Positions 1 through 64,000 of a DNA stretch of 64,000 nucleotides are shown piece after piece. The stretch is from Posidoniimonas polymericola (GTDB lineage: Bacteria; Planctomycetota; Planctomycetia; Pirellulales; Lacipirellulaceae). Under the pieces are notes generated by a model. The model did no database searches. It was not told where the DNA came from and was given only the letters and a program-made list of their open reading frames with translations. The first letter of the stretch is position 1. Each line of letters opens with the position of its first letter. Both the position numbers and the translations under genes were made by a program. The stretch is from positions 1 through 64,000 of the forward strand of contig NZ_SJPO01000015.1 in the NCBI RefSeq assembly GCF_007859935.1. Direction: 5' to 3'.

Positions 1-594
1 ATGTTCGCTCCGTCCCGTTAAGTTGAAACTCCGTTCAACGGGCTTCTACGCGAAGAGGCAAGAGGTTGTTCGACAAGGCCCCTTCCTAGTGCCACTGCTA
101 CCACGTCTACCGACCTCATCAGCGGAAGGATCGCACGCCGCTTGTTAGCGTCTAGTCGGAGGTCAGTGATCCGCCTGGGAACGGTGAAGTAACTCTTCGC
201 CGCAGTTGGCTTGGCTGTGTGCTCAATCGCTACTAACCCACAGCGACCTATTGGAGTGCAGAGGCTGTTGGCCATCTAGTCGTTGCGTGTCTACACGCTG
301 TTGAGGCATTCACAGCTGATAATCCGTTCGTGATTCGTGACAGTCGGCAAAACGTGTTTTCAGCTCAGAAGCAATAGTAACCAGCAAGCTCTCGTCGATA
401 TTGGATGGCAACCTTTTCGAACGGGATGTTTGGTGTCAATCAACCGTTTGCGTGCAGAGAGGTCGAGAAGATCTTCGCGAGCTTTTTCGAGGATGCTCTT
501 TGATACGCTCATCGCCTACCTGTACGAAAAACCTGCCCGGTGAAATCGTTGTATTGGGTTGGCGTCTGCCAGTGAGTCCAGCTAGTTTGGGAGG
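1..594. other. Gene-free stretch left of hsdR
   Basis: I see no convincing gene here. The open frames (18-275 minus, 337-543 plus, 401-841 plus) are short, have no recognisable domain or ribosome binding site, and the last runs antisense into hsdR. I looked for a second copy of the tRNA-Met 3' end, which would mark the far end of the integrated element, and found none, so that end probably lies left of the window. No T-tailed hairpin is evident downstream of hsdR. Confidence 0.5.
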
Positions 595-3500
595 CTACTT
601 CGCCCACTCCGCCGACAACACCGCCGCCTGCTCCAACACCAGCTTGGTCGCCTCCTCCCGCAGGTCGGGAGGATACCCATGCTTGTTCAGAATCCGGCGG
701 ACTATCACTCGGATCTTGGCTCGGGCGGTCTCGCGGCTTGTCCAGTCGATGCTCACGCTCTTGCGGACAGTCATCACGAGTTCGGTGGCGATGACCTTGA
801 GCTTGTCGCAGCCCATGGTGTCCATCGCGCTCTCGCTCTGAGCCAGGGCGTCATAAAAGCAGATCTCGTCGTTGTTGAGGCCGAGGTCTTCGCCCCGCTC
901 CTGAGCGGCGCGGAACTCCTTGGCGACTCGGATCAGCTCGTCGATGATCTCTTGGGTCGAAATCGCCCGGTTGTGGTAGGCGTTCAGGGCAGACTGCAGC
1001 ATCTCGCTGAGGTTCCGGGCCTGAACTACGTTCCGCTTGTGACGCACCTTGATCTCGTCCTTGAGCAGCTTCTTGAGCAGCTCGGCAGCGACGTTCTTGT
1101 AGGGGAGGCTCCTGACCTCCTCGAGGAACTCGTCCGAAAGGATCGACACGTCTGGCCGGTCGATGCCCGCGGCCGAGAAGACGTCAATTACCTCGCTGTC
1201 CGCTGTCATGACTGCCTTGGACACGAGCTGCCGCACGGCTGCGTCGAGTTCGGTCTGTGACTTGCCGCTAGCGCTGTACTTGCGGAACATGGTCCGCACG
1301 ATCTGAAAGAAGGCCACATCTTCGCGGATCTGCTCAGCGTACTGCGAGGTAGGGCAGAGGGCGTAGGCCTTGGAAAGGTTGCCTACATGAGCGACCCAGC
1401 GCTCCTTGCCTTCGTCCTGCTCGAGCAGGAACTCTTGGGCCTGCAATGGCAGCGTCGCCCGCTCGGCCGGGGCGCCCGTTGTCCACTTCGACCAGTCGAA
1501 ACCGTGGAGCATGTCGCGGCACTGCTCGAAGTTCTTCTGCAATGCTGTCACCGCTGCGTCAGCATCGATGGTCGTTTCGCCAGAGCCACCGCTCTCGGTG
1601 TAGGTCTTCAATGCCTTCTTGAGAGAATCGCCGATCCCGAGGTAGTCAACGACAAGCCCGCCTGGCTTCTCTCTGAAGACACGGTTGACACGTGCAATGG
1701 CCTGCATCAGGCCATGCCCCTCCATTGGCTTGTCGAGGTACATCGTGTGCAGGCAGGGAGCGTCGAACCCGGTGAGCCACATGTCGCGGACGATCACCAG
1801 CTGGAAGGGAGAGTCGGCCGACTTGAAGTGTCGGGCGAGGTCCTTGCGGCGTTTGGCGGTGCGGATGTGCTGCTGCCAGTCGACTGGATCACTGGCGGCG
1901 CCGGTCATGATGACCTTCAAGAATCCCTGCTCATCGTCCTCGCTGTGCCATTCTGGCCGTAGGTTGATGAGGGCGTTGTAAAGATCGACGCATATCCGAC
2001 GGCTCATGCAGACGATCATGCCCTTGCCGGCCATCGCCTCCTGCCGCTTCTCGAAGTGGCTGACGAGGTCGCGGGCGAGCAGGTCGATCCGGTCGTCGTC
2101 GCCGACCATGGCCTCGAGGGCCGCCCACTTTGTCTTGAGCTTTTCTTTGGTGTCGAGCTCCTCAGACTCCGTGATCTCTTCGAAGCTCTCGTCGATGCCG
2201 CCGACGCTGGCATCCTCCAGCATCATTTTGATGATACGGCTCTCGTAGTAGATCGGCACGGTCGCCTTGTCGGCCACCGCCCGCTGGATGTCGTAGATGC
2301 TAATGTAGTCGCCGAACACGGCGCGGGTGTTCTTGTCGTCCAGTTCGACCGGCGTGCCGGTGAAGCCGATATACGAGGCGTTAGGCAGAGCGTCGCGGAT
2401 GTTGCGGGCGAAGCCGTAGCTCGTCTTCCCTGTCTTAACATCGTGGCGTGCATGGAAGCCGTACTGGCTGCGGTGGGCCTCATCGGCGACCACGACGATG
2501 TTGCTCCGCTCTGACAGAAGCGGGAAGGCGCCCTCGGCCTCGGCAAACTTGTGCACGGTCGTGAAGACCACGCCGCCCGACGCCACCTGGAGGACCTCCC
2601 GGAGGTGGTCGACGCTGTCGGCTTGGATTGGCTTCTGTCGGAGGATCTCGCTGCACCGCTGGAACTGACCAAAGAGTTGGTCGTCGAGGTCGTTCCGGTC
2701 GGTCAGCACCACCAGGGTTGGGTTGTTCATCTCCGGCGCCGACACGACCAGGCCGGCGTAGAAGAGCATCGTGAAGCTCTTACCGCTACCCTGGGTGTGC
2801 CAGACGACACCTCCACGGCGATTGCCGTCCTCTCGAGTGGCTTCGATGGTGGCCGTGAGGGCCTTCTGGGCCGCGTGGAACTGGTGGTAGCCGGCGAGGA
2901 TCTTGAAGACCGCCTCGCTGTCGGGGTCGTCCTCGAAGAGCACAAAGTCGCTGACCAGGTCCAGCAGGCGGGCGCGATCGAGGGCGCCGCGGATGAGCAC
3001 CTCGAGCTCGAGTAGTCCTTTGACCGGTTGCTCGCTGTCGATGGTCCGCCAGGGCTTGAACCACTCGATGCCTGCCGAGAACGAGCCGATCCGGGCCTGC
3101 CCACCGTCGCTGATGACTGCCAGCTCGTTGTACCGGAAGAGCGACGGGATCTCCGCCTTGTAGGTCTGCAACTGCGCAAACGCCTTGTCGATCGTGGCGT
3201 CTTCGTCCGCCGGGTTCTTCAGCTCAAGGACGACTAGCGGGAGACCATTGACGAACAGGACAATGTCAGGGCGGCGGTTGTGGCCACTCTCGATGACCGT
3301 GAACTGGTTGACCGCCAGCCAGTCATTCGCGTCGGAGTCGGACCGATCGAGCAGCTGCGCGTGATCGCCCGCGATTGAGCCATCGTCGCGGCGGTACTCC
3401 ACAGCGACCCCGTCGCGGAGCATCTTGTGGAACGCACGGTTGGCGCCAATCAAGGTCGGCGAATCCAGGATCGTGACCTTCCGGAACGCCTCTTCCCGGG

Positions 3501-3696
3501 CATCAGCGGGCATCGCAGGGTTTAGGCGATCGATGGCCGCCCGCAGACGGTCCTTCAGCACTACGTCGTCGAACGAATCCCGCTCGGCAGCCGGCTCGCC
3601 AGGAGCGATCTCAGGCCCAAAGGCGATGCCGTACCCAAGCTCAGACAGCCACGACAGGGCCGCTTGTTCGATCGTGTCTTCGCAGAACGCAGCCAT
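595..3696 (-). CDS. hsdR: Type I restriction enzyme, motor/nuclease subunit HsdR
   Basis: This is the ATP-dependent DNA translocase and endonuclease subunit of a type I restriction-modification complex, 1033 residues, a normal length. The N-terminal PD-(D/E)xK nuclease core is visible as RPDIVLF (D144) followed by VVLELK (E158, K160). The SF2 motor follows, with Walker A TQGSGKS (about 301-307), VVADEAH (DEAH 405-408) and GFTGTP. The C-terminal helical part would contact HsdM/HsdS. It is the last gene of the minus-strand operon, 42 bases after the DUF262 gene, and separated from hsdM/hsdS by four unrelated genes. No strong Shine-Dalgarno precedes the ATG at 3696, as for several genes here. 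The motifs look intact, so I expect an active subunit. Confidence 0.97.
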
Positions 3697-3738
3697 GCCG
3701 TGCCGATGGACCGCCGGGGTGTGGTGAACCGTATTATG

Positions 3739-6714
3739 CTAACCCAAACGGCTGAGGCGGGGTACGAACGCGCAGTGAAAATGTCCCAGCTTTTCGATCA
3801 TCCAATCGTGCAGCTCAGGCCAGTTGCTATGGTCCCGAACATCGATCTGGGTGTTTCGCAGGTAGATCCGCAGGGACTTGCGTTCGGGGTCTCCCAGCCA
3901 CTCCAGGTCGCCGCCGATCTCCTGCGAGATGCGATCGCGATCGGCGTACAGGGCCTGGAACACTGCCTGTTGCTCGGCGCCCCTCAAGCCCAGACCGACA
4001 GACGCTCGATTCTTTACCGAGTTCACCGAGCCGTGGAGCCAAGCGTCTGACCTACCGATCGCAAAGTTCATCCATGCTTGCCCTCTTGGGCTCTGAGGAG
4101 TCAGTGGGGTCTGGTGCTGCTGCATCCTCTCCACAAACGCCTGCCAGAATGCGACCAGCTCATCGCTGCGGGCGTTCTTGGTCTTAGCCGTTTCAACCAA
4201 GTGTCGGAGGTAATCTGAAATCAGCTCACGATGGGCGTCGAGCACTTCCTGGGTCAGACGAACCCCAAGCCGTCCCTTGCGCTTCACGCTGGTCTCGAAG
4301 CCGGCGTCCGCAAAACGATTGGCCCATTGCTCTAGCGAGCTTGACCCCGACGACATCCACACCGACCTCTTGCGGGGATAAAACGACACTACATTGAAGA
4401 AGTCATCCGCCGGCTTCACGGCGATGTTGTGTACCCGGTAGACCAGGTCGTGCTTGCGAGAGCCAACCTCGTCGATCAGGTCCTTGATCTGGTCGCACCA
4501 GCCTAGCGCCTCGTCCGTGGATCGGCCCCGCCAGTACTCGCGAGACGTTTCGCCCGAATCGTCCTCAGAATCCTCAGAACTCGCCAACTGTTCAATCCGC
4601 GGCGCCAGCACGCGGCGGACGGTCGTTAGTTTGCTCGCGAGCCACTCGTGCTGCTCCAGCCAGTCGAGTGGGTCCTTGATGCTCGAGTTCTTCCGCATCG
4701 CGCCGACGCTACGGCCCGCATCGTTCCAGTCGGCCATGAACCCAAGCTCTTTGTCGATGGCTGCGCGGTCGGCGACTAGGTTCCGAAAGTGTCGGCGGCC
4801 ACGGCCCGGAGGGAGCACCACCGCGGCCCACAGCTGCTTGCCGCCCACCTTATACCACGCGTACAGGGAGGCGCCGTCGACGCCGAGCGGCAGCTCGAGC
4901 CGGGTCTCGCCGGTGGCCTCGGGCAGGTCCTTCCAGCCGTGCTTCTCCTTCAGGATCGCGAGCAGGTCGCTCCAGTACGCAGTGCGTCGCTCCACGCCTG
5001 CCTTGAGCTTGCGTTCCTTGGAGGGTGGGACATACGCAGGGCCACCCTCCGGGCGGGGCCAGAGGCCGGTGACGGTTTCGCTCAGCTTGCGCCCGCGCTG
5101 CTCGATGGCGGCGGCGTCCCATTTGTCGTGGTCTGTAAAGTGGCGGTTGAGACTCACATTGCTCCTCGTCAGCTCCTCCCGCTTCGTTGCGAATCCGTGA
5201 TTGCTCATAGGTCCGTTGTAGCCCGAAAGCGTCAGATTCCCCAGCGTGTGCAGCCAGCGCTCATGCAGGCTCTTCCAGTCGGTGCCGAGCGCCTCCTTCC
5301 ACTCCTTGGAGGACTTGCCGCTGAGCGTCTGGGGCATTACGTGCTCGATGCTCAGCGTGGTGGGGTCGACCCGCTCCTTGTGGCCGAGGTCCCGCTCGAG
5401 CTCCTCGAGTATCAGCCGGCACTTCTTGGGCTCGCGTCGGTAGACCGGGAACTCAACCAGGGCGGTCTGCAGCGCCCGATCGTCGGGCCAGCCGCGGTGC
5501 TGCCAGTACCCCTGCAGGTCGCTCCGCGGGTTGTCCTTGATCGCGGTGATCGCCTCGCAGAACCACTTGCCGTAGGTCCGCGTGCTCTCGCCGCAGATCG
5601 AACGCCGCAGCACGAAGCTGCACAGGTCGTCCAGGCACCCCAGCAGGCCGTCCATCGGCAGGACGCCTTCTTCGTGACGGGCGAGCAGGTTCAGCAGCAG
5701 CGGGTGCGAGGTATTAATCTCCATCGCCGCCACCGACCGCAGCCGCTTGGCTAGGGCCGCGTCGGTGACGGTGTCGGGCCGGCGGAGTTGACACTCTAGC
5801 TTGGCGAACCGGGCGAGCTCGGCCACCTGGTCAACCGGTGACCAGCCTCGCTGGCGGAAGTACTCCTTGAAGTCGAGGAAGGTCGACTTTGGCTGCGAGT
5901 ACGTGCCGCCCCGCATCAGGAAGCTGCGGTAGAAGTCGGTGGGCTTCAGGGCGTCGTGCTTGTCGGTCGCGTCGAACAGGGCCTCGTAAGGCTCCCAGTG
6001 GTCCTCCTGGAAGTCTTCCTGGTCGTCCTGCGGCACGTGCATGAACAAGAAGTTGCGGATCAGGTCGGACTCCGCCAGCGGCAGGCCGGTCGAGTTGAGG
6101 CTCTCGAAGATCTCGTACGGGTTTTCCTCGTCGATCGTGATGACTACCAGGTACAGGCCGCCGGTCGCCTTCTGGAACAGGTTGGCCAGGCCTTCGCCGC
6201 CGGCCGTTTGGGCGAGCTGCTGGATGTGCTTGCGGAAGAAGTCGTACGCGGCGACGATCTGCAGGCCGGCCTCGCGGTCAAGCTCCTTGCCATCAACAAT
6301 CGCGATGAACGCCTCGCGGTCGCCGGTGCGGGGCACTATCTTGTACCGCCGCAGCTTCTTCTCGAACTTGTGGATCAGGAAGTTCTCCTCGATCCGCGCC
6401 GCCAGCTCCTCCTCGCCCTGCTGCCGGGCCACATCACGCAGTGCACACAGCAATAGTGACAGCGTGGTCAGCCGCTGCTGGCCGTCGATCAACTGAAACG
6501 CGGTGACCTCCCCCGGCGTGACCCCCTCGGCGGTGCAGACCAGCGGCCCGAGGAAGTGCTTGCGGTCCCGCTCATCGTCCATCAGCGCCCACAGGTCCGC
6601 CCGTAGCCGCTCCCAGTCCTTGCGGCCCCACTTGTAGAACCGCTGGAAAAAGGGAATCAGGAACTGGTCGCTGGAGTGCAGGATCTTAGAGATTGACTTC
6701 GCGTAGGCTTCCAT
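3739..6714 (-). CDS. DUF262-DUF1524-DUF4268 protein, GmrSD-like modification-dependent nuclease
   Basis: A 991-residue multidomain protein. The N-terminal DUF262 (GmrS-type, ParB-like NTPase fold) shows PFFQRFYKWG (21-30), DGQQRLTTL (77-85) and FESLNSTGLPLAESD (203-217). The middle DUF1524 (GmrD-type HNH nuclease) shows IEHVMPQ (456-462) and LGNLTLSGYN (491-500). The last ~130 residues match the DUF4268 pattern, including RIYLRN and a final W-x-E-LHDW stretch. The family includes GmrSD and BrxU, type IV enzymes that cut DNA carrying modified bases. The motifs and family role are known; the target here is inference. It sits between the GYF_2 gene (190 bases upstream) and hsdR (42 bases downstream), so it may share their transcript. 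It may destroy phage DNA whose modified bases escape the type I enzyme. Confidence 0.93.
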   Translation of the reverse strand: MEAYAKSISKILHSSDQFLIPFFQRFYKWGRKDWERLRADLWALMDDERDRKHFLGPLVCTAEGVTPGEVTAFQLIDGQQRLTTLSLLLCALRDVARQQGEEELAARIEENFLIHKFEKKLRRYKIVPRTGDREAFIAIVDGKELDREAGLQIVAAYDFFRKHIQQLAQTAGGEGLANLFQKATGGLYLVVITIDEENPYEIFESLNSTGLPLAESDLIRNFLFMHVPQDDQEDFQEDHWEPYEALFDATDKHDALKPTDFYRSFLMRGGTYSQPKSTFLDFKEYFRQRGWSPVDQVAELARFAKLECQLRRPDTVTDAALAKRLRSVAAMEINTSHPLLLNLLARHEEGVLPMDGLLGCLDDLCSFVLRRSICGESTRTYGKWFCEAITAIKDNPRSDLQGYWQHRGWPDDRALQTALVEFPVYRREPKKCRLILEELERDLGHKERVDPTTLSIEHVMPQTLSGKSSKEWKEALGTDWKSLHERWLHTLGNLTLSGYNGPMSNHGFATKREELTRSNVSLNRHFTDHDKWDAAAIEQRGRKLSETVTGLWPRPEGGPAYVPPSKERKLKAGVERRTAYWSDLLAILKEKHGWKDLPEATGETRLELPLGVDGASLYAWYKVGGKQLWAAVVLPPGRGRRHFRNLVADRAAIDKELGFMADWNDAGRSVGAMRKNSSIKDPLDWLEQHEWLASKLTTVRRVLAPRIEQLASSEDSEDDSGETSREYWRGRSTDEALGWCDQIKDLIDEVGSRKHDLVYRVHNIAVKPADDFFNVVSFYPRKRSVWMSSGSSSLEQWANRFADAGFETSVKRKGRLGVRLTQEVLDAHRELISDYLRHLVETAKTKNARSDELVAFWQAFVERMQQHQTPLTPQSPRGQAWMNFAIGRSDAWLHGSVNSVKNRASVGLGLRGAEQQAVFQALYADRDRISQEIGGDLEWLGDPERKSLRIYLRNTQIDVRDHSNWPELHDWMIEKLGHFHCAFVPRLSRLG

Positions 6715-6904
6715 TAGGTCTAACTTGAGGAGGTGAACTTAGTCTGTAGCTCGCACGCAAGCTGAACGGGACGGCGATAGAACGAGACCGATACAGGCGG
6801 TTCGGAAAGCCACAGTCGGTCTCTTGAACAGGGAAGGTGTCATTTACAGCACATGCCGGCGTTCATCTTCCTAGGCGAGTTTGATGGACAGAATCGAATC
6901 TATG

Positions 6905-7477
6905 TCATTTGGCTTTCGTGGCGTAAAGCCAGGTCCCGTCAGGCGTGACCAGTTTGACAGCAGTGCCGTAGGCGAAGATTTCCACGGCCTGCTGCGCTCC
7001 AATACCCTCTCCCGCTACAGCGACTCGATACTCGAACTGACAATTGATCACGCCGTCCGCACCAATGGCGTAGGCCTGCGCCAGGAGGTTCTGCTTTACA
7101 CCCGCAAATGCCGTGTGAGGATCTCCGGAGCCGCCAAAGATCCCAGCTTTTCCCTGAGAGTCGAACGCAAAAATCGTGTCGACTATTCTGAAGTGCGTTC
7201 CCGGCGGTAATCCAGAAGTTGAAACCCTCATGTTAGCGCGCCGCTGCTGGTCACGAGCCTGCCGCTCTTCGGCTATTCTGGCTTGCTCGGTTGCCTGCCT
7301 TCGAGCCGCATCCATCAGGCCATTCACGCTCGCCGCGGCCTGCCACTCACTACGTTCTCCAAGCCTGACCATCGTGTCCTCTTGGACAACCCCTTTATTG
7401 ATCGCTTTCAGTAAATCAGCCTGAGACGACGGCCCTACCACGTCCCCGAGCACTTTGTAGTACCAATCTGACGCCAT
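6905..7477 (-). CDS. GYF_2 (DUF4339) plus YbjQ-like domain protein
   Basis: I place the start at the ATG at 7477, because AGGAG lies eight bases upstream and the GYF_2 domain begins at once (ASDWYYKVLGDVVGP). An upstream in-frame ATG at 7621 would add 48 residues lacking any domain. From 7477 the protein has 190 residues: GYF_2 at about 3-52, ending in a tryptophan-containing SEWQAAASV, a charged helical linker rich in Arg, Glu and Gln (about 55-85), then a YbjQ/PF01906-like domain (about 95-185) with AIGADGVINCQFEY and FAYGTAVKL. GYF_2 is usually a peptide-binding or sensory module; YbjQ domains form oligomers of unknown function. No transmembrane segment is visible. It lies inside the restriction operon, so it may be an accessory or sensor component. 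Confidence 0.8.
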   Translation of the reverse strand: MASDWYYKVLGDVVGPSSQADLLKAINKGVVQEDTMVRLGERSEWQAAASVNGLMDAARRQATEQARIAEERQARDQQRRANMRVSTSGLPPGTHFRIVDTIFAFDSQGKAGIFGGSGDPHTAFAGVKQNLLAQAYAIGADGVINCQFEYRVAVAGEGIGAQQAVEIFAYGTAVKLVTPDGTWLYATKAK

Positions 7478-7557
7478 CAGTAATGCTCCTAGGGGGAAAG
7501 AGTTCGAGTGCCTAAAGCTGGAAAAGAAAGGTGCGTGCCGTTGCGAAAGCATTCGCT

Positions 7558-8418
7558 TCATAAGACGGTTGCGGAGTTCTCCTGCAGCTCCTTCAGCGTC
7601 CGCCCTTGGTCGTCCTTCCACTCGGTGCGTCCGTTGGCGTTGCGGCCCAAGACCACCGCGGCGGCGGTGGAGGGGGAGCTGAAGGTGTAGTCCTGGGCGA
7701 ACTGGTAGCCGTTCGCGGCTTGCGTCAGTACGCCTAGCTCGACAAGGTTGCTCCGCAGGGCCGAGAACCCACGCGAGATCGAGTCTACCTCTTCGCCCCG
7801 GGCACGACCGCCGGCGGTCACCACAAAGCCGTCGCTCGACTCGTAGCCGTACGCGTCGGCGTCGGGGCCGGAGCAGTGCAGCAGGTCCGTACGTTCCCGC
7901 TGGGCCGGCTTCGTAAAGTAGTGCAGCCCCAGCAGCGGCAGGCAGAGCAGCACCTCGTCGAGGAAGCCCTCGGCGTCGGCCGTGTCCATCTCCGACAGCG
8001 GCGTCGGCGCCGGGGTGTTGCCGTTGTCGAGTGTGCAGCGTTTGGCTTCCTTGGCCAGGTCGATCAGCCGCGACTCGAGGTGCTGGATATGGGCCTTGTT
8101 GAGGTTCTCGTCCTTGCTGACGAAGAATGCGACGTGGGTCCAGAAGTCTTTCTTGGCGAAGTGGCTCTCGAGCCGCGGCCGCACCGGCGCGCCCTGGCCC
8201 ACATACACCGTAGGCAGTTCATCCTCGCCCGCCGGCCCGTAGAGGATGTACACCCCTGTCCGCTGGAATTCCTCCCGGGCCTTACTCTCGGGCAGCAGCG
8301 GCCGCGGGCAGACCACGCACCGGCCGCTCCAGTTCGACTTCTCGACCACCTTCAGCCCGTCGGCCGTGCCGCCGGGGAGGAAGATGCGGATGCTGAAGGC
8401 TCGGGGCTGGTCTGGCAT
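7558..8418 (-). CDS. GIY-YIG nuclease family protein with DUF4357
   Basis: A 286-residue protein. The GIY-YIG signature appears as GVYILYG ... VYVGQG, followed by the catalytic-type arginine in VRPRLESHF and a glutamate in HLESRLI, so the nuclease core looks complete. The C-terminal ~85 residues fit DUF4357 (GGRARGEE, AVVLGRNANGRTEWKD, GRTLKEL). Such GIY-YIG/DUF4357 proteins are common in defence islands and beside restriction systems, with unknown mechanism. The gene starts 51 bases after the zinc-ribbon gene and ends 80 bases before the GYF_2 gene, consistent with one transcript. No clear Shine-Dalgarno is seen. It could be an independent DNA nuclease or an effector joined to the type I complex; sequence alone does not decide. 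Confidence 0.88.
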   Translation of the reverse strand: MPDQPRAFSIRIFLPGGTADGLKVVEKSNWSGRCVVCPRPLLPESKAREEFQRTGVYILYGPAGEDELPTVYVGQGAPVRPRLESHFAKKDFWTHVAFFVSKDENLNKAHIQHLESRLIDLAKEAKRCTLDNGNTPAPTPLSEMDTADAEGFLDEVLLCLPLLGLHYFTKPAQRERTDLLHCSGPDADAYGYESSDGFVVTAGGRARGEEVDSISRGFSALRSNLVELGVLTQAANGYQFAQDYTFSSPSTAAAVVLGRNANGRTEWKDDQGRTLKELQENSATVL

Positions 8419-8469
8419 AGGATCACAAGCGGAGGTTGGCGAGCTAGTTGGGGCGGACGACGCGCCCTG

Positions 8470-8988
8470 CTACCCCCAACTGACGTGGTCCGGGTTTACC
8501 TCGAAGCCGCACTCGCTGCAGGTCGGGTCGCTCGCCGTCACGCGACCCCGTTCGCAGCTGGGGCAGCAGTCGGAATCGATCAGCAGCCGCACCTCGGCCC
8601 CCATTGTGGCGCCACAGCCCGGGCACGCGGGGTTGCGGTCCTTGAAGTCCCACTCTGCCCAGCACGCCGGGCAATGGTCGTGGGGGACCATCGCGAGGTC
8701 GCCATTGACGACATACCGGTGCGCCGTGCTGTCGCCCCACGCGGTGTACGGCGGGTTGCCAGCGGAGGTCGCCAGGCCGGTTTGCAGCAGCGGCAGGCTG
8801 CGGCCACGCTCGGCGTCGAACACCTGCAGCCGGATGTCGAGCGTCAGCGAGTACTCGCCGAGCACTCGGCTCAACTCGGCGAGCTGCCGCTTGATCGATT
8901 CGCATGCTTCGCTGTCGATCAGCTCGGTGACCTGCCCGGCGAGGATGTCCACGTCGGGATCGATTTGCTCGTAGAGGTTCTTGTCCAT
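8470..8988 (-). CDS. Small zinc-ribbon protein coupled to hsdS
   Basis: A 172-residue protein of unrecognised family. The first ~85 residues are helical and acidic. The last ~70 contain three CxxC-type pairs (CPACWAEWDF, CPGCGATMG, CPSCERGR) plus CSECGFEVN, a pattern of two zinc ribbons. Its ATG (8986-8988) directly follows the hsdS stop (8989-8991) with no spacing, so translation is probably coupled and amounts matched to HsdS. That suggests work with the specificity subunit or the complex, but this is inference from position. Nothing suggests an enzyme, and no transmembrane segment is present. Alternatives are a DNA-binding regulator or an anti-restriction/immunity partner of the neighbouring nuclease. 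Confidence 0.8.
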   Translation of the reverse strand: MDKNLYEQIDPDVDILAGQVTELIDSEACESIKRQLAELSRVLGEYSLTLDIRLQVFDAERGRSLPLLQTGLATSAGNPPYTAWGDSTAHRYVVNGDLAMVPHDHCPACWAEWDFKDRNPACPGCGATMGAEVRLLIDSDCCPSCERGRVTASDPTCSECGFEVNPDHVSWG

Positions 8989-10324
<1,336 letters not shown>

Positions 10325-10335
<11 letters not shown>

Positions 10336-11980
10336 ATCCCAGCCCCTCTAGATTGGACCGGATAGCTGCTTCTAGGTCAGCTGACTCGGCAAACTGCCCC
10401 TTCAACTCTGCCGTCAGCCGACGCATCTTCTCATCAAACGGCTCATCGTCCTCTTCTACTGCCTCGGCACCGACGTAACGGCCGGGCGTGAGCACGTGGC
10501 CGTGCTCGGCGATCCGTGCGGTGGTGGCCGACTTGCAGAAGCCGGACACATCGTCATAGCCTCTGCCCGACTGCCACGCGTGGTAGGTGCCCGCGATGCG
10601 GGCGATGTCCTCGTCGGTCAGCTCGCGGTGCACCCGGTCGATCAGCGTGCCGAGCTTGCGGGCGTCGATGAACAGGGTCTGTCCCGCCCGCTGCTTCTTG
10701 TCCCGTGTCAGGAACCACAGGCAGACTGGGATCTGCGTGCTGTAGAACAACTGGCCCGGCATCGCGACCATGCAGGCGACCAGGTCGTCCTCCACGAGGG
10801 CGCGACGGATGTCGCCCTCGCCCGACTGGTTGGAGCTCATGCTGCCGTTGGCGAGCACGAAGCCGGCCGTGCCGCCGGGCGCCAGGTGGTGCACAAAGTG
10901 CTGCACCCACGCGAAGTTGGCGTTCCCCTTGGGGGGCAGGCCGTACTTCCACCGCACATCGTCGTCGACGCGGTGCCAGTCGCTGTCGTTGAACGGCGGG
11001 TTGGCCAGCACGTAGTCGGCCTTCAAGTCGCGGTGCAGGTCGCGGCGGAACGTGTCGGCGTGCTCGGCGCCCAGGTCCCCCTCGATGCCGCGGATCGCCA
11101 GGTTCATCTGCGCCAGCCGGCGGGTAGTGGGGTTCGACTCCTGCCCATAGACCGCGATGTCGCCGACGCGGCCGCCGTGCTCCTCGACGAATTTTTCGGA
11201 TTGCACGAACATGCCCGCCGAGCCGCAGCAGGGGTCGTAGATCCGGCCCCCCTTTCCCGTCATAGAATCGTATGGGGCGAGCATCTCGACCAGCACCCGC
11301 ACCACGCACCGCGGCGTGTAGAACTGGCCCCCCTTCTTGCCCTCGGCGCTGGCGAACTCCGACAGGAAGTACTCGTACACGCGGCCGAGGATGTCCTTGG
11401 AGCGGTTCTCGGCGTCCCCCAGGCCGATGGTGCCGACCAGGTCGATCAGCTCGCCGAGCCGCTGCTTGTCGAGCGAGGGCCGGGCGAAGTCCTTGGGCAG
11501 GATGCCCTTGAGCCGTGGGTTGTCCCGCTCGATGGCGACCATCGCGTCGTCGATGGTCTTGCCGATGGTGGGCTGCCGGGCGCTCGCCTGGAGGTGGGCC
11601 CAGCGGGCCTCCTTGGGGACCCAGAAGCAGTTCTCGGCCAGGTACTCGTCGCGCTCCTCGGGGTCGGCGCCCTCGTACTCCCCCTCACCGGCGACCAGCT
11701 TCTCGTAGACCTCGTTGAACGCGTCGGAGATGTACTTGAGGAAGATCAGCCCGAGCACCACGTGCTTGTACTCGGCCGCATCCATGTTGTTGCGGAGCTT
11801 GTCGGCCGCCAGCCAGAGCTTGGCCTCGAAGCCCAGGTTGGCCGCGGCGTCCTGCTTGGGGGCTTTATTCTTAGGGGCCGCCTCTTTGGCCGCGGTCTTC
11901 TTGGGAGCGGATTTCTTAGGAGCAGCGGTCTTAGCCGCCCCGGTCGCGGTGGCCTTCTTGGCCGTCTTCTTCTTGCCCAT
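10325..11980 (-). CDS. hsdM: Type I restriction enzyme, DNA methyltransferase subunit HsdM
   Basis: The N6-adenine methyltransferase subunit; I take the ATG at 11980, giving 551 residues. The open frame continues upstream to 12346, but that part has no domain character. The N-terminal ~45 residues are an unusual Lys/Ala/Pro-rich basic tail (repeats such as [12 protein letters not shown]), resembling histone-H1-like tails. The N-terminal helical HsdM_N domain (about 50-190) follows, then the methyltransferase domain with GGQFYTPR, the AdoMet motif YDPCCGSAG (about 248-256) and catalytic NPPF (327-330). It leads the minus-strand operon and overlaps hsdS by 11 bases. All catalytic motifs are present. 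The tail may add non-specific DNA affinity; that is inference. Confidence 0.96.
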
Positions 11981-12942
11981 GGGTCGCGAATGCTGTGACA
12001 GAGCCGAGGGGATGGCGGCTGCTCGTGGAGACGCGCCGGGAACCGCACAATATAACGGGTTGGCGATTCCCCGGGAACTTACTCGGAATAGATCAGCAAA
12101 GGTGTTAAGCCGCGTTAGCGGGGCGCACGCGGCGTTAGGCGGTCTGGAGAGAATGTGCGCCCGAGCTGTGGGTGCACCGGGCCGAAAAACGCCGGGTTTT
12201 AGTTGACTTGGGCTTGAATACGCGGCTGTGGTGGATTCACTGCGCCCGCGTCCCTCCGCCTGCAAAAACTCAGAATCGCTCCAAAGGCGGTGGGGCTTTG
12301 GGGTCCGATTCGCCAACAGCAACGCGAATTCGTTTGAGTAGGTCATTCCGGATCAAATGACCATCGCTAGAAAGGCCACACGGGCACGGAGTGTCGCTAG
12401 TCGTTTTTCGAAGCGGCATGCCTGCGTGATGTAATGCGTTCAAGAGTGTTCTTCTCTCACCGCGAGGAGCCGTGGTGGCGCCGTTCTTCATCACTGCTCG
12501 CCCAAGTCGACGAAGATTATGAAAAAATTTTCGAGCGGTTCTTGTGAGCTTACATGAGACTGGAAGTTTAAGTTTGTGGATTTTTGGATTCGCTGGCTGC
12601 GGTGAGTGACAAGCTTTAGAAGCAAACAGTACTTGATTTGAAGTGCCGCGCAGCTGGTAGGAGTTCTGTGAGGGGACGAACCCGTGCGAGAATCTGTCAA
12701 GAATCGAGGGCCGAGAGCATTTTGCGCTTGACCTCTCAAAATCATTGACGGGTCGACCAATCCGAGTAAGATCTGCCGCGGCTGGAACGAGACGCGTGAT
12801 CGCGTGTGTGCTCGATTTCAGTCGTGTGCGACGACTCAGCGGTTCCATCTACGCGCTGCATGAAGCAAACGCAAGAACCGTGTGTGAATGATCTCTTAGT
12901 CGTCGATTTCTAATCCACCCTACACGGAGGGGAGTCGGTTTT
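11981..12942. other. Divergent intergenic region between hsdM and the excisionase-like gene
   Basis: About 960 bases separate two divergently read modules, so promoters for both the restriction operon (leftward) and the integration module (rightward) should lie here. It contains an AT-richer patch around 12500-12640, unlike the surrounding GC-rich DNA. A minus-strand open frame of 192 residues (12270-12848) has no recognisable domain, a composition typical of chance frames and no ribosome binding site, so I do not call it a gene. I could not assign specific -35/-10 boxes. Confidence 0.5.
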
Positions 12943-13143
12943 ATGGACGAAGAAGCAAGGGGATGGTGTCCGTTGCTAATGGATGCAAGGACGGCGGCGA
13001 AGGCGCTCGCAATCAGCTCGCGGAAGCTCTGGGCGATGACCGCGAGTGGTGAAATCCCGCACGTGCGTATCGGGCGGTCGGTCCGCTACCCAGTCTTTGA
13101 GCTGCAGAGCTGGGTGAACGAACACACGGAGGGGAATCGCTAA
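12943..13143 (+). CDS. Helix-turn-helix excisionase-like protein
   Basis: A 66-residue protein that is almost entirely one winged helix-turn-helix of the MerR-like/AlpA/excisionase type: LMDARTAAKALAISSRKLW is the helix-turn-helix, and IPHVRIGRSVRYP is the wing that normally ends in a tryptophan-containing helix (ELQSWVNEH). Such proteins act as directionality factors for tyrosine integrases or as small regulators of mobile elements. GGAGGGGAG upstream of the ATG is a good ribosome binding site. The stop is followed one base later by the ATG of the DUF3987 gene, so the two are coupled. The integrase 2.3 kb downstream on the same strand supports an excision or regulatory role. Confidence 0.85.
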   Translation: MDEEARGWCPLLMDARTAAKALAISSRKLWAMTASGEIPHVRIGRSVRYPVFELQSWVNEHTEGNR

Positions 13144-13144
13144 C

Positions 13145-14899
13145 ATGAACATGCCGAATGACCCGCGTCGCAACGCGGCCGAACCAAACAGCAAGCAGCC
13201 TGAGCCCAAGGGATCGCACAACGAAGCTGCGAGCGAGGGCCGCCCGGAAGACCTCCACAGGCCAACGGCTTCCCCGCCAGGCTCCGATGCGTCCTGGCCG
13301 ACTTCTGGCCCTGGGTCGGTCTCGCCTGCGGCCAACAGCCCAGTTAAGACGCCACAGGAGTGGGGCGAGATCGACGACTTCGAGAAGACCAATCTCCCGC
13401 CATTCCCCGTGGACGCGCTCCCCGAGGTGCTCCGGGATTTCGTGACCGAGCTGGCTATCGAAACCCAGACGCCGCCGGACATGGCGGCGATGCTCTCTCT
13501 GGCGGTGTGTGCCGCGGCAATCGCTCGCAAAGTGGAGATCCATCCGCGGGGAGGCTGGATGGAGCCCTCAAATCTCTTTGTTGTCATTATCATGGGACCG
13601 GCAAACAGGAAATCTCAGGTCCTCAGGAAGGTTGCGGCGCCGTTGGTGGCCAGGGAGGACCATCTCATCGCCGCCAAGCGTGAGTCGATAGCTAGCGAGC
13701 ATACGAAGCGTCGGCAGTTGGAGGCCCGGCTCAAGAGCCTCGAAAAGGTTGCCGGCGAGTCTCCCAACAATAACAAGAGGGACAAGGCTGCACTCGACGC
13801 GAAGGAACTCGCGATCCAGCTTTCTTCCACTCCGATTCCCGTATCACCGCGGCTCATTGCCGACAACATTACCGAAGAAAAGCTTGAGCAGATGCTGCTA
13901 GACCACGGCGAACGGATCGCCTGCTTTAGTGCAGAGGGAGGCATCTTCGACATCATGAAGGGCAAGTACTCTTCGGCGGGGCCTCAGTTCGATGGCTTTC
14001 TGAAGGCCCATGCGGGTGATCGGATCGTCACCGACCGGATGGGCCGGGCCAGCGTGGTCGTTGAGCGTCCCGCGCTGACTTGCGCCTACGCCGTTCAGCC
14101 CCAGGTAATGAAGGCGATCACTGGCGATGATGCGTTTCGGGGGAGGGGGCTGATGGCTCGGTTCTTGTACGCCTCCCCAGAGTCACTGGTGGGCCGTAGG
14201 GACGTTGCCGCACCGGCGATGAGCCTGGAGGTGGCTGAGTCCTACGCGGCGTGCGTCGAGAGGATGGCGTCATTTGACGGCGAGCTTGAACTTCGCTTTT
14301 CCCTCGACGCTGATATCCGGTTGCGTAAGTGGGAAAGTGAAGTCGAAGAGATGCTCGATGTGGGCGGCGATTTGGAGTACATGCAGGACTGGGGAGGCAA
14401 GCTTGCGGGCGCCACGGTCCGCCTGGCCGGAATCATTGAGTGCGTGGATTCGACGTTCGATGAGTCATTGCTGGTGGGGATAAGGTCGCTTGAGCGGGCC
14501 ATTCAGATTGCACGCTACGCCATCAGTCACGCCGACGCCGTGCTAGAACGCCCAGACTCACCAAGCTACGACGACGCTCAGTACCTTTGGCGGTGGCTGC
14601 GGAAGAAGGAGCTGCGTGTCTTCCGGAGACGCGATGTCTATCAGGCGTTAAAGAGGCGTTTCCCTGAGGTAAAGCACATCGCCCCCGCCCTGAGCGAGCT
14701 GTGCGAACGCAATTTCCTCCGTGTTCTCCCCAAAGTGACTGGTAAGATTGGGGCCCCGCCAATGGAGTATGAGGTAAACCCCTGCCTTCTCGACGGCGCA
14801 ACGCGCCCTCAGAAGTCGCAAAACTCAGTCAGCTCGCTTTCTGAGGGTTTTGAGGACGTTTCGAACGGTGGTGAGTCGGAAGATTGGGGGGCCCCGTGA
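13145..14899 (+). CDS. DUF3987 domain protein (primase/helicase-associated family of mobile elements)
   Basis: A 584-residue protein. The first ~75 residues are low-complexity, rich in Pro, Ser, Asn and Gly. The DUF3987 domain follows (about 85-500), recognisable from FPVDALPEVLRDFV, the P-loop-like stretch IIMGPANRKSQVLRKV, a coiled segment (about 185-225) and the later FSAEGGIFDIM and GRASVVVERPALT. The family is common in phages and integrative elements, often after a primase domain, and is thought to act in replication of the element; the biochemistry is not established. In place of the classical GxxGxGKS the loop reads GPANRKS, as usual for the family. It is coupled to the excisionase-like gene upstream and meets the next gene at its stop. 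Confidence 0.85.
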   Translation: MNMPNDPRRNAAEPNSKQPEPKGSHNEAASEGRPEDLHRPTASPPGSDASWPTSGPGSVSPAANSPVKTPQEWGEIDDFEKTNLPPFPVDALPEVLRDFVTELAIETQTPPDMAAMLSLAVCAAAIARKVEIHPRGGWMEPSNLFVVIIMGPANRKSQVLRKVAAPLVAREDHLIAAKRESIASEHTKRRQLEARLKSLEKVAGESPNNNKRDKAALDAKELAIQLSSTPIPVSPRLIADNITEEKLEQMLLDHGERIACFSAEGGIFDIMKGKYSSAGPQFDGFLKAHAGDRIVTDRMGRASVVVERPALTCAYAVQPQVMKAITGDDAFRGRGLMARFLYASPESLVGRRDVAAPAMSLEVAESYAACVERMASFDGELELRFSLDADIRLRKWESEVEEMLDVGGDLEYMQDWGGKLAGATVRLAGIIECVDSTFDESLLVGIRSLERAIQIARYAISHADAVLERPDSPSYDDAQYLWRWLRKKELRVFRRRDVYQALKRRFPEVKHIAPALSELCERNFLRVLPKVTGKIGAPPMEYEVNPCLLDGATRPQKSQNSVSSLSEGFEDVSNGGESEDWGAP

Positions 14900-14901
14900 G
14901 G

Positions 14902-15351
14902 ATGCAAGAAATCATCGCTGAGCTTCACCGTCGCCGCGTCCAGCTGGACGCGGTTGACGGCAAACTCCGGTTCAGGCCTGCCGGTGCGGTAGATGGCCCC
15001 CTGCGGGACGCAATGAAGCAACGGGAACCCGAGTTGGTTGAGATTGTTCTGAGTGGTGAGCCAGAGTTGCAGGTCGCCTGGTTAATGGCCGTCGAATCAG
15101 TTCATTCCAGCGGGGCCTTCTCCGACGAAGTTGCGGAGCAGTTTCGGCGGGCAGAAGTGATTTGGGGAGAAGCCGGCAAGATGCCGGCCCCGCCCCCTGG
15201 CCGTACCGGTGATTGGTGCAGTAAGTGCGGTTCCGCCGACTGGCGGGACACGAGGCTTGAGTACGAGCCTCACCGCGGAAAGTCGTCTCGCCGCGATTGT
15301 TCGCGTTGCGGTGCGTTTAAGGACTTCCCGAGGTGGTATGAGCCCGATTAG
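14902..15351 (+). CDS. TubC_N-like docking domain plus zinc-finger protein
   Basis: From the ATG at 14902 the protein has 149 residues; a GTG at 14896 that overlaps the DUF3987 stop (GTGA) is an equally possible start adding two residues. Residues 1-50 (MQEIIAELHRRRVQL, GKLRFRPAG, LRDAMKQREPELVEI) fit the TubC_N fold, a short docking domain first seen in polyketide/peptide synthetases and also found in mobile-element replication proteins. The C-terminus has CSKCGSADW and CSRCGAFKDF, a four-cysteine zinc finger. I infer that it docks onto the DUF3987 protein or a replication partner and binds nucleic acid with the finger. No other function is recognisable. Confidence 0.7.
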   Translation: MQEIIAELHRRRVQLDAVDGKLRFRPAGAVDGPLRDAMKQREPELVEIVLSGEPELQVAWLMAVESVHSSGAFSDEVAEQFRRAEVIWGEAGKMPAPPPGRTGDWCSKCGSADWRDTRLEYEPHRGKSSRRDCSRCGAFKDFPRWYEPD

Positions 15352-15433
15352 AGGGCCTTACGGGTAGACTACAACAACAGGTTCGGCAGGGCGGATCGTC
15401 AATTCGGCCTGATATTGAAAGCAAGGCTGGCAG

Positions 15434-16909
15434 ATGGCATCGGTATTCAAACGCGGTGGAAGCAAGGCGAAGGGACCGTGGTACGTCCAGTGGATCGACC
15501 ATACGGGCAAGCGGCGATCAAAGTGCGCGCGAACAAGCGACAAGGCGACGGCCGAGCGGATCGCCCGCAAGCACGAAGCCGACGCGGCCCTGCGTCGCGA
15601 TGGCGTGATTGACCCAATGCTGGACGCGATCAGCAAGGAGTCGCAGAAGCCCATTGCGGATCATCTGGCGGACTACGAAGGCAAGCTTCGCACGGCGGGG
15701 CGAACCGATAAGCATATCGCGAGCACTAAGCGGTTCGTCGAATGGGTTGCTGAGCACGCCGGCTTCACCATGGCGGCTGATATCACGGCCGACGGCGTGA
15801 ACCGTTACGCGGGCAAGCTGCGTGATGAGGGCCGCGCCGCCCGTACGATCCAGGCGCACTTGAACGCTATCAAGGCGTTTACCAAGTGGCTAGCCGATCA
15901 TCACAAGCTGCCCCGCGATCCGTTGTCATCGGTCAAGAAGCCGAACCCGAAGGCCGACCGCCGCCGGGAGCGCCGGATGCTGCTGCCCGAGGAATGGCGG
16001 CGACTGGAAAAGGCCACCGAAGCCGGCCCCGAACGGTACGGCATGGCGGGCTACGAACGATTACTGCTCTACCTTGTCGCGATCCAGACCGGCCTGCGGT
16101 CAAGCGAACTGCGGAGCCTGACCCGCGGGCGGTTGTACTTCGATGCAGACCCGCCTTATATCACCTGCAAGGCCGGGTCGACCAAGAATCGGAAGGATGC
16201 CCGCCAGTTCATCCAGCCCGAACTGGCGGCACGCCTGAAATCGCACGTAGCGACCAAGGCGCCCAAGGCCCCGGTATTCAACCTACCCCACGAATCGACC
16301 CTGGCTCGGATGCTGCGCGACGACCTGGCCGACGCCCGGAAGGCATGGGTGGAAGAAGCAAAGGACGACCCACAGGAATACGCGAAATGCGAGCAAGGCG
16401 ACTTCCTGGCAGCGACCAACCACGACGGCGAATCCTTCGACTTCCATTGCCTTCGGCATACATGCGGCGCGTGGCTGGCGATGACCGGAGCGTATCCCAA
16501 AGTGGTTCAGACCGTGATGCGACACCAGTCCATTACGCTGACGATGGACACCTACGGCCACTTATTCCCCGGCCAAGAGGCCGACGCGGTAGCCCGCCTG
16601 CGGTCGATGCTGACTGAGGCGGTCGATAGTCTGCCCCCTGAGGCCCTGCGAGCAACTGGAACCGATGACCTGCCGGCCGGCGACGCCGAGGGCGCGCAGC
16701 ACGTGGCGCAGCACTCGCGACGCGAAGGGGGGCAATCTGCTGCGAGCCGGTGCGATGACCGATGCCGACCGACTGCGCAAAAGAAATCGCCCAAGTCTTT
16801 GCAGATTGCGGACTTGGGCGACGGGGTGCGAGAGTGTGCGTCGTGGGACGCAAGTAGCGGAGGAGGGACTCGAACCCCCGACACGCGGATTATGATTCCG
16901 CTGCTCTAA
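15434..16909 (+). CDS. Tyrosine recombinase (integrase) of the element
   Basis: A 491-residue site-specific recombinase. An N-terminal arm-binding-like segment (1-60) precedes the SAM-like core-binding domain (about 70-165, ending KAFTKWLADH) and the catalytic domain. Catalytic residues are visible: R222 in TGLRSSELRSL, a lysine near 251, H338 and R341 in FHCLRHTCG, H364 in MRHQS and the nucleophile Y374 in DTYGHLF. It should join element and chromosome at a tRNA gene. The frame continues ~115 residues past the tyrosine, and its last ~17 codons lie inside the tRNA-Met gene on the opposite strand, so the extreme C-terminus is encoded by the attachment site. It reads toward the tRNA, placing the element to its left. 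Confidence 0.95.
   Translation: MASVFKRGGSKAKGPWYVQWIDHTGKRRSKCARTSDKATAERIARKHEADAALRRDGVIDPMLDAISKESQKPIADHLADYEGKLRTAGRTDKHIASTKRFVEWVAEHAGFTMAADITADGVNRYAGKLRDEGRAARTIQAHLNAIKAFTKWLADHHKLPRDPLSSVKKPNPKADRRRERRMLLPEEWRRLEKATEAGPERYGMAGYERLLLYLVAIQTGLRSSELRSLTRGRLYFDADPPYITCKAGSTKNRKDARQFIQPELAARLKSHVATKAPKAPVFNLPHESTLARMLRDDLADARKAWVEEAKDDPQEYAKCEQGDFLAATNHDGESFDFHCLRHTCGAWLAMTGAYPKVVQTVMRHQSITLTMDTYGHLFPGQEADAVARLRSMLTEAVDSLPPEALRATGTDDLPAGDAEGAQHVAQHSRREGGQSAASRCDDRCRPTAQKKSPKSLQIADLGDGVRECASWDASSGGGTRTPDTRIMIPLL
16855..16909. other. Likely attachment site of the integrated element (3' half of tRNA-Met)
   Basis: The 3' part of the tRNA gene is also the last ~55 bases of the integrase frame, the usual arrangement where a tRNA-specific element re-forms the tRNA 3' end on insertion. 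The exact core cannot be defined because the matching direct repeat at the other end is not in the window. What I see is the overlap; that it is an att site is inference from known tRNA-targeting integrases. Confidence 0.65.
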
Positions 16910-16928
16910 CCGACTGAGCTACTCCGCC
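16855..16928 (-). tRNA. tRNA-Met (CAT anticodon)
   Basis: Read on the minus strand, the gene begins GGCGGAGTAGCTCAG. The 7-bp acceptor stem closes with CTCCGCT (a G-U pair at position 1), the D-arm is normal, the anticodon stem-loop is GCGGA / ATCATAA / TCCGC with anticodon CAT, and the T-arm contains GGTTCGAGTCC. No CCA is encoded. The body looks like elongator Met rather than initiator or CAT-Ile, but CAT alone does not settle this. The integrase gene runs into its 3' half, which marks it as the integration target. Confidence 0.93.
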
Positions 16929-17013
16929 GAAGTTCCCGATTTTAGCGAACGGTCCGGGATGGTGGTAGACCTCTTCGAGGGCGAAAATGTTCGCCATACC
17001 GCTCGGTCGAGCC

Positions 17014-18303
17014 TTACGCGGTGGCAACCGATGGGGCAGGTTTTTGGGGGCCGGACGGTAGGATCGGCGCGAGCAGGCCAACGGTCAGGCGTGCGGCGAA
17101 CCCCAGGGCGAGCAGCCAGGTGTAGGATGACGTGTCCGCCGTGGAGCCGTTGAGCAGCGGCTGGAGCAGCAGCCCACCGGCGATGATCGTCGCCCCGCTG
17201 GCGAGGTCGTTGGCGGTGTAATACAGCGCCAGAGAGCGGGCCTCGCGGCCAGGGGGCGCGACTTGGAGCTTGAGGAGGTCGAGCCCCACATTTAGTCCGG
17301 CGTACGCGATCCAGCAGGCGTACGCGCCCGCCACCCACCACGGTGAAGAGGGCGACGCCAGCAAGAAGAACAGTGGGCTTAAGACAACCACCGCCTGGGA
17401 CCACGCAATAACGGGGCGTGCTCCAAGTCGATCGGCATAGGCGCCTAGCACAGGCGCACAAATCGACTGACCAAGCCTCATCACGGTCGCGAGCGCCAGC
17501 AACGCCGGGTAGGTCATCCCCAACGCGCGGTACGGCATGATGCCTCGGGCCGGGGCAGCGATTCCGTTGGCGAACGAGAGCAGCACAGACCACACGAGCA
17601 GGTTCCGCATCTCGGGCGTGAGCACGCGTGCCTTGCGGTGGGGGGCATCCTCCACGGTGGCGGGGGTGACGCCGCTGCCTGTGGGCATCGCGATCAGCGG
17701 CAGCACGGCGGTCGCCATCGCCGCGGCGCCAGCCAGCGCGGTAACGTCTAGAGGGGTTAGCCACCAAAGCAGATGAGGAGAAGTCCGCGACGACGCCAGG
17801 CAGAACCCGGCGATTGCGCCAACAATCTGCCCACGGGTCAGCCACTGTTCTCGTACGCCGATCAATCTCCCCCGCAGCGGCAATGGGTAGATTCGCCCGA
17901 GCCACACCCAGAGCGAGGTCGTGCCGATATACTCGACAACCTGGTAGGCGGCCCAGGCCGCCACCAATACCGCCAGTCGACTGCCGGCGGGGACCGGGCT
18001 GACCCTCGCCGGTACGATCGCCGCAACGCCCAGGAGCAGGCTGCTTGCTGCGTAGGCAAGCACGCACAAACGCTTTGGCGATCCTAGGCGGTTCATCAGT
18101 TGCGGCGTCGCCAAGCGGAGGACCCCGGCGAACCGCGGCGCGGCCAGCACGAAGCTCATCCCCAGACCCTGCGCCCCATGGCCGATAGCGAGGTACGTGA
18201 TCAGCAGGGTTGGCGCCAGCCCGGAGCCGATCGCCCACAACGCCGCGTTCGCGTTGGCAAGCATCACAGCGCGGCGCAGCATCTCGGGGCGTCTTGCTGG
18301 CAT
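17014..18303 (-). CDS. MFS family permease
   Basis: A 429-residue membrane protein with about twelve hydrophobic segments and a central charged loop (around 230-245), the layout of the major facilitator superfamily. Loop motifs such as FAGVLRLATPQLMNRLGSPK (after helix 2) and GAYADRLGARP (after helix 8) are MFS-like. The substrate cannot be read from the sequence. It faces the tRNA-Met gene and lies outside the integrated element. The ATG at 18303 is used; ATG 18276 is an alternative. The kinase gene upstream on the same strand ends only 39 bases before its start, so read-through is possible. Confidence 0.85.
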   Translation of the reverse strand: MPARRPEMLRRAVMLANANAALWAIGSGLAPTLLITYLAIGHGAQGLGMSFVLAAPRFAGVLRLATPQLMNRLGSPKRLCVLAYAASSLLLGVAAIVPARVSPVPAGSRLAVLVAAWAAYQVVEYIGTTSLWVWLGRIYPLPLRGRLIGVREQWLTRGQIVGAIAGFCLASSRTSPHLLWWLTPLDVTALAGAAAMATAVLPLIAMPTGSGVTPATVEDAPHRKARVLTPEMRNLLVWSVLLSFANGIAAPARGIMPYRALGMTYPALLALATVMRLGQSICAPVLGAYADRLGARPVIAWSQAVVVLSPLFFLLASPSSPWWVAGAYACWIAYAGLNVGLDLLKLQVAPPGREARSLALYYTANDLASGATIIAGGLLLQPLLNGSTADTSSYTWLLALGFAARLTVGLLAPILPSGPQKPAPSVATA

Positions 18304-18342
18304 GCTCCCAGCGTAGTCACCGCTGTGGCGCCAAGCAAACGG

Positions 18343-20388
18343 CTAGGACTGGGCGCCGATCAGCGCGTTGTAGGACCTCGACATCCGCCGGGTCGCTGCG
18401 CTGGTGATCTGGAACCCGGCGATGCCGAGCAGGATGAGCGCCAGCAGCAGCAGGCGCACACCGATCGGTTCGGTGACCGTTCGCTCTCCGTTCCTGAAGG
18501 CGGCAACCGCAGGCGGGGCGAGCACGATTACGCTGGCCACCAATGGGATCACCGCGCTGAGCAGGTTGATCAACCACAGCCGGAACGGCGTATTGGCCAG
18601 CTCGCTGCGGGCCACCTGCCGGAACGAGGTCGGGTCGTTCCAGAGCCGTGGGTAGAGCACCTGGAGCACGAGTATCTGCAGGCCGCAGACCGAGTAGGCG
18701 ACCGCGATCAGCCCAGACAGCGTGAACGACATCACGAAACTGAGGTAAACCTGCCCGTCGACTGGCTGGTCGAGCAGCCGGTCGATCAGCCACGGGAACA
18801 CCAGCCCCCCCGGCAGCCAGCCCGCGGCGGCGATGCCGAGCATCCAGTAGGGGAGGGCGACAGCGCGTTTGCGCGCCTCAGCAACGGCCTCTTCGCTTAC
18901 TCGCTGGCTGCTGTGGAGCTGCCGCCAGACGCGGTAGACCGGCGCGACGACTGCTACTCCAACCGCGACCAGAAGCGGGTAGACCAGGCCATTGTAGATC
19001 GGCACTAGCCGGCTGAAGAACAGGTCGCTCTGCTCCCTTTCCAGCGACCCAACGATCTCGGCAAAGTTGTAAGCGATGTTAACCACACTGCCGATGATCT
19101 GGGGGCCGACAGCTAGCAACGCAAACCAGAGGAACGGCGCCTTCCACGCCGACTTTGTGAACCACTTGGGCGCGGGAAGGTCCCGCTCGGCGGTGCGCAT
19201 CTCGCGGCAGCCGTCGAGCGCGGCCGCGAATTCGGCGCCGCTCCGCCAGCGGTCGCCCTTCTGGCCCTCTAGTCCCCGGGCGGTGACACGCAGCAGGGTC
19301 TTGCGTGCGCTGGGCGGCTCGTCGGTCAGGGGCGGGGGCGCGGCGCGGCGCGCGTCTGCCAGATCGCGAACGAAGCGGGTCCTATTCTCAGAGCGTCGGA
19401 CTTCACAGAACGGGCGCCCTCCGGTCAGGAGTTCGTAGACCACGATCGCAAGCGAGTAGACATCCGACTGCTCGTCGACATCGTCGACGGTAGCGCCGTT
19501 CTGATTGCTGAAGGCGTCGAGGTGCTCGGGCGCCATGAAGGCCAGCGTCCCACCAAAGGCCGTGTCCGAAGGGGCGCCGTCCTCTGCCGCACGCAGCGAG
19601 ATGTTGAAGTCGGCCAGCATCGGGCGGCCGTACTGATTGACCAGGATGTTGGCCGGCTTGATATCGCGGTGCAGCACGCCTTGACGGTGGGCGTAGTCAA
19701 TCGCCTCGGCCAGGCGGCCGCCGACCCAGGCCGCGGTCTGAACGCAATCAAAGCCGGCGATGAGCTCTCGGTCCCGGATCGCGGTGGTGTCGAGCACGTC
19801 GTGAATCTGAGCCCGCGACTCGACGACCGCCAGGTAGTCGGCGCCGCTCCACCCGCACCGGCCTTCGGCGTCGCGGCGGTGGAGGTTGTGAATCACGCCC
19901 TCCAGAGATGCGCCTGGCACCAGCTGCATGCAGAGCAGCCGCAGCCGACCGGTCGCGTCGATGCTCTCCGAGAACACCTGGACGATGTAGTCGTGTTCCA
20001 GGCGGGCCATGGTGCGGCCCTCGCTCCCCTCATTCGCGCCAACCTTGAGGGCGACTTGGCGGTCGAGTGAGACCTGCCTCGCCAGGTAGACAACGCCGAA
20101 GGCGCCTTTACCAAGCACCCTTTCTACGATGAAGTCGTCGATCTGCTCGCCGTGCGCCAGGGCCCCGATGCCCCGGTCTGGATTCGCCGCGGCAATAGGA
20201 GGGCGGAAGCTGGGGGCGGCGGCGGTTTCGTCCTCCGCGAGGCGGACATCCGTGTTGCGGGAGTCGAGCGTCGCACGTTGGCTGGAAGCCACCTCCGGCA
20301 GTTGCTGGGGGAGCGTTGGCTCGGCGGCCGCGTCCGCGCTGGGGCCGGAGTCGCCGTGTCGAGAGCTGTCCGGGGGCTCGTGTGCCAT
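18343..20388 (-). CDS. Membrane Ser/Thr protein kinase with DFN in place of DFG
   Basis: A 681-residue Hanks-type kinase. The kinase domain (about 85-375) has the glycine loop LGKGAFGVVYLAR, lysine K115 in VALK, HRDIKPANIL (catalytic D242), ADFNIS (260-262, normally DFG) and MAPEHL. The Mg-binding aspartate is kept; the glycine after phenylalanine is Asn. A ~70-residue insertion lies between the N-lobe hinge and the HRD loop (about 165-225). The C-terminal half (about 395-670) has roughly six hydrophobic helices, so it is membrane-anchored through its C-terminus, unusual compared with single-pass PknB kinases. It starts 25 bases after the ECF sigma gene, an association typical of planctomycete kinase-linked ECF factors. 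Substrates are unknown. Confidence 0.93.
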   Translation of the reverse strand: MAHEPPDSSRHGDSGPSADAAAEPTLPQQLPEVASSQRATLDSRNTDVRLAEDETAAAPSFRPPIAAANPDRGIGALAHGEQIDDFIVERVLGKGAFGVVYLARQVSLDRQVALKVGANEGSEGRTMARLEHDYIVQVFSESIDATGRLRLLCMQLVPGASLEGVIHNLHRRDAEGRCGWSGADYLAVVESRAQIHDVLDTTAIRDRELIAGFDCVQTAAWVGGRLAEAIDYAHRQGVLHRDIKPANILVNQYGRPMLADFNISLRAAEDGAPSDTAFGGTLAFMAPEHLDAFSNQNGATVDDVDEQSDVYSLAIVVYELLTGGRPFCEVRRSENRTRFVRDLADARRAAPPPLTDEPPSARKTLLRVTARGLEGQKGDRWRSGAEFAAALDGCREMRTAERDLPAPKWFTKSAWKAPFLWFALLAVGPQIIGSVVNIAYNFAEIVGSLEREQSDLFFSRLVPIYNGLVYPLLVAVGVAVVAPVYRVWRQLHSSQRVSEEAVAEARKRAVALPYWMLGIAAAGWLPGGLVFPWLIDRLLDQPVDGQVYLSFVMSFTLSGLIAVAYSVCGLQILVLQVLYPRLWNDPTSFRQVARSELANTPFRLWLINLLSAVIPLVASVIVLAPPAVAAFRNGERTVTEPIGVRLLLLALILLGIAGFQITSAATRRMSRSYNALIGAQS

Positions 20389-20413
20389 ACGGAAACGATC
20401 GCTGCTGGGCTAG

Positions 20414-21196
20414 CTAGGTGGCGTCAGTGGGAGGGCCGGCCTTCTTCTCGAGCGCAGGCCGGCAGTATTCTAGCAAATTGAGGTCGATCAGCTCTTGCTC
20501 AACCCGGTCGCGATCGGCCTCGTCTAGCGAGTGGGCAACCTCATCGAGCAGCAGGTCCGCGAACGCCTCGCGGGCGCGGTGCAGGACTACCCGTGCGGCG
20601 CCCGCTTTCATCGGCTTGCTGAGCCTCTCGCTCAGCAGCTCCGCGAGCTCCGGGGACCGGGCCTCGGGGTGCTCGACGCGGCAGCGCAGCACGGTGTAGT
20701 AGGGTTTGCCGGTCTCGCCCTCGGCGGCCTGGAGCTTGACCCAGGTGCGGGCAAGGAGGTCGTCGCGCCAAGACTCGTTGAACAGGTCGCCGAGCGACTC
20801 CTCGTCCGGCGCCACCGGTTCGGGGGCGTCGTCACCCATCTGGGCCTCGCGGGCGCCGCGTTTCTTCTTGCGCTGGTGATCAACGATCAGGTGGTAGACG
20901 GTCGTCTTCAGGAAGCTTCGGAAACGCCCTTTGTCGGGGCTGGCCGTCTGGAAGTCGCCCCTGACAAACCGCAGGGCGAACTCTTGGAAGACGTCGTCCG
21001 CGGCCTCTTCGTTGCGGAGGGCGGCCAACGCGTAGCGGCGGACCGCGCCGCCGTACCGCTCGAGCAGCTTGCGCTGGGCGTCGCCGACTTCGGTCTGCTG
21101 ACCGCCGTGCGCGCGTTGGACCATCGACCACTGCGTGGGGATACGGCTAAGTCGATCGTCCCAGGATTCCATAACGACCAGTTCCGTGTGAGGCAT
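20414..21196 (-). CDS. ECF-type RNA polymerase sigma factor linked to the kinase gene
   Basis: I take ATG 21196 (260 residues); ATG 21226 and ATG 21172 are in-frame alternatives and no ribosome binding site decides. Sigma region 2 is clear in YALAALRNEEAADDVFQEFALRF and the continuation RFRSFLKTTVYHLIVDHQRKK. A variable linker (about 115-150) leads to region 4 (about 150-215), which is degenerate, then a helical tail of ~45 residues. Such tails occur in planctomycete ECF factors beside Ser/Thr kinases. The gene ends 25 bases before the kinase gene, so the two are probably an operon, with phosphorylation a plausible activation route; that last point is inference. Confidence 0.85.
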   Translation of the reverse strand: MPHTELVVMESWDDRLSRIPTQWSMVQRAHGGQQTEVGDAQRKLLERYGGAVRRYALAALRNEEAADDVFQEFALRFVRGDFQTASPDKGRFRSFLKTTVYHLIVDHQRKKKRGAREAQMGDDAPEPVAPDEESLGDLFNESWRDDLLARTWVKLQAAEGETGKPYYTVLRCRVEHPEARSPELAELLSERLSKPMKAGAARVVLHRAREAFADLLLDEVAHSLDEADRDRVEQELIDLNLLEYCRPALEKKAGPPTDAT

Positions 21197-21286
21197 GGGG
21201 ATACCGTCGCGGCCCCATTCTAACACGCTCTGCAGTGGCGTCGAACCTGCCGCCTCGAGGCGTTGTGGCTCGGGGTTTGGCCGGAG

Positions 21287-21607
21287 CTAGGGGGTGTGGC
21301 CCACGCGGTGCGTGGTCGCGTCGAGCGTGTACGATCCGCCCATCGGGGGGGTGGGCACGCCTTCCGGAAGGTACTGCGGATCGAGGTCCGTCAACGCCGC
21401 AGGCCAAGATCCCTGCTGGGTGAAGTAGATCTCTACCAGGTGATTCAGGTGCCCAATGTGGTGCGCCTGCGTCTTTTCTTTTGCGGCGTTTGCCGACACC
21501 GAGACCCGGGGCACAATGATAGCCGCGATGATACCGATGATCACCACGACCGCCAGCAGCTCGATGAGTGAGAAGCCTCGGTTCCGGTAGGACGCGTGGG
21601 ATCGCAT
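21287..21607 (-). CDS. Type II/IV pseudopilin-like protein
   Basis: A 106-residue protein from the ATG at 21607. The prepilin peptidase site and hydrophobic N-helix are textbook: a short basic leader (MRSHASYRNR) then GFSLIELLAVVVIIGIIAA with Glu at +5. The ~75-residue globular part contains AHHIGHLNHLVEIYFTQQG and TPPMGGSY. It would be processed by a prepilin peptidase and sit in the inner membrane or a pseudopilus. No other secretion genes are adjacent, as is common for scattered planctomycete pseudopilins. The 3' side of the sigma gene lies 90 bases beyond its stop; the DUF1570 gene diverges on the other side. Confidence 0.9.
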   Translation of the reverse strand: MRSHASYRNRGFSLIELLAVVVIIGIIAAIIVPRVSVSANAAKEKTQAHHIGHLNHLVEIYFTQQGSWPAALTDLDPQYLPEGVPTPPMGGSYTLDATTHRVGHTP

Positions 21608-21749
21608 GCTGGTGTTTCCGGAGTTTCTGGCCTGGTGTCGCCCGCGGTGAGTGGCTAGGTAGAATACTAGAGTATAGGACACCCGTGTGGCGTGTTGCCT
21701 TAGGGGGGAGCGGTGCTCGCAGCTGGTCGATTTCAGTCGCCGCGGTTGG

Positions 21750-22943
21750 ATGATAAGGATTGGAATGATTGCACCACCTCACCCCGCTGCCCGTCCGCGA
21801 ATCCGCGCCGCCGTGCTACTGCTGACCTGTCTTGGCGCGGCAGGCCCCACCCGGGAGCTGTGGGCAGAGAACGCCATCCGCGTGGTTTATCAGCAGGGAG
21901 ATTCGCGGGGGGAGTCGACCGGTGCGGTGTTCGCCGAGGATCGATCGGGCGGCGTTTGCCTGCTCCAAGAGGACGGCGAGCTGCTGCTGCTATCGGCCGA
22001 CGAAGTGGTCGAACGTGCCGACGTCGCCGAGCCCTTCCAGCCCCTAACAGAGGAGCAACTCACCGAGCGGCTCCAGGAAGAACTCGGCGAGCGTTTTGCC
22101 TTCTACACGACCCCGCACTACGTCGTCGCCTACGACACCTCTCGGGCCTACGCCAAGTGGCTGAGCTCGCTGCTCGAGCGGCTGCACAAGGCGTTTGTCA
22201 ACTACTGGCAGAACGAGGGCCTTGAACTTGAGGAGCCGAAATTCCCACTGGTAGTGGTCGTGTACGCCGACCAGGCGTCGTACAGGCGGGCCTCGGCAGA
22301 GGAGCTGGGGGGCGCCAGCGGGATCATTGGGTACTACAGCCTGACCACGAATCGGGTATCAATGCACGACCTGACCGGCACTGAGACCCGCCGCAACGCC
22401 AACGACCGGACGTCGCTCCGAGAGATCAACCGCATGGTCTCACGCCCCGAGGTTGCGCCGATGGTCGCCACGATCGTCCACGAGGCGACCCACCAGGTCG
22501 CCTTCAACACCGGCATGATGAGCCGGTTTGCCGACCTCCCCCTCTGGCTTGTGGAGGGGATGGCAATCTACTTCGAAGCGCCGGACCTTTCTTCGGGACG
22601 CGGGTGGCGTGGAATCGGCAAGGTTAATCGCCCGCGGCTCCAGGAGTTCCAGCGGGGCGCCCGGGGCTGGGACTCCGAACGGCTCCGTGCCTTGGTGACC
22701 AGCGACCAGCGGCTGCGTGACCCAAACACCGCGGCGAGCGCCTACGCCGAGGCCTGGGCGCTCAATTATTTTCTCATCAAGCAGCGGCCCGACGCTTACC
22801 GATCTTACCTGAAGTATCTTGCCGGCCTCGCCCCTTTCGGCGAGCTGCCCGAGAACCAACGGATCAGGGACTTCGAAGAGTATTTTGGACCCATCGACGA
22901 CCTCAGCCGCGATTTTTTTCGCGCTATCTTGCGGGTCGACTAA
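21750..22943 (+). CDS. Exported DUF1570 metalloprotease-like protein
   Basis: I start at ATG 21750 (397 residues), which gives an N-terminal hydrophobic export signal ending near ELWAENAIR; ATG 21765 is an alternative. The zinc-protease motif HEATH (about residue 245), with a downstream LPLWLVEGMAIYFE glutamate helix, fits DUF1570, a planctomycete-rich family resembling gluzincin peptidases. The N-terminal ~80 residues form a separate beta-rich region. No partner gene is evident: the pseudopilin is divergent and tRNA-Lys follows 75 bases later. A second HExxH protein of similar design lies at 41447-42247. The substrate is unknown. Confidence 0.85.
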   Translation: MIRIGMIAPPHPAARPRIRAAVLLLTCLGAAGPTRELWAENAIRVVYQQGDSRGESTGAVFAEDRSGGVCLLQEDGELLLLSADEVVERADVAEPFQPLTEEQLTERLQEELGERFAFYTTPHYVVAYDTSRAYAKWLSSLLERLHKAFVNYWQNEGLELEEPKFPLVVVVYADQASYRRASAEELGGASGIIGYYSLTTNRVSMHDLTGTETRRNANDRTSLREINRMVSRPEVAPMVATIVHEATHQVAFNTGMMSRFADLPLWLVEGMAIYFEAPDLSSGRGWRGIGKVNRPRLQEFQRGARGWDSERLRALVTSDQRLRDPNTAASAYAEAWALNYFLIKQRPDAYRSYLKYLAGLAPFGELPENQRIRDFEEYFGPIDDLSRDFFRAILRVD

Positions 22944-23018
22944 AGCCTGACAAAGCCCCTAGGCACAGCGGGCCGTATCGCGATATAATCCCCGATCTGC
23001 GGTGAAAACCGCCCCGCC

Positions 23019-23091
<73 letters not shown>

Positions 23092-23103
23092 CTCCCCAAG
23101 TAC

Positions 23104-23139
23104 AAAAAGCTCTCCCCTGATTCAGGGGAGAGCTTTTTT
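23104..23139. terminator. Bidirectional intrinsic terminator
   Basis: An almost perfect hairpin: AAAAAGCTCTCCCCT, a five-base loop, then AGGGGAGAGCTTTTTT. Because the A-run on the left mirrors the T-run on the right, it works on both strands: it ends tRNA-Lys on the plus strand and lies 34 bases past the end of the GH125 gene on the minus strand, closing the mannoside operon. Confidence 0.93.
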
Positions 23140-23172
23140 GTTTACTCGGCCGCGGCTCTTTGAAGGCGTCGG

Positions 23173-24588
23173 CTACTTCAGCGGCTGCTTAAGGATCTCT
23201 GGCCGCTCGTTGTCGATTTTCACGATCAGCTCGCCGAACAGCGTGTTGGCCCAGGCGAACCAGTCGCGGGTGTAGTCGGCGGGGTCGTCCTTGTTGAAGG
23301 CCTCGTGCATGAACCCGGTCCCGGCGTGCGTGTCCTTGAGCATCTGCAGGCACCGCGTGATCTCCTCGTCCGAGGTGCTGGTCATCGCCCGCAGGATAAT
23401 GCCCATCGGCCAGATGCGGAAGTTGCCGGTGTGGGGGCTGGCTTGCCCCTCGGCCGCCTTGCCGCGGAAGAAGTAGGGGTTGTTGTCGCTCAGCAGGAAC
23501 TTGCGGGTGCGGAGGTAGATCGGGTCGTTCGGCTCGTGCACTCCCAGGTAGGCCAGCGACATCAGGCTCGGCACGTTGGCGTCGTCCCAGAAGGCGCGGT
23601 TGCCAAAGCCGTCGACCTCGTAGGCGTAGATATTGCCAAAGTCGAGGTGCTCTACCTTGGCGTACTGGTCAACGGCAGCCTGGACCTCGTCGGCCAGGGC
23701 GGTGCACTCGTCGGCAAACGCGGCGTCGCCGAGCTCGTCGCGGAAGATGGCGTCTAGCTGGCGGAGCGACTGGATGGCGAACAGGTTGGACGGGATCAGG
23801 AACGGGTAGAGCGTGCTGTCGTCGCTCGGGCGGAAGGCCGAGGCGATCAGGCCTACCGGCTTCACCGGCCGCCCCTGACCGTTGAACAGCGGCGCGTCGA
23901 TCATGCGGTTGGTTTCGCGGGTAAAGCGGAACTTGGTGCCGTCCTTGCGCTGCTCTTCACGGAAAGTCTGCACGATCAGCTTGGCGGACTTGACCCAGGC
24001 GTCGTCGAAGACGGACTTGTCACCGGTTAGCTGGAAGTACTCGTTTGCCAGCCGCACCGCGTAGCAGAGCGAGTCGATCTCCCACTTCCGCTCGTGGACG
24101 CCCGGGATCGGCGACGGCTTGTCGCTCGCCCAGTGAGACGGCTTGGTCAGATCCTTGTAGAACGCGTTGGCGTACGGGTCCCGCAGCACGCACTTGGTCT
24201 GCCGGCGGACGAGGCCCTCGATCAACTTCCGGAGCTTCTCGTCCTCGGTGATGTAGGGCATGTACGGCCAGACCTGCGCGGTCGAGTCGCGGAGCCACAT
24301 GGCGTCGATGTCGCCGGTGATGACGAACGTGTCGGGCTTGCCGTCGATTAGTTCGTAGTCGACTGTGGTGTCGAGCGTGTTCGGGTAGCAGTTTTCGAAC
24401 ATCCAGGCCAGCTCGGGGTCGGCGATCTTAGCCTTCACCTCGTTGATCGTCCGCTCGATGGTCGGGCTTGTGAAGCAACGCTCCTCTGCCGGTGGCCGCT
24501 GGGACTCGAATTCGTCGGCCGCAGCCGCCAGCGGCAGACTGGCCAACAGCGGCAGGAGAACAAACAGGCGATGGTTGGGAACGTTCAT
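23173..24588 (-). CDS. GH125 exo-alpha-1,6-mannosidase
   Basis: A 471-residue exported enzyme with a signal peptide (about 1-24, ending PLAAAADEF). The GH125 hallmark TGDIDAMWLRDSTAQVWPY spans 91-109; later family-typical stretches are KWEIDSLCYAVRLA and FLIPSNLFAIQSLRQLD. GH125 enzymes are metal-independent exo-mannosidases that remove non-reducing alpha-1,6-linked mannose. It is last in the operon GH92 - permease - ROK kinase - GH125, starting 29 bases after the kinase gene. With GH92 upstream the pair can strip alpha-1,2/1,3- and alpha-1,6-linked mannose from mannans or N-glycans in the periplasm. A terminator lies just downstream. Confidence 0.94.
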   Translation of the reverse strand: MNVPNHRLFVLLPLLASLPLAAAADEFESQRPPAEERCFTSPTIERTINEVKAKIADPELAWMFENCYPNTLDTTVDYELIDGKPDTFVITGDIDAMWLRDSTAQVWPYMPYITEDEKLRKLIEGLVRRQTKCVLRDPYANAFYKDLTKPSHWASDKPSPIPGVHERKWEIDSLCYAVRLANEYFQLTGDKSVFDDAWVKSAKLIVQTFREEQRKDGTKFRFTRETNRMIDAPLFNGQGRPVKPVGLIASAFRPSDDSTLYPFLIPSNLFAIQSLRQLDAIFRDELGDAAFADECTALADEVQAAVDQYAKVEHLDFGNIYAYEVDGFGNRAFWDDANVPSLMSLAYLGVHEPNDPIYLRTRKFLLSDNNPYFFRGKAAEGQASPHTGNFRIWPMGIILRAMTSTSDEEITRCLQMLKDTHAGTGFMHEAFNKDDPADYTRDWFAWANTLFGELIVKIDNERPEILKQPLK

Positions 24589-24617
24589 GGCGGGGCCTTA
24601 CTCTTAGCTGCTAGGTT

Positions 24618-25682
24618 TTAAGGGCTAGTTCGGAGGGCGTCGATTGCCACGGTGTAGGCGCCGATGCCGACGGCGTCGTTGGCGCCCAGGCGGGAGATGC
24701 CCACGCCGGTCTGCGGCGCGTGCTCGGTGGGGGAGGGGGGCTCGTAGAACTTGGCGGCGTCGGTCGGGCACTCCAGGTTGTACACCTGCTGCACCAACCG
24801 GTCGCGGCCGCTGGGGAACGCGCCGTTCACCACCTCGAGCAGGGCCGGCATAAACAGCTTGTGGGCCTTGGAGAGCCCGCCGCCGACCACGACGAGGCCG
24901 TCGAGCACGGTGACCAGGTTGGCCACGGCGTCGCCGAGTGTGTGTCCGAGTTGGGCGAACGCCTCCTTGGCCGCGACGGCGTCCCCCTCGATTTCGCCGT
25001 CTGCGATCCGAGCGATGTCTTGCGGGGTCCGTTCGCCGGCGTTGGGGTCCGACGCCACTCCGGCGTACGCGCCGGTGACCGCGCGGATGCTGACTCCCTC
25101 TTCGGCGTTGACGTCTGGGTTGAAGCCGTGCCGCAGCAACCAGACCTCGCCGGTCAGCGAGTTGTCGCCCTGCAGCAGCTTGCCGTTGAGCACGATGCCG
25201 CCGCCGAAGCCGGTGCCGAGTGTCAGGCCGATCAGGTTGTGGTAGCGGCGCGGGCCGCCACCCTCCTCGAGTTTGGCATTGACCTCAGGGAGTAGCCCAG
25301 CAGCGGCCTCGCCGAGAGCGAACAGATCGCCGTCGTTGTTGATCAGTGTTGGCACACCGAACTTCTTCGACAGGATCTCGGCGAGCGGCACGCCACCGCT
25401 GTAGGCCGGCAGATTGCCGACGTTGTACAGCACGCCGCGGCGGTAGTCGGCAGGGCCGGGGAACGCAAAACTTATCGCGCTGGCTCCCCCTCCTGCGCCT
25501 TCGTTCACTCGGGTGAAGCCCTCGAACAGGTTGGCTAGGCTGTGGTCGAGGTTGCCGGCGGCGGCGGGCAGCACCACCGGTTCGCCCACGCGGCGGCCGT
25601 CACGCAGGGCGGCAAACGAGAAGTTTGTGCCCCCGGCGTCGAGCGTCAGGACGAGCGGGCTGTTGTCGGGCGTCGTGCTCAT
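24618..25682 (-). CDS. ROK family sugar kinase (probable manno-/fructo-/glucokinase)
   Basis: The start is ATG 25682, which overlaps the permease stop (ATGA, four bases), giving 354 residues; the longer frame to 25955 lies antisense-like inside the permease gene and has no domain. The phosphate-1 motif LDAGGTNFSF is at about 14-23, and NNDGDLFALGEA, GLTLGTGFGGGIVLNG and VVVGGGLSKA are ROK signatures. The classical ROK cysteine zinc cluster is not evident; there is HGFNPDVNAEEG instead, as in the related non-zinc subgroup. ROK kinases phosphorylate hexoses in the cytosol. Given mannosidases and a hexose permease in the same operon I infer mannose as the main substrate, but specificity is not readable. 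Confidence 0.9.
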   Translation of the reverse strand: MSTTPDNSPLVLTLDAGGTNFSFAALRDGRRVGEPVVLPAAAGNLDHSLANLFEGFTRVNEGAGGGASAISFAFPGPADYRRGVLYNVGNLPAYSGGVPLAEILSKKFGVPTLINNDGDLFALGEAAAGLLPEVNAKLEEGGGPRRYHNLIGLTLGTGFGGGIVLNGKLLQGDNSLTGEVWLLRHGFNPDVNAEEGVSIRAVTGAYAGVASDPNAGERTPQDIARIADGEIEGDAVAAKEAFAQLGHTLGDAVANLVTVLDGLVVVGGGLSKAHKLFMPALLEVVNGAFPSGRDRLVQQVYNLECPTDAAKFYEPPSPTEHAPQTGVGISRLGANDAVGIGAYTVAIDALRTSP

Positions 25683-27148
25683 GCTGCTGCGTGCTTGGCG
25701 GAGATGCGGCGTTGGCTCCACCACCCGTAGAAGGCGATGTAGACGTAGCTGACGATCGGCACCAGGAAGGCCATCCGCACGTCGGTCGCGTCGGCGATCA
25801 GGCCCATCAGCGGCGGGAAGATGGCGCCGCCCACGATCATCATCACCAGCAGCGACGAGCCCTGCGAGGTGTGTTCGCCCAGGTCGTCGATGGCGAGCGT
25901 GAAGATGTTCGACCACATAATCGAGTTGAACAGGCCGATGCCCAACGCGGCCCACAGCGCTACCTTCCCATCGAACAGAGCCGCCACGACGAGCAGACCG
26001 ATCAGCGACAACGAGAAGATCATAAGGATCGTCGCCGGCCTGCCGCGGCCGATGGCGAATGCGGCGAGGCAGAGGGCGACCATCACCACGAACGGGATCA
26101 GCTCCACGAACGGGAGGAAGTCCATCTCGAGGACATTGGCCTCAATGCGCACAGCGGTAATAACGTAGATCAGGGCGACCAGGCCCGCCGCAGTGATCGC
26201 CATGTAGAGCGGCTTCTTGCCGGGCGAGTCGCTCTGGGTCATGGCGATCGCTCCGCACAGGCGGCCGATCATGGCGCCGCCCCAGTAGTAGGCCAGGTAG
26301 ATGCTCGCGACGTGCTCTTCCCAGCCCATCACGTCCTCGTGGGCCATGAAGTTGATCAGGTAGCTGCCGATTGCCACCTCGGCGCCGACGTACAGGAAGA
26401 TGGCGCCCATGCCGAGCACCAGCTGCGGGAACTGGAAAGCGTTGCCGCTGCCGGAGGCGCCCCCCTCGTTGATGCGTGGGAGCTTGCTCAAGCCCACGAC
26501 GATCGCCAGCAGCAGGAACATGCCGCCGTAGATCAGGTAGGGTGTCTTGATAGCGTCGAGCGTGACGTTGCCCTCGGGCGCGAACACCTTGTAGAGCAGC
26601 AAACCGCCGACGATCGGCGCGAGGGTGGTGCCGAGCGAGTTGAAGCCCTGCGCCAGGTTCAGCCGGGCGGAGGCGTTCTCGGGCTTGCCGAGGATCGCCG
26701 CGTACGGGTTAGCGGCGATTTGCAGAATCGTCACGCCGGTCGCGAGCAGAAACAGGGCGCCAAGGAAGAACGCGTAGGAGGCGTTCGCCGCCGCCGGGGA
26801 GAACAACGCACAGCCGCCGGCGCAGATCACCAGCGCCAGTACAATCGTCTTTTGGTACCCGAAGCGGTTGATCGGGTCGCCGCTGCTCGAAGAAACCAGG
26901 AAGTAGATCAGCGAGATGACAAAGAACGCGCCGAAGAACGCAAACTGCACCAGGCCCGCCTGGAAGTACGACAATTCGAAGCTGCCCTTGAGGAACGGGA
27001 TCAGCACGTCGTTCATGACGGTGATGAAACCCCAGAAGAAGAACAGCAGCGTAATGACGGCGAACGGGCCGGTGGTGTTCCCGAGTTGCGGCGTGCTCGC
27101 CGCAGAACGATCGGGCGAACCCGCCGTGGTGTCGACAGCTCCTGGCAT
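25679..27148 (-). CDS. FucP/GluP-type sugar:proton symporter (MFS)
   Basis: A 489-residue protein with about twelve transmembrane helices. Opening helix LLFFFWGFITVMNDVLIPF, GYQKTIVLALVICAGG and AANPYAAILGKPENASARLNL are characteristic of the fucose/glucose/galactose permease branch of the MFS (FHS family). It should import a free hexose into the cytosol with protons. The position between GH92 and the ROK kinase, with a four-base stop/start overlap with the kinase, argues for mannose uptake followed by phosphorylation. There is a ~25-residue Ala/Thr-rich cytosolic extension before helix 1. Confidence 0.92.
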   Translation of the reverse strand: MPGAVDTTAGSPDRSAASTPQLGNTTGPFAVITLLFFFWGFITVMNDVLIPFLKGSFELSYFQAGLVQFAFFGAFFVISLIYFLVSSSSGDPINRFGYQKTIVLALVICAGGCALFSPAAANASYAFFLGALFLLATGVTILQIAANPYAAILGKPENASARLNLAQGFNSLGTTLAPIVGGLLLYKVFAPEGNVTLDAIKTPYLIYGGMFLLLAIVVGLSKLPRINEGGASGSGNAFQFPQLVLGMGAIFLYVGAEVAIGSYLINFMAHEDVMGWEEHVASIYLAYYWGGAMIGRLCGAIAMTQSDSPGKKPLYMAITAAGLVALIYVITAVRIEANVLEMDFLPFVELIPFVVMVALCLAAFAIGRGRPATILMIFSLSLIGLLVVAALFDGKVALWAALGIGLFNSIMWSNIFTLAIDDLGEHTSQGSSLLVMMIVGGAIFPPLMGLIADATDVRMAFLVPIVSYVYIAFYGWWSQRRISAKHAAA

Positions 27149-27222
27149 CTAAGTGCGTCCTGAACTTTTGAGATGAAGTAGAAGAAGAGAGTGGGGAGAC
27201 ACGCCGCCAGCGCGGCCGGTCT

Positions 27223-29457
27223 CTACTCGTTCCAGTCGCCAAACGGGCGGTCGTCCTTGCCCGTGGCCCATGAGGTATTGGGCTGCTCGCCCATTCTTGT
27301 GGTCAGCACCCCGCCGTCCGCGATTTCGCTGTGCTTAATCCACGAACGCGTGACCGGCTGACCGTTGATCTGCAGGCTCTGGACGTGGATTGCCTGATCC
27401 GAATTGCCCGGGGCCTCAATCACAAAGTCCTCGCCGCTTGGCAGGTGGATCGTCGCCTTGGCGAACCGCGGGCTGCCGATCGCGTAGCCCGCCTTGCCCG
27501 GGCAGACCGGGTAGAAGCCGAGTGTGCTGAACAGGTACCAGGCCGACATCTGGCCGTTGTCCTCGTCGCCGCAGTAGCCGTCGGGGCCGGGGCCGTAGAG
27601 GGTATCGACCGCCTGGCGCACGGGCGCGGCGGTCTTCCACGGCTGGCCGGCAAAGTTGTACAGGTACAGCACGTGGTGCACCGGCTGGTTGCCGTGTGCG
27701 TACTGGCCCATCTTGCAGGCGACCATCTCGACCATCTCGTGGATTACGCCACCGTAATGGCCAACGCCAAAGGTCGGCTCCTCGGCCAGCATCTGGTCGA
27801 GCTTGCCCGCGAAGGCCTTGTCGCCGCCCATCAGCTCGATCAGCCCAGGCAGGTCGTGCAGCACGCTCCAGCTGTAGTGCCACGAGCTCCCCTCGGTGAA
27901 GGGTCCGCCCCATTCGTCGGCCTTGAAGTTGGGACGCCACTCGCCGTTGGCCTTGCGGCCACGCATCATGCCGACCGACGGGTCGAACACGTTGCGGTAG
28001 TTCTGGGCCCGCTCCAGCAGCATCGGCACGACGTCGGTCCGGCCGGCGGCCTCGCACACCTGGGCGGCGCACCAGTCGTCGTAGGCGAACTCGAGCGTGC
28101 GGGCGGTGGCCTCGCCGGTCACGTCGGTCGCGACGTAGCCGTTAGCGAGGTACTCCTTCAGGCCCTTGCGGCCGTAGGCGCCGTTGTCGCTGAACTCGGT
28201 GGCGTCCTTGATCGAACCCTCGGCGGCCGCCTGCAGGTCGAAGTCGGTGATGCCCTTGCACAGCGCGTCGGCCACCACGCTCTCGACATGGGTGCCGATC
28301 ATGCAGTCGCGGTAGCCGGGTGCTGACCACTTGGGGAACCAGCCGCCCTCCTTGTAGGCGTTGATCCAGCCGCGGACCATCGAGGCGTTGATCTCTGGAT
28401 CAATGATGCTCAGCAGCGGGTAGACTGCCCGGAAGGTGTCCCAAAAGCCGTTGTCGGCGTACATCTCGCCCGGCTCGACTTTGCCGGAGTAGGGGCTGTA
28501 GTGCACCATCTCGTCGTCGGCGTTGTACTCGTAGAAGATGCGTGGGAATAGCATCGCCCGGTACATGTTCGAGTAGAAGGTGACCCGCTGGTCTTCGGTA
28601 GCGCCCTCGATCTCGATCACGCCGAGCCGCTTGTTCCAGACCTCTTTGCTGTCGGCGACCACCTCGTCGAACGACTTTTGGCCAACCTCACGCTCGAGGT
28701 TGATCGTGGCCTGGTCGTGGCTGATGAACGAGGTGCCGATGTCGAGATTGACGACCTTCTTTTCGTTTAGGTCGAGTTTGACGGCGATCCAGTGGCGGTC
28801 GCCCGAGCGTTCGACCTCGGAGATCGGCGCGTCGAACTTCGCCACGAAGCGGCAGCCAAAGTCGCCCTCGGCGCCTCCGCGGTTTACGCGGGCGGTCCCC
28901 TTCACGACGCCGTTGGCTTCATCGACTTCGAAGTCGGTGCGGCCGTAGGCGTCAAAGTGGACCCAGGCGTCGCCGCCGTTGTCGTAGGTGAACCGCATCG
29001 CCGAGCACCGCGTGGTGGCGGTCATCTCGGCCCGCACGCCGTAGTCGTCGAGCGTCACGCCGTAGTAGTAGACGCGGGACTCTTCTTTGTCGTGCGAGAA
29101 CTTCGAGACCGGCAACGCGCCGCGTGTCGGCCCGCCGGTAAAGGGGCAGACACCAAAGTTGCCGTAGTCGCCCATCCAGGGGCTCGGCTGGTGGGTCGCC
29201 TGCAGGCCGCGAAGTTCGTTCTTCTTGTACTGGTAGATCCAGCCAGAGTTCTCGCCCGTCCGCGGCGTCCAGAAGGTCATCCCGAATGGCTGAGCGACAG
29301 CCGGGTAGGTGTTGCCGTGAGAAAATCCCGGCTCCGACTCGGCGCCGATCAGCGGCCGGACAAGCTCGGCGTAGCTATCGGCTGCGTTTGAGGTCGCGGG
29401 CGTCAGAAGGCCGGCCGCCACTACGGAGGCGGTGGCAAGCGAAAGGTATAAGCGCAT
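27223..29457 (-). CDS. GH92 exo-alpha-mannosidase
   Basis: A 744-residue exported enzyme with a signal peptide (about 1-26, ATSNAADSY). The N-terminal beta domain begins YAELVRPLIGAE and contains HGNTYPAVAQPFGM and HQPSPWMGDYG, and the (alpha/alpha)6 domain carries GYCGDEDNGQMSAWYLFSTL (about 622-641), the family's conserved signature. GH92 enzymes are calcium-dependent inverting exo-mannosidases, mostly alpha-1,2 or alpha-1,3. It is first in the mannoside operon, 74 bases before the permease. Expression likely depends on a promoter in the 29458-30170 region shared with the divergent NahK-like kinase. Confidence 0.95.
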   Translation of the reverse strand: MRLYLSLATASVVAAGLLTPATSNAADSYAELVRPLIGAESEPGFSHGNTYPAVAQPFGMTFWTPRTGENSGWIYQYKKNELRGLQATHQPSPWMGDYGNFGVCPFTGGPTRGALPVSKFSHDKEESRVYYYGVTLDDYGVRAEMTATTRCSAMRFTYDNGGDAWVHFDAYGRTDFEVDEANGVVKGTARVNRGGAEGDFGCRFVAKFDAPISEVERSGDRHWIAVKLDLNEKKVVNLDIGTSFISHDQATINLEREVGQKSFDEVVADSKEVWNKRLGVIEIEGATEDQRVTFYSNMYRAMLFPRIFYEYNADDEMVHYSPYSGKVEPGEMYADNGFWDTFRAVYPLLSIIDPEINASMVRGWINAYKEGGWFPKWSAPGYRDCMIGTHVESVVADALCKGITDFDLQAAAEGSIKDATEFSDNGAYGRKGLKEYLANGYVATDVTGEATARTLEFAYDDWCAAQVCEAAGRTDVVPMLLERAQNYRNVFDPSVGMMRGRKANGEWRPNFKADEWGGPFTEGSSWHYSWSVLHDLPGLIELMGGDKAFAGKLDQMLAEEPTFGVGHYGGVIHEMVEMVACKMGQYAHGNQPVHHVLYLYNFAGQPWKTAAPVRQAVDTLYGPGPDGYCGDEDNGQMSAWYLFSTLGFYPVCPGKAGYAIGSPRFAKATIHLPSGEDFVIEAPGNSDQAIHVQSLQINGQPVTRSWIKHSEIADGGVLTTRMGEQPNTSWATGKDDRPFGDWNE

Positions 29458-30170
29458 AGCGGGCTCCCAGGCCAGTAAATTGCATCAAATCGGTCCTGCC
29501 AGGGAACGGACGCTGTCGGGGCTGCGAGGCCGTTGGGCCGGTCGATCAGGCTGCACTCGTGTATGCGTCCGATCGTGTTCTCGCGTGCTTGGCGCCCCTT
29601 GCCCTCTCTAGTGCGGCGGAGGAAAGCGTCGAAGCCGGGCCCCGTAAAAAACGGGTTTGAACCCCATCAATATGACCTACGCTGGGTTCGGAATCTAGCC
29701 CTCGTAATGCGGAGATTTGCCCCGCCGAAGGCGATGGGAAATCTGGCGGAAGCATCGCTGCAGAGCGACTGCACCTTGTCGGTTAACCAGGTACGAAAAG
29801 CCTCTATTGAGTCCCCCTCGACCGGTCTGGCTACGCGGCCGGGAAGCCCGTCTCCAAGTCAGCAATCTGCTTGTAGTCCGCCGCTCAATGGCTCGCCGGC
29901 GTTGTGCGACACCGCATACTCGTAAAGGACTCTAGGAGCTCCGAGTGAAGGCGAAGTCTCAGTCGGAGTTGGGCGCGTGAGTGATTGCCGAGTCTCTCCC
30001 ATCGCCGGTCCCGACGGCGTCGGACCCACCGGGATTCGTTGGCCCGGACGCTGCCGATAGAATGCGTCGGCGAACATCACCTACTACCCGCACACTGAGG
30101 CGCCTGGGGAGTTGGAAGTTGGGGCGCCAGATTCTCTTGGCCCAAAATATCGTGCTGCCGGAAGAATGCC
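29458..30170. other. Divergent intergenic region, mannoside operon / NahK-like kinase
   Basis: About 710 bases without a credible gene. The frames at 29533-29925 (plus) and 29859-30080 (minus) have no domain, odd composition and no ribosome binding site. Both flanking genes read outward, so their promoters and any sugar-responsive operator should lie here. I could not pick out a convincing operator palindrome or promoter boxes. Confidence 0.45.
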
Positions 30171-31250
30171 ATGCGAGAGCTGAAGGGTATCCTCAATCAA
30201 TTCCAAGGCGTTGGAGCGCATCAGTCTGCCACAGCAATCGCGGGCGGGCACATCAACGACACCTGGTTGATGAACACCACATCCGGTCGGTTTGTGCTGC
30301 AGCGGATTAACCACCACGTGTTCCGCGATGTCGATGGCCTGATGGCGAACATCCAACTGGTCACACAGTCCATACGCGATCGACTCAATTCGCTAGGCGT
30401 CGAGGACCGCGACCGCTTGGTGCTCGAGTTGATCCCGACACACAGAGGAGAGCCCTTCGCCCACAGCACGGACGGCGGACGGTGGCGGGTCTACCGCTAC
30501 ATCGAGCACTCGAGGGCCGCAGGCGCCGTGCCGCGGGCCGCCGACGTGTTCCAGGCGGGGTTGGGCTTCGGGCGGTTCGTTGCTTGGCTGGCAGAAGTTC
30601 CCGGCGATCGTTTGGTTGCCACGATCCCCAACTTTCATCACGGACCGGCCCGGCTAGCGGCGCTCGTTGACGCCTGCGGTAGGGACCTCGCGGGAAGAGC
30701 GGTCGACGTGAGGGCGGAGGTCGAGTTAGTTCGCCGCCGAGAGCCGCTGCTGGCGGGGCCTCAGCAGGCGCTCGCAGCGGGGCGGTTGCCGCTGCGGGTG
30801 ACCCACAACGACGCCAAATCGAGCAACGTCCTCCTCGACGAGCAATCAGGCGAGGCCTTGGCCGTGATCGACCTCGACACCGTGATGCCGGGCCTCGTGC
30901 TTTACGACTTTGGGGACCTGCTCCGCACCTGCGCAAGTTCTTCCGCAGAAGACGACCCAAACACGGAAGCGCTAACGCTCAACGCCTCGGCCATGGAGGC
31001 CGCAGCCGAGGGATTCCTCAGCGGCGCTGGGGGTGTGCTGAGCGGAGCGGAGCGAGAATCCTTGGCGATCGGGCCCGCCTACATGGCGCTCATCATGGCG
31101 ACCCGCTTTCTCACCGACTACCTCGAGGGCGATGTCTACTTTAAGACCGGCCGCCCCGGCCATAACCTTGATCGCGCCCGCAACCAACTCGCATTGACCG
31201 CTTTGTTCGAGCAACATCACGCGGGTTTAACGTCGCTGCTGGGCGGCTGA
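30171..31250 (+). CDS. Phosphotransferase resembling N-acetylhexosamine 1-kinase (NahK-like)
   Basis: A 359-residue protein of the aminoglycoside phosphotransferase/choline kinase fold. The nucleotide loop region reads AIAGGHINDTWLMN, followed by FVLQRINHHVF. The catalytic loop is THNDAKSSNVLLD (about 211-223), with Asn in place of the Gly of HGD, and the metal-binding segment is VIDLDTVMPGL (about 231-241). HND and IDLDTVMPG are the pattern of NahK-type anomeric kinases, which make hexosamine or hexose 1-phosphates. GGAAGA precedes the ATG at 30171. The divergent mannosidase operon supports a role in salvage of glycan sugars. Substrate choice remains inference. Confidence 0.85.
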   Translation: MRELKGILNQFQGVGAHQSATAIAGGHINDTWLMNTTSGRFVLQRINHHVFRDVDGLMANIQLVTQSIRDRLNSLGVEDRDRLVLELIPTHRGEPFAHSTDGGRWRVYRYIEHSRAAGAVPRAADVFQAGLGFGRFVAWLAEVPGDRLVATIPNFHHGPARLAALVDACGRDLAGRAVDVRAEVELVRRREPLLAGPQQALAAGRLPLRVTHNDAKSSNVLLDEQSGEALAVIDLDTVMPGLVLYDFGDLLRTCASSSAEDDPNTEALTLNASAMEAAAEGFLSGAGGVLSGAERESLAIGPAYMALIMATRFLTDYLEGDVYFKTGRPGHNLDRARNQLALTALFEQHHAGLTSLLGG

Positions 31251-31273
31251 TTCTGAGTTTCAGTCATGCGGGC

Positions 31274-32782
31274 TCATTGCGCAACTTTGATATTCGGGCC
31301 GATGACGATCCCGTTCGAACGGATCTTGTTGCGGAGGCTGCCGCGCGTGATCCCCAGGATTCGCGAGGCCTCGGACTGGTTGCCGCTGGTGTGAGTCAGC
31401 ACGAGCGTCAGCAGCTCCTTCTCCATCTCGGCCAGGGTTTCTGCATAAAGGTCCCCCGTGCCAACCGCGATCCGGCTGCGGATGAAATCGCGGAAGCCAC
31501 TCTCGGCAAAATCCTCAGCTTCGTCTTCCGAGGAAGCGTGCGCAGCAGCGCCCGCCTTTTCAGCCATGCCGTTGGTGGACGGCTGGCTCGCCTCAGCGCG
31601 GGGGCGGACGGCGGCCGACTGGAGTTCCGCTGGCAGAGCCGACGCCATCAGCACCGGGCCGGAACAGTGCAGCATCGCCTGCTTAACGACGCTCTGGAGC
31701 TCCCGCACGTTGCCGGGCCAGTCGTAGTCGAGCAGCTTCTGCATCGCGTCCGGCGCCACGCCCTGTACGTCGCGATTGAGTTCCTTGTTGAGTCCGGCCA
31801 GGAAGTGCTGGAGCAGCATCACACGGTCATCGCCACGCTCACGCAGCGGCGGGAGTGTGATGGTGTAGCCGTTGAGTCGGTAGAACAGGTCGACGCGAAA
31901 CTGGCCCTCGTCGCACATCTCCTCAAGGTCGCGGTTAGTCGCCGAGATAATACGGACGTCGGTTTTGATGGTGCTGTTGCCGCCCACCCGTTCAAAGGTC
32001 TGCTGCTGAAGTAGACGGAGCACCTTGCTCTGCACCGTGGGCGACATGTCGCCCACTTCGTCGAGGAAGATGGTGCCGCCGTTGCACTGTTCGAACTTGC
32101 CGATGCGGCGGTCCTGTGCGCCGGTGAAGGCGCCCTTCTCGTGTCCGAAGAGCTCGCTCTCGAGCAGCGTCTCGGAGAGGGCCGCGCAGTTGACCGCCAG
32201 GAACGGGCCGTCGCTCCGGCTGCCGTGCTGGTAGATCGCCCGGGCGACCAGCTCCTTGCCGGTGCCACTCTCGCCGCGGATCAGAACCGGCACCGACTGC
32301 GGTGCGACGCGGCCGATCGACTTGAAGATCTCTTGCATCGACTCGCACCGGCCGACAAATGCGTCGCCCCGGTCCTGCGGGCGGGTCAGGTTGTTCATCC
32401 CGACCGGGACGCTCGCCAGCCGGCGGGACTCGATCGCGTGGCCAACCAACCGCTCGAGGTTCTCTACGTCGATGGGCTTGGTGAGGTAGTCGAACGCGCC
32501 CAGCTTCATGGCTTCAATGGCGTTCTCGCTGCTGCCAGCGGAGGTCGCGATGATAACCGGGAGCCTCGGGTCGTGCTGACGGATGAGTCGGAAGGCATCG
32601 AGTCCCGACATGTCCGGCAGCATGATATCGAGCAGCACGACATCCGGCGCCTGCGCCTTTACGGCCTCGATACCGGCTTCTGCACTGAGGGCCGGGACCA
32701 CTTCAACCCCGGAGTCCTCTAGGGTTCTGGATACCAAGTGGTGAACCGAGCGGTCGTCGTCGATTGAGAGCAGCCGAGCCAT
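31274..32782 (-). CDS. Sigma-54-dependent NtrC-type response regulator
   Basis: A 502-residue activator. Receiver domain 1-118 has the acid pocket DDD (8-10), phospho-acceptor D52 in VVLLDIMLPDMSG and K102 in YLTKPID. The AAA+ domain (about 140-375) has Walker A GESGTGKE, the sigma-54 contact loop GAFTGA and Walker B GTIFLDEVGD. A Gly/Ser/Ala linker leads to a Fis-type helix-turn-helix (GNQSEASRILGITRGSLRNK). It binds enhancers and opens sigma-54 promoters when phosphorylated. No histidine kinase is adjacent, so its partner is elsewhere. It converges with the NahK-like gene, 24 bases apart. Confidence 0.95.
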   Translation of the reverse strand: MARLLSIDDDRSVHHLVSRTLEDSGVEVVPALSAEAGIEAVKAQAPDVVLLDIMLPDMSGLDAFRLIRQHDPRLPVIIATSAGSSENAIEAMKLGAFDYLTKPIDVENLERLVGHAIESRRLASVPVGMNNLTRPQDRGDAFVGRCESMQEIFKSIGRVAPQSVPVLIRGESGTGKELVARAIYQHGSRSDGPFLAVNCAALSETLLESELFGHEKGAFTGAQDRRIGKFEQCNGGTIFLDEVGDMSPTVQSKVLRLLQQQTFERVGGNSTIKTDVRIISATNRDLEEMCDEGQFRVDLFYRLNGYTITLPPLRERGDDRVMLLQHFLAGLNKELNRDVQGVAPDAMQKLLDYDWPGNVRELQSVVKQAMLHCSGPVLMASALPAELQSAAVRPRAEASQPSTNGMAEKAGAAAHASSEDEAEDFAESGFRDFIRSRIAVGTGDLYAETLAEMEKELLTLVLTHTSGNQSEASRILGITRGSLRNKIRSNGIVIGPNIKVAQ

Positions 32783-33286
32783 GATATTTCCGTGGCGGAG
32801 TTAAGTTCGTTTCAAGTTTGAGGTTGCTATCGGCTAGCGGCCAAGTGCGTTGGTGGCCGCCATTCGATCTGGTCAGCAAGAAAGCAATACTCATTCCAGT
32901 TTGGAGGGTGGACCTAGGATTTGGCGTCTCTGCAATCAATTTTCGAAGAAACGCCGGAGGTGGAGGGGCTGCTTAATCCGCGTTTGGCTGATTCTAAGCC
33001 AATGAGGTCGTTCTCAACCCACTCTATTGTAGTCCTAGCACTCTTCTTTCGTGCCACCCCTGGCGCGGCTGGATGCGGTAGTTCGAGGTTCGGATGCGCA
33101 AGGCCGCAGATTGGGGCTGCTACGCCGGACCGACCTCAATTGCCAACGATGGCCGCTCTCCAAGTCGGTGAATAGGGCGATCGCAGGGTTCACGAGAAGC
33201 ACTACCACCCAACGCAAAAACCTCCCTGCTGACGGGGCAGCGGGGAGGTTTAGCGTAGCGGGGTTTACTCAATTGAGAGTGGGGGG
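32783..33286. other. Intergenic region upstream of the sigma-54 regulator gene
   Basis: About 500 bases lacking a supported gene. The left side holds the promoter region of the response regulator gene. The right side holds the terminator at 33216-33251 belonging to the small membrane protein gene. Short frames at 32921-33175 and 33051-33521 on the plus strand run across that terminator and the neighbouring gene and are not credible. Confidence 0.5.
33216..33251 (-). terminator. Intrinsic terminator of the small membrane protein gene
   Basis: Arms AACCTCCC (33219-33226) and GGGAGGTT (33243-33250) extend inward through GCTG/CAGC to a 13-bp stem with one G-T pair and a six-base loop. On the minus strand it is followed by five T. 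It lies 36 bases past the stop of the gene at 33287. Confidence 0.9.
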
Positions 33287-33496
33287 TTACTCGACACCCT
33301 CCTCGCGTTTCTCTTGCACTTCGCGTTCGAAAGTCTCGCCAGCCTGTTTGACCGACTCAGACAAGGCGTCAACGTCCTGCTCGATCTTGTCGGTTTCCAG
33401 ATTGACGCCTGGCCGCTCGTCCGACGAATCGAACGAGATCCAACCGATCAACGCTAGCACCAACACAAGCAATGCAATGCCTACTATCGCACGCAT
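33287..33496 (-). CDS. Small single-pass membrane protein, unknown
   Basis: A 69-residue protein: one N-terminal transmembrane helix (about 3-20, IVGIALLVLVLALIGWISF) followed by a highly charged coiled-coil-like tail (KIEQDVDALSESVKQAGE). AAGGA lies a suitable distance before the ATG, and a strong terminator follows, so it is a genuine short transcription unit. Similar small proteins accompany DUF1328 and Pmp3 genes in stress-responsive clusters; both families follow upstream on the same strand. I do not recognise a specific family. Confidence 0.8.
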   Translation of the reverse strand: MRAIVGIALLVLVLALIGWISFDSSDERPGVNLETDKIEQDVDALSESVKQAGETFEREVQEKREEGVE

Positions 33497-33550
33497 AACA
33501 TTTCTTCCTTATCTAGCTTAGTCGTAAGAGGTCTTCGGGGGCGGCGACGG

Positions 33551-33718
33551 TTACACGGAGCCACGCATGCGGGGAATGACCAGGCTGACGACGAACAGGA
33601 CCAGGAACACGAAAAACAGAATCTTGGCGATGCCGGTAGCAGCGCCGGCGATTCCACCGAAACCGAGGACAGCGGCGATCAGCGCGATAACCAGAAACGT
33701 AATGGCCCAACTCAACAT
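33551..33718 (-). CDS. DUF1328 (UPF0391, YtjA-like) small membrane protein
   Basis: A 55-residue protein from ATG 33718: two hydrophobic helices, [20 protein letters not shown] and a second segment around [16 protein letters not shown], with the family's [12 protein letters not shown] link. AAGGAGCAATGTC before the ATG is a clear ribosome binding site; a longer frame reaching 34030 has none. DUF1328 proteins are tiny inner-membrane proteins often induced by envelope or general stress; their mechanism is unknown. It sits 54 bases upstream of the single-pass membrane protein gene. Confidence 0.93.
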
Positions 33719-34099
33719 GACATTGCTCCTTATGTGATGGTCTCTCAGGTATCTGTGGTGTCCATCGCAATCGTCTGCGGTGCGACGCCCTGAGCTTGAT
33801 TGCCTTAGATAGCACGAGGCGTGCCAAAACTGCATGCTGAATTCGGAGGATGCAGCGAAGCCCGTAGAACAGAGCTCAAAATAGGGGATGGCAGATTCTG
33901 CCTTAGTGTCCGCTGGGCGAATTCCGACCAGGCCGGCCTCGTCGCGATCAGCCGCAGAGCTTGTATGACGCCCTGTCGACGTGCACAGACCCCGAAATGA
34001 GGCAAACTGCAACGTTATGGTTGACGCCAACGCAAACGGCCCCTGACGAATTGCTCGACAGGGGCCGTGAAGGTGCTTTTCGCAAAGCTCCCAAACTGA
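33719..34099. other. Intergenic region with a terminator-like hairpin
   Basis: About 380 bases with no supported gene. Frames at 33805-34005 (minus) and 33961-34167 (plus) have no domain. It holds the leader of the DUF1328 gene on the left and the hairpin at 34036-34068 on the right. Confidence 0.5.
34036..34068 (-). terminator. Hairpin downstream of the 148-residue protein gene, probable terminator
   Basis: Ten-base perfect arms ACGGCCCCTG and CAGGGGCCGT enclose a 13-base loop that can itself pair CGA with TCG. On the minus strand it is followed by only TTTGCG, so the T-run is short; it lies 31 bases past the stop at 34100. It is probably the end of that transcript, although a processing or pausing structure is possible. 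Confidence 0.65.
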
Positions 34100-34546
34100 T
34101 TAGCCGGTCAGGGTTGCTAGGGACCGCCCTAGCTGCCCGGCCTCGTCGCGGAATCGGGCCAGGGTGAGGCGGAGCGACGAATCCTTCCGGCCGTGATTCC
34201 CTGGGTCGAGTGCCTCTTGCAGCGCGTGGTCGAGGGCGACCACTGCCGCCGCGACGGACCCAATCGGTGCTCTGCCACTCGCCTGCACGAGCCTTGCAGT
34301 CGCTTGTCTTACCCGTAGGCTTGCAGCGAAGGGCACCGTTTCGCCGAGCGACGCCAGTTCGTGCGACTGGCGGCGGAGAACGTCGTGCGCGTGCTGCAGC
34401 ATGTTACGGAGCGCGAAATGTGGCTCACGGCGCACGACCTGCCGCAAGTCGTCCGCGGCCAAGTCTAGCACCAGAGAGAGAGATTCGTCTGCCGCTACCG
34501 GTGGGGCCGGGCGTCCGGGGTGTGCCTGGCTGGCTATGGCAATCAT
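34100..34546 (-). CDS. Hypothetical helical protein in the stress-type cluster
   Basis: A 148-residue, largely alpha-helical, cytosolic-looking protein with no recognised domain. It has a Pro-rich start (HPGRPAPPV) then amphipathic helices (LRQVVRREPHFALRNMLQHA, SVAAAVVALDHALQEAL). AGAGAGGAGC lies six bases before the ATG at 34546, good support for expression. A hairpin terminator follows. It lies between DUF1328 and Pmp3/YqaE genes on the same strand, each with its own ribosome binding site, suggesting co-regulation under stress. I cannot assign a function. Confidence 0.75.
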   Translation of the reverse strand: MIAIASQAHPGRPAPPVAADESLSLVLDLAADDLRQVVRREPHFALRNMLQHAHDVLRRQSHELASLGETVPFAASLRVRQATARLVQASGRAPIGSVAAAVVALDHALQEALDPGNHGRKDSSLRLTLARFRDEAGQLGRSLATLTG

Positions 34547-34587
34547 CGCGTGCTCCTCTCTTCATGAACGCCAAACGCATAAGCGAA

Positions 34588-34773
34588 CTAGCGGGTGAAG
34601 ATGATATACAGGGCGTGGATGATGCCTGGGATGAAGCCAAACAAAGTCAGCAGAATATTGAGCCAGAAGTGCATTCCAAGGCCGACTTCAAAGAATACTC
34701 CGAGCGGCGGCAGCACGATGGCCAGCAGGATCTTAATCGGGTCGGTGAGTTCAACTCCGGCACGCGTCGACAT
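34588..34773 (-). CDS. Pmp3/YqaE family small membrane protein
   Basis: A 61-residue protein with two transmembrane helices and the family pattern IKILLAIVLPPLGVFFEVGLG ... FWLNILLTLFGFIPGIIHALYI, quoted here in two parts around the short loop. CAGGAGCAATACC precedes the ATG, almost the same leader as the DUF1328 gene. Pmp3/YqaE proteins affect membrane potential and salt or cold tolerance in several organisms; in bacteria they are usually stress-induced. It is separated from the upstream Cys-motif gene by about 190 bases. Confidence 0.95.
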   Translation of the reverse strand: MSTRAGVELTDPIKILLAIVLPPLGVFFEVGLGMHFWLNILLTLFGFIPGIIHALYIIFTR

Positions 34774-34965
34774 GGTATTGCTCCTGAGATTCAGTGGTTG
34801 GACAGTTTCCTACTCTGCTGGGGAGTGAAGCAAATCGCTTGCCGAACGCCAGGAATAGATGAAACTCCAGGGCCGCTGCCCCCTTCCTGGGCTGACGCAC
34901 GGTGGCTGCTCGTAGGGGCTGGAAGCTTTCGAACCGGTGTGGATGCTACGGACACCGTGCGCCGT

Positions 34966-35622
34966 TCAGGCACGGGGCTCGTGCTGCTTGCAACTGCTGT
35001 GGGGGGATACCATCAGCCCTGCTTCGGAAAGAACCGGGTGCAGGCAGGGCACGTAGGCGTCGTCACTCCCAGAGCGTTGCTCGTCCCAGTACCGGCAGGT
35101 CCGGCAGATCGGGCGGTACGACGCCGTGACCGCGCTCTCTTGATCGTGGAACAACCGGCTGACGTGGCCACGGAGGCGTTCGACCGACAAGAACGCCTCT
35201 TCCAGGTGCGCAGCCAGCCGCTGCTGCAACCCGGGGTTGCTCCGCACGCCGTAGGCGGCTCGGATCAGCGAGAGCTCGGCGATGCGGTTGTGCGTGTACC
35301 GGACCATTGCGGCGATCAGGTGGTAGTTCGACATCGGCTGCCCGACGTTCGAGGGTGTGGGCGCGTCGGGCAGCCCGACCTCGTTGAGGATCAGGGTCGC
35401 AACCGAGGTAGGAGACCCGCCGCTCAGGTCGATCGAGGCCTCGTCTGCCGCGGCCCGAAGGGTTTCGGAGAGCCCGGTGCTGAGCCGCGCGACGTGCGCG
35501 ATTGAGAGGTGCGAAACCTTGGTCGCCCGAGCCGCGGGCAGCTTGTCGAGTTGCTCCTGCAGCAGCCGTTCGGCAGACGCCAGCGATCGGATTTGCGTTT
35601 CGAGTAGTTCTGAGATCTGCAT
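34966..35622 (-). CDS. Hypothetical protein with C-terminal Cys cluster
   Basis: A 218-residue protein. The first ~160 residues are helical; the opening (MQISELLETQIRSLASAERLL) and a later HLEEAFLSVERLRGHV faintly recall DUF892/YciE ferritin-like bundles, but I do not see the metal ligands clearly enough to claim it. The last ~45 residues hold CRTCRYWDEQ, a single Cys-Leu-His-Pro and CKQH, spacing typical of a small zinc or iron site. The gene lies 84 bases downstream of the ANTAR protein gene and upstream of the Pmp3 gene, all on the same strand. Function unknown; a metal-binding stress sensor is a guess. Confidence 0.7.
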   Translation of the reverse strand: MQISELLETQIRSLASAERLLQEQLDKLPAARATKVSHLSIAHVARLSTGLSETLRAAADEASIDLSGGSPTSVATLILNEVGLPDAPTPSNVGQPMSNYHLIAAMVRYTHNRIAELSLIRAAYGVRSNPGLQQRLAAHLEEAFLSVERLRGHVSRLFHDQESAVTASYRPICRTCRYWDEQRSGSDDAYVPCLHPVLSEAGLMVSPHSSCKQHEPRA

Positions 35623-35706
35623 GTTGTCGCCTTTTGTAGAACGCTTACACCGCGTCCGGCGCCTGAGCGGTATAGCGGTTGAGTTGCCCTCTCGGGGCGG
35701 AAAAAC

Positions 35707-36291
35707 TTAGTCTCCCTGCGCTTCGGCGGCGTCGACGATGGACTGCGCCATGCTGGCGAGCTTGGTACGTTTGGACTGGGCCAGCTTCTGCAGCTTCCGG
35801 AAGGCGTGCTCCTCGTCGAGCTCGTGCTGGCCCATCAGGATGCCCTTAGCCTTCTCGATCACCTTTCGTTCCACCAGGGTCTGCCGGAGGTCGTCGTTCT
35901 CGGCCTTGAGCAGCTCGAATTGCTTGAATCGTTCGCAGACCAGGTAAATGGTGGGTTTCACCTGATTGGGATCGATTGGCTCGACCAGGTAGGCCATCAC
36001 GTGGTCGCGCAGGGCCTCCTCGACGTTCATCAGCGACCGCTTGGGGGTCAACACGATTGCCGGCGTCGGCTCGTGCTCGCTGATCCGAACCAGCGCATCG
36101 ATCGCGTTTCCGCCGTCCATCTCCACTCCCGAAATGATCAGGTTGGGCGGGGAGGGCAGGCACTCACTTAGTAGATCCTCGGTCGACCGGCAGGTCGCTT
36201 TGACGGTGTGGCCGAGTGAAGAAACAATCTCGTGGAGCTTGGTCGCGGTGTCGTCCTGACCGTGGGCGATGACGATCTCGATGCTACGCAT
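35707..36291 (-). CDS. ANTAR-domain regulator with degenerate receiver
   Basis: From ATG 36291 (194 residues; ATG 36303 adds four) the protein has a receiver-like fold (about 1-120), a coiled coil (about 120-140) and an ANTAR RNA-binding domain (about 135-190: ERKVIEKAKGILMGQHELDEEHAFRKLQKLAQ). ANTAR proteins bind paired hexaloop hairpins in mRNA leaders and prevent termination. The receiver lacks its key residues: the acid pocket reads IVIAHGQ, the phospho-acceptor position in LIISGVEMDGG is Gly instead of Asp, and the late lysine is Glu (YLVEPID). Control by phosphorylation is therefore unlikely; a ligand or partner protein is more plausible. It precedes the small stress-protein genes, its possible targets. 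Confidence 0.9.
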   Translation of the reverse strand: MRSIEIVIAHGQDDTATKLHEIVSSLGHTVKATCRSTEDLLSECLPSPPNLIISGVEMDGGNAIDALVRISEHEPTPAIVLTPKRSLMNVEEALRDHVMAYLVEPIDPNQVKPTIYLVCERFKQFELLKAENDDLRQTLVERKVIEKAKGILMGQHELDEEHAFRKLQKLAQSKRTKLASMAQSIVDAAEAQGD

Positions 36292-36483
36292 GGTTGCTGC
36301 CATTCGGGGCCAACCTCGCTTGGGGTATCGGGGTCCACTTTTTGGGCATCTTGCATCCGCCTGTGGCGCGCAAGAGGGGAGCATAGTCTGCCAAGCGGTG
36401 GCGGCGAGCGGAATCCCTGCCGGTCCCCCGTGGCCGCCGTCTCGTCCTACGGCTGGCCCTCATGCAACTGCTATGCCGCAGTG

Positions 36484-38547
36484 CTACTGAGTTCTGGCCG
36501 GCGGCGGGTTGAACGCGGTGCGGGCGGGGCGGCTAGGTTCTTGGCCGGTGGCGAGCTGAACCTGGGGGAACTGGTAGCCGGGCGTCCGTAGCTCGGTTAC
36601 TTGCTCGAGCAAGATCCGACGGACTTCTAAGATGCTCTGCGGGTGGCGGTGCACGCTGAGGTGGTTCGCCTCGACGACCAGCTGTGACGCGACCTGCGGC
36701 GTCCCGTCAAGCCTGGCGCTGTCGATCGACACGACGCCATCGCCCTCCGAGCCGAGCAGGCTACGCCAGCCAGACTCGGGGACGTCCCCGACGATGTTGT
36801 GGTAGGTCACCCACGGCCCGGGCGGCGCAGTAAGCAGCGGCGGCAGCAGCGTCGAATCGGGTTCCAACGACTCGATGCTGGTCCGCAGGCTAATCGGCGA
36901 CCCGCCGCGGAAGTAGCCCGGGTTCTTGGCCAAGAGTTGTTGGCGGCCGCGCATGGCCCGCATCGGCGCGGCGATCAACTTCCTGCCAAGCCAGGTCGTG
37001 ACGTCGTTGGCGAACTTGCTGCCGCGGTGGGGCGAGCCGATCGTCACGACGCGGCGAACCGACGGGCTGGGGCGGAAGAAGTAGGTGGCGGCCAGCGAGT
37101 TCTTCGTTTCGTCGTCCGCGACCAGCTGCTGGAAGGGGCGGTCGGTGTTCGCCTGCCAGAAGAGCTGCTTGCTGTCCACGCTCTGCATCCGCGAGACGAG
37201 GCCCCCCATGCTGTGGCCCACCAGCACCATTTGATCGAGGGCCGGCGCCCTGCGTCGCGGGTCAACGTCGTCGCGGAGCTGGTCGAGGTCGCGTCGCAGC
37301 TGCGATGCGCTCGCCTGGAAAGGCTGCCCGGACGGGTAGAGGTAGAACCAAAACTGGTAGTGGTCGCGGACGTCCGGGTCGCTCCGGAGGTCGTTGAACA
37401 TCTCCATCCAGGTGACCGGGCTCGACCACAGGCCGTGCACCATCAGCACCGGCATCTTGTGCGGGTTGTACGGCTCTAGCATGTACAGTCCCTGCAGCTT
37501 CTTGACGCTGTCGGGCTTGAGCAGCCCAAGCGTCGAGACCTCGTCCTTCCTCAGCGCGGGCTGATTGAGGTAGTAGGCGAGGGGGGTGCTCAGGTCCGAC
37601 TCGAGCGGCACCACGCGGTCTTCGACATGGATGGTCTGTCCATCGAGCGGGTCGTGGAGTTCGAGCACGAACGCCGGCGCGGGATCGGCGGGGTTCACGA
37701 GCTCCTGCGGCTGGTCGGGCGGGGCGCCGGGTTGGCGTTGCGGGCACGAGCCACTGGTGTCGACCCGCAGGAACGCGGTCAGCGGGAACGACAACTGCTC
37801 TGGCAGGTAGCTCTCCGCCGGGTCCTCCGAGTCGTGGCGCCGCCGCACCGCGATCAGCGGGACTCCCAGCCCGTACGAGTGGAAGTGGTTCCGCAGCCCG
37901 TTCACCTGGTAGTCGCTGACGAACTCGAAGCGGTCAACGTCGTCGTCGTGCCACCCGGAACTCTGCAACGCGACGTTGAACGAGCAGATGTGGTTGGCGG
38001 TCTTGAGGGTGCGGCGTTCGCCGGGTCGGACCGCCCCCTCTTTGCTGACCAGCCTCAGCAGCCCTTCGAGCGACTGGTTGTACAGGTCGCAGGCACCACG
38101 GAAGTGCGGGTCGAACTCGTTGGCTCCGTTCTCGCTGGAGCAAGAGAAGAGGTAGTCGTACGCGTGCCGCAGCGAGGTGCCGTAGAGCTCGCTCGCGTGG
38201 GCTAGGTCCCGCCCGCGCACGTCCTCGGCGCCAAGGTACGCCAGCTCGGCCATCGCGTAGCAGTGCGATTGCTTGGTCGCGGGGGTCGAGAGCTCTTCCA
38301 GCCGAGCGATCAACGCGGTGCGGTCGCCCTTAAGGTCGTTGATGAGGTCGAGCTTGCGAAGTAGCTGCTCGGTCCTGCGGGAGGGGCGCCCACCGGAGGT
38401 GGTGATGGCGTCGAACCGGGCGGCGAACGGATTCCTCGGCGACTCCCGGAGTGTTACCCACTCGGAGTTTGAGCTGCAACCGGACAGCGCGAGCGCGCTT
38501 GCGAGCAGCAAGATCGAGCAGAGCAGGCGGGGAGGGGGTGTGGGCAC
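36484..38547 (-). CDS. Lipoprotein with alpha/beta-hydrolase (lipase-like) domain
   Basis: A 687-residue protein with a lipobox (LALSGCSS, lipidated Cys near 24). After a helical N-terminal half of unknown role (about 60-370), the hydrolase domain carries MPVLMVHGLWSSPVTW (the HGxW oxyanion region) and VGHSMGGLVSR with nucleophile S446. TIGSPHRGSKFAND is typical of triacylglycerol-lipase/PGAP1-like enzymes. A late His in LVVEANHLSVHRHPQ probably completes the triad. It is likely anchored to a membrane facing the periplasm and acts on lipid or ester substrates. It lies downstream of csrA on the same strand, separated by a strong palindrome. Confidence 0.88.
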   Translation of the reverse strand: MPTPPPRLLCSILLLASALALSGCSSNSEWVTLRESPRNPFAARFDAITTSGGRPSRRTEQLLRKLDLINDLKGDRTALIARLEELSTPATKQSHCYAMAELAYLGAEDVRGRDLAHASELYGTSLRHAYDYLFSCSSENGANEFDPHFRGACDLYNQSLEGLLRLVSKEGAVRPGERRTLKTANHICSFNVALQSSGWHDDDVDRFEFVSDYQVNGLRNHFHSYGLGVPLIAVRRRHDSEDPAESYLPEQLSFPLTAFLRVDTSGSCPQRQPGAPPDQPQELVNPADPAPAFVLELHDPLDGQTIHVEDRVVPLESDLSTPLAYYLNQPALRKDEVSTLGLLKPDSVKKLQGLYMLEPYNPHKMPVLMVHGLWSSPVTWMEMFNDLRSDPDVRDHYQFWFYLYPSGQPFQASASQLRRDLDQLRDDVDPRRRAPALDQMVLVGHSMGGLVSRMQSVDSKQLFWQANTDRPFQQLVADDETKNSLAATYFFRPSPSVRRVVTIGSPHRGSKFANDVTTWLGRKLIAAPMRAMRGRQQLLAKNPGYFRGGSPISLRTSIESLEPDSTLLPPLLTAPPGPWVTYHNIVGDVPESGWRSLLGSEGDGVVSIDSARLDGTPQVASQLVVEANHLSVHRHPQSILEVRRILLEQVTELRTPGYQFPQVQLATGQEPSRPARTAFNPPPARTQ

Positions 38548-38716
38548 GAACGGCTCGCAGCTGTAGCGACGCGAGATACGCCGGGGCCGCCACTGGGGCG
38601 GGGTCGCGAGACTTTAGGCCGAGAGTGCTAGCTCGGTCAAGATGAATCGTGCAGATCCAACAGGGCCAGTAGAGGAGAAGCGAGGAGCAGTCTCGAAACG
38701 AGACTACCCGCCGCTG

Positions 38717-38752
38717 AGTCGATCGCCCTGGGCGCTAGCAGGGCGATCGACT
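38717..38752. repeat. Perfect 13-bp inverted repeat between csrA and the lipoprotein gene
   Basis: Arms AGTCGATCGCCCT and AGGGCGATCGACT flank a ten-base spacer. As RNA on either strand it forms a stable hairpin. There is no T-run after it on either side, so it is not a standard intrinsic terminator. It sits 65 bases past the csrA stop. It could limit read-through, protect the csrA 3' end or bind a protein. Confidence 0.85.
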
Positions 38753-38816
38753 GTGCGCGTGCAGACGTGCTGGACGCCATTCGCCCGCTTTGATGCGGCG
38801 CGGGCCAATAGGTCGG

Positions 38817-39101
38817 CTAGCCGACCGCCTTAACGTGGTTCTCGGCAAAAGGGGTGTGGAGCCTCGGCATCGCAACCCGCGAGTGGCTGACCGAGTAGGC
38901 GTGGTCGTCGGACTGCGACTCTTCGGGCAGCTCAATCTCGAATTCTTCGACAGTCTGCTTCAATTCGCCGCGGAGGATCCGGACGTCACGTGGGGCATTA
39001 ATCGCGACCGTTACGCGATTGCCAGCGATCCGGCGAATCTCAACCGTGACGTTGTCGCCGATCTGGATGGACTCGTTCGCTTTTCTGCTGAGTACTAGCA
39101 T
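38817..39101 (-). CDS. csrA: Carbon storage regulator CsrA with C-terminal extension
   Basis: The first ~60 residues are a full CsrA: MLVLSRKANESIQIGDNVTV, RVTVAINAPRDVRILRGEL. The RNA-contact residues in the first strand (LSRK) and in PRDVRILR are kept. CsrA dimers bind GGA motifs in mRNA leaders and alter translation or stability. The protein continues to 94 residues with an extra tail of about 30 residues rich in Ser, His and Asp (ESQSDDHAYSVSHSR), longer than the usual 60-70. No flagellar genes or fliW are adjacent. The 3' end is followed by the palindrome at 38717. Confidence 0.95.
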   Translation of the reverse strand: MLVLSRKANESIQIGDNVTVEIRRIAGNRVTVAINAPRDVRILRGELKQTVEEFEIELPEESQSDDHAYSVSHSRVAMPRLHTPFAENHVKAVG

Positions 39102-39459
39102 CTGCCGTTTCTCCGTTGAGATCCTTGCGTTTCCAGGAGGCTCCTACCTCGCTGATCTGCTTACCACGCGTCGTGGCGTCTCGTGCTTATGCAACAGAGG
39201 CGCCAAAAGTCCTGTCTGCGGACAAAACTTTTTCGAAGACGCGTTTCGCCGGGAAACTCGCGCACTGCTTAGCCTCAAGTTGCCAGTAGTCGCCGACCGA
39301 AGAGCTCCCACGATCTCAATTCAAGATTGTGCGTCGCAGATTGGGATGTCGGCAGCCACCAAGAGGTGGCCGGCGGTCGATGAATCTGGTATCCCTAGCG
39401 TGTCCCGCAAATCGCCGCCTCCCCGAACCCTAAGTACTTACGTGTCTGAACATTGGGCA
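39102..39459. other. Intergenic region, csrA / M24 peptidase
   Basis: About 360 bases between divergent genes. The peptidase frame stays open through it, even into csrA antisense, with in-frame ATG at 39346, so part may be coding; I see no domain in that stretch. A small hairpin CCACGCGTCGTGG lies near 39162-39174. Promoters for both flanking genes should be here. Confidence 0.4.
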
Positions 39460-40557
39460 GTGAACAAGCCGGCCTGCCGTAGCCGTCAACAACGCCTGCT
39501 AGCCGAGATGAAGCAGCTAGGCGTAGGCCTGGTAGTGCTGTCCCGACCGGCGTCCGTGCAGTGGCTGACCGGAGCCTATGTCGGCCCGCTGTTCCCGGTG
39601 TTAGCGGCGATCAATTCCGACGGGCACGTCACGCTGGTGCTCCCCAGCAGGAAGGAAAAAATTCCCGTCGCCGCGGACGAGGTCCACGGATATGCGGAGA
39701 AACTGCTATCAACCATGCGGGACGGATCCGACCAGGTTGTCGCCACGGTGGCCACGTTGTTCGATCACCTGCACCCTGCATCGGGGCGGGTCGCCTGTGA
39801 GTTCTCGGTGGCGAGCCACCACCTGACCAAGTCCTGGTCCGACGACTGGCTTGATTTTGATAGCGTCTTATTCGGCCTGCGCCGGCAGAAGGACGCCGAC
39901 GAGCTGCAGATGCTTGCACGCGCCAACGAGGCAAACGCCGCGATGTACACGGCGGCACGGGAAATCGTGCAGCCCGGCGTCACTGAGCTGGACGTCTACA
40001 ACCAGCTGCAAGCGGTCGCGGTTTCGACGCTTGGCGAGCCGCTGACCTACTTTGGGCAGGATTTCCAGTCGTGCAGTCGGGGGGGGGCGCCTCGCGACCG
40101 CAAGTGCGAGGCGGGCGAGCTTTATATCTTGGACCTTGGCGTAGGCTTTCGGGGCTACTACTCGGACAACGCACGCACGCTCGCAGTTGGAGGCCAGCCA
40201 ACCGACGACCAGCAACGCGCCTGGGAGATGGTGTCGGAGGTCTTCTCGCTGGTCGAGGCGACCGTGGCGCCTGGTGTGAGCTGCAAGGCATTGTTCGAGC
40301 AAGCACAGCAGCTGTTAGCAGACGCCGCGCCGTGGGTCTTCAATCACCACCTGGGGCACGGGGTTGGCTTGGCGCCGCACGAAGGGCCGCACCTCAACCC
40401 CAATTGGGACGACACCTTCCGCTCCGGCGAATTCTTCACCGTTGAGCCGGGCCTGTACCACGAAGACCTCCGCGCCGGCCTGCGGTTGGAGCAGAACTAC
40501 CTGGTGACGGACTCCGGCGTTGAGCTGCTGACCGATTGGCCGCTGGAGATGGCGTAG
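39460..40557 (+). CDS. M24 family aminopeptidase (Xaa-Pro peptidase-like)
   Basis: Using GTG 39460 the protein has 365 residues, the usual length; ATG 39346 would add 38 residues outside the family. The N-terminal creatinase-like domain (about 5-130) precedes the pita-bread catalytic domain. All five metal ligands are visible: D225 (ILDLGVG), D236 (YYSDNARTL), H300 (HLGHGVGL), E329 (TVEPGLY) and E344 (RLEQNYL). It should be a cytosolic dimetal peptidase removing residues before proline or related dipeptides. The next gene starts 95 bases later on the same strand. Confidence 0.9.
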   Translation: MNKPACRSRQQRLLAEMKQLGVGLVVLSRPASVQWLTGAYVGPLFPVLAAINSDGHVTLVLPSRKEKIPVAADEVHGYAEKLLSTMRDGSDQVVATVATLFDHLHPASGRVACEFSVASHHLTKSWSDDWLDFDSVLFGLRRQKDADELQMLARANEANAAMYTAAREIVQPGVTELDVYNQLQAVAVSTLGEPLTYFGQDFQSCSRGGAPRDRKCEAGELYILDLGVGFRGYYSDNARTLAVGGQPTDDQQRAWEMVSEVFSLVEATVAPGVSCKALFEQAQQLLADAAPWVFNHHLGHGVGLAPHEGPHLNPNWDDTFRSGEFFTVEPGLYHEDLRAGLRLEQNYLVTDSGVELLTDWPLEMA

Positions 40558-40652
40558 CCGCGGGGCGGACGGCGGCAGCTTGTCTTGACCTCGCCCGAGG
40601 GGTCCCTATACTCCGCGCCGTTTTGACCCACCGCCTCGGCCCCCCTCCCGCC

Positions 40653-41447
40653 ATGCCCCCCCGATTCGTTGACATCCACTGCCACATGCTGCCGGGCATT
40701 GACGACGGCGCCCGCGACTCGGCCGACTCCCTCGCGATGGCGTTGCTCGCGGTTGAAGAGGGCATCGACACGATCGTGGTGACTCCCCACCAACTCGGCG
40801 GCTACGTGCACAACCGCGGCGACGAGATCCGCGTCCGGGCGGTCGAGCTGCAGGAGCTGCTCAGGGCCCATGGGATCCCGCTGCGGGTGCTCCCCGGCGC
40901 CGATGTGCGGATCGACGACGGCATGGTCGAGAAGCTCGTCTCAGGGGAAGTGCTGACCGTGGCGGACAAGCGTCGCCATGTGCTGCTCGAGTTGCCTCAC
41001 GAGCTCTATCAGCCTCTCGAGCCGGTGCTCGACGCGCTCGACTCACACAATATCACCGGCATTCTCACACACCCAGAGCGGAACCGCGGGATCCTCTCGC
41101 GCCCATCGCTGATAGAACCGTTGGTCGAGCGTGGCTGCCTGATGCAGGTCACGGCCGGCAGCCTGGCGGGCGGCTTCGGCGACGCCGCCCGGGCGTTGGC
41201 CGAGCGGATGTGCTCGCGGGGCCTGGTGCACTTCATTGCAACCGACGCGCACGGCGCCCGGTCGCGACGGCCCAAGATCCGCGATGCCTACCAGCGCTGT
41301 GTGGAGCTGGCTGGTGTGGAGGCCGCCGACGCCTGGTGCTCTAGCAATCCCGGCCTGGCCGTGACCGGCCAGGCGGTCCCCGCTGGAGTCACGGCCGTCA
41401 GGCCGGCCAAGAAGACAGGCTGGGCCTTCTGGAAAAAGGCGGCTTGA
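40653..41447 (+). CDS. PHP-family tyrosine phosphatase-like protein (CpsB/YwqE type)
   Basis: From ATG 40653 the protein has 264 residues. The PHP metal site is clear: VDIHCHMLPGIDDG with H9 and H11, TVVVTPH-like IVVTPH, LELPHE, GILTHPERN and FIATDAHG. CpsB-type enzymes dephosphorylate bacterial tyrosine kinases of capsule and exopolysaccharide pathways, using three metal ions. No kinase or polysaccharide genes are adjacent, so its partner lies elsewhere. Its stop overlaps the start of the next gene (TGATG), so the two are translationally coupled. Confidence 0.92.
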   Translation: MPPRFVDIHCHMLPGIDDGARDSADSLAMALLAVEEGIDTIVVTPHQLGGYVHNRGDEIRVRAVELQELLRAHGIPLRVLPGADVRIDDGMVEKLVSGEVLTVADKRRHVLLELPHELYQPLEPVLDALDSHNITGILTHPERNRGILSRPSLIEPLVERGCLMQVTAGSLAGGFGDAARALAERMCSRGLVHFIATDAHGARSRRPKIRDAYQRCVELAGVEAADAWCSSNPGLAVTGQAVPAGVTAVRPAKKTGWAFWKKAA

Positions 41448-42247
41448 TGGGGAAGTTCTCGCGACGGGCGCTGTTGGCCGCCGCGGCGGGGTGTCTTGCG
41501 ACGCCCCGCGGAGCGTCGGCCAGCTCATTGACATGGGTCGACCAGCGGCAGTACGGGCCGTTCCAGGTCCGCTCGACGTTCCCGCTCGATTCATGCTCCG
41601 GGGTGCTGCAGGAGCTGCCCGCGTTGGAGCTCGAGCTGCGTCGAGTGCTGGCGCTGAGCCCCTGCGAGGAGCCGATCGATATCGAGGTGCTCTCGAGCAA
41701 GCGGCAGCACCGCGACTACCTCAAGAACCGTTTCCCGAACACGCCCTACCGCCGCGCTCTGTTCGTTAAGCTGGGAGGCCAGGCGACCGTCTTTGCCTAC
41801 CGCGACGAAGAGCTCGGCGTCGACCTGCGTCACGAGTGCACGCACGCCCTGCTGCACGCCGACCTGGCGATGGTGCCCCTTTGGCTAGATGAGGGGCTGG
41901 CGGAATACTTCGAGATGCCGAAGGCCGACCGAGCGTTTGGCAATCCGCACGAGAAACTGCTGCAGTGGGACATGCGGTTCGGGCTGGTCGAGAGCCTGGC
42001 GTCGCTCGAGGCGAAACGGGACCTCTCCCAGATGAACTCGGGCGACTACCGTTCGGCGTGGGCCTGGACGCACTTCATGCTGCACGGCCCGCAGGCCGCC
42101 TCGCAGCAACTGTGGTCATTCTTGGCCGCGATTCGGCGAGGGGAACCGCCGGGATCGCTGTCTGAGCGACTCGAAGCTGTTCTGCCCGGTGTCGAGCGTC
42201 AGCTCGCCCGCCACTTTCAGAAGTGGACCCGGATGGCTCGGCAGTAG
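41447..42247 (+). CDS. Tat-exported HExxH metalloprotease-like protein
   Basis: A 266-residue protein whose ATG shares a base with the stop of the phosphatase gene. The N-terminus KFSRRALLAAAAGCLATP has the twin-arginine and hydrophobic core of a Tat signal. The catalytic motif HECTH (H129-E130, H133) with downstream WLDEGLAEYFEMP (third-ligand region) resembles DUF1570-type gluzincins, as in the protein at 21750. It is probably periplasmic. Coupling to a CpsB-like phosphatase suggests a joint role, possibly at the cell surface, but the pairing is not one I recognise. Confidence 0.82.
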   Translation: MGKFSRRALLAAAAGCLATPRGASASSLTWVDQRQYGPFQVRSTFPLDSCSGVLQELPALELELRRVLALSPCEEPIDIEVLSSKRQHRDYLKNRFPNTPYRRALFVKLGGQATVFAYRDEELGVDLRHECTHALLHADLAMVPLWLDEGLAEYFEMPKADRAFGNPHEKLLQWDMRFGLVESLASLEAKRDLSQMNSGDYRSAWAWTHFMLHGPQAASQQLWSFLAAIRRGEPPGSLSERLEAVLPGVERQLARHFQKWTRMARQ

Positions 42248-42464
42248 CCCGTGCGGCGGGTCTTCCCAATCACCCGATCTTGCGCCGCCTGCTTATTGGG
42301 AAAACTGAGCCCCGATTCCTAAAGCTGCGGACACGACGTGTCGACCAAAGGAGTAGGTGTAGTTCCGGTCCCTCCAGAGTCGGGCCCTGGTTTCAAGCAG
42401 GGAAAGCCGGCGCCAAAGCGGGGAAGGCCAAACAAGCACGGGCTCAAAACTCAGGAAGGTTCAG

Positions 42465-42974
42465 ATGAAGATCATGACGATCCAAAAGGTCGCCGCGGCG
42501 GCCGCGATGTTTGGGATGATGCTGCCCCAGGCGACGCTGGCGGCAGCCCCTGCCGCAACGCAGGGCGACATCGCTCTGCGCAACGGCGGCGTGTTTGTTG
42601 GGCAGTATGTCGACGCCCAGGGCAATGGCGTCTCCGGCGCCGAGGTGGCGATGGTTGCCGGCGGCAAGTCGGTCGCGGTTACTAAGACCGATAAGCAGGG
42701 CCGCTTCGCGGTCAAGGGTCTGCAAAGCGGCCAGTACGATGTGGTTGCGATGAACAGCAAGACCACCTTCCGCTGCTGGGAAGGCAAAGTCGCTCCTCCT
42801 AGCGCCCGCAACGGCGCCCTGATCGTCACCGGCGACGCCGTCGTGACCGGTCAGGGGGGCGTCCTGGGATTCATTCAGACGTACCCGCTGCTGACCGCCA
42901 CCGCTGTCACCGCCGCGATTGCGATTCCGGTTGGCATCGCGGCTGCCGACGACGACGCTCCCGCCAGCCCGTAA
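42465..42974 (+). CDS. Small exported protein with CarboxypepD_reg-like domain, paralogue 1
   Basis: A 169-residue protein: signal peptide (about 1-26), a beta-sandwich of the carboxypeptidase regulatory type (about 33-95: GVFVGQYVDAQGNGVSGAEV, TKTDKQGRFAVKGLQSGQY), a conserved block FRCWEGKVAPPSARNGALIV, and a C-terminal hydrophobic segment (about 140-160) followed by acidic DDDAPASP at the very end. Paralogue 2 (43351) is nearly the same protein and paralogue 3 (44022) a diverged one, and all share the C-terminal layout. AGGAAGG precedes the ATG within a 19-base leader also found before paralogue 2. It may be a surface or membrane-anchored structural protein; function unknown. Confidence 0.85.
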   Translation: MKIMTIQKVAAAAAMFGMMLPQATLAAAPAATQGDIALRNGGVFVGQYVDAQGNGVSGAEVAMVAGGKSVAVTKTDKQGRFAVKGLQSGQYDVVAMNSKTTFRCWEGKVAPPSARNGALIVTGDAVVTGQGGVLGFIQTYPLLTATAVTAAIAIPVGIAAADDDAPASP

Positions 42975-43350
42975 CCGAAACCCGGCGGGCGACAGCCCCG
43001 CCGCGAACCCTTCCCCGCTGGTCGGCCGCCTACGGGGGAGTCAGCTAAAAATCGGCGGGCCCGCCTCTGCCCGATTTGGCAGGGGCGGGTCAGGCCGAGA
43101 CCTCTCTTCCGACAAATCAACGGCCGTATCTCCGTCGGCGCATACGCTTCGCCGAGAATCCACCTGCTTTGCTAATGCAGCGGTCGACTTCTTGTCGACC
43201 CTACATGCAGGTGTAGGGCTACTTCTCTGATTGTCGACCCTACGTGCAGGTGTAGGGCTACTTCTCTGATGGTAGGCCCCGCTACAAGCTGGGTAGGCCA
43301 GCCATCAGTGCGAGCGATCGCATATTTGGGCAAAACTAAGGAAGGTTTCG
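42975..43350. other. Intergenic region between paralogues 1 and 2 with several hairpins
   Basis: About 375 bases with no gene. It contains a GC-rich hairpin just after the stop (GGCGGG/CCCGCC near 42984-43001), another with arms AAATCGG and CCGATTT (about 43048-43076), and the two 39-base tandem units at 43193-43270. The last 19 bases before the next ATG copy the leader of paralogue 1. The region looks built from duplicated pieces. Confidence 0.6.
43193..43270. repeat. Tandem duplication of a 39-base hairpin unit
   Basis: Two adjacent 39-base copies (43193-43231 and 43232-43270) differ at one base. Each contains the inverted repeat CCCTACA-TGCAGG-TGTAGGG (second copy CCCTACG, leaving a G-T pair), so the one change keeps the stem. 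It lies about 80 bases before paralogue 2. It resembles a REP-type or regulatory hairpin pair. Confidence 0.9.
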
Positions 43351-43854
43351 ATGAAGATCATGAAGATCCAGAAGGCCGCCGCTCTGGCAGCCATGGTTGG
43401 GCTGCTGTTGCCGCCGCCTGCGCAGGCCGCCGACGCTCCGGTTGGGGCTCCCAGCGACATTGCCCTGCGTGACGGCGGCGTGTTTGTCGGCCAGTACGTT
43501 GACGCTCAGGGCAACGCGCTTGCTGGCGCCGACGTCAGCGTGGTTGTGGGCGGAAAAGCGGTTGCGGCTGCCAAGACCGACAAGCACGGCGTGTTCGCCG
43601 TGAAGGGCCTCGAGAAGGGGCAGTACGACATCGTGGCGATGGGCCGCAAAGCGACCTTCCGCTGCTGGGACGGCAAGACCGCGCCCCCCAACGCCCGCAA
43701 CGGCGCCCTGATTGTCACCGGCGACGAAGTCGTTAATGGCCAGCTCCGCAACATGCTGGCCAATCCCTGGATCGTGGGCGGCATTGTTGCCGCTGCCGTA
43801 GCCATACCGGTCGCCATCCACAATGCCGACAACGGCAGTCCTGCTTCCCCGTAA
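43351..43854 (+). CDS. Small exported protein with CarboxypepD_reg-like domain, paralogue 2
   Basis: A 167-residue protein, closely similar to paralogue 1 throughout: same signal peptide opening (MKIMKIQKAAALAAM), DIALRDGGVFVGQYVDAQGN, KTDKHGVFAVKGLEKGQYD, FRCWDGKTAPPNARNGALIV, C-terminal hydrophobic segment and end DNGSPASP. The preceding 19 bases (AAAACTAAGGAAGGTTTCG) match paralogue 1, giving the same ribosome binding site. The pair is therefore a recent tandem duplication that included the leader. A T-tailed terminator follows at 43874. Function unknown. Confidence 0.85.
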   Translation: MKIMKIQKAAALAAMVGLLLPPPAQAADAPVGAPSDIALRDGGVFVGQYVDAQGNALAGADVSVVVGGKAVAAAKTDKHGVFAVKGLEKGQYDIVAMGRKATFRCWDGKTAPPNARNGALIVTGDEVVNGQLRNMLANPWIVGGIVAAAVAIPVAIHNADNGSPASP

Positions 43855-43873
43855 TTGGGATCCAGCAGCCACA

Positions 43874-43936
43874 ACCAGCCCCGCGGGGCGTTCTCGACGC
43901 ACAGCGTTGGGTCCGCTCCGCGGGGTTGGTCTTTTT
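43874..43936 (+). terminator. Intrinsic terminator after paralogue 2
   Basis: Arms ACCAGCCCCGCGG (43874-43886) and CCGCGGGGTTGGT (43918-43930) form a 13-bp stem with one G-T pair and a 31-base loop, followed by CTTTTT. It lies 20 bases after the stop of paralogue 2 and separates it from paralogue 3. Confidence 0.88.
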
Positions 43937-44021
43937 CGAGTCGCGGATCTTCGCTAGTATCTCCGCCACACACCACGCTAGCTGGTGCTATGGATGGTCG
44001 AATACTAGCCAAGGTGAAACC

Positions 44022-44582
44022 ATGTCAGCTATCGCGAAGCGGATTGTCGCGACCCTGCTTGTCTTCCCGCTCGCCGCCGTCAGTCCCATCGCTGCGGGAG
44101 CCGAGGCGCACAGCACGACCCCTGCTGCGCAAGCGCCTGTCTGCCACGACGTGGCGCTCGCCAAGGGCGGAGTGCTGTCCGGGAGGGTAGTCGATCCCAA
44201 CGGTCAGCCGGTCGCCAACGGCCCGGTCTGGCTAGCGGCGACGAACCAAAAGCCCATCGCCGCCCGCACCGACGCCGCCGGTCGTTTTGCGTTCCAAAAC
44301 CTGCCGCGAGGCGTCTTCTGTCTCCAGGCGGGTGATGATCTTCGTGTCTGCCGCGTCTGGGATGAAAAGGCAGCGCCGCCCAAGAGTCTCAGCGGAGTGC
44401 TGATGGTCGCCGACGGCGCCGCGGTTCGCGGTCAAAGCAGCCCCCCGCCAATGCTCAATCAATTCGTCCAGGGGGCGAAGCGGTTCTTCACCCGTCCCAT
44501 CGGTGTGATCACCCTGGGAGCGGCGATTGCGACCCCCATCGTGTTGTCCGCAGACAACGACGATCCTCCTGCGTCGCCGTAG
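44022..44582 (+). CDS. Small exported protein with CarboxypepD_reg-like domain, diverged paralogue 3
   Basis: A 186-residue protein from ATG 44022 (AAGGTG upstream). Signal peptide about 1-26, then the same fold as the two preceding proteins: DVALAKGGVLSGRVVDPNGQ, RTDAAGRFAFQNLPRG, VCRVWDEKAAPPKSLSGVLM, VRGQ, a C-terminal hydrophobic helix (about 158-175) and the end DNDDPPASP. Sequence is much diverged but motif order and the PASP end are kept, so the triplet is one family with an old and a recent duplication. The region before the C-terminal helix is longer. Function unknown; carbohydrate or protein binding at the surface is possible. Confidence 0.82.
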   Translation: MSAIAKRIVATLLVFPLAAVSPIAAGAEAHSTTPAAQAPVCHDVALAKGGVLSGRVVDPNGQPVANGPVWLAATNQKPIAARTDAAGRFAFQNLPRGVFCLQAGDDLRVCRVWDEKAAPPKSLSGVLMVADGAAVRGQSSPPPMLNQFVQGAKRFFTRPIGVITLGAAIATPIVLSADNDDPPASP

Positions 44583-44716
44583 CCGACCCGGCAGACTTTG
44601 ACGCCTGTGCAACTCCATTTGCATCAGCGCGGTTCTAACGGTCGATCGATACCGTGTCGCCGAGCGCGTCGCGAGTTCGCACGCCGGCTGGAGCAGGACC
44701 GTCTAGGAGTGGCAAG

Positions 44717-45265
44717 ATGTCGGCTATGGGGTGGTACCGTTACACGTGGCTTGCCTACTTTGCCAAGCCGTCCGAGGACCGCGTGGTCTATCGGGAGGTC
44801 AAACGCCGCCAGGTTGGCTCGGTGCTCGAGATCGGCGTCGGATCCCTAGAGCGGTCAAAGCTGCTCATCTCGGCTTGCCAATCCTATTCGTCGCAGCCGG
44901 TGGTCCGCTACGCGGCGGTCGACTGGTTCGAGGAGCGTCCGGAGTCGATGCCGCGGCTCTCGCTGATCGCCGCTCACCGGGAGCTCAACGCCACCGGAGC
45001 CAAGGTGCGTGTCGCCCCCGGCGGGCCCTCCGCCGTAGAAGGCATGGCGAACTCCCTGCCGAACACCGACCTGGTGCTGATCTCGCCCGAAGTCGACGAC
45101 GCCGCGCTTGGGCGGGGCTGGTTCTTCCTGCCCCGCATCTGCCACGCCGAGACGCTCGTCCTGCGGGGTTCGATCGGCTCTGGGGGTGAGCGGCAATACA
45201 ATCGGCTCTCCCTCGAGGAAATCAGGCGGCGGTCGGAGCTCGCCCGCCCGGCAGCGGCGGCTTAG
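44717..45265 (+). CDS. Methyltransferase-fold protein, unassigned
   Basis: A 182-residue protein; AGGAG seven bases before ATG 44717 fixes the start. VLEIGVGSLERSKLLI looks like AdoMet motif I of class I methyltransferases, YAAVDWFEE like motif II and TDLVLISPEVDD like the strand-4 region. The C-terminal third lacks the usual extra strands, so it is short for the family and may not be catalytic. It lies 134 bases after paralogue 3 and 159 bases before the kinase gene on the same strand. The substrate is not predictable. Confidence 0.7.
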   Translation: MSAMGWYRYTWLAYFAKPSEDRVVYREVKRRQVGSVLEIGVGSLERSKLLISACQSYSSQPVVRYAAVDWFEERPESMPRLSLIAAHRELNATGAKVRVAPGGPSAVEGMANSLPNTDLVLISPEVDDAALGRGWFFLPRICHAETLVLRGSIGSGGERQYNRLSLEEIRRRSELARPAAAA

Positions 45266-45424
45266 CGGACTTGCCCAGGGTGGCGTCGGGCTGCCCATCG
45301 GGCCCCGAACCGGATAGGATAGCGTGCGTAGCAATGGTTCGCGGCCGCCGCTGCGCACCGTTCGCCGCGCCACCCCTATCGTGGCGAGGCAGGCAGCCCA
45401 ACCTCCCTGCGGCCACGCCTAGGC

Positions 45425-47152
45425 ATGACTCCCACCGAGTTCGAAAACGCGGAAACCATTGACGTCAGGCCTCAGGCCGCGCCGAGCCTCGCCCGCGAGA
45501 CCGTCCGGCAAACCGCCAGGCGGATGGTGGCGTTGGTCGAGGGGTCGTCGCCCCACCTGACCAGCGAAACCCGCAACCTCTTGCGGGGCCGGCTGCGGAT
45601 TGTTTCGGCGATTTTATTCTCGGTGTTTTTCGCATTTCTCTTCCGCGGCCTGTTGATTGGCGTTGAGGAAGAGCACCGCTGGCTGTTCGCAACGCACGCC
45701 GTGGTGACCACGATGATGGCGGCGTTGTTCGCCCTGCTTGGTTCGGCGATGCAGCTCTCGCTGGTCAGATTGCGGATCGCCGAGGTGCTGACCTTTGGCG
45801 GCCCGGCCCTCTTCTTCGTCGTGCTTAGCCAGCAGAAGCTGCACCACATGGCGACCCTTGATACGGGCGCCCACCTGCCCGTGATCCTGGTGCCGTGGGC
45901 GATGCTGATCTTCACGTACGCGCTGTTCATTCCTAACTCCTGGAGGCGGGCGCTCGCAGTGATTGGGCCGATGGGGCTGGCGCCAATCGGGGTGATCGTG
46001 CTGCAGCGTCTGGTCTGCCCCGGCTTCGAGCAGTGCGTCTCGATGCCGGAGTTTGAGAACTACATCACCGAGCAGGTGATCTCGGCCGTCGCGCTGGTGG
46101 CCATTGCCGTGCTTGGGGTGCAGACCATCAACGCGCTGCGCGTTCAGGCGTTCGAGGCCAAGCGCCTTGGGCAGTACGTGCTGCGGCGGAAGCTGGGCGC
46201 CGGCGGCATGGGCGAGGTCTACCTGGCTGAGCACCAGATGATGAAACGCCCCTGCGCCGTGAAGATCATCCGCCCGGAAAAGGCGGGCGACCCTTTGACG
46301 CTCGCCCGCTTCGAGCGTGAGGTCCGCTCCACGGCCAAGCTGTCGCACTGGAATTCGATCGACATCTACGACTACGGCAACACGCCCGACGGCACCTTCT
46401 ACTACGTCATGGAGTACCTCCCGGGGCACAACGTCGGGGAGCTGGTGGACCAGTACGGCCCGCTGCCGCCGGAGCGGACGGTCTACCTGCTGGAGCAGGT
46501 CTGCAAGGCCCTGGCCGAGGCCCACAACACCGGGCTGGTGCACCGCGACATCAAGCCGGCCAATATCTTCTGCGCGTACCGCGGCGGCGAGTACGACGTC
46601 GCCAAGCTGCTCGACTTTGGTCTGGCGAAACCTGTGTTCAGTGCGACCGACACGACGCTCACCCAGGAAGGTTCGATCACCGGATCGCCGATGTTCATGT
46701 CCCCCGAGCAGGCGACCGGGGAACGCGAAGCCGACGCGCGGAGCGACATCTACTCACTCGGCTGCGTGCTGTTCTATCTGCTCACCGGCGAACACCCCTT
46801 CCCCTACAAGCAGGCGGTCAAGGTGATCGTCGCCCACGCGTCCGAGCAGCCGGCCTCGCCCCGCGACGCCAACCCGCTTGTCAGCGTCGAGCTGGAGGAG
46901 GTGGTGATGCGGTGCTTGGAGAAGGACCCGGAAGACCGTTTCCAGACCGTCGAGCAGCTGCGGCAGGCGTTGGTCGACCTGCCGCTTGCATGCCGCTGGT
47001 CTTCGCAGCTCGCCAACGAGTGGTGGAGCTGCAACGGCTGCCCGGAACGCAAGGCAATGGCCGCGGCGCTGGTCGACGCAGCGGCCGATGGCGCCTCGTG
47101 CCCGCTGCCGCAGTTGGACAGCAACGCTGTAGAGGAAGTCAACGCGGTCTAA
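45425..47152 (+). CDS. Membrane Ser/Thr protein kinase with N-terminal multi-helix sensor
   Basis: A 575-residue kinase with reversed layout relative to PknB. The N-terminal half has about six transmembrane helices (about 57-240), then a C-terminal Hanks kinase (about 250-525) with LGAGGMGEVYLAEH, K280 in CAVKII, VHRDIKPANIF, LLDFGLAKP and MFMSPEQATGE. All catalytic residues are present. The tail after the kinase has CNGCPERKAMAAALVDAA and possible Cys pairs. The membrane part resembles the sensor of planctomycete/myxobacterial kinases, so it may sense an envelope signal. The next gene, a small membrane protein, starts 30 bases later. Confidence 0.94.
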   Translation: MTPTEFENAETIDVRPQAAPSLARETVRQTARRMVALVEGSSPHLTSETRNLLRGRLRIVSAILFSVFFAFLFRGLLIGVEEEHRWLFATHAVVTTMMAALFALLGSAMQLSLVRLRIAEVLTFGGPALFFVVLSQQKLHHMATLDTGAHLPVILVPWAMLIFTYALFIPNSWRRALAVIGPMGLAPIGVIVLQRLVCPGFEQCVSMPEFENYITEQVISAVALVAIAVLGVQTINALRVQAFEAKRLGQYVLRRKLGAGGMGEVYLAEHQMMKRPCAVKIIRPEKAGDPLTLARFEREVRSTAKLSHWNSIDIYDYGNTPDGTFYYVMEYLPGHNVGELVDQYGPLPPERTVYLLEQVCKALAEAHNTGLVHRDIKPANIFCAYRGGEYDVAKLLDFGLAKPVFSATDTTLTQEGSITGSPMFMSPEQATGEREADARSDIYSLGCVLFYLLTGEHPFPYKQAVKVIVAHASEQPASPRDANPLVSVELEEVVMRCLEKDPEDRFQTVEQLRQALVDLPLACRWSSQLANEWWSCNGCPERKAMAAALVDAAADGASCPLPQLDSNAVEEVNAV

Positions 47153-47182
47153 CCCCGCTCCTCCCCCACACGACGCGCTCCT

Positions 47183-47461
47183 ATGAATCCCCCGCCATGG
47201 CTCCGCCGCGTCTGCCTGATCTCGCTGCTGGTCGGGCTTGCGCTGGTTGTCTTGGGGCCGGTGCTGGCGTACGGCGTGGTGTCTTGGCAGGTTGACCAGC
47301 AGGCGGGCGACCCGGCCAAGGCGTTCGAAGCCGCGATCGAACCGTGGAGGCAGGGGCTGCTGTGGACCACGCCGATCGGCATGGCAATGGTGTTCCAGGG
47401 CGGCCTCGGCCTGCTGTTTTTTTGGGTGACGCGGGTGGCCGACGCCTCGCGAGACACGTGA
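47183..47461 (+). CDS. Small two-helix membrane protein, unknown
   Basis: A 92-residue protein with two transmembrane helices (about 10-33 and 60-82) and a ~25-residue loop (WQVDQQAGDPAKAFEAAIEP). It follows the kinase gene by 30 bases on the same strand and probably shares its transcript. No family is recognised. A GC-rich hairpin (47488-47518) lies downstream and may end the transcript, though it has no T-run. A partner or modulator of the kinase is possible, by position only. Confidence 0.7.
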   Translation: MNPPPWLRRVCLISLLVGLALVVLGPVLAYGVVSWQVDQQAGDPAKAFEAAIEPWRQGLLWTTPIGMAMVFQGGLGLLFFWVTRVADASRDT

Positions 47462-47850
47462 CTTCCGCCGGCGGAGCCCAACAATGTCGGGCCTGGGGCG
47501 AATTGCCCCGCAGGCCCGCCGGCCGGCCTCATGACGCTGTGATGACCGGCTTACTCGGTGTATATTACCCCGCTTGCCAACCGCGGGATGTGGGGGATAC
47601 GCCACTCGCTCCACGAACACGACTCGTGGCGGAAAGTCCTGCTAGCAAACCCGCGAGGCGCGAACGGCAACTTGTGCAGGGGCAAAGTTTCGGTCGTCGA
47701 TGATGGAGGGTGGCAGGGTTCGGCCGAGAACTTTCCCGTGCGAATCCGCCACCCACAACCCTCTACCGCCCTCCCGTTTCCAACCGGGTGAGTAAGACGC
47801 CAACCGCGTCGCGAGGGGCCCCAGCGACCCACTACTTTTGGAGTCATCCC
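47462..47850 (+). promoter_or_regulatory. Long leader region before the 640-residue exported protein gene
   Basis: About 390 bases without a gene. A hairpin CGGGCCTG/CAGGCCCG (47488-47518) may close the kinase transcript. TATATT near 47562 could be a -10 box; transcription from there gives a leader of ~280 bases. That leader contains CCACGA/TCGTGG (about 47621-47639), a GCAAACC segment, two purine-rich stretches and GTGCGAATCC near 47740. The last resembles a piece of cobalamin riboswitches, but the rest of that consensus is missing. I read it as a candidate structured leader of unknown type. Confidence 0.35.
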
Positions 47851-49770
47851 TTGAGCATCTCCCTCCTGAAGCTTTGGCCGGCGTCCGTCATCCTTGGGTT
47901 AACCCTGCTCGCGCCCCCGCGCGTCGACGCCGCGCCAGCCGGTCAGCAGGTGTTCCCGTCTCAAACGGTGTTCTGGGTTTCGCTCCCAGAAGCGGCCGGC
48001 TTCCGGGACAAGTTCTCCCGCACGCAGCTGGGCATGCTCGCCCAAGACGATTCCCTCAAGCCGTTCGCAGAACACATCTGTCGGCAGACGCTCGATCAGT
48101 TTGGCGAGGTCCGCGATACGCTCGGCGTGTCGCTCGACGACGTTCTCGCGGCTGCCGGTGGTGAGCTCGCATTGGGCATTGCGCACCGCGAGGGCCAGCG
48201 GGCCGTATCGGTGCTGGTCGTCGACCCCGCCGGCAAGCGGGCCGGGGCCGACCGGCTGATCGCCAAGGTCGACGCCGCCCTAACGAGCCGCGGGGCCCGC
48301 CGCTCGTCGCAGAACCTGGCCGGCCTGGTCGCCACGGTCTACAAGATGCCCGCCAAGCCAGACGCCAAGATTCAGCGTGAAGACCTGGTGCTCTTTGAAG
48401 ACGGCGGCCTGATTTGTTTTGTTGAGAGCGTAGCAGAAGCACAGGCCGTCCGGGCCCGCATCGCGGGGCAGGGCGACAGCCTGGCCGACCTGGAAGACTT
48501 CCGGAAGACCATGGCCCGCTGCGCCCGCGAATCGACCGCGACGCCCGATGCGCGTTGGTTCCTGGCGCCGTTCAAATACGACTTGGCCCGCCGGTCGCGG
48601 GAGCAAAAGAAGAACCTGGCGGACAAGAAGGACACCTTCACAATCCTGCGTGAGCAGGGCTTCGACGCCATCCGCGGCGTCGGAGGCCACGTGCAGGTGG
48701 CGGTCGACGGCGCCAAAGACTTTGTGCACCACACGGCGATCTACGCCCCCGCCAAGCCGGGGACAGCCGGCAAACCGGCCAGCCAGCGGTACGAGCTCGG
48801 CATGCGGATGGCGGAAACGCCCAACCAGCAGGCAAACTTTGGGGTCGAGCCGTGGGCGCCGCGGAGCACCGCCAACTACAGCACCTTCAGCATCGACATC
48901 CAGAACGCCTTCGAGAACCTCGAGAGCGTGTTCGACGCGATGTCCGGCTACGAGGGCGCGTTCCGCTACACGCTGGAGGGCTTCGAACGCGACGAGTTCG
49001 GCCCGAAGATCAAGGTGCGGGACGAGATCATCCGCCACCTCGGCGATCGCGTTACCCGGATGGCGGACTACGAGCTGCCGGTCGACACCGACTGCGAGCG
49101 GTTCCTGTTCGTCATCGAAGCCAAGGACCCGGCCAAGCTCGCCGAGCCGATCGACAAGTGGATGGACACCGACGGAGCCATCCTGCAAGAAGTCCGCGGC
49201 GTGAAGTACTGGGAGATCCTCCCCGAGGACGAGACCGAAGTCACCGTCGAGCTCGGCGGCGGCCTAATCCCGCTCGACAATCAAGCCGCCGACCCGGCCG
49301 AGGAGTCGCTGATCCGCCGCGCGGCGGTCTGTGTGCACGGCGGCTACCTGATCGTCGCGTCGGATGTAGAGTTCCTGGAGCAGGCGATCTTTGGGGTCAC
49401 GCCTCAAGAGTCGCTGGCCGGCAGCTACGACTTCCAGGCCGCGATGCGTCAGCTCGACGCCATCACCAACCAACCACGCTGCAGCTGGTCTTTCACCCGC
49501 ACCGACGAAACCGTCCGCCCCACCTACGAGCTGCTCCGCGAAGGCCGGCTGCCCGAGGGCAAGACCTTCTTCGCTCAGCTGCTCAACAAGCTGCTCACCA
49601 CACCGGAAGAGCAGGAGAAGGCGATCGTCCGCCGTCAGCGACTGGACGGCAGCGAGCTGCCCTCGTTCGAACTCGCCCGGCGCTACTTCGGCCCCTCCGC
49701 CCGCGCGGTCACCGCCGAGGACGACGGCTGGTTCATTACCGGCGTGGTGCTGAACAAGGCGGGCCAGTAA
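47851..49770 (+). CDS. Large exported protein of unknown function
   Basis: I start at TTG 47851: GGAG lies eight bases upstream and the product begins with a clean signal peptide (SISLLKLWPASVILGLTLL ... VDAAPAG), giving 639 residues. A frame reaching 47710 has no such signal. The mature protein is mixed alpha/beta with no known catalytic motif; VFWVSLPEAAGFRDKF and later DCERFLFVIEAKDPAKLAEP recur in planctomycete hypothetical proteins I recall as DUF3352-like, but I am not certain. Two structurally similar halves (each with 'A-D/E-L' segments around IVDP/IEAKDP) are possible. It converges with the hydrolase gene that follows. Confidence 0.75.
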   Translation: MSISLLKLWPASVILGLTLLAPPRVDAAPAGQQVFPSQTVFWVSLPEAAGFRDKFSRTQLGMLAQDDSLKPFAEHICRQTLDQFGEVRDTLGVSLDDVLAAAGGELALGIAHREGQRAVSVLVVDPAGKRAGADRLIAKVDAALTSRGARRSSQNLAGLVATVYKMPAKPDAKIQREDLVLFEDGGLICFVESVAEAQAVRARIAGQGDSLADLEDFRKTMARCARESTATPDARWFLAPFKYDLARRSREQKKNLADKKDTFTILREQGFDAIRGVGGHVQVAVDGAKDFVHHTAIYAPAKPGTAGKPASQRYELGMRMAETPNQQANFGVEPWAPRSTANYSTFSIDIQNAFENLESVFDAMSGYEGAFRYTLEGFERDEFGPKIKVRDEIIRHLGDRVTRMADYELPVDTDCERFLFVIEAKDPAKLAEPIDKWMDTDGAILQEVRGVKYWEILPEDETEVTVELGGGLIPLDNQAADPAEESLIRRAAVCVHGGYLIVASDVEFLEQAIFGVTPQESLAGSYDFQAAMRQLDAITNQPRCSWSFTRTDETVRPTYELLREGRLPEGKTFFAQLLNKLLTTPEEQEKAIVRRQRLDGSELPSFELARRYFGPSARAVTAEDDGWFITGVVLNKAGQ

Positions 49771-49808
49771 TTGGGGCGGCCCCAGTAAGGTCGCGTGGCG
49801 GCAGCGGG

Positions 49809-52148
49809 CTACGGGTACTCAAGCTTCGCCCAGTACGGGCGCTGCCGCTCGCCCCGGGTGCGCGCGTCCTCGAGCAGCACCCGCAACTCGGGCTCGATCG
49901 GGTTGTCGCGGTCGGTCACCCGGCGGCCGTTTACCTCGACCTCGATCGGCTTGTCGAAGTCGACCAGGTCGGGCGACAGCCACACCGTGGTCTTGCCCGC
50001 CTGCCCACGCACGCCAAGTTTATTGTTGGGGTACTTACGCCCAATGAGTCTGGCTGGGCGGGTGCCGCGGCGGGGCGGCCACGAGCTCGGCGAGACCATC
50101 GACTTGGCGGGCAGCTCGTCGAATTCGACCCACCAGAAGTAGTTGTCCCAGGGACGCATCGAGTGGACCTCGAATTCTTCGGGGCTGGGGCGCCGCGTCT
50201 TGCGGCCCATCCAGTCGAATAGCCGCTGGATCTCGTCGGTGAACGGCTCGTGCCCGCGGCCCAGCAGCTCGACGATCGTCGTGTCCACTTTGGGCTTCAG
50301 GTAGCGGTCGAACTCGTAGGCGTTCTGTTCGATCTTGTCCCCGTCGAGCTCGCCGCAGACAAAGTACCAGGACAGAAACAGCGCGTTCTCGGTGTAAAAC
50401 TTGATGTACTCGTCCGCGGCCGCCAGCACCGGGATGACGCCGGCCCACAGGTCGGGGTGGGCGAGGGCGATGTCCCACGCCGCCACCGATCCAATGTCGT
50501 GCCCCGAAAGGTAGACGCGGTCGGTATCGATTGAGAGCCGCCGCAACGCGTCGCGGTAGGCGGCCAGCACCTTCTGGTGCTCGTCGGCTGTGAAGCCGTA
50601 GGAGTACTGGTGCGGCTGGAGCCAGTCGACCGCGATGGTAATGTACCCGTGCCGCATCGCCTGGCCACGGCGGACGCCGTCGGTTCCCTGGCCGCCGGCC
50701 CAGTAGTCGAGCTGCATCTCGGGTCGGAACCCGGCCCCGTTGAGCGAGATTACTGTTGGGTACCGCTGCAGCGGATCGTACTCAGGAGGCAGCTGCACCA
50801 GATACCGGACGTTCCCCAGGCCCGGGCCGATGGCGGTCCCCAGCTCGAATACGCCGGGCGAGCGTTCCTGCTCCTCGGGAAGCGGCAGCGGCGGTTTGAC
50901 TAGCTTGAGCAGTTGCGCGACCCGGCGGACGTCCCCGGCCTCGCTGTCGCGGATATCGATCAGCAGTTTCTCCCGCTCGCCGGCCAGCGGAGCCCGCAGG
51001 TACGCGAGCACCTTAGCCCGCACGTCGAACAGCGACAACGCCGACGCCAGGTTGTCGCTCGCCTGGTTGGACCCGAGCAGCCACCCGCTGATCGCGAGGG
51101 CCGCCTTGCGGTCGGAGTCGAGCGCGTCGCCATCGGCCAAGTTGATGAACGCCGTCATGCGGTCCAGCGAGGCGGCGTTCAGCTCCTGCTTGATCTCTGC
51201 CTGGATCTCACCGGCCACACGCTGCACCGCCGGCTCGGTGATCGCGGCCACGAGCTCGTCGAGCAGCCGGTGCACCAGCGCGATGCGGGCGTCCTGCTCG
51301 TCGAGCGCGACCAGCATCTCGCGGACCCGCTCAAGTGTCTTGCCGTCGACGTCGCCGGCCGGGAAGTTTTCTAGAAGCAGACGCACCAGCTTGTGCTGCC
51401 CGGACTGCTGGCGTAACTCGATCTCGTCGAGGATCGCTTTGGCGCCGAGCTGCCGCAGCTGGTGGAGCTCGTCGCGTAGGTCCTCGAGCTGAGGGAAGTC
51501 CTCGAGGACGCTTTCCAATTCCCGCCGGGCGTCGGTGTAGCGTTCGGCCTGCAAGTACAGCCGCACAATCTGCAGCCGGGCGTCGGGATTGTTCTCCGGG
51601 ACCGCGTTCTGCAGGATCCGGCTGAGGGTCTCGCGTGGGATGCTGCTGGTCGCGAGCCGCTGGTCCCAGACGTAGCTCCGCGGCTCAACATTCAGTCCGC
51701 GGACACGCGTGTAGGTAGGGGTCACCTCGGTGATGCCCTGGACCACTGAGATCGAGCCGCCTGCGGCCTGCATCTCGTAGATACGCCGCCCGTAGTCATC
51801 GAACGGGGTGACCCTCAGCTGCCTGCCGACCGCCCCAACCATTGCGCCGTGCTCGGCGTGGTCCTGCCAAACGCTGATGACAATCGGCTTCTCGCGGTCA
51901 ACGTCCAGGATATTGCGGACCCGGAACTTGTTGACGAACGTCCGCCGCAGGCCGTCGTCGATGATCAGGATCGGCGTCACCTTGACCTCGCCCGCGGACG
52001 GGGAGGGACGCGTCGGGTCCTCGGCTACCCCGGACGTCTGGCCAATGTCCCCGATCATAGTGCGGCCGTCGTCCATCTGAATGGTCGACGCGCATGCGCT
52101 CGCGGCGAGCAGCAGCGAGCAGAAGATCATCCAAAAGCGACGTGGCAC
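49809..52148 (-). CDS. Exported alpha/beta-hydrolase protein with Asp at the nucleophile elbow
   Basis: A 779-residue protein with signal peptide (about 1-21, CASTIQMDDG). The N-terminal part (about 22-160) is beta-rich; the middle (about 165-400) is helical, with TPR-like segments (VRLYLQAERYTDARRELESV). The C-terminal alpha/beta hydrolase (about 430-690) has YPTVISLNGAGF, YITIAVDWLQPHQYSYGF, SGHDIGSVAAWDIA and LLGRGHEPF. The elbow is G-H-D-I-G, with D551 where esterases have Ser, the pattern used by epoxide hydrolases and haloalkane dehalogenases. Whether Asp is the nucleophile here is inference; the protein could also be non-catalytic. Probably periplasmic. Confidence 0.8.
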   Translation of the reverse strand: MPRRFWMIFCSLLLAASACASTIQMDDGRTMIGDIGQTSGVAEDPTRPSPSAGEVKVTPILIIDDGLRRTFVNKFRVRNILDVDREKPIVISVWQDHAEHGAMVGAVGRQLRVTPFDDYGRRIYEMQAAGGSISVVQGITEVTPTYTRVRGLNVEPRSYVWDQRLATSSIPRETLSRILQNAVPENNPDARLQIVRLYLQAERYTDARRELESVLEDFPQLEDLRDELHQLRQLGAKAILDEIELRQQSGQHKLVRLLLENFPAGDVDGKTLERVREMLVALDEQDARIALVHRLLDELVAAITEPAVQRVAGEIQAEIKQELNAASLDRMTAFINLADGDALDSDRKAALAISGWLLGSNQASDNLASALSLFDVRAKVLAYLRAPLAGEREKLLIDIRDSEAGDVRRVAQLLKLVKPPLPLPEEQERSPGVFELGTAIGPGLGNVRYLVQLPPEYDPLQRYPTVISLNGAGFRPEMQLDYWAGGQGTDGVRRGQAMRHGYITIAVDWLQPHQYSYGFTADEHQKVLAAYRDALRRLSIDTDRVYLSGHDIGSVAAWDIALAHPDLWAGVIPVLAAADEYIKFYTENALFLSWYFVCGELDGDKIEQNAYEFDRYLKPKVDTTIVELLGRGHEPFTDEIQRLFDWMGRKTRRPSPEEFEVHSMRPWDNYFWWVEFDELPAKSMVSPSSWPPRRGTRPARLIGRKYPNNKLGVRGQAGKTTVWLSPDLVDFDKPIEVEVNGRRVTDRDNPIEPELRVLLEDARTRGERQRPYWAKLEYP

Positions 52149-52262
52149 GGCGGAATCCTGGGGTTACCCCATTCTCGCTCGGCCGGGACGAGGGTCAAAC
52201 GATCGGGGCCAACTCAGTCGGATTCGCGAACGCTCGTGCCGATTATTGCGGCTGTAAGGACG

Positions 52263-54716
52263 CTACAGGGGAGCGACAACCTCGTCGCCGTTGCGGGTCG
52301 ACAGAGCCCGCAGGATATTGACGTCCAGGTCCTGCTGGAGGAACTGCACGCTGCCATCGGTCATCAAGAAGCTGGCGCCGCCGGCGTGCTCGCTGGCGAA
52401 TTCGAGGTCGTTGAAGGACAGCTTCCTCGGCCCCGGCGCGCCGTGATCCGTCAGGCCGTAGCCGAACGTTTCGCGGCTCGCGTTTATCGGGTAGACCACA
52501 TTCTTGGCGGCGCCCATGCAGATCCGGCTGTACATCCCAGGATTCCCTCCCCAGGTCGCGCCCAGGAGCCAGTGGGTCTGGTAGATGTACGACCGCTCGC
52601 CGATCGCAAGCGTGTGAGAAGTTCCATCGGTGATGCGCGAGATCTGCACTTTGCTCTCTGGGTACATCGATCCGTTCTGCATGACGTCGCCGCAGGTCTG
52701 ATCGCCGGCGCTCCAGGAGTCCGGGTCTCCTGAAGCCCCTGCAACCGCGTCGTAGTGCGCGCTTTTGTTAGTCCCCTCATCCATCACCTTGCTAGGGCAC
52801 CGGTACAGGGGTACTTCAATCTCACTGGCCTGGACGTTCGCCATCCCGCCGTAATTGTCTTCCGCGCGGTCCTCGACAGCGGCAATCTGTTCGTACAGGC
52901 CGCCCTCCTCGAGGTACGGCAAGATCAGCACTCGCCACGGGGTTCCGGGAACACCCCGCTCCTTGGCCAATCGGGCCGCGGGCGGCAAACGCTTGTGCTG
53001 GTCGTGATAGAGCAGCAAGCCGAGGCCCTGCTGTTTGAGGTTGTTCTTGCAGGTCGACCTGCGGGCCGCTTCCCGCGCTGCTTGGACCGCAGGAAGCAGC
53101 AACGCGATCAACACCGATATAATGGTGATCACGACCAGCAGTTCCACCAGAGTAAACCCGACACGACGCGCTGTGGGTCGCCGACGCCTGCCGCACCACG
53201 GCGCGAGACCCACAGCCAGCAGCAGCGCCGCGGATGGCTCGGGAACCGCGACTAGCCCCAGCTGCACGTTTGCGTACGCCGCGGCCGGGGCGGGCAGCTT
53301 GTCGAGGAAGGCGTCGATGTCGCCAAAATCGAGCCGCCCATTGGCGTTGGTGTCGCCCGTGTAGTCCGCCTCGAAGCCGATCGGGTAGCCGTCCAGTTCG
53401 TAGTTGAAGTAGGCGTCGCGGTTGCGGAGGGCCAGCACGAAGAGGTCGACGTCGGCGTCGTCAAAAACGCCGTCGAAGTTCATGTCGCCGGTCTCGGCGA
53501 TGACCATCGCCATGCTCGTGGTGTAGTAGACGGGCGCGGCGAACAGGCCGAACGGCAGCAGCCCGTGGATGTTCACCTGGTCGAACTGCTCGTTCCGGGC
53601 AATTGATCCGGCCGTGATGAGTTCGAACTTCTGCCCCCGCTCGGGCGACTTAAGCTTAGAAAAGTCGACGTCCAGCGTGCCGCCCAGGATCGCGTCGCCG
53701 TTGATGGCCAGGCGGTCGATCTCGTCGGGCGTCTCGCCAAATACTTCCATCTGCAGCTCGCCGCCCTGCTTCTGAAGGTAGTTGCCGTCTATCGAGAACT
53801 CGCCGATCGAACTAGCGCGACTCGTGCCGGGCCGAACCACCCCGCCGGCCACAACGTCCACCCCGCCCGACACCAGGCCGTTGCCGATCATCTGCGACCG
53901 CATCTGCACAGGGGCTGCCCCGCTCGAGAGCTGGCCGCCCAGCATGAGCAGCTCGCCCCCAGGCTCGACATCCAACTCACTGGTCGCGAGCCGTCCCCCC
54001 AAGAGCTGCAGGGATCCGCCTGCTTCGACGGTCACCCGTCGAGTGGCCGAGAGCGTCGACGCAGGGCTCTGAACCCTCAAGGCCATTGTCTGCTGATTAG
54101 CGCCAGCGATGGTGAGCTCGTGCACGAACGCTGACACCGGACCGCCGGTGAACGAGTTGACCGTAACGACCTGAGCTCCGGCGCCGGGAGGGTTAACAAG
54201 GTTCAGGACGTCGATCGAGGTTGGGACCCGGTTGCCCTGCCAGATCTCCGGCTGGAACCAATTGTTCTGCGTCACCTGAGACTGCAGGGTTAGGCCTTCC
54301 TTCGGGGCGACGAACGCTACGTCGAGCGAATTCGGACCATACAGAAGCTGGACTGCGATGTCAGCGGGCGGCGGCGTGTCGAAGAAGAATGAGTCGAACT
54401 CGCCGTCGACCGCGGCGCCGAAGATTGCCTGGATCTGGTCGCCGCTTGCTGGCTGGAAGCCGTTGAGGAAGTTCAGCTCCAGGTTCCCCGCCAGGTTGAC
54501 GCTGCCGTTAGGGATCAAGTACTGGTCGTGCTGCTGGCCCGGAGCAAGCCCACCGACGTCCACGTAAAGCGTGTCGCCCGACGTCATGTTGAGCGAGGAG
54601 AGCGTGATAATCTCCGGGACGCCCTGGATCTGAGCCTGGGCCGCGGCAGCCGCGAGCAGGGCCGCCGCCGTAACGAGCAGGCGTAGGCGGATCAGGCTGG
54701 AAGGGGGCGCGAGCAT
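52263..54716 (-). CDS. Dockerin-like PEP-CTERM protein fused to a DUF1559 pseudopilin
   Basis: One uninterrupted 817-residue frame from ATG 54716. Residues 1-27 are a signal peptide. A beta-helix-rich, autotransporter-like passenger follows (about 30-410). Two dockerin/EF-hand-like loops come next (GDMNFDGVFDDADVD and TGDTNANGRLDFGDID, about 410-475), then a PEP-CTERM tail: VPEPSAA at 491, a hydrophobic stretch and an Arg cluster (RRRR). Without a stop it continues into a complete DUF1559 pseudopilin (519-817): GFTLVELLVVI, STCKNNLKQQGLGLLLYHD, RISDGTSH-like RITDGTSHTLAIGE and FLMTDGSVQFL. Both parts are normally separate proteins. A GTG inside the PEP-CTERM helix could start the second part, but has no ribosome binding site. 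Confidence 0.88.
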   Translation of the reverse strand: MLAPPSSLIRLRLLVTAAALLAAAAAQAQIQGVPEIITLSSLNMTSGDTLYVDVGGLAPGQQHDQYLIPNGSVNLAGNLELNFLNGFQPASGDQIQAIFGAAVDGEFDSFFFDTPPPADIAVQLLYGPNSLDVAFVAPKEGLTLQSQVTQNNWFQPEIWQGNRVPTSIDVLNLVNPPGAGAQVVTVNSFTGGPVSAFVHELTIAGANQQTMALRVQSPASTLSATRRVTVEAGGSLQLLGGRLATSELDVEPGGELLMLGGQLSSGAAPVQMRSQMIGNGLVSGGVDVVAGGVVRPGTSRASSIGEFSIDGNYLQKQGGELQMEVFGETPDEIDRLAINGDAILGGTLDVDFSKLKSPERGQKFELITAGSIARNEQFDQVNIHGLLPFGLFAAPVYYTTSMAMVIAETGDMNFDGVFDDADVDLFVLALRNRDAYFNYELDGYPIGFEADYTGDTNANGRLDFGDIDAFLDKLPAPAAAYANVQLGLVAVPEPSAALLLAVGLAPWCGRRRRPTARRVGFTLVELLVVITIISVLIALLLPAVQAAREAARRSTCKNNLKQQGLGLLLYHDQHKRLPPAARLAKERGVPGTPWRVLILPYLEEGGLYEQIAAVEDRAEDNYGGMANVQASEIEVPLYRCPSKVMDEGTNKSAHYDAVAGASGDPDSWSAGDQTCGDVMQNGSMYPESKVQISRITDGTSHTLAIGERSYIYQTHWLLGATWGGNPGMYSRICMGAAKNVVYPINASRETFGYGLTDHGAPGPRKLSFNDLEFASEHAGGASFLMTDGSVQFLQQDLDVNILRALSTRNGDEVVAPL

Positions 54717-54991
54717 AGCAAACTGGGAGGCGGAGACCCGGGGCCAGGGACCGCCTCCCAGTATAGCCCGACCGCGCCTGGGCGCGTCGTTTGCCTGGCA
54801 AGGAATCTGCCGCCGGGGTTCAGGTTTTGAAGAAACCATGGTGATTTCGCTTGGTTTGGCCCACAACAAGCCAATCAACAAATGCCCCCCGCCCCCGCCA
54901 AACTTTCTGGAGAAAATGCCAGGGACCGCCTAGAATGCAAAGCCGTGGGGCCGCGTTTCCTCTTCCTCCTCGAGTCCCCTGAGTCACACCG

Positions 54992-55996
54992 TTGTTCTGG
55001 CGCCAGACTAAAATCCTGCTGTTAATGCTGCTCGTCGGGCAGGCGCCGGCCGGCGCTGCGCCCGCGCAATTCTGGCTGTCATTAGACGACCACAACGCCA
55101 CTGGCCCGGCGGTCGCTACCGGCGTCGGGGCCGATGGCGTCGCGCTGCGGGTGCACGTCTGGGCCAGGCCGCAGACAGCGGGCAGCACGCAGATGGAGAA
55201 CTTCTCGCTCAACATTGTGTCGTCGTCTACCGATTTCGACATCGATGCCGACACGGTCGAGGTTTACAACCCGGTGCTGGCGAGTTCTCGACCGCGGTTC
55301 GAGTTTGTCAACGACTCGGCCGAGGGCCTGATCGGCGTCGACTCTGGCCTGCCGCTTGGTTTCAATCGCGGCATCGCAGGCCTGCAGGGGTTCACTTTCG
55401 ACAGCTCCGCGGCCGATGGCTTCGGCGGCGTTTGCGACACGAAGGACGCCTACTGCGACGACTCCTCCGGCGTCGAGTCGTGGCTGGTCGCCTCGTTCTC
55501 GCTTGTCCCGTCGGCGTCAGTGGGCTCGGCTGAGCTGTACCTGCAGGTGGGACTCAACGGCATGAGCCACGCGGGAGAATTCCCGGGCGATATGGAGGTG
55601 ACGTTCGGCGTCGACTCGATTGGGGCGGCCCCGCCCCCATACGATCCAGAGAACGACTACCATCTCATACACGGCGATGACGACCCCGACGCGGTCGTCT
55701 CATTTGTCAAGCTCGGTGACTACGACGCCGACGGCGACGTCGACACCGACGACTACACGGTGTGGGAATCCGAGTACGCCGGCGGCAACTACGCCGCCGA
55801 CGGGACGTTCGACCGAATCGTCGACGCCGCCGACTACACCGTGTGGCGGGACAACCTGCCGGCGTCGCCGGGGCCGGCAGCGGCGACGACGATTCCCGCA
55901 CCCAGCGGCGCCGGTTGCCTGTTAGGCGTCGGCGTTGCGGCGGCTACTCGTCGCCGGCGAGGTTCTCGGCCTCTTGCTTCCAGTGCGACCGGATGA
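54992..55996 (+). CDS. Exported dockerin-like protein with PEP-CTERM-type tail
   Basis: A 334-residue protein. TTG 54992 gives a proper signal peptide (KILLLMLLVGQAPAGAAPA); ATG 55025 would leave a very short one. The mature part is beta-rich (cohesin- or carbohydrate-binding-like). Two dockerin-like loops follow (GDYDADGDVDTDDYTVWE and IVDAADYTVWRDNL, about 245-290), and the C-terminus has a sorting signal PAPSG + hydrophobic + RRRR, a PEP-CTERM variant. It should be exported and processed by an exosortase/archaeosortase system if the genome has one. Its 3' end overlaps the convergent ECF sigma gene by 53 bases. Confidence 0.8.
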   Translation: MFWRQTKILLLMLLVGQAPAGAAPAQFWLSLDDHNATGPAVATGVGADGVALRVHVWARPQTAGSTQMENFSLNIVSSSTDFDIDADTVEVYNPVLASSRPRFEFVNDSAEGLIGVDSGLPLGFNRGIAGLQGFTFDSSAADGFGGVCDTKDAYCDDSSGVESWLVASFSLVPSASVGSAELYLQVGLNGMSHAGEFPGDMEVTFGVDSIGAAPPPYDPENDYHLIHGDDDPDAVVSFVKLGDYDADGDVDTDDYTVWESEYAGGNYAADGTFDRIVDAADYTVWRDNLPASPGPAAATTIPAPSGAGCLLGVGVAAATRRRRGSRPLASSATG

Positions 55997-56576
55997 GCCC
56001 GGTCTTCCGCTCCACCGTACGCGGCGCCACGCCGAGCTGAGTTGCGATCTCGCCTGTCGTGTAGCCTGCCAGCTTGTGCCTGGCGATCTCCTGCAGGATT
56101 GGTTCGGGGAGCAGATCGATCAGTCGTTTGCACTCGTCGTTGAGCGCTACGATCGACGCTGGTGAGAGATCGTCCTCGACGAAGTCGAGCTGGCGCGGCT
56201 CGCCGTCGCGGCCGTGGCCGCCGGCCTCGGAGGCGGTCACCACCCGGCCCCCACCTCGTTTGGCGGCCAGCTGACGTTTGCGCTGATTGATGGCCTTGCG
56301 GGCGGTGATCTTTGCCAGGAGCGGCCAGAGTCCGTCGCGGTCGTGCAGGTCGGGGAACTCGCCCTGATTGACTCCGTCAAAAAAGCTCTTCAACGCGCTG
56401 AGCGCTACGTCCTCTTCGTCCTCGGCGCCGCGCGGGCTGGCGCCGAGCGTCTGGCGAGCGAGTCCGACCAGCCGGTTGAAGTACCGCTGCCAGAGCGCGT
56501 GCTGAGCCTCAGAGTCGTCGCCTTCCTTGAGGTCGGCGATCCAGCACGTAATCGAACGATCTGAGGGGACAGACAT
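55944..56576 (-). CDS. ECF-type RNA polymerase sigma factor
   Basis: From ATG 56576 the protein has 210 residues; an upstream ATG at 56636 adds 20 residues without family similarity. Region 2 (about 20-95: HALWQRYFNRLVGLARQTLG, EDVALSALKSFF, LWPLLAKITARKAINQRKR) and region 4 (about 145-200: LDLLPEP-like DLLPEPILQEIARHKLAG, TGEIATQLGVAPRTVERK) match planctomycete ECF (PF07638-type) factors. No anti-sigma or kinase gene is adjacent. The gene converges on, and overlaps by 53 bases, the dockerin protein gene. Confidence 0.9.
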   Translation of the reverse strand: MSVPSDRSITCWIADLKEGDDSEAQHALWQRYFNRLVGLARQTLGASPRGAEDEEDVALSALKSFFDGVNQGEFPDLHDRDGLWPLLAKITARKAINQRKRQLAAKRGGGRVVTASEAGGHGRDGEPRQLDFVEDDLSPASIVALNDECKRLIDLLPEPILQEIARHKLAGYTTGEIATQLGVAPRTVERKTGLIRSHWKQEAENLAGDE

Positions 56577-56794
56577 GGCTGCTAGCAGTCGCCTTCGGAA
56601 AACCGACAGCATAAGCCCCCGGTCGGTATCCGTCAAAGCAGCCGGCGCCAGTCCCTATACCGCGAGATTTGTCGCTTCGCGGCCGTCGCTGCACGCGGAG
56701 TCTAGGCAAGCAGGGGCGATCGAGCAGGGTCGAAGCGGAATCGTAGACTGCAGGGGTCGTGCGAGTCGATCAGGTGACGGCAGGGGGATTCCAT

Positions 56795-58225
56795 ATGAAA
56801 TACAACGCGTTCCACATCACCGCCGCCGCGCTGCTAACCGGTTGCAGTGCGTTCCAACCGGCTGAAACGACTTCGCACCTAGAGCCGGCTCAGGCGACAA
56901 CTAACGCAGAATTGCAGGCGGTCGCGTTTGAGCAGGAGGTGATCCCTTCCGACCCGGGTCCCGCGCTGGTCGCCGAGCCGCTGCAGCAGCCGGCCGACCT
57001 CGCAAGCGCTAGCCCCCCGCCCGCCGCGGTCCCGCGCCGTCTGCCGCCCCAGCAGACCGGTTTGACGCTCGCGAGCCTCGAGGAAGCGGCGCTGGCCAAC
57101 AACCCGGTGGTCAAGCAGGCCCACGCAAAGGTCCGCGCGCTCTGCGGCAAGCGACTCCAGGCCGGCCTGCCGCCCAATCCCACCATCGGCTACCAGGGCA
57201 GCGAGATCGGCAACGGCAGCGCCGCTGGTCAGCAGGGGGCCTACGTGGGTCAGGAGTTCATCGTCGCCCACAAGCTGCAACGCGACCAGGCGATTGTCTC
57301 GGCCGAGATCCGCAAGGCTTACCAGGACGTCGCGGCCGCCGAGCGGCGGGTCAAGACCGACGTTCAGGCCCGGTTCTACGAGACGCTGCTCGCCCAGCGC
57401 CGTGTTGAGCTGGCCGGCGAGCTCTCCAGGCTCGCCAACAGGGCGGCGTCGGCATCCCAGGCATTGCTGGACGCCCAGGAGATCCCGGTCGCTGGCCTGC
57501 TGCAGACCGAGGTTCAGCAGCAGAACGCGTTGCTGCAGGCCGCCACCGCCCAGAACCGTCTTGAGCAGGCGTGGCGCGAATTGTCCGCCGTGCTCGGCGC
57601 GGAAACCCTGCCCCCACAACCGCTGGCGGGCGACCTAACGCCGCTGCCGGAGCCACTCGACTGGGAGCTGGAACTCGCGCGGCTGAGGACCGAGAGTCCG
57701 GAGCTCTCCGCGGCGATCGCCGAGGTCGAGCGGGCCCGCAGGGTGCTTAATCGCGAATGTGTTGAGCCGCGTCCGAACATTACGGGTCAGGTCGGCGTGC
57801 AGTACGACTACAGCAGCAGCGACACCATTACCAGCGTGCAGATTGGCATGCCGCTTCCGTTGTGGAATCGAAACCAGGGCGCGATCAGTCAGGCGCGTGC
57901 CGAGATCACCCGCACAAGCCACAACGTAGACCGACTAGAGCTGGCGCTGCAGCAGCGGCTCGCAAGGGCGTTCCGCGACTACGCCGACGCCCGGGTCACC
58001 GCCGAGACCTATCTGAATGAGGTTCTGCCGCGGTCTCAGCGGACGTTCCAGCTGGTCCAGTCGGGCTACCAGGAGGGGGAGATCGGCTACCTGGCGTTGC
58101 TTGCCGCTCAGCAGACGAATTCTCAAACCAACCTCGCCTACCTCGACGCCCTCGGCAACCTCTGGCGGAGCAAGGTGCTTATCGATGGGCTGTTGTTGGA
58201 AGAGAGCCTTTCCGCCGAGTACTAA
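56795..58225 (+). CDS. Outer-membrane efflux factor (TolC/CusC-like lipoprotein)
   Basis: A 476-residue protein from ATG 56795 (GGGGG eight bases upstream). Lipobox AALLTGCSAF with lipidated Cys near 16. A Pro/Ala-rich linker (about 30-85) leads to two OEP repeats: LASLEEAALANNPVVKQAHAK opens the first and LELELARLRTESPELSAAIA-like sequence the second, with LPLWNRNQGAISQA typical of CzcC/CusC. It should form the trimeric outer-membrane duct of the metal pump encoded downstream. First gene of the operon; the next starts 65 bases later. Confidence 0.93.
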   Translation: MKYNAFHITAAALLTGCSAFQPAETTSHLEPAQATTNAELQAVAFEQEVIPSDPGPALVAEPLQQPADLASASPPPAAVPRRLPPQQTGLTLASLEEAALANNPVVKQAHAKVRALCGKRLQAGLPPNPTIGYQGSEIGNGSAAGQQGAYVGQEFIVAHKLQRDQAIVSAEIRKAYQDVAAAERRVKTDVQARFYETLLAQRRVELAGELSRLANRAASASQALLDAQEIPVAGLLQTEVQQQNALLQAATAQNRLEQAWRELSAVLGAETLPPQPLAGDLTPLPEPLDWELELARLRTESPELSAAIAEVERARRVLNRECVEPRPNITGQVGVQYDYSSSDTITSVQIGMPLPLWNRNQGAISQARAEITRTSHNVDRLELALQQRLARAFRDYADARVTAETYLNEVLPRSQRTFQLVQSGYQEGEIGYLALLAAQQTNSQTNLAYLDALGNLWRSKVLIDGLLLEESLSAEY

Positions 58226-58290
58226 TAAGGCCGCCAGAGGTCCAAAATCTCGGGTTCTCCAAATCGTCGAGCCGCGGTACCATTCTCGCT

Positions 58291-58725
58291 GTGCAGACCT
58301 TCGTACGAATCCTGATCGCGTTGTGCGTCTTCGCGCACGCCTCGCTCGGCTGCGCCGCTCACCACAAGTGTGCGGGAGAGCATGGGCACGTACGCGCTAA
58401 GAGCCATGCGAGCTCTCGGGATTCAGCGGACGTCCATTGCGACCCGCAAGAGGGGCATGCCCTTAGCACGCACGCGTGTGACCAGCGCCATCCGGACGAT
58501 GTCCCGCTAGAATCGTGCGACCACACCCTGTGCAAGTGGACCGCCGACGGCGCCCGCGGCGTGGTCGAGCTCTCGCTCGATTCTAGCTACGGGGTGGCTG
58601 CCCTGGTCGCTGAGCCCGTGCGTCGCTCCACCAGCGGCATGCTCTCCACCACGCGAGGCGATGCCGGGATCCCGATCCCGCTGCCGGTGCGCGCGCACCT
58701 TCTGCTTGGCGTTCTGCTGATCTAA
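58291..58725 (+). CDS. Small His/Cys-rich exported protein of the metal-efflux operon
   Basis: A 144-residue protein starting at GTG 58291. A hydrophobic N-terminus ending ASLGCAAHHKC may be a signal peptide or lipobox (LGC). The mature region is rich in His and Cys (GEHGHVRAKSH, DVHCDPQEGH, HACDQRH, ESCDHTLCKW), a pattern of soft-metal binding, then a hydrophobic C-terminus. It lies between the outer-membrane factor and adaptor genes, so a periplasmic metal sponge, chaperone or sensor is plausible. I do not recognise a family. Confidence 0.72.
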   Translation: MQTFVRILIALCVFAHASLGCAAHHKCAGEHGHVRAKSHASSRDSADVHCDPQEGHALSTHACDQRHPDDVPLESCDHTLCKWTADGARGVVELSLDSSYGVAALVAEPVRRSTSGMLSTTRGDAGIPIPLPVRAHLLLGVLLI

Positions 58726-58866
58726 TCGGGCAGGACCGCCCAGCAGGTCGCATGCTGCGACCTGTTCGGCATCCCTTTCTCCTTCCTGTTCCGGGTGCGT
58801 TGCGCACCCGCTGCGGATCCTCACCAATTCCGATGGCCGCGTTTGTGCCGTCGGTCGGAAAGTCTC

Positions 58867-60231
58867 ATGGCGCCAAGAAATCCACGTACCTTGCTTGTCG
58901 CGGCAATGATTGTTCTGGGCCTCTCGGCAACCGCCGCGTTCATGCTGCTCAAAGACCGACTTCCCGGCATCCCCGGCGATGGTTCGCCGGTCGTCGCGGC
59001 GACCGATGACCATCAACAGGAGGCCGGTCACGCGAACGAGGCTACCGCGAGCCCGGCCCTGCAGGTCAGCAAACGCGGGCTGCAGAACATCGGCTACGAG
59101 CCGTACACGGTGGCGTTCCGGGAGTACGAACGCCGGCTTGTGCTGCCCGCCATCGTGGTCGAGCGGCCCGGCAAGTCGCAGACCCACATCACCGCGCCGC
59201 TCACCGGGATCGTGACTTCGATTGAGGTGGTGCAGGGGCAGGCCGTTACGCCCGGCACGCTGCTGTTCCGGTTGAAGCTGACGCACGAGGAACTGGTCGG
59301 CGCCCAGCGGGACTTCCTGCAGGACCTGGCCAACCTCGAGGTGGTGGAACGCGAGGTCGCCCGCCTCAAAGAGCTCGGCGACGGCGTCGTGGCGGGCAAG
59401 CGGATCATCGAGCAGCAGTACGAGCGGCGAAAGCTGCGGGCCTCGCTCGCGGCCGAGGAGCAGGCGATGCTGCTGCACGGTCTGACCAAGGAGCAGGTCC
59501 GCTCCATACGCGAGTCTCAAGAACTGCTGCCGTCGGTGGACATCTTCGCCCCGGGGCACACGCACGGAGAGTCGGAGGACGAGCACGAGCACCCCTTGGT
59601 CGTGCAGCGATTGGGGATTTCGGTTGGCCAGCAGGTGCAGGTTGGCGAGGAGATGGCTGTGCTGGCCGACCACCACCTGCTGCAGATCGAGGGGGCGGCC
59701 TTCGAAGACGACGCCGAGCAGGTCCGCGAGTCCGCGGCCAAGGGGCGCGCCGTGACCGCGCGGCTAGTCAGCGGCGACAACGCCGCCGTGTCGGGACTAA
59801 AGATCCAGTATGTCGCAGGGCAGGTCGACCCGGTGTCGCGGGCGTTCAAAATCTACCTGAACCTCCCGAACAAGACGGCGCTCGACAAGACCACCGACGA
59901 CGGGGTGCGGTTCTTTGAGTGGTTGTACAAGCCCGGCCAGCGGATGCAGATCGACCTGGTTGTCGAACGGACGCCCGGCCAGCTTGTGCTGCCGGCCGCC
60001 GCGGTCGTGAGCGATGGCGCCGAGAACTATGTCTACCGGCAGAACGGCGGCCAGTTTCAACAGACGCCGGTGCACCTGCTGTCACGGGACAAGGAGTGGG
60101 TCGTCGCCGCAAACGACGGCGCCCTGTACGAGGGGGACGTCATCGCCGGGCGGGGAGCCTACCAGCTCCACCTGGCTTTGAAGAACCAAGCCGGCGGCGG
60201 GGTCGACCCCCACGCCGGACACAACCACTAG
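58867..60231 (+). CDS. RND efflux periplasmic adaptor (CusB/CzcB-like)
   Basis: From ATG 58867 the protein has 454 residues. N-terminal membrane helix (about 7-27), then an HlyD-type barrel-sandwich and hairpin (VLPAIVVERPGKSQTHITAP, EELVGAQRDFLQDLANL). A His/Glu-rich insert (PGHTHGESEDEHEHP, about 229-243) lies in the lipoyl/barrel region and the C-terminus ends GGVDPHAGHNH, both likely metal-binding. It links the inner-membrane pump to the outer-membrane factor. The pump gene starts 29 bases later. Confidence 0.92.
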   Translation: MAPRNPRTLLVAAMIVLGLSATAAFMLLKDRLPGIPGDGSPVVAATDDHQQEAGHANEATASPALQVSKRGLQNIGYEPYTVAFREYERRLVLPAIVVERPGKSQTHITAPLTGIVTSIEVVQGQAVTPGTLLFRLKLTHEELVGAQRDFLQDLANLEVVEREVARLKELGDGVVAGKRIIEQQYERRKLRASLAAEEQAMLLHGLTKEQVRSIRESQELLPSVDIFAPGHTHGESEDEHEHPLVVQRLGISVGQQVQVGEEMAVLADHHLLQIEGAAFEDDAEQVRESAAKGRAVTARLVSGDNAAVSGLKIQYVAGQVDPVSRAFKIYLNLPNKTALDKTTDDGVRFFEWLYKPGQRMQIDLVVERTPGQLVLPAAAVVSDGAENYVYRQNGGQFQQTPVHLLSRDKEWVVAANDGALYEGDVIAGRGAYQLHLALKNQAGGGVDPHAGHNH

Positions 60232-60260
60232 TCCGCCCCGCCGCTGTCCGAGAGTCCCAC

Positions 60261-63200
60261 ATGCTGAATGCGATCATTCGTTTTGCGCTGACCAACCGCC
60301 CGCTGGTGCTCGCCGCCGCGGTGGCGGTGCTAGGCGTCGGCGTCTGGCAGGCGCTGCGGTTGCCGATCGATGTGTTCCCCGACCTCAACCGGCCCCGGGT
60401 CGTGATCATGACCGAGGCCCACGGGCTCGCGCCCGAGGAGGTCGAGACCCTCGTCACCTTTCCGCTCGAGACCGCCCTGAACGGCGTCACCGGGGTCGAG
60501 GCGGTGCGCAGCTCGTCGGGCATCGGCTTGTCGGTAATCTACGTCGAGTTCGAGTGGGGCACCGACATCTACGACGACCGCCAGATCGTGAGCGAGCGCG
60601 TCGCGGTCGCCCAGGAGTCGCTCCCGCGCGGCGTTCGGCCCCAGCTAATGCCGATCTCTTCGCTGATGGGGCAGATCATGGTCGTCGGGATGCAAGCGGA
60701 CGAGAGGGTCTCGCCGATGGAGCTGAGAACGATCGCCGACTGGACCGTGCGCCAGCGGCTGCTGGCGATCAAGGGGGTCTCGCAGATCATCGTCATGGGG
60801 GGCGAGCGGCGGCAGCTGCAGGTGCTGGTCGACCCCGATCGGTTGATCCAGTACGGCGTCTCGCTGCAGGAAGTCAAGGAGGCGATCGCCGACAGCAATC
60901 AGAACACCACCGGCGGCTACCTCGACGAACAGGGCCCAAACGAGCTGCTGGTCCGCTCACTCGGGCGCGTGCACACGGTCGCCGAGTTGCGGGACGTCGT
61001 GGTGACGCACCGCGACCGCCAGTCGGTCACGCTTTCGCAGGTCGCCACGGTCGTCGAGGGACCGCAGGTGAAGCGGGGCGACAGCTCGGCGTTCGTCCGT
61101 GCGGACGAGACCTCCGTCCCCGGCGATTCGGTGCTGCTCACTGTGCTCAAGCAGCCGCGGGCCGACACGCGGAAGGTGACCGAGGAGGTGTTGGACGCGC
61201 TCAGGACGCTCTCCCCAACACTGCCGGAGGGCGTCCGGATCACCCCCTCGCTTTACCAGCAACGCACCTTCATCGACCTTGCCGTACAGAATGTTGTCGA
61301 CGCGCTGCGGGACGGCTCGCTGCTGGTGGTGGTCTGCTTGTTCGCGTTCCTGCTCAGCCTGCGGACGACCTTCATCACGCTCACCGCCATCCCGTTGTCG
61401 ATCGCGGTGACGGCGATCGTCTTTGCGATGCTCGGCTTGTCGGTCAACACCATGACGCTCGGCGGTTTGGCGGTCGCCATCGGCGAGCTGGTGGACGACG
61501 CCATCGTCGACGTCGAGAACATCTACCGCCGACTCCGGGAGAACCGGGCGTCTGGCACGCCTCGCCACCCGCTGCAGGTGGTCTACCAGGCAAGCATCGA
61601 GGTCCGCGGATCCATCGTCTACGGGACGATGATCGTGGTGCTGGTGTTCGTGCCGCTGTTCGCCCTGTCCGGCATGGAGGGGCGGCTCTTCACGCCGCTG
61701 GGCATCGCCTACATCGTTTCTATCCTGTCTTCGCTGCTGGTGTCGCTGACGCTGACTCCGGTGCTGAGCTACCTGCTCCTGGGGCGGCGGCAGCTGAAGC
61801 TGCACGCTGGCGACAGCTTTCTCGTCCGCCTGCTCAAGGCCGTCGCCGGGGCGGCGGTCGCCGCGAGTGTGCGGTGGGCGGCGGCTGTGATCTTACTGGC
61901 CGCGGTCGCGGTTGGGGTCGCCGGCTGGGCAATGGTGAGCCTTGAACGCGACTTCCTGCCCCCCTTCAATGAGGGCGCCGTCCAGGTCAACGTGCTCCTC
62001 CCCCCCGGCGCGTCGCTCGCGGAGTCTAACCGCGTCGCCGGCCTGGTCGAGAAACGCCTGGTGCAGATCCCGGACATCCTGTCGTTCGCCCGCAAGACGG
62101 GACGCGCCGAACTCGACGAGCACGCCGAAGGGGTGAACGTCACCGAGTACATCGCCACGATCGACCCGGCCAGCCCGCGTTCGCGCGAAGAGGTCATCGA
62201 CGAGATCAGCGCCGCCTTGGCCGAAACGCCCGGCGTTGTCGCTTCGGTCGAACAGCCGATCGCGCACCTGATCTCGCATATGCTGTCGGGCGTGAAGGCG
62301 CAGGTAGCGATCAAGCTCTACGGCCCCGACCTCGACACCCTCCGAGCCGAGGCCGAGGCGATCCGCAACGCGATCAAGCCGGTGCCGGGCGTGCGGGACC
62401 TGATTGTTGAGCTGCAGTCGATCGTGCCGCAGCTGCGCGTCGAGGCCGACGGCGAGAAGCTCCGCTTCTTCGGCCTGCGGCGGGCCGATGTCAACGAGCT
62501 GATCGAGACCGCCATGCAGGGCGAGGTGATCTCGCAGGTGCGCGAGGGCCAGCGGACGTTCGACCTGCTGGTGCGATTCGGCGAGCAGCACCGCGAAGAC
62601 ATCGATTCGCTCCGCCGGCTGAGGATCGACCTGCCCGCCGGCGGCAGTGTGAAGCTGGAGGACGTCGCTAACATCTACCGGTCGGGCGGCCCGAACACCA
62701 TCAAACGCGAACAAGTCAGTCGGCGGATCGCGGTGCAGTGCAACGTCTCGGGCCGCGGCCTGGTCGACGTGGTCAACGCCATCAAGCAGCGGCTCGAGCC
62801 GATCGTCGCGGAACTGCCTACCGGCTATTACATCGAATACGGCGGGCAGTTTGAGAGCCAGCAGGTCGCCTCCCGCGTGATCGGCCTGCTGTTCCTGGTG
62901 TCGCTCGTCGGGATGTTCCTGGTGCTGTACAAGATGTTTGGCTCCGCAAACCTCGCGTTGCAGGTGATGGTTGCGCTGCCCATGGCGTTTATCGGCAGTG
63001 TCGCGGCGTTGTGGCTTACCGGGCAGACACTGACCATCGCTAGCATGGTTGGTTTCATCTCGCTCTGCGGCATCGCGTCGCGCAACGGGATCCTGCTGCT
63101 CAGCCACTACCTGAACCTGGTGCGCCACGAGGGGGAGGGCTGGACACGCGAGATGCTGGTCCGCGCCGGGCAGGAACGGCTTTCCCCGATGCTGATGACG

Positions 63201-63446
63201 GCGTTGACCTCCGGCATCGGCCTGGCGCCGCTGGCACTGTCGGCCGGCGAACCTGGCAAGGAAATACTTTACCCAGTGGCGACCGTCATCATTGGCGGAC
63301 TGATTACTTGCACTTTGCTGGAGTTCCTGGTGCGGCCCGCGATGTTCTGGACCTTTGGACTGGACGCCGCGCGGCGGGTCGTCGAGAGCGCCGACGAGCT
63401 GCCGCCGCTGGACGATTCGCAAGACGGTGAACGCCGTTTTGGATAA
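60261..63446 (+). CDS. Heavy-metal RND efflux pump (CzcA/CusA family)
   Basis: A 1061-residue inner-membrane transporter from ATG 60261, the usual length. Twelve transmembrane helices and two large periplasmic loops are present. It begins MLNAIIRFALTNRPLVLA and contains PIDVFPDLNRPRV and GLAPEEVETLVTFPLE. The proton-relay region of helix 4 reads AIGELVDDAIVDVEN (about 406-420) and not the DFGxxxDGA of Zn/Co/Cd pumps, so the substrate is not clearly Zn/Co/Cd; helix 4 keeps Asp and Glu needed for proton coupling. It is partnered by the adaptor upstream and followed by a His-rich lipoprotein. The metal is undetermined. Confidence 0.94.
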   Translation: MLNAIIRFALTNRPLVLAAAVAVLGVGVWQALRLPIDVFPDLNRPRVVIMTEAHGLAPEEVETLVTFPLETALNGVTGVEAVRSSSGIGLSVIYVEFEWGTDIYDDRQIVSERVAVAQESLPRGVRPQLMPISSLMGQIMVVGMQADERVSPMELRTIADWTVRQRLLAIKGVSQIIVMGGERRQLQVLVDPDRLIQYGVSLQEVKEAIADSNQNTTGGYLDEQGPNELLVRSLGRVHTVAELRDVVVTHRDRQSVTLSQVATVVEGPQVKRGDSSAFVRADETSVPGDSVLLTVLKQPRADTRKVTEEVLDALRTLSPTLPEGVRITPSLYQQRTFIDLAVQNVVDALRDGSLLVVVCLFAFLLSLRTTFITLTAIPLSIAVTAIVFAMLGLSVNTMTLGGLAVAIGELVDDAIVDVENIYRRLRENRASGTPRHPLQVVYQASIEVRGSIVYGTMIVVLVFVPLFALSGMEGRLFTPLGIAYIVSILSSLLVSLTLTPVLSYLLLGRRQLKLHAGDSFLVRLLKAVAGAAVAASVRWAAAVILLAAVAVGVAGWAMVSLERDFLPPFNEGAVQVNVLLPPGASLAESNRVAGLVEKRLVQIPDILSFARKTGRAELDEHAEGVNVTEYIATIDPASPRSREEVIDEISAALAETPGVVASVEQPIAHLISHMLSGVKAQVAIKLYGPDLDTLRAEAEAIRNAIKPVPGVRDLIVELQSIVPQLRVEADGEKLRFFGLRRADVNELIETAMQGEVISQVREGQRTFDLLVRFGEQHREDIDSLRRLRIDLPAGGSVKLEDVANIYRSGGPNTIKREQVSRRIAVQCNVSGRGLVDVVNAIKQRLEPIVAELPTGYYIEYGGQFESQQVASRVIGLLFLVSLVGMFLVLYKMFGSANLALQVMVALPMAFIGSVAALWLTGQTLTIASMVGFISLCGIASRNGILLLSHYLNLVRHEGEGWTREMLVRAGQERLSPMLMTALTSGIGLAPLALSAGEPGKEILYPVATVIIGGLITCTLLEFLVRPAMFWTFGLDAARRVVESADELPPLDDSQDGERRFG

Positions 63447-63501
63447 CCCGCGACAGTTGATGTTCTTGTTAGGAATTGAACACCGGACAATGGAGTTTTT
63501 G

Positions 63502-64000
63502 ATGCGTAAGCAGCCCTTGAGTCTTGCCGCAGCGTGTCTGTTGGGCGTCGCCACTGCCGGGTGCGGTCCTCAGGCCACCACCACGCCCAATCCGGGAGAC
63601 GCACACGCGGAGCACGTCCACCCGACCGAGGGCCCGCACCACGGCGCGCTGGCCGAACTGGGTGAGGAAGAGTACCACGCGGAGATCGTGCACGACGACG
63701 ACGCGGGCAAGCTCTACGTCTACCTGCTTGACGGCGCCGCCAAGCAGGCGGTTTCCATTGACGCCGAAGAGATCACCGTCAACCTGAGCCACGACGGGAA
63801 GCCCGAGCAGTTCAAGCTCGTCGCCGACCCCGAGGAAGGGGACGCCACCGGCGGAGCCTCGCGGTTCTCATCCAGTGACGCCGAACTGCTCGAAGAAATC
63901 GAGCACGACCACGCGGATGGTCAGCTCGTGGTGTCGATCAACGGATCGCAGTTCCGCGGCGCGTTGCCGCACCACGATCACGACGACCATGATCACGACC
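63502..64000 (+). CDS. His-rich lipoprotein of the metal-efflux operon (cut off by window end)
   Basis: The frame is open from ATG 63502 to the window end (166 codons seen). GGAG lies six bases upstream of this ATG, which decides it over ATG 63490. The lipobox is VATAGCGP. The mature part carries His clusters (HAEHVHPTEGPHH, and HHDHDDHDHD at the end) around a beta-rich domain (DDAGKLYVYLLDGAAKQAV). It resembles small lipoproteins beside planctomycete Czc/Cus operons. It probably captures metal in the periplasm. Its full length is unknown. Confidence 0.8.
   Translation, partial: MRKQPLSLAAACLLGVATAGCGPQATTTPNPGDAHAEHVHPTEGPHHGALAELGEEEYHAEIVHDDDAGKLYVYLLDGAAKQAVSIDAEEITVNLSHDGKPEQFKLVADPEEGDATGGASRFSSSDAELLEEIEHDHADGQLVVSINGSQFRGALPHHDHDDHDHD

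Follow-up and report, generated by a model that had tools for sequence, protein, structure and literature searches.

The three tandem genes that lie between positions 42465 and 44582 of the window, the 64,000-nucleotide stretch of Posidoniimonas polymericola DNA analysed here, encode small exported proteins of a family whose place in an exopolysaccharide export operon of the Pirellulales we hold with high confidence. The members of this family end in a conserved C-terminal tail, and we refer to the three proteins as tail proteins A, B and C. The family co-occurs near-constantly with one polysaccharide-secreting machine, and the tail proteins are therefore probably unrecognised parts of it. The explanation that we favour, and that we regard as somewhat probable, is that they are small exported accessory envelope proteins of the Pirellulales Wzy-type exopolysaccharide exporter, with the tail acting as a membrane or assembly anchor; for the mechanism of the tail itself, anchoring or assembly, our confidence is moderate to low. 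The exopolysaccharide-export setting had been missed in an earlier, sequence-only reading of this DNA. While the sequence by itself suggests a sorting signal, the gene neighbourhood and the pattern of co-occurrence point elsewhere.

All three genes are on the plus strand. Tail protein A (42465..42974, 169 aa) consists of a signal peptide, a CarboxypepD_reg-type beta-sandwich, an RCW..K.APP block (R103-P112, encoded at 42771..42800), a C-terminal helix and a DDDAPASP end; its last 30 codons (42882..42971) span the helix, the acidic run and PASP. Tail protein B (43351..43854, 167 aa) is 64% identical to A and ends in HNADNGSPASP, with the RxW..K.APP block at R104-P113 (43660..43689) and the last 30 codons at 43762..43851. 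Tail protein C (44022..44582, 186 aa from the ATG) is 35% identical to A and ends in DNDDPPASP; its block is R111-P120 (44352..44381) and its last 30 codons occupy 44490..44579. The longest open reading frame of gene C begins at a TTG at 43926, and the ATG at 44022, which has a Shine-Dalgarno-like AAGGTG on its 5' side, gives the aligned N-terminus. In the alignment of A, B and C, PASP as the final four residues and the R.W..K.APP positions are invariant, and among 106 aligned sequences the R, W, A, P and P of the RxW..APP block each reach at least 90%. A and C match the Pfam family CarboxypepD_reg (PF13620) at 36.2 and 36.5 bits, above the cut-off of 32.3, and B lies slightly below it at 30.7 bits. 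Alignment, Pfam and AlphaFold2 together confirm the common plan described in the sequence-only reading, namely a signal peptide, a regulatory-type beta domain (here CarboxypepD_reg-type), the RxW..K.APP block, and a hydrophobic helix near the C-terminus with PASP as the last residues. The acidic residues that it placed after the helix fit A and C better than B, because B has a single acidic residue past the helix.

The AlphaFold2 model of B, built from the 106 aligned sequences, has a mean pLDDT of 85.7. It comprises an N-terminal helix (residues 2-19), a beta-sandwich whose strands lie between residues 35 and 122 with pLDDT mostly above 90, and a separate C-terminal helix (residues 139-159, pLDDT approximately 77) that is followed by a disordered end. 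Foldseek neighbours of the beta domain are CnaB, pilin and carboxypeptidase regulatory domains, and the top matches in a profile search against solved sequences were NOMO2 and SdrD. The beta domain of the tail proteins resembles CarboxypepD_reg (PF13620) and CnaB-like domains in both profile and fold, but the match covers neither the RxW..APP block nor the C-terminal tail. An NCBIfam scan of six proteins gave no match above cut-off. Among the papers listed in literature searches, none treats the family or its tail in title or abstract, and the terms "exopolysaccharide", "polysaccharide export" and "carboxypeptidase" are all absent from PMC8567305. The tail family is a real family, and the libraries searched, Pfam and NCBIfam, hold no annotation for it beyond the beta domain.

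A, B and C are the only full-length matches to the family in the home genome. A profile scan of 296 Pirellulales genomes found the family in at least 96 genomes at E≤1e-5 and at least 77 at E≤1e-10, counts that are lower bounds because at most 12 candidates were scored per genome. One member was found outside the Pirellulales in a search of 372 genomes of the phylum; it belongs to another order of the same class (locus L217) and has the end AIIIPIAVADDDDDAS. Of the nonredundant members, 153 have a complete 3' end; 82 of these finish in Ser/Thr-Pro, 59 in Ser/Thr and 12 in other residues, and roughly four in ten members have Ser as their last residue and lack the final Pro. Either type of end is therefore present in 141 of 153 members versus 30 of 282 background genes called in the same stretches (3 Ser/Thr-Pro, 27 Ser/Thr), a comparison in which the family members are interrelated and hence not independent trials. 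The corresponding counts for neighbouring families are 0/31 for Wza, 0/22 for Wzc, 1/11 for Wzy, 1/33 for CpsB and 1/27 for DUF1570. Mean column entropy is 1.52 bits in the helix and 1.68 bits at the end versus 2.29 bits in the beta domain. In six of the seven genomes of genome family f7 the helix is glycine-rich and lacks the AIAIP core, and the acidic run is missing, yet the proteins end in PASP, PATP or TTP. The claim that the end is conserved was correct and extends well beyond the three paralogues, even to proteins with an altered helix, because 141 of 153 ends are kept, the helix and end columns are the better conserved ones, and the f7 proteins retain their ends.

Around the tail genes a recurrent gene order was observed: CpsB phosphatase, DUF1570 metallopeptidase, one to five tail genes, Wza, Wzc and Wzy. 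The Pfam identities of these neighbours are Poly_export/SLBB (Wza), Wzz/AAA (Wzc-like), Wzy_C-TPR, CpsB_CapC and DUF1570. The complete six-part order is found in seven loci (L055, L058, L129, L133, L152, L230 and L234), and in L129 two other genes lie between its two tail genes. The window holds the first half of the operon; of the five export genes it has only CpsB and DUF1570, which lie directly upstream of the tail genes. The CpsB/CapC homologue (PF19567), of a polysaccharide-operon phosphatase family, occupies 40653..41447 on the plus strand; its longest open reading frame runs from 40536, the ATG at 40653 is the likely start, and the same neighbour occurs in related loci. Its stop is overlapped by the ATG of the DUF1570 gene (41447..42247, plus strand), an exported zinc-metallopeptidase homologue with the sequence HECTH...WLDEGLAEYF and a twin-arginine-like start. 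On another contig of the home genome (C3), matching Wza (E 5e-110), Wzc (2e-248) and Wzy (8e-191) genes stand in a row. Of 20 loci compared, 14 have the CpsB and DUF1570 pair next to tail genes; 13 of the 14 belong to the genome family of the window and one to a different family.

Fifty loci were fetched regardless of Wza (12 from a species-genome scan, 37 at family or tail matches, and the window), and in 27 of them one or more of the five genes for CpsB, DUF1570, Wza, Wzc and Wzy lie on the same strand no more than 5 kb away. All 20 loci added later have a same-strand export gene within this distance, for an overall 47 of 70; of these 20, 14 had been chosen for a family member and Wza on one contig, five at the position of Wza in genomes that carry the family, and one at the family place. 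A family member adjoins Wza in all five loci chosen at the Wza place. Within 700 bp of the tail genes, Wza is present in 26 of the 70 loci and a same-strand DUF1570 gene in 25. Counting against the favoured explanation are 23 loci in which the same strand carries no gene of the five over that distance: L047, L048, L049, L051, L057, L114-L123, L126-L128, L144 and L146-L149. Some export genes are on the opposite strand in L127, L128 and L146, and for L114-L123 and L147-L149 the Wza subtype is present elsewhere in the genome. The 70-locus count leaves out L054, which is the locus of the culturable strain Adhaeretor mobilis HG15A2 and covers the region of L143. Also left out are L050 (3.3 kb), L061 and L062 (matches confined to the beta domain), L124 and L125 (outside the family) and L211-L223 (short). 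L056 seemingly comes from the same genome as G098, so that the 70 probably include one locus twice, as L056 and as L238.

Across the 296 genomes, the family (E≤1e-10, a lower bound) and the Wza subtype (E≤1e-49, 73 genomes) occur together in 71 genomes; six genomes have the family only (G067, G074, G127, G172, G186 and G214), two have Wza only (G131 and G166) and 217 have neither. In this and the following tables related genomes are counted as if independent, and these two thresholds, like that for the DUF1570 subtype (E≤1e-80), were chosen after viewing the lists. At the Wza cut the lowest genome kept was G145 (1.3e-50, in two pieces) and the next stood at 6.8e-41, with 81 genomes at 1e-25. 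Once the nine seed genomes of the Wza model were removed, there remained 62 with both, six with the family only, two with Wza only and 217 with neither, a table in which a further Wza seed locus, L056 (seemingly genome G098), is still counted. At the looser family threshold of 1e-5 the numbers were 71, 25, 2 and 198, respectively. With the tail-only profile in place of the family profile, 64 genomes among the matches listed had both, eight the tail only and nine Wza only, and 215 had neither. The association is also seen within genome families: seven genomes of f7 and 21 of f17 have both and none has one alone, f3 has seven with both and two with the family only, and f15 has eight with both and one with the family only.

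The operon resembles that of Wzx/Wzy capsule and exopolysaccharide export (Wza-Wzc-Wzy with CpsB), in that the tail family lies within it and co-occurs with its Wza subtype. It differs by the extra tail proteins and DUF1570 peptidase of the Pirellulales, which to our knowledge are not among the standard parts of Wzx/Wzy-type export. Inner-membrane anchors obey the positive-inside rule. The charges of the tail were counted for the 109 members with a recognisable core, six of 115 having been dropped for want of one. Net charge is higher before the helix than after it in 97 of the 109, equal in eight and reversed in four. Past the helix it is negative in 89, neutral in eight and, contrary to the favoured reading, positive in 12; Lys and Arg are absent there from 80 members, and two or more are present in eight. 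The tail segment is hydrophobic by Kyte-Doolittle in 104 of the 109 members but only marginal by a hydrophobicity scale with centre-of-membrane values (median +3.55). This charge order, basic before and acidic after the helix with no basic end, argues against a plain inner-membrane stop-transfer anchor. Such an anchor is disfavoured because an exported chain would meet the membrane from its outer face, which would leave the acidic flank of the helix on the inside. The charge order would be easier to reconcile with a helix that enters from the periplasm, either at the outer membrane or against Wza helices.

In the explanation that we favour, the tail proteins would be exported by Sec with removal of the signal peptide, and the beta-sandwich would come to lie in the periplasm or at the surface, beside Wza. 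The C-terminal helix and the short, mostly acidic end closing in (P)-A-S-(P) would then anchor or assemble the subunit in the envelope. Coming from the periplasm, the helix may insert at the outer membrane or against the C-terminal helix of Wza itself, which is D4 of E. coli Wza (PMC9601211). A hetero-oligomer whose subunits share one docking site would be consistent with the several diverged copies per genome, all bearing the same tail.

The sequence-only reading had instead taken the tail for a sorting or processing signal distinct from PEP-CTERM. We searched a tail-only profile in the home genome, in 43 genomes of the window's family, in the 296 of the order and in the 372 of the phylum. 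The home genome has no convincing carrier of the tail besides A, B and C. In the 43 genomes, the matches that fall in fetched loci are all family members except one DUF6690 protein, whose N-terminal segment resembles the tail helix. The matches listed in the 296-genome search were followed up in part, and the single clear carrier outside the family is the L124 protein of genome G245, approximately 211-221 residues long, with the end AIAIPLAISDDDDEPGTPASPSMVP and a front part that has no Pfam match above cut-off. Further tail-profile matches are weak and lie inside long unrelated proteins. A search of the home genome for PASP followed by a stop gave 95 matches versus 43 for a reversed-pattern control. 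Those read in frame, 30 with loci and four fetched stretches, include four frames besides A, B and C, ending in PTSP, PASP or PATP (84, 147, 51 and 331 codons); no hydrophobic segment precedes any of these ends, and we take them for chance. Across the order the end is enriched in the family, and the tail was hardly seen outside it. A general sorting signal is rejected, as the tail matches followed are nearly all within one protein family, the exceptions being the L124 protein, the DUF6690 protein and the weak matches. A sorting signal in the narrow sense, dedicated to the exopolysaccharide machine, is possible.

The distinction from PEP-CTERM was sound. No PEP motif precedes the helix in A, B or C, and in 58 aligned tails the near-invariant residue before the helix is a single Pro. 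In the excerpts of PMC1569441, PEP-CTERM is a motif, a helix and a basic end, and is linked to exopolysaccharide loci. The tail family shares with the PEP-CTERM/exosortase (EpsH) system exported proteins, a C-terminal hydrophobic helix and this link, but it has no PEP motif and mostly no basic end, and its tail is nearly confined to one family. Exosortase matches were found in 232 of the 296 genomes, comprising 67 of 77 family-positive genomes and 165 of 219 others; the ten family-positive genomes with no match argue against exosortase as a required partner. The LPXTG, GlyGly-CTERM and MYXO-CTERM signals are built from a motif, a helix and a basic cluster in the excerpts of PMC11980579 and PMC3237569, and their proteins resemble the tail proteins in having an N-terminal signal peptide and a short C-terminal helix region. 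In the tail family, however, the signature lies past the helix, the charges are reversed and the carriers are paralogous, whereas the same excerpts place GlyGly-CTERM and MYXO-CTERM signals on many proteins per genome.

A processing enzyme could nevertheless act on the tail of this one family. The tail would then be a processed sorting signal, its C-terminus cleaved or recognised by an enzyme, most simply the DUF1570 peptidase, and the beta domain would be released to the exopolysaccharide matrix or fixed in it. The presence of a same-strand DUF1570 gene no more than 700 bp away, seen in 25 of the 70 loci, is consistent with this, as is the strong conservation of the terminal residues. HExxH is kept in 23 of 23 operon DUF1570 copies listed (22 distinct loci), and together with the following Glu it is invariant in 21 aligned copies. 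The predicted DUF1570 fold is closest to the peptidase domains of bacterial collagenases (best Foldseek E 1.8e-6), and bacterial collagenases cut Pro-rich substrates. Where a genome has only one GlyGly-CTERM target, the gene for the enzyme usually lies next to it, in 16 of 21 cases according to PMC3237569. However, the known processed signals in these sources end basic, and the tail family mostly does not. Operon-type DUF1570 (E≤1e-80) is present in 62 of 77 family-positive genomes but also in 22 of 219 negative ones, compared with 71 of 77 and 2 of 219 for Wza, and this distribution weakens it as a strict partner. Of the seven f7 loci with Ser/Thr-Pro ends, five have CpsB with no adjoining DUF1570, one has DUF1570 and one is cut by a contig end. 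The adjacent DUF1570 peptidase, looser in its distribution than Wza, is thus a candidate processing enzyme only. We consider a processed signal unlikely, although tail proteins or a different envelope protein may be substrates for trimming by the peptidase.

By analogy with the holdfast of Caulobacter, the tail proteins could also be surface or matrix proteins that hold the polysaccharide on the cell through an outer-membrane helix and have no role in export. Loci with one to five copies that diverge while their tail stays constant would agree with such a function, the fold neighbours of the beta domain include surface-protein domains (CnaB, pilin), and an outer-membrane holdfast anchor complex is documented in the excerpts of PMC6707917. 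The likeness to that complex, accessory envelope proteins tied to a polysaccharide, is one of role. The Pfam and NCBIfam matches of A, B and C, on the other hand, include no carbohydrate-binding family, and we give this alternative the same low probability as processing of the tail.

Less probable again is that the tail represents a new type of C-terminal targeting signal, in which basic residues precede a helix and an acidic (P)-A-S-(P) end follows it. Such a signal, entering from the periplasmic side, would dock its protein on a Wza-type exporter, or lead to export through it, and protein and polysaccharide would be delivered to the surface together. Ordinary tail-end conservation of lineage-specific paralogues, in which the helix would simply anchor the protein in the inner membrane and the terminal residues would have no specific role, would account for a tail hardly seen outside the family, but it is equally improbable given that 141 of 153 members keep a terminal Ser/Thr or Ser/Thr-Pro despite divergence elsewhere, that six f7 genomes keep it without AIAIP, and that the charges are contrary to the positive-inside rule.

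With the tail proteins as probable accessory envelope components, a planctomycete polysaccharide exporter gains an unannotated exported protein family and perhaps also a metallopeptidase. The charges of their conserved C-terminal signature, the tail, run in the opposite order to those of the sorting signals described so far, and this makes a question of envelope targeting directly testable.

The spacer that separates tail gene A (42465-42974) from tail gene B (43351-43854) contains a 39-bp direct repeat at positions 43192-43269 of the window; its two copies stand head to tail and share 97% identity. Downstream of the third tail gene, C (44022-44582), the gene at 44654-45265 adjoins the tail genes in 8 of the 20 compared loci, the window counted. 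The sole profile match of its product is to a methyltransferase and is very weak (E 0.2). A serine/threonine kinase gene follows at 45425-47152 and is kept downstream in 7/20 of these loci, again including the window. The window also contains an additional open frame with an HExxH motif (21678-22940), which matches the profile of the DUF1570 metallopeptidase of the operon weakly (E 7.5e-9).

Elsewhere in the home genome, contig C2 carries a second cluster, with Wza-like, Wzy-like, CpsB, and Wzc-like genes (locus L208:8515-16730); none of the tail-family matches of this genome falls there. Searching the home genome with the tail profile revealed that a DUF6690 protein encoded on contig C6 (L186:5477-6337, minus strand) has a hydrophobic N-terminal segment, GMLGAAVGVPYAIHNPPDEWP, that is similar to the core of the tail helix (E 2.1e-5). 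A tail-like end, AIAIPLAISDDDDEPGTPASPSMVP, was also observed in a protein outside the family from another genome, G245 (L124:7132-7794, minus strand), which at E ≤ 1e-25 has no match to the Wza subtype that co-occurs with the tail family.

The partner proteins encoded in the operon also seem to have characteristic C-terminal ends, judging from those listed for loci L129, L131, L133, L152, and others. Among these, the last residue of Wza is mostly Phe or Leu; Wzc frequently terminates with RRAA or RRVA, and CpsB often has a W...KKAA-like end.
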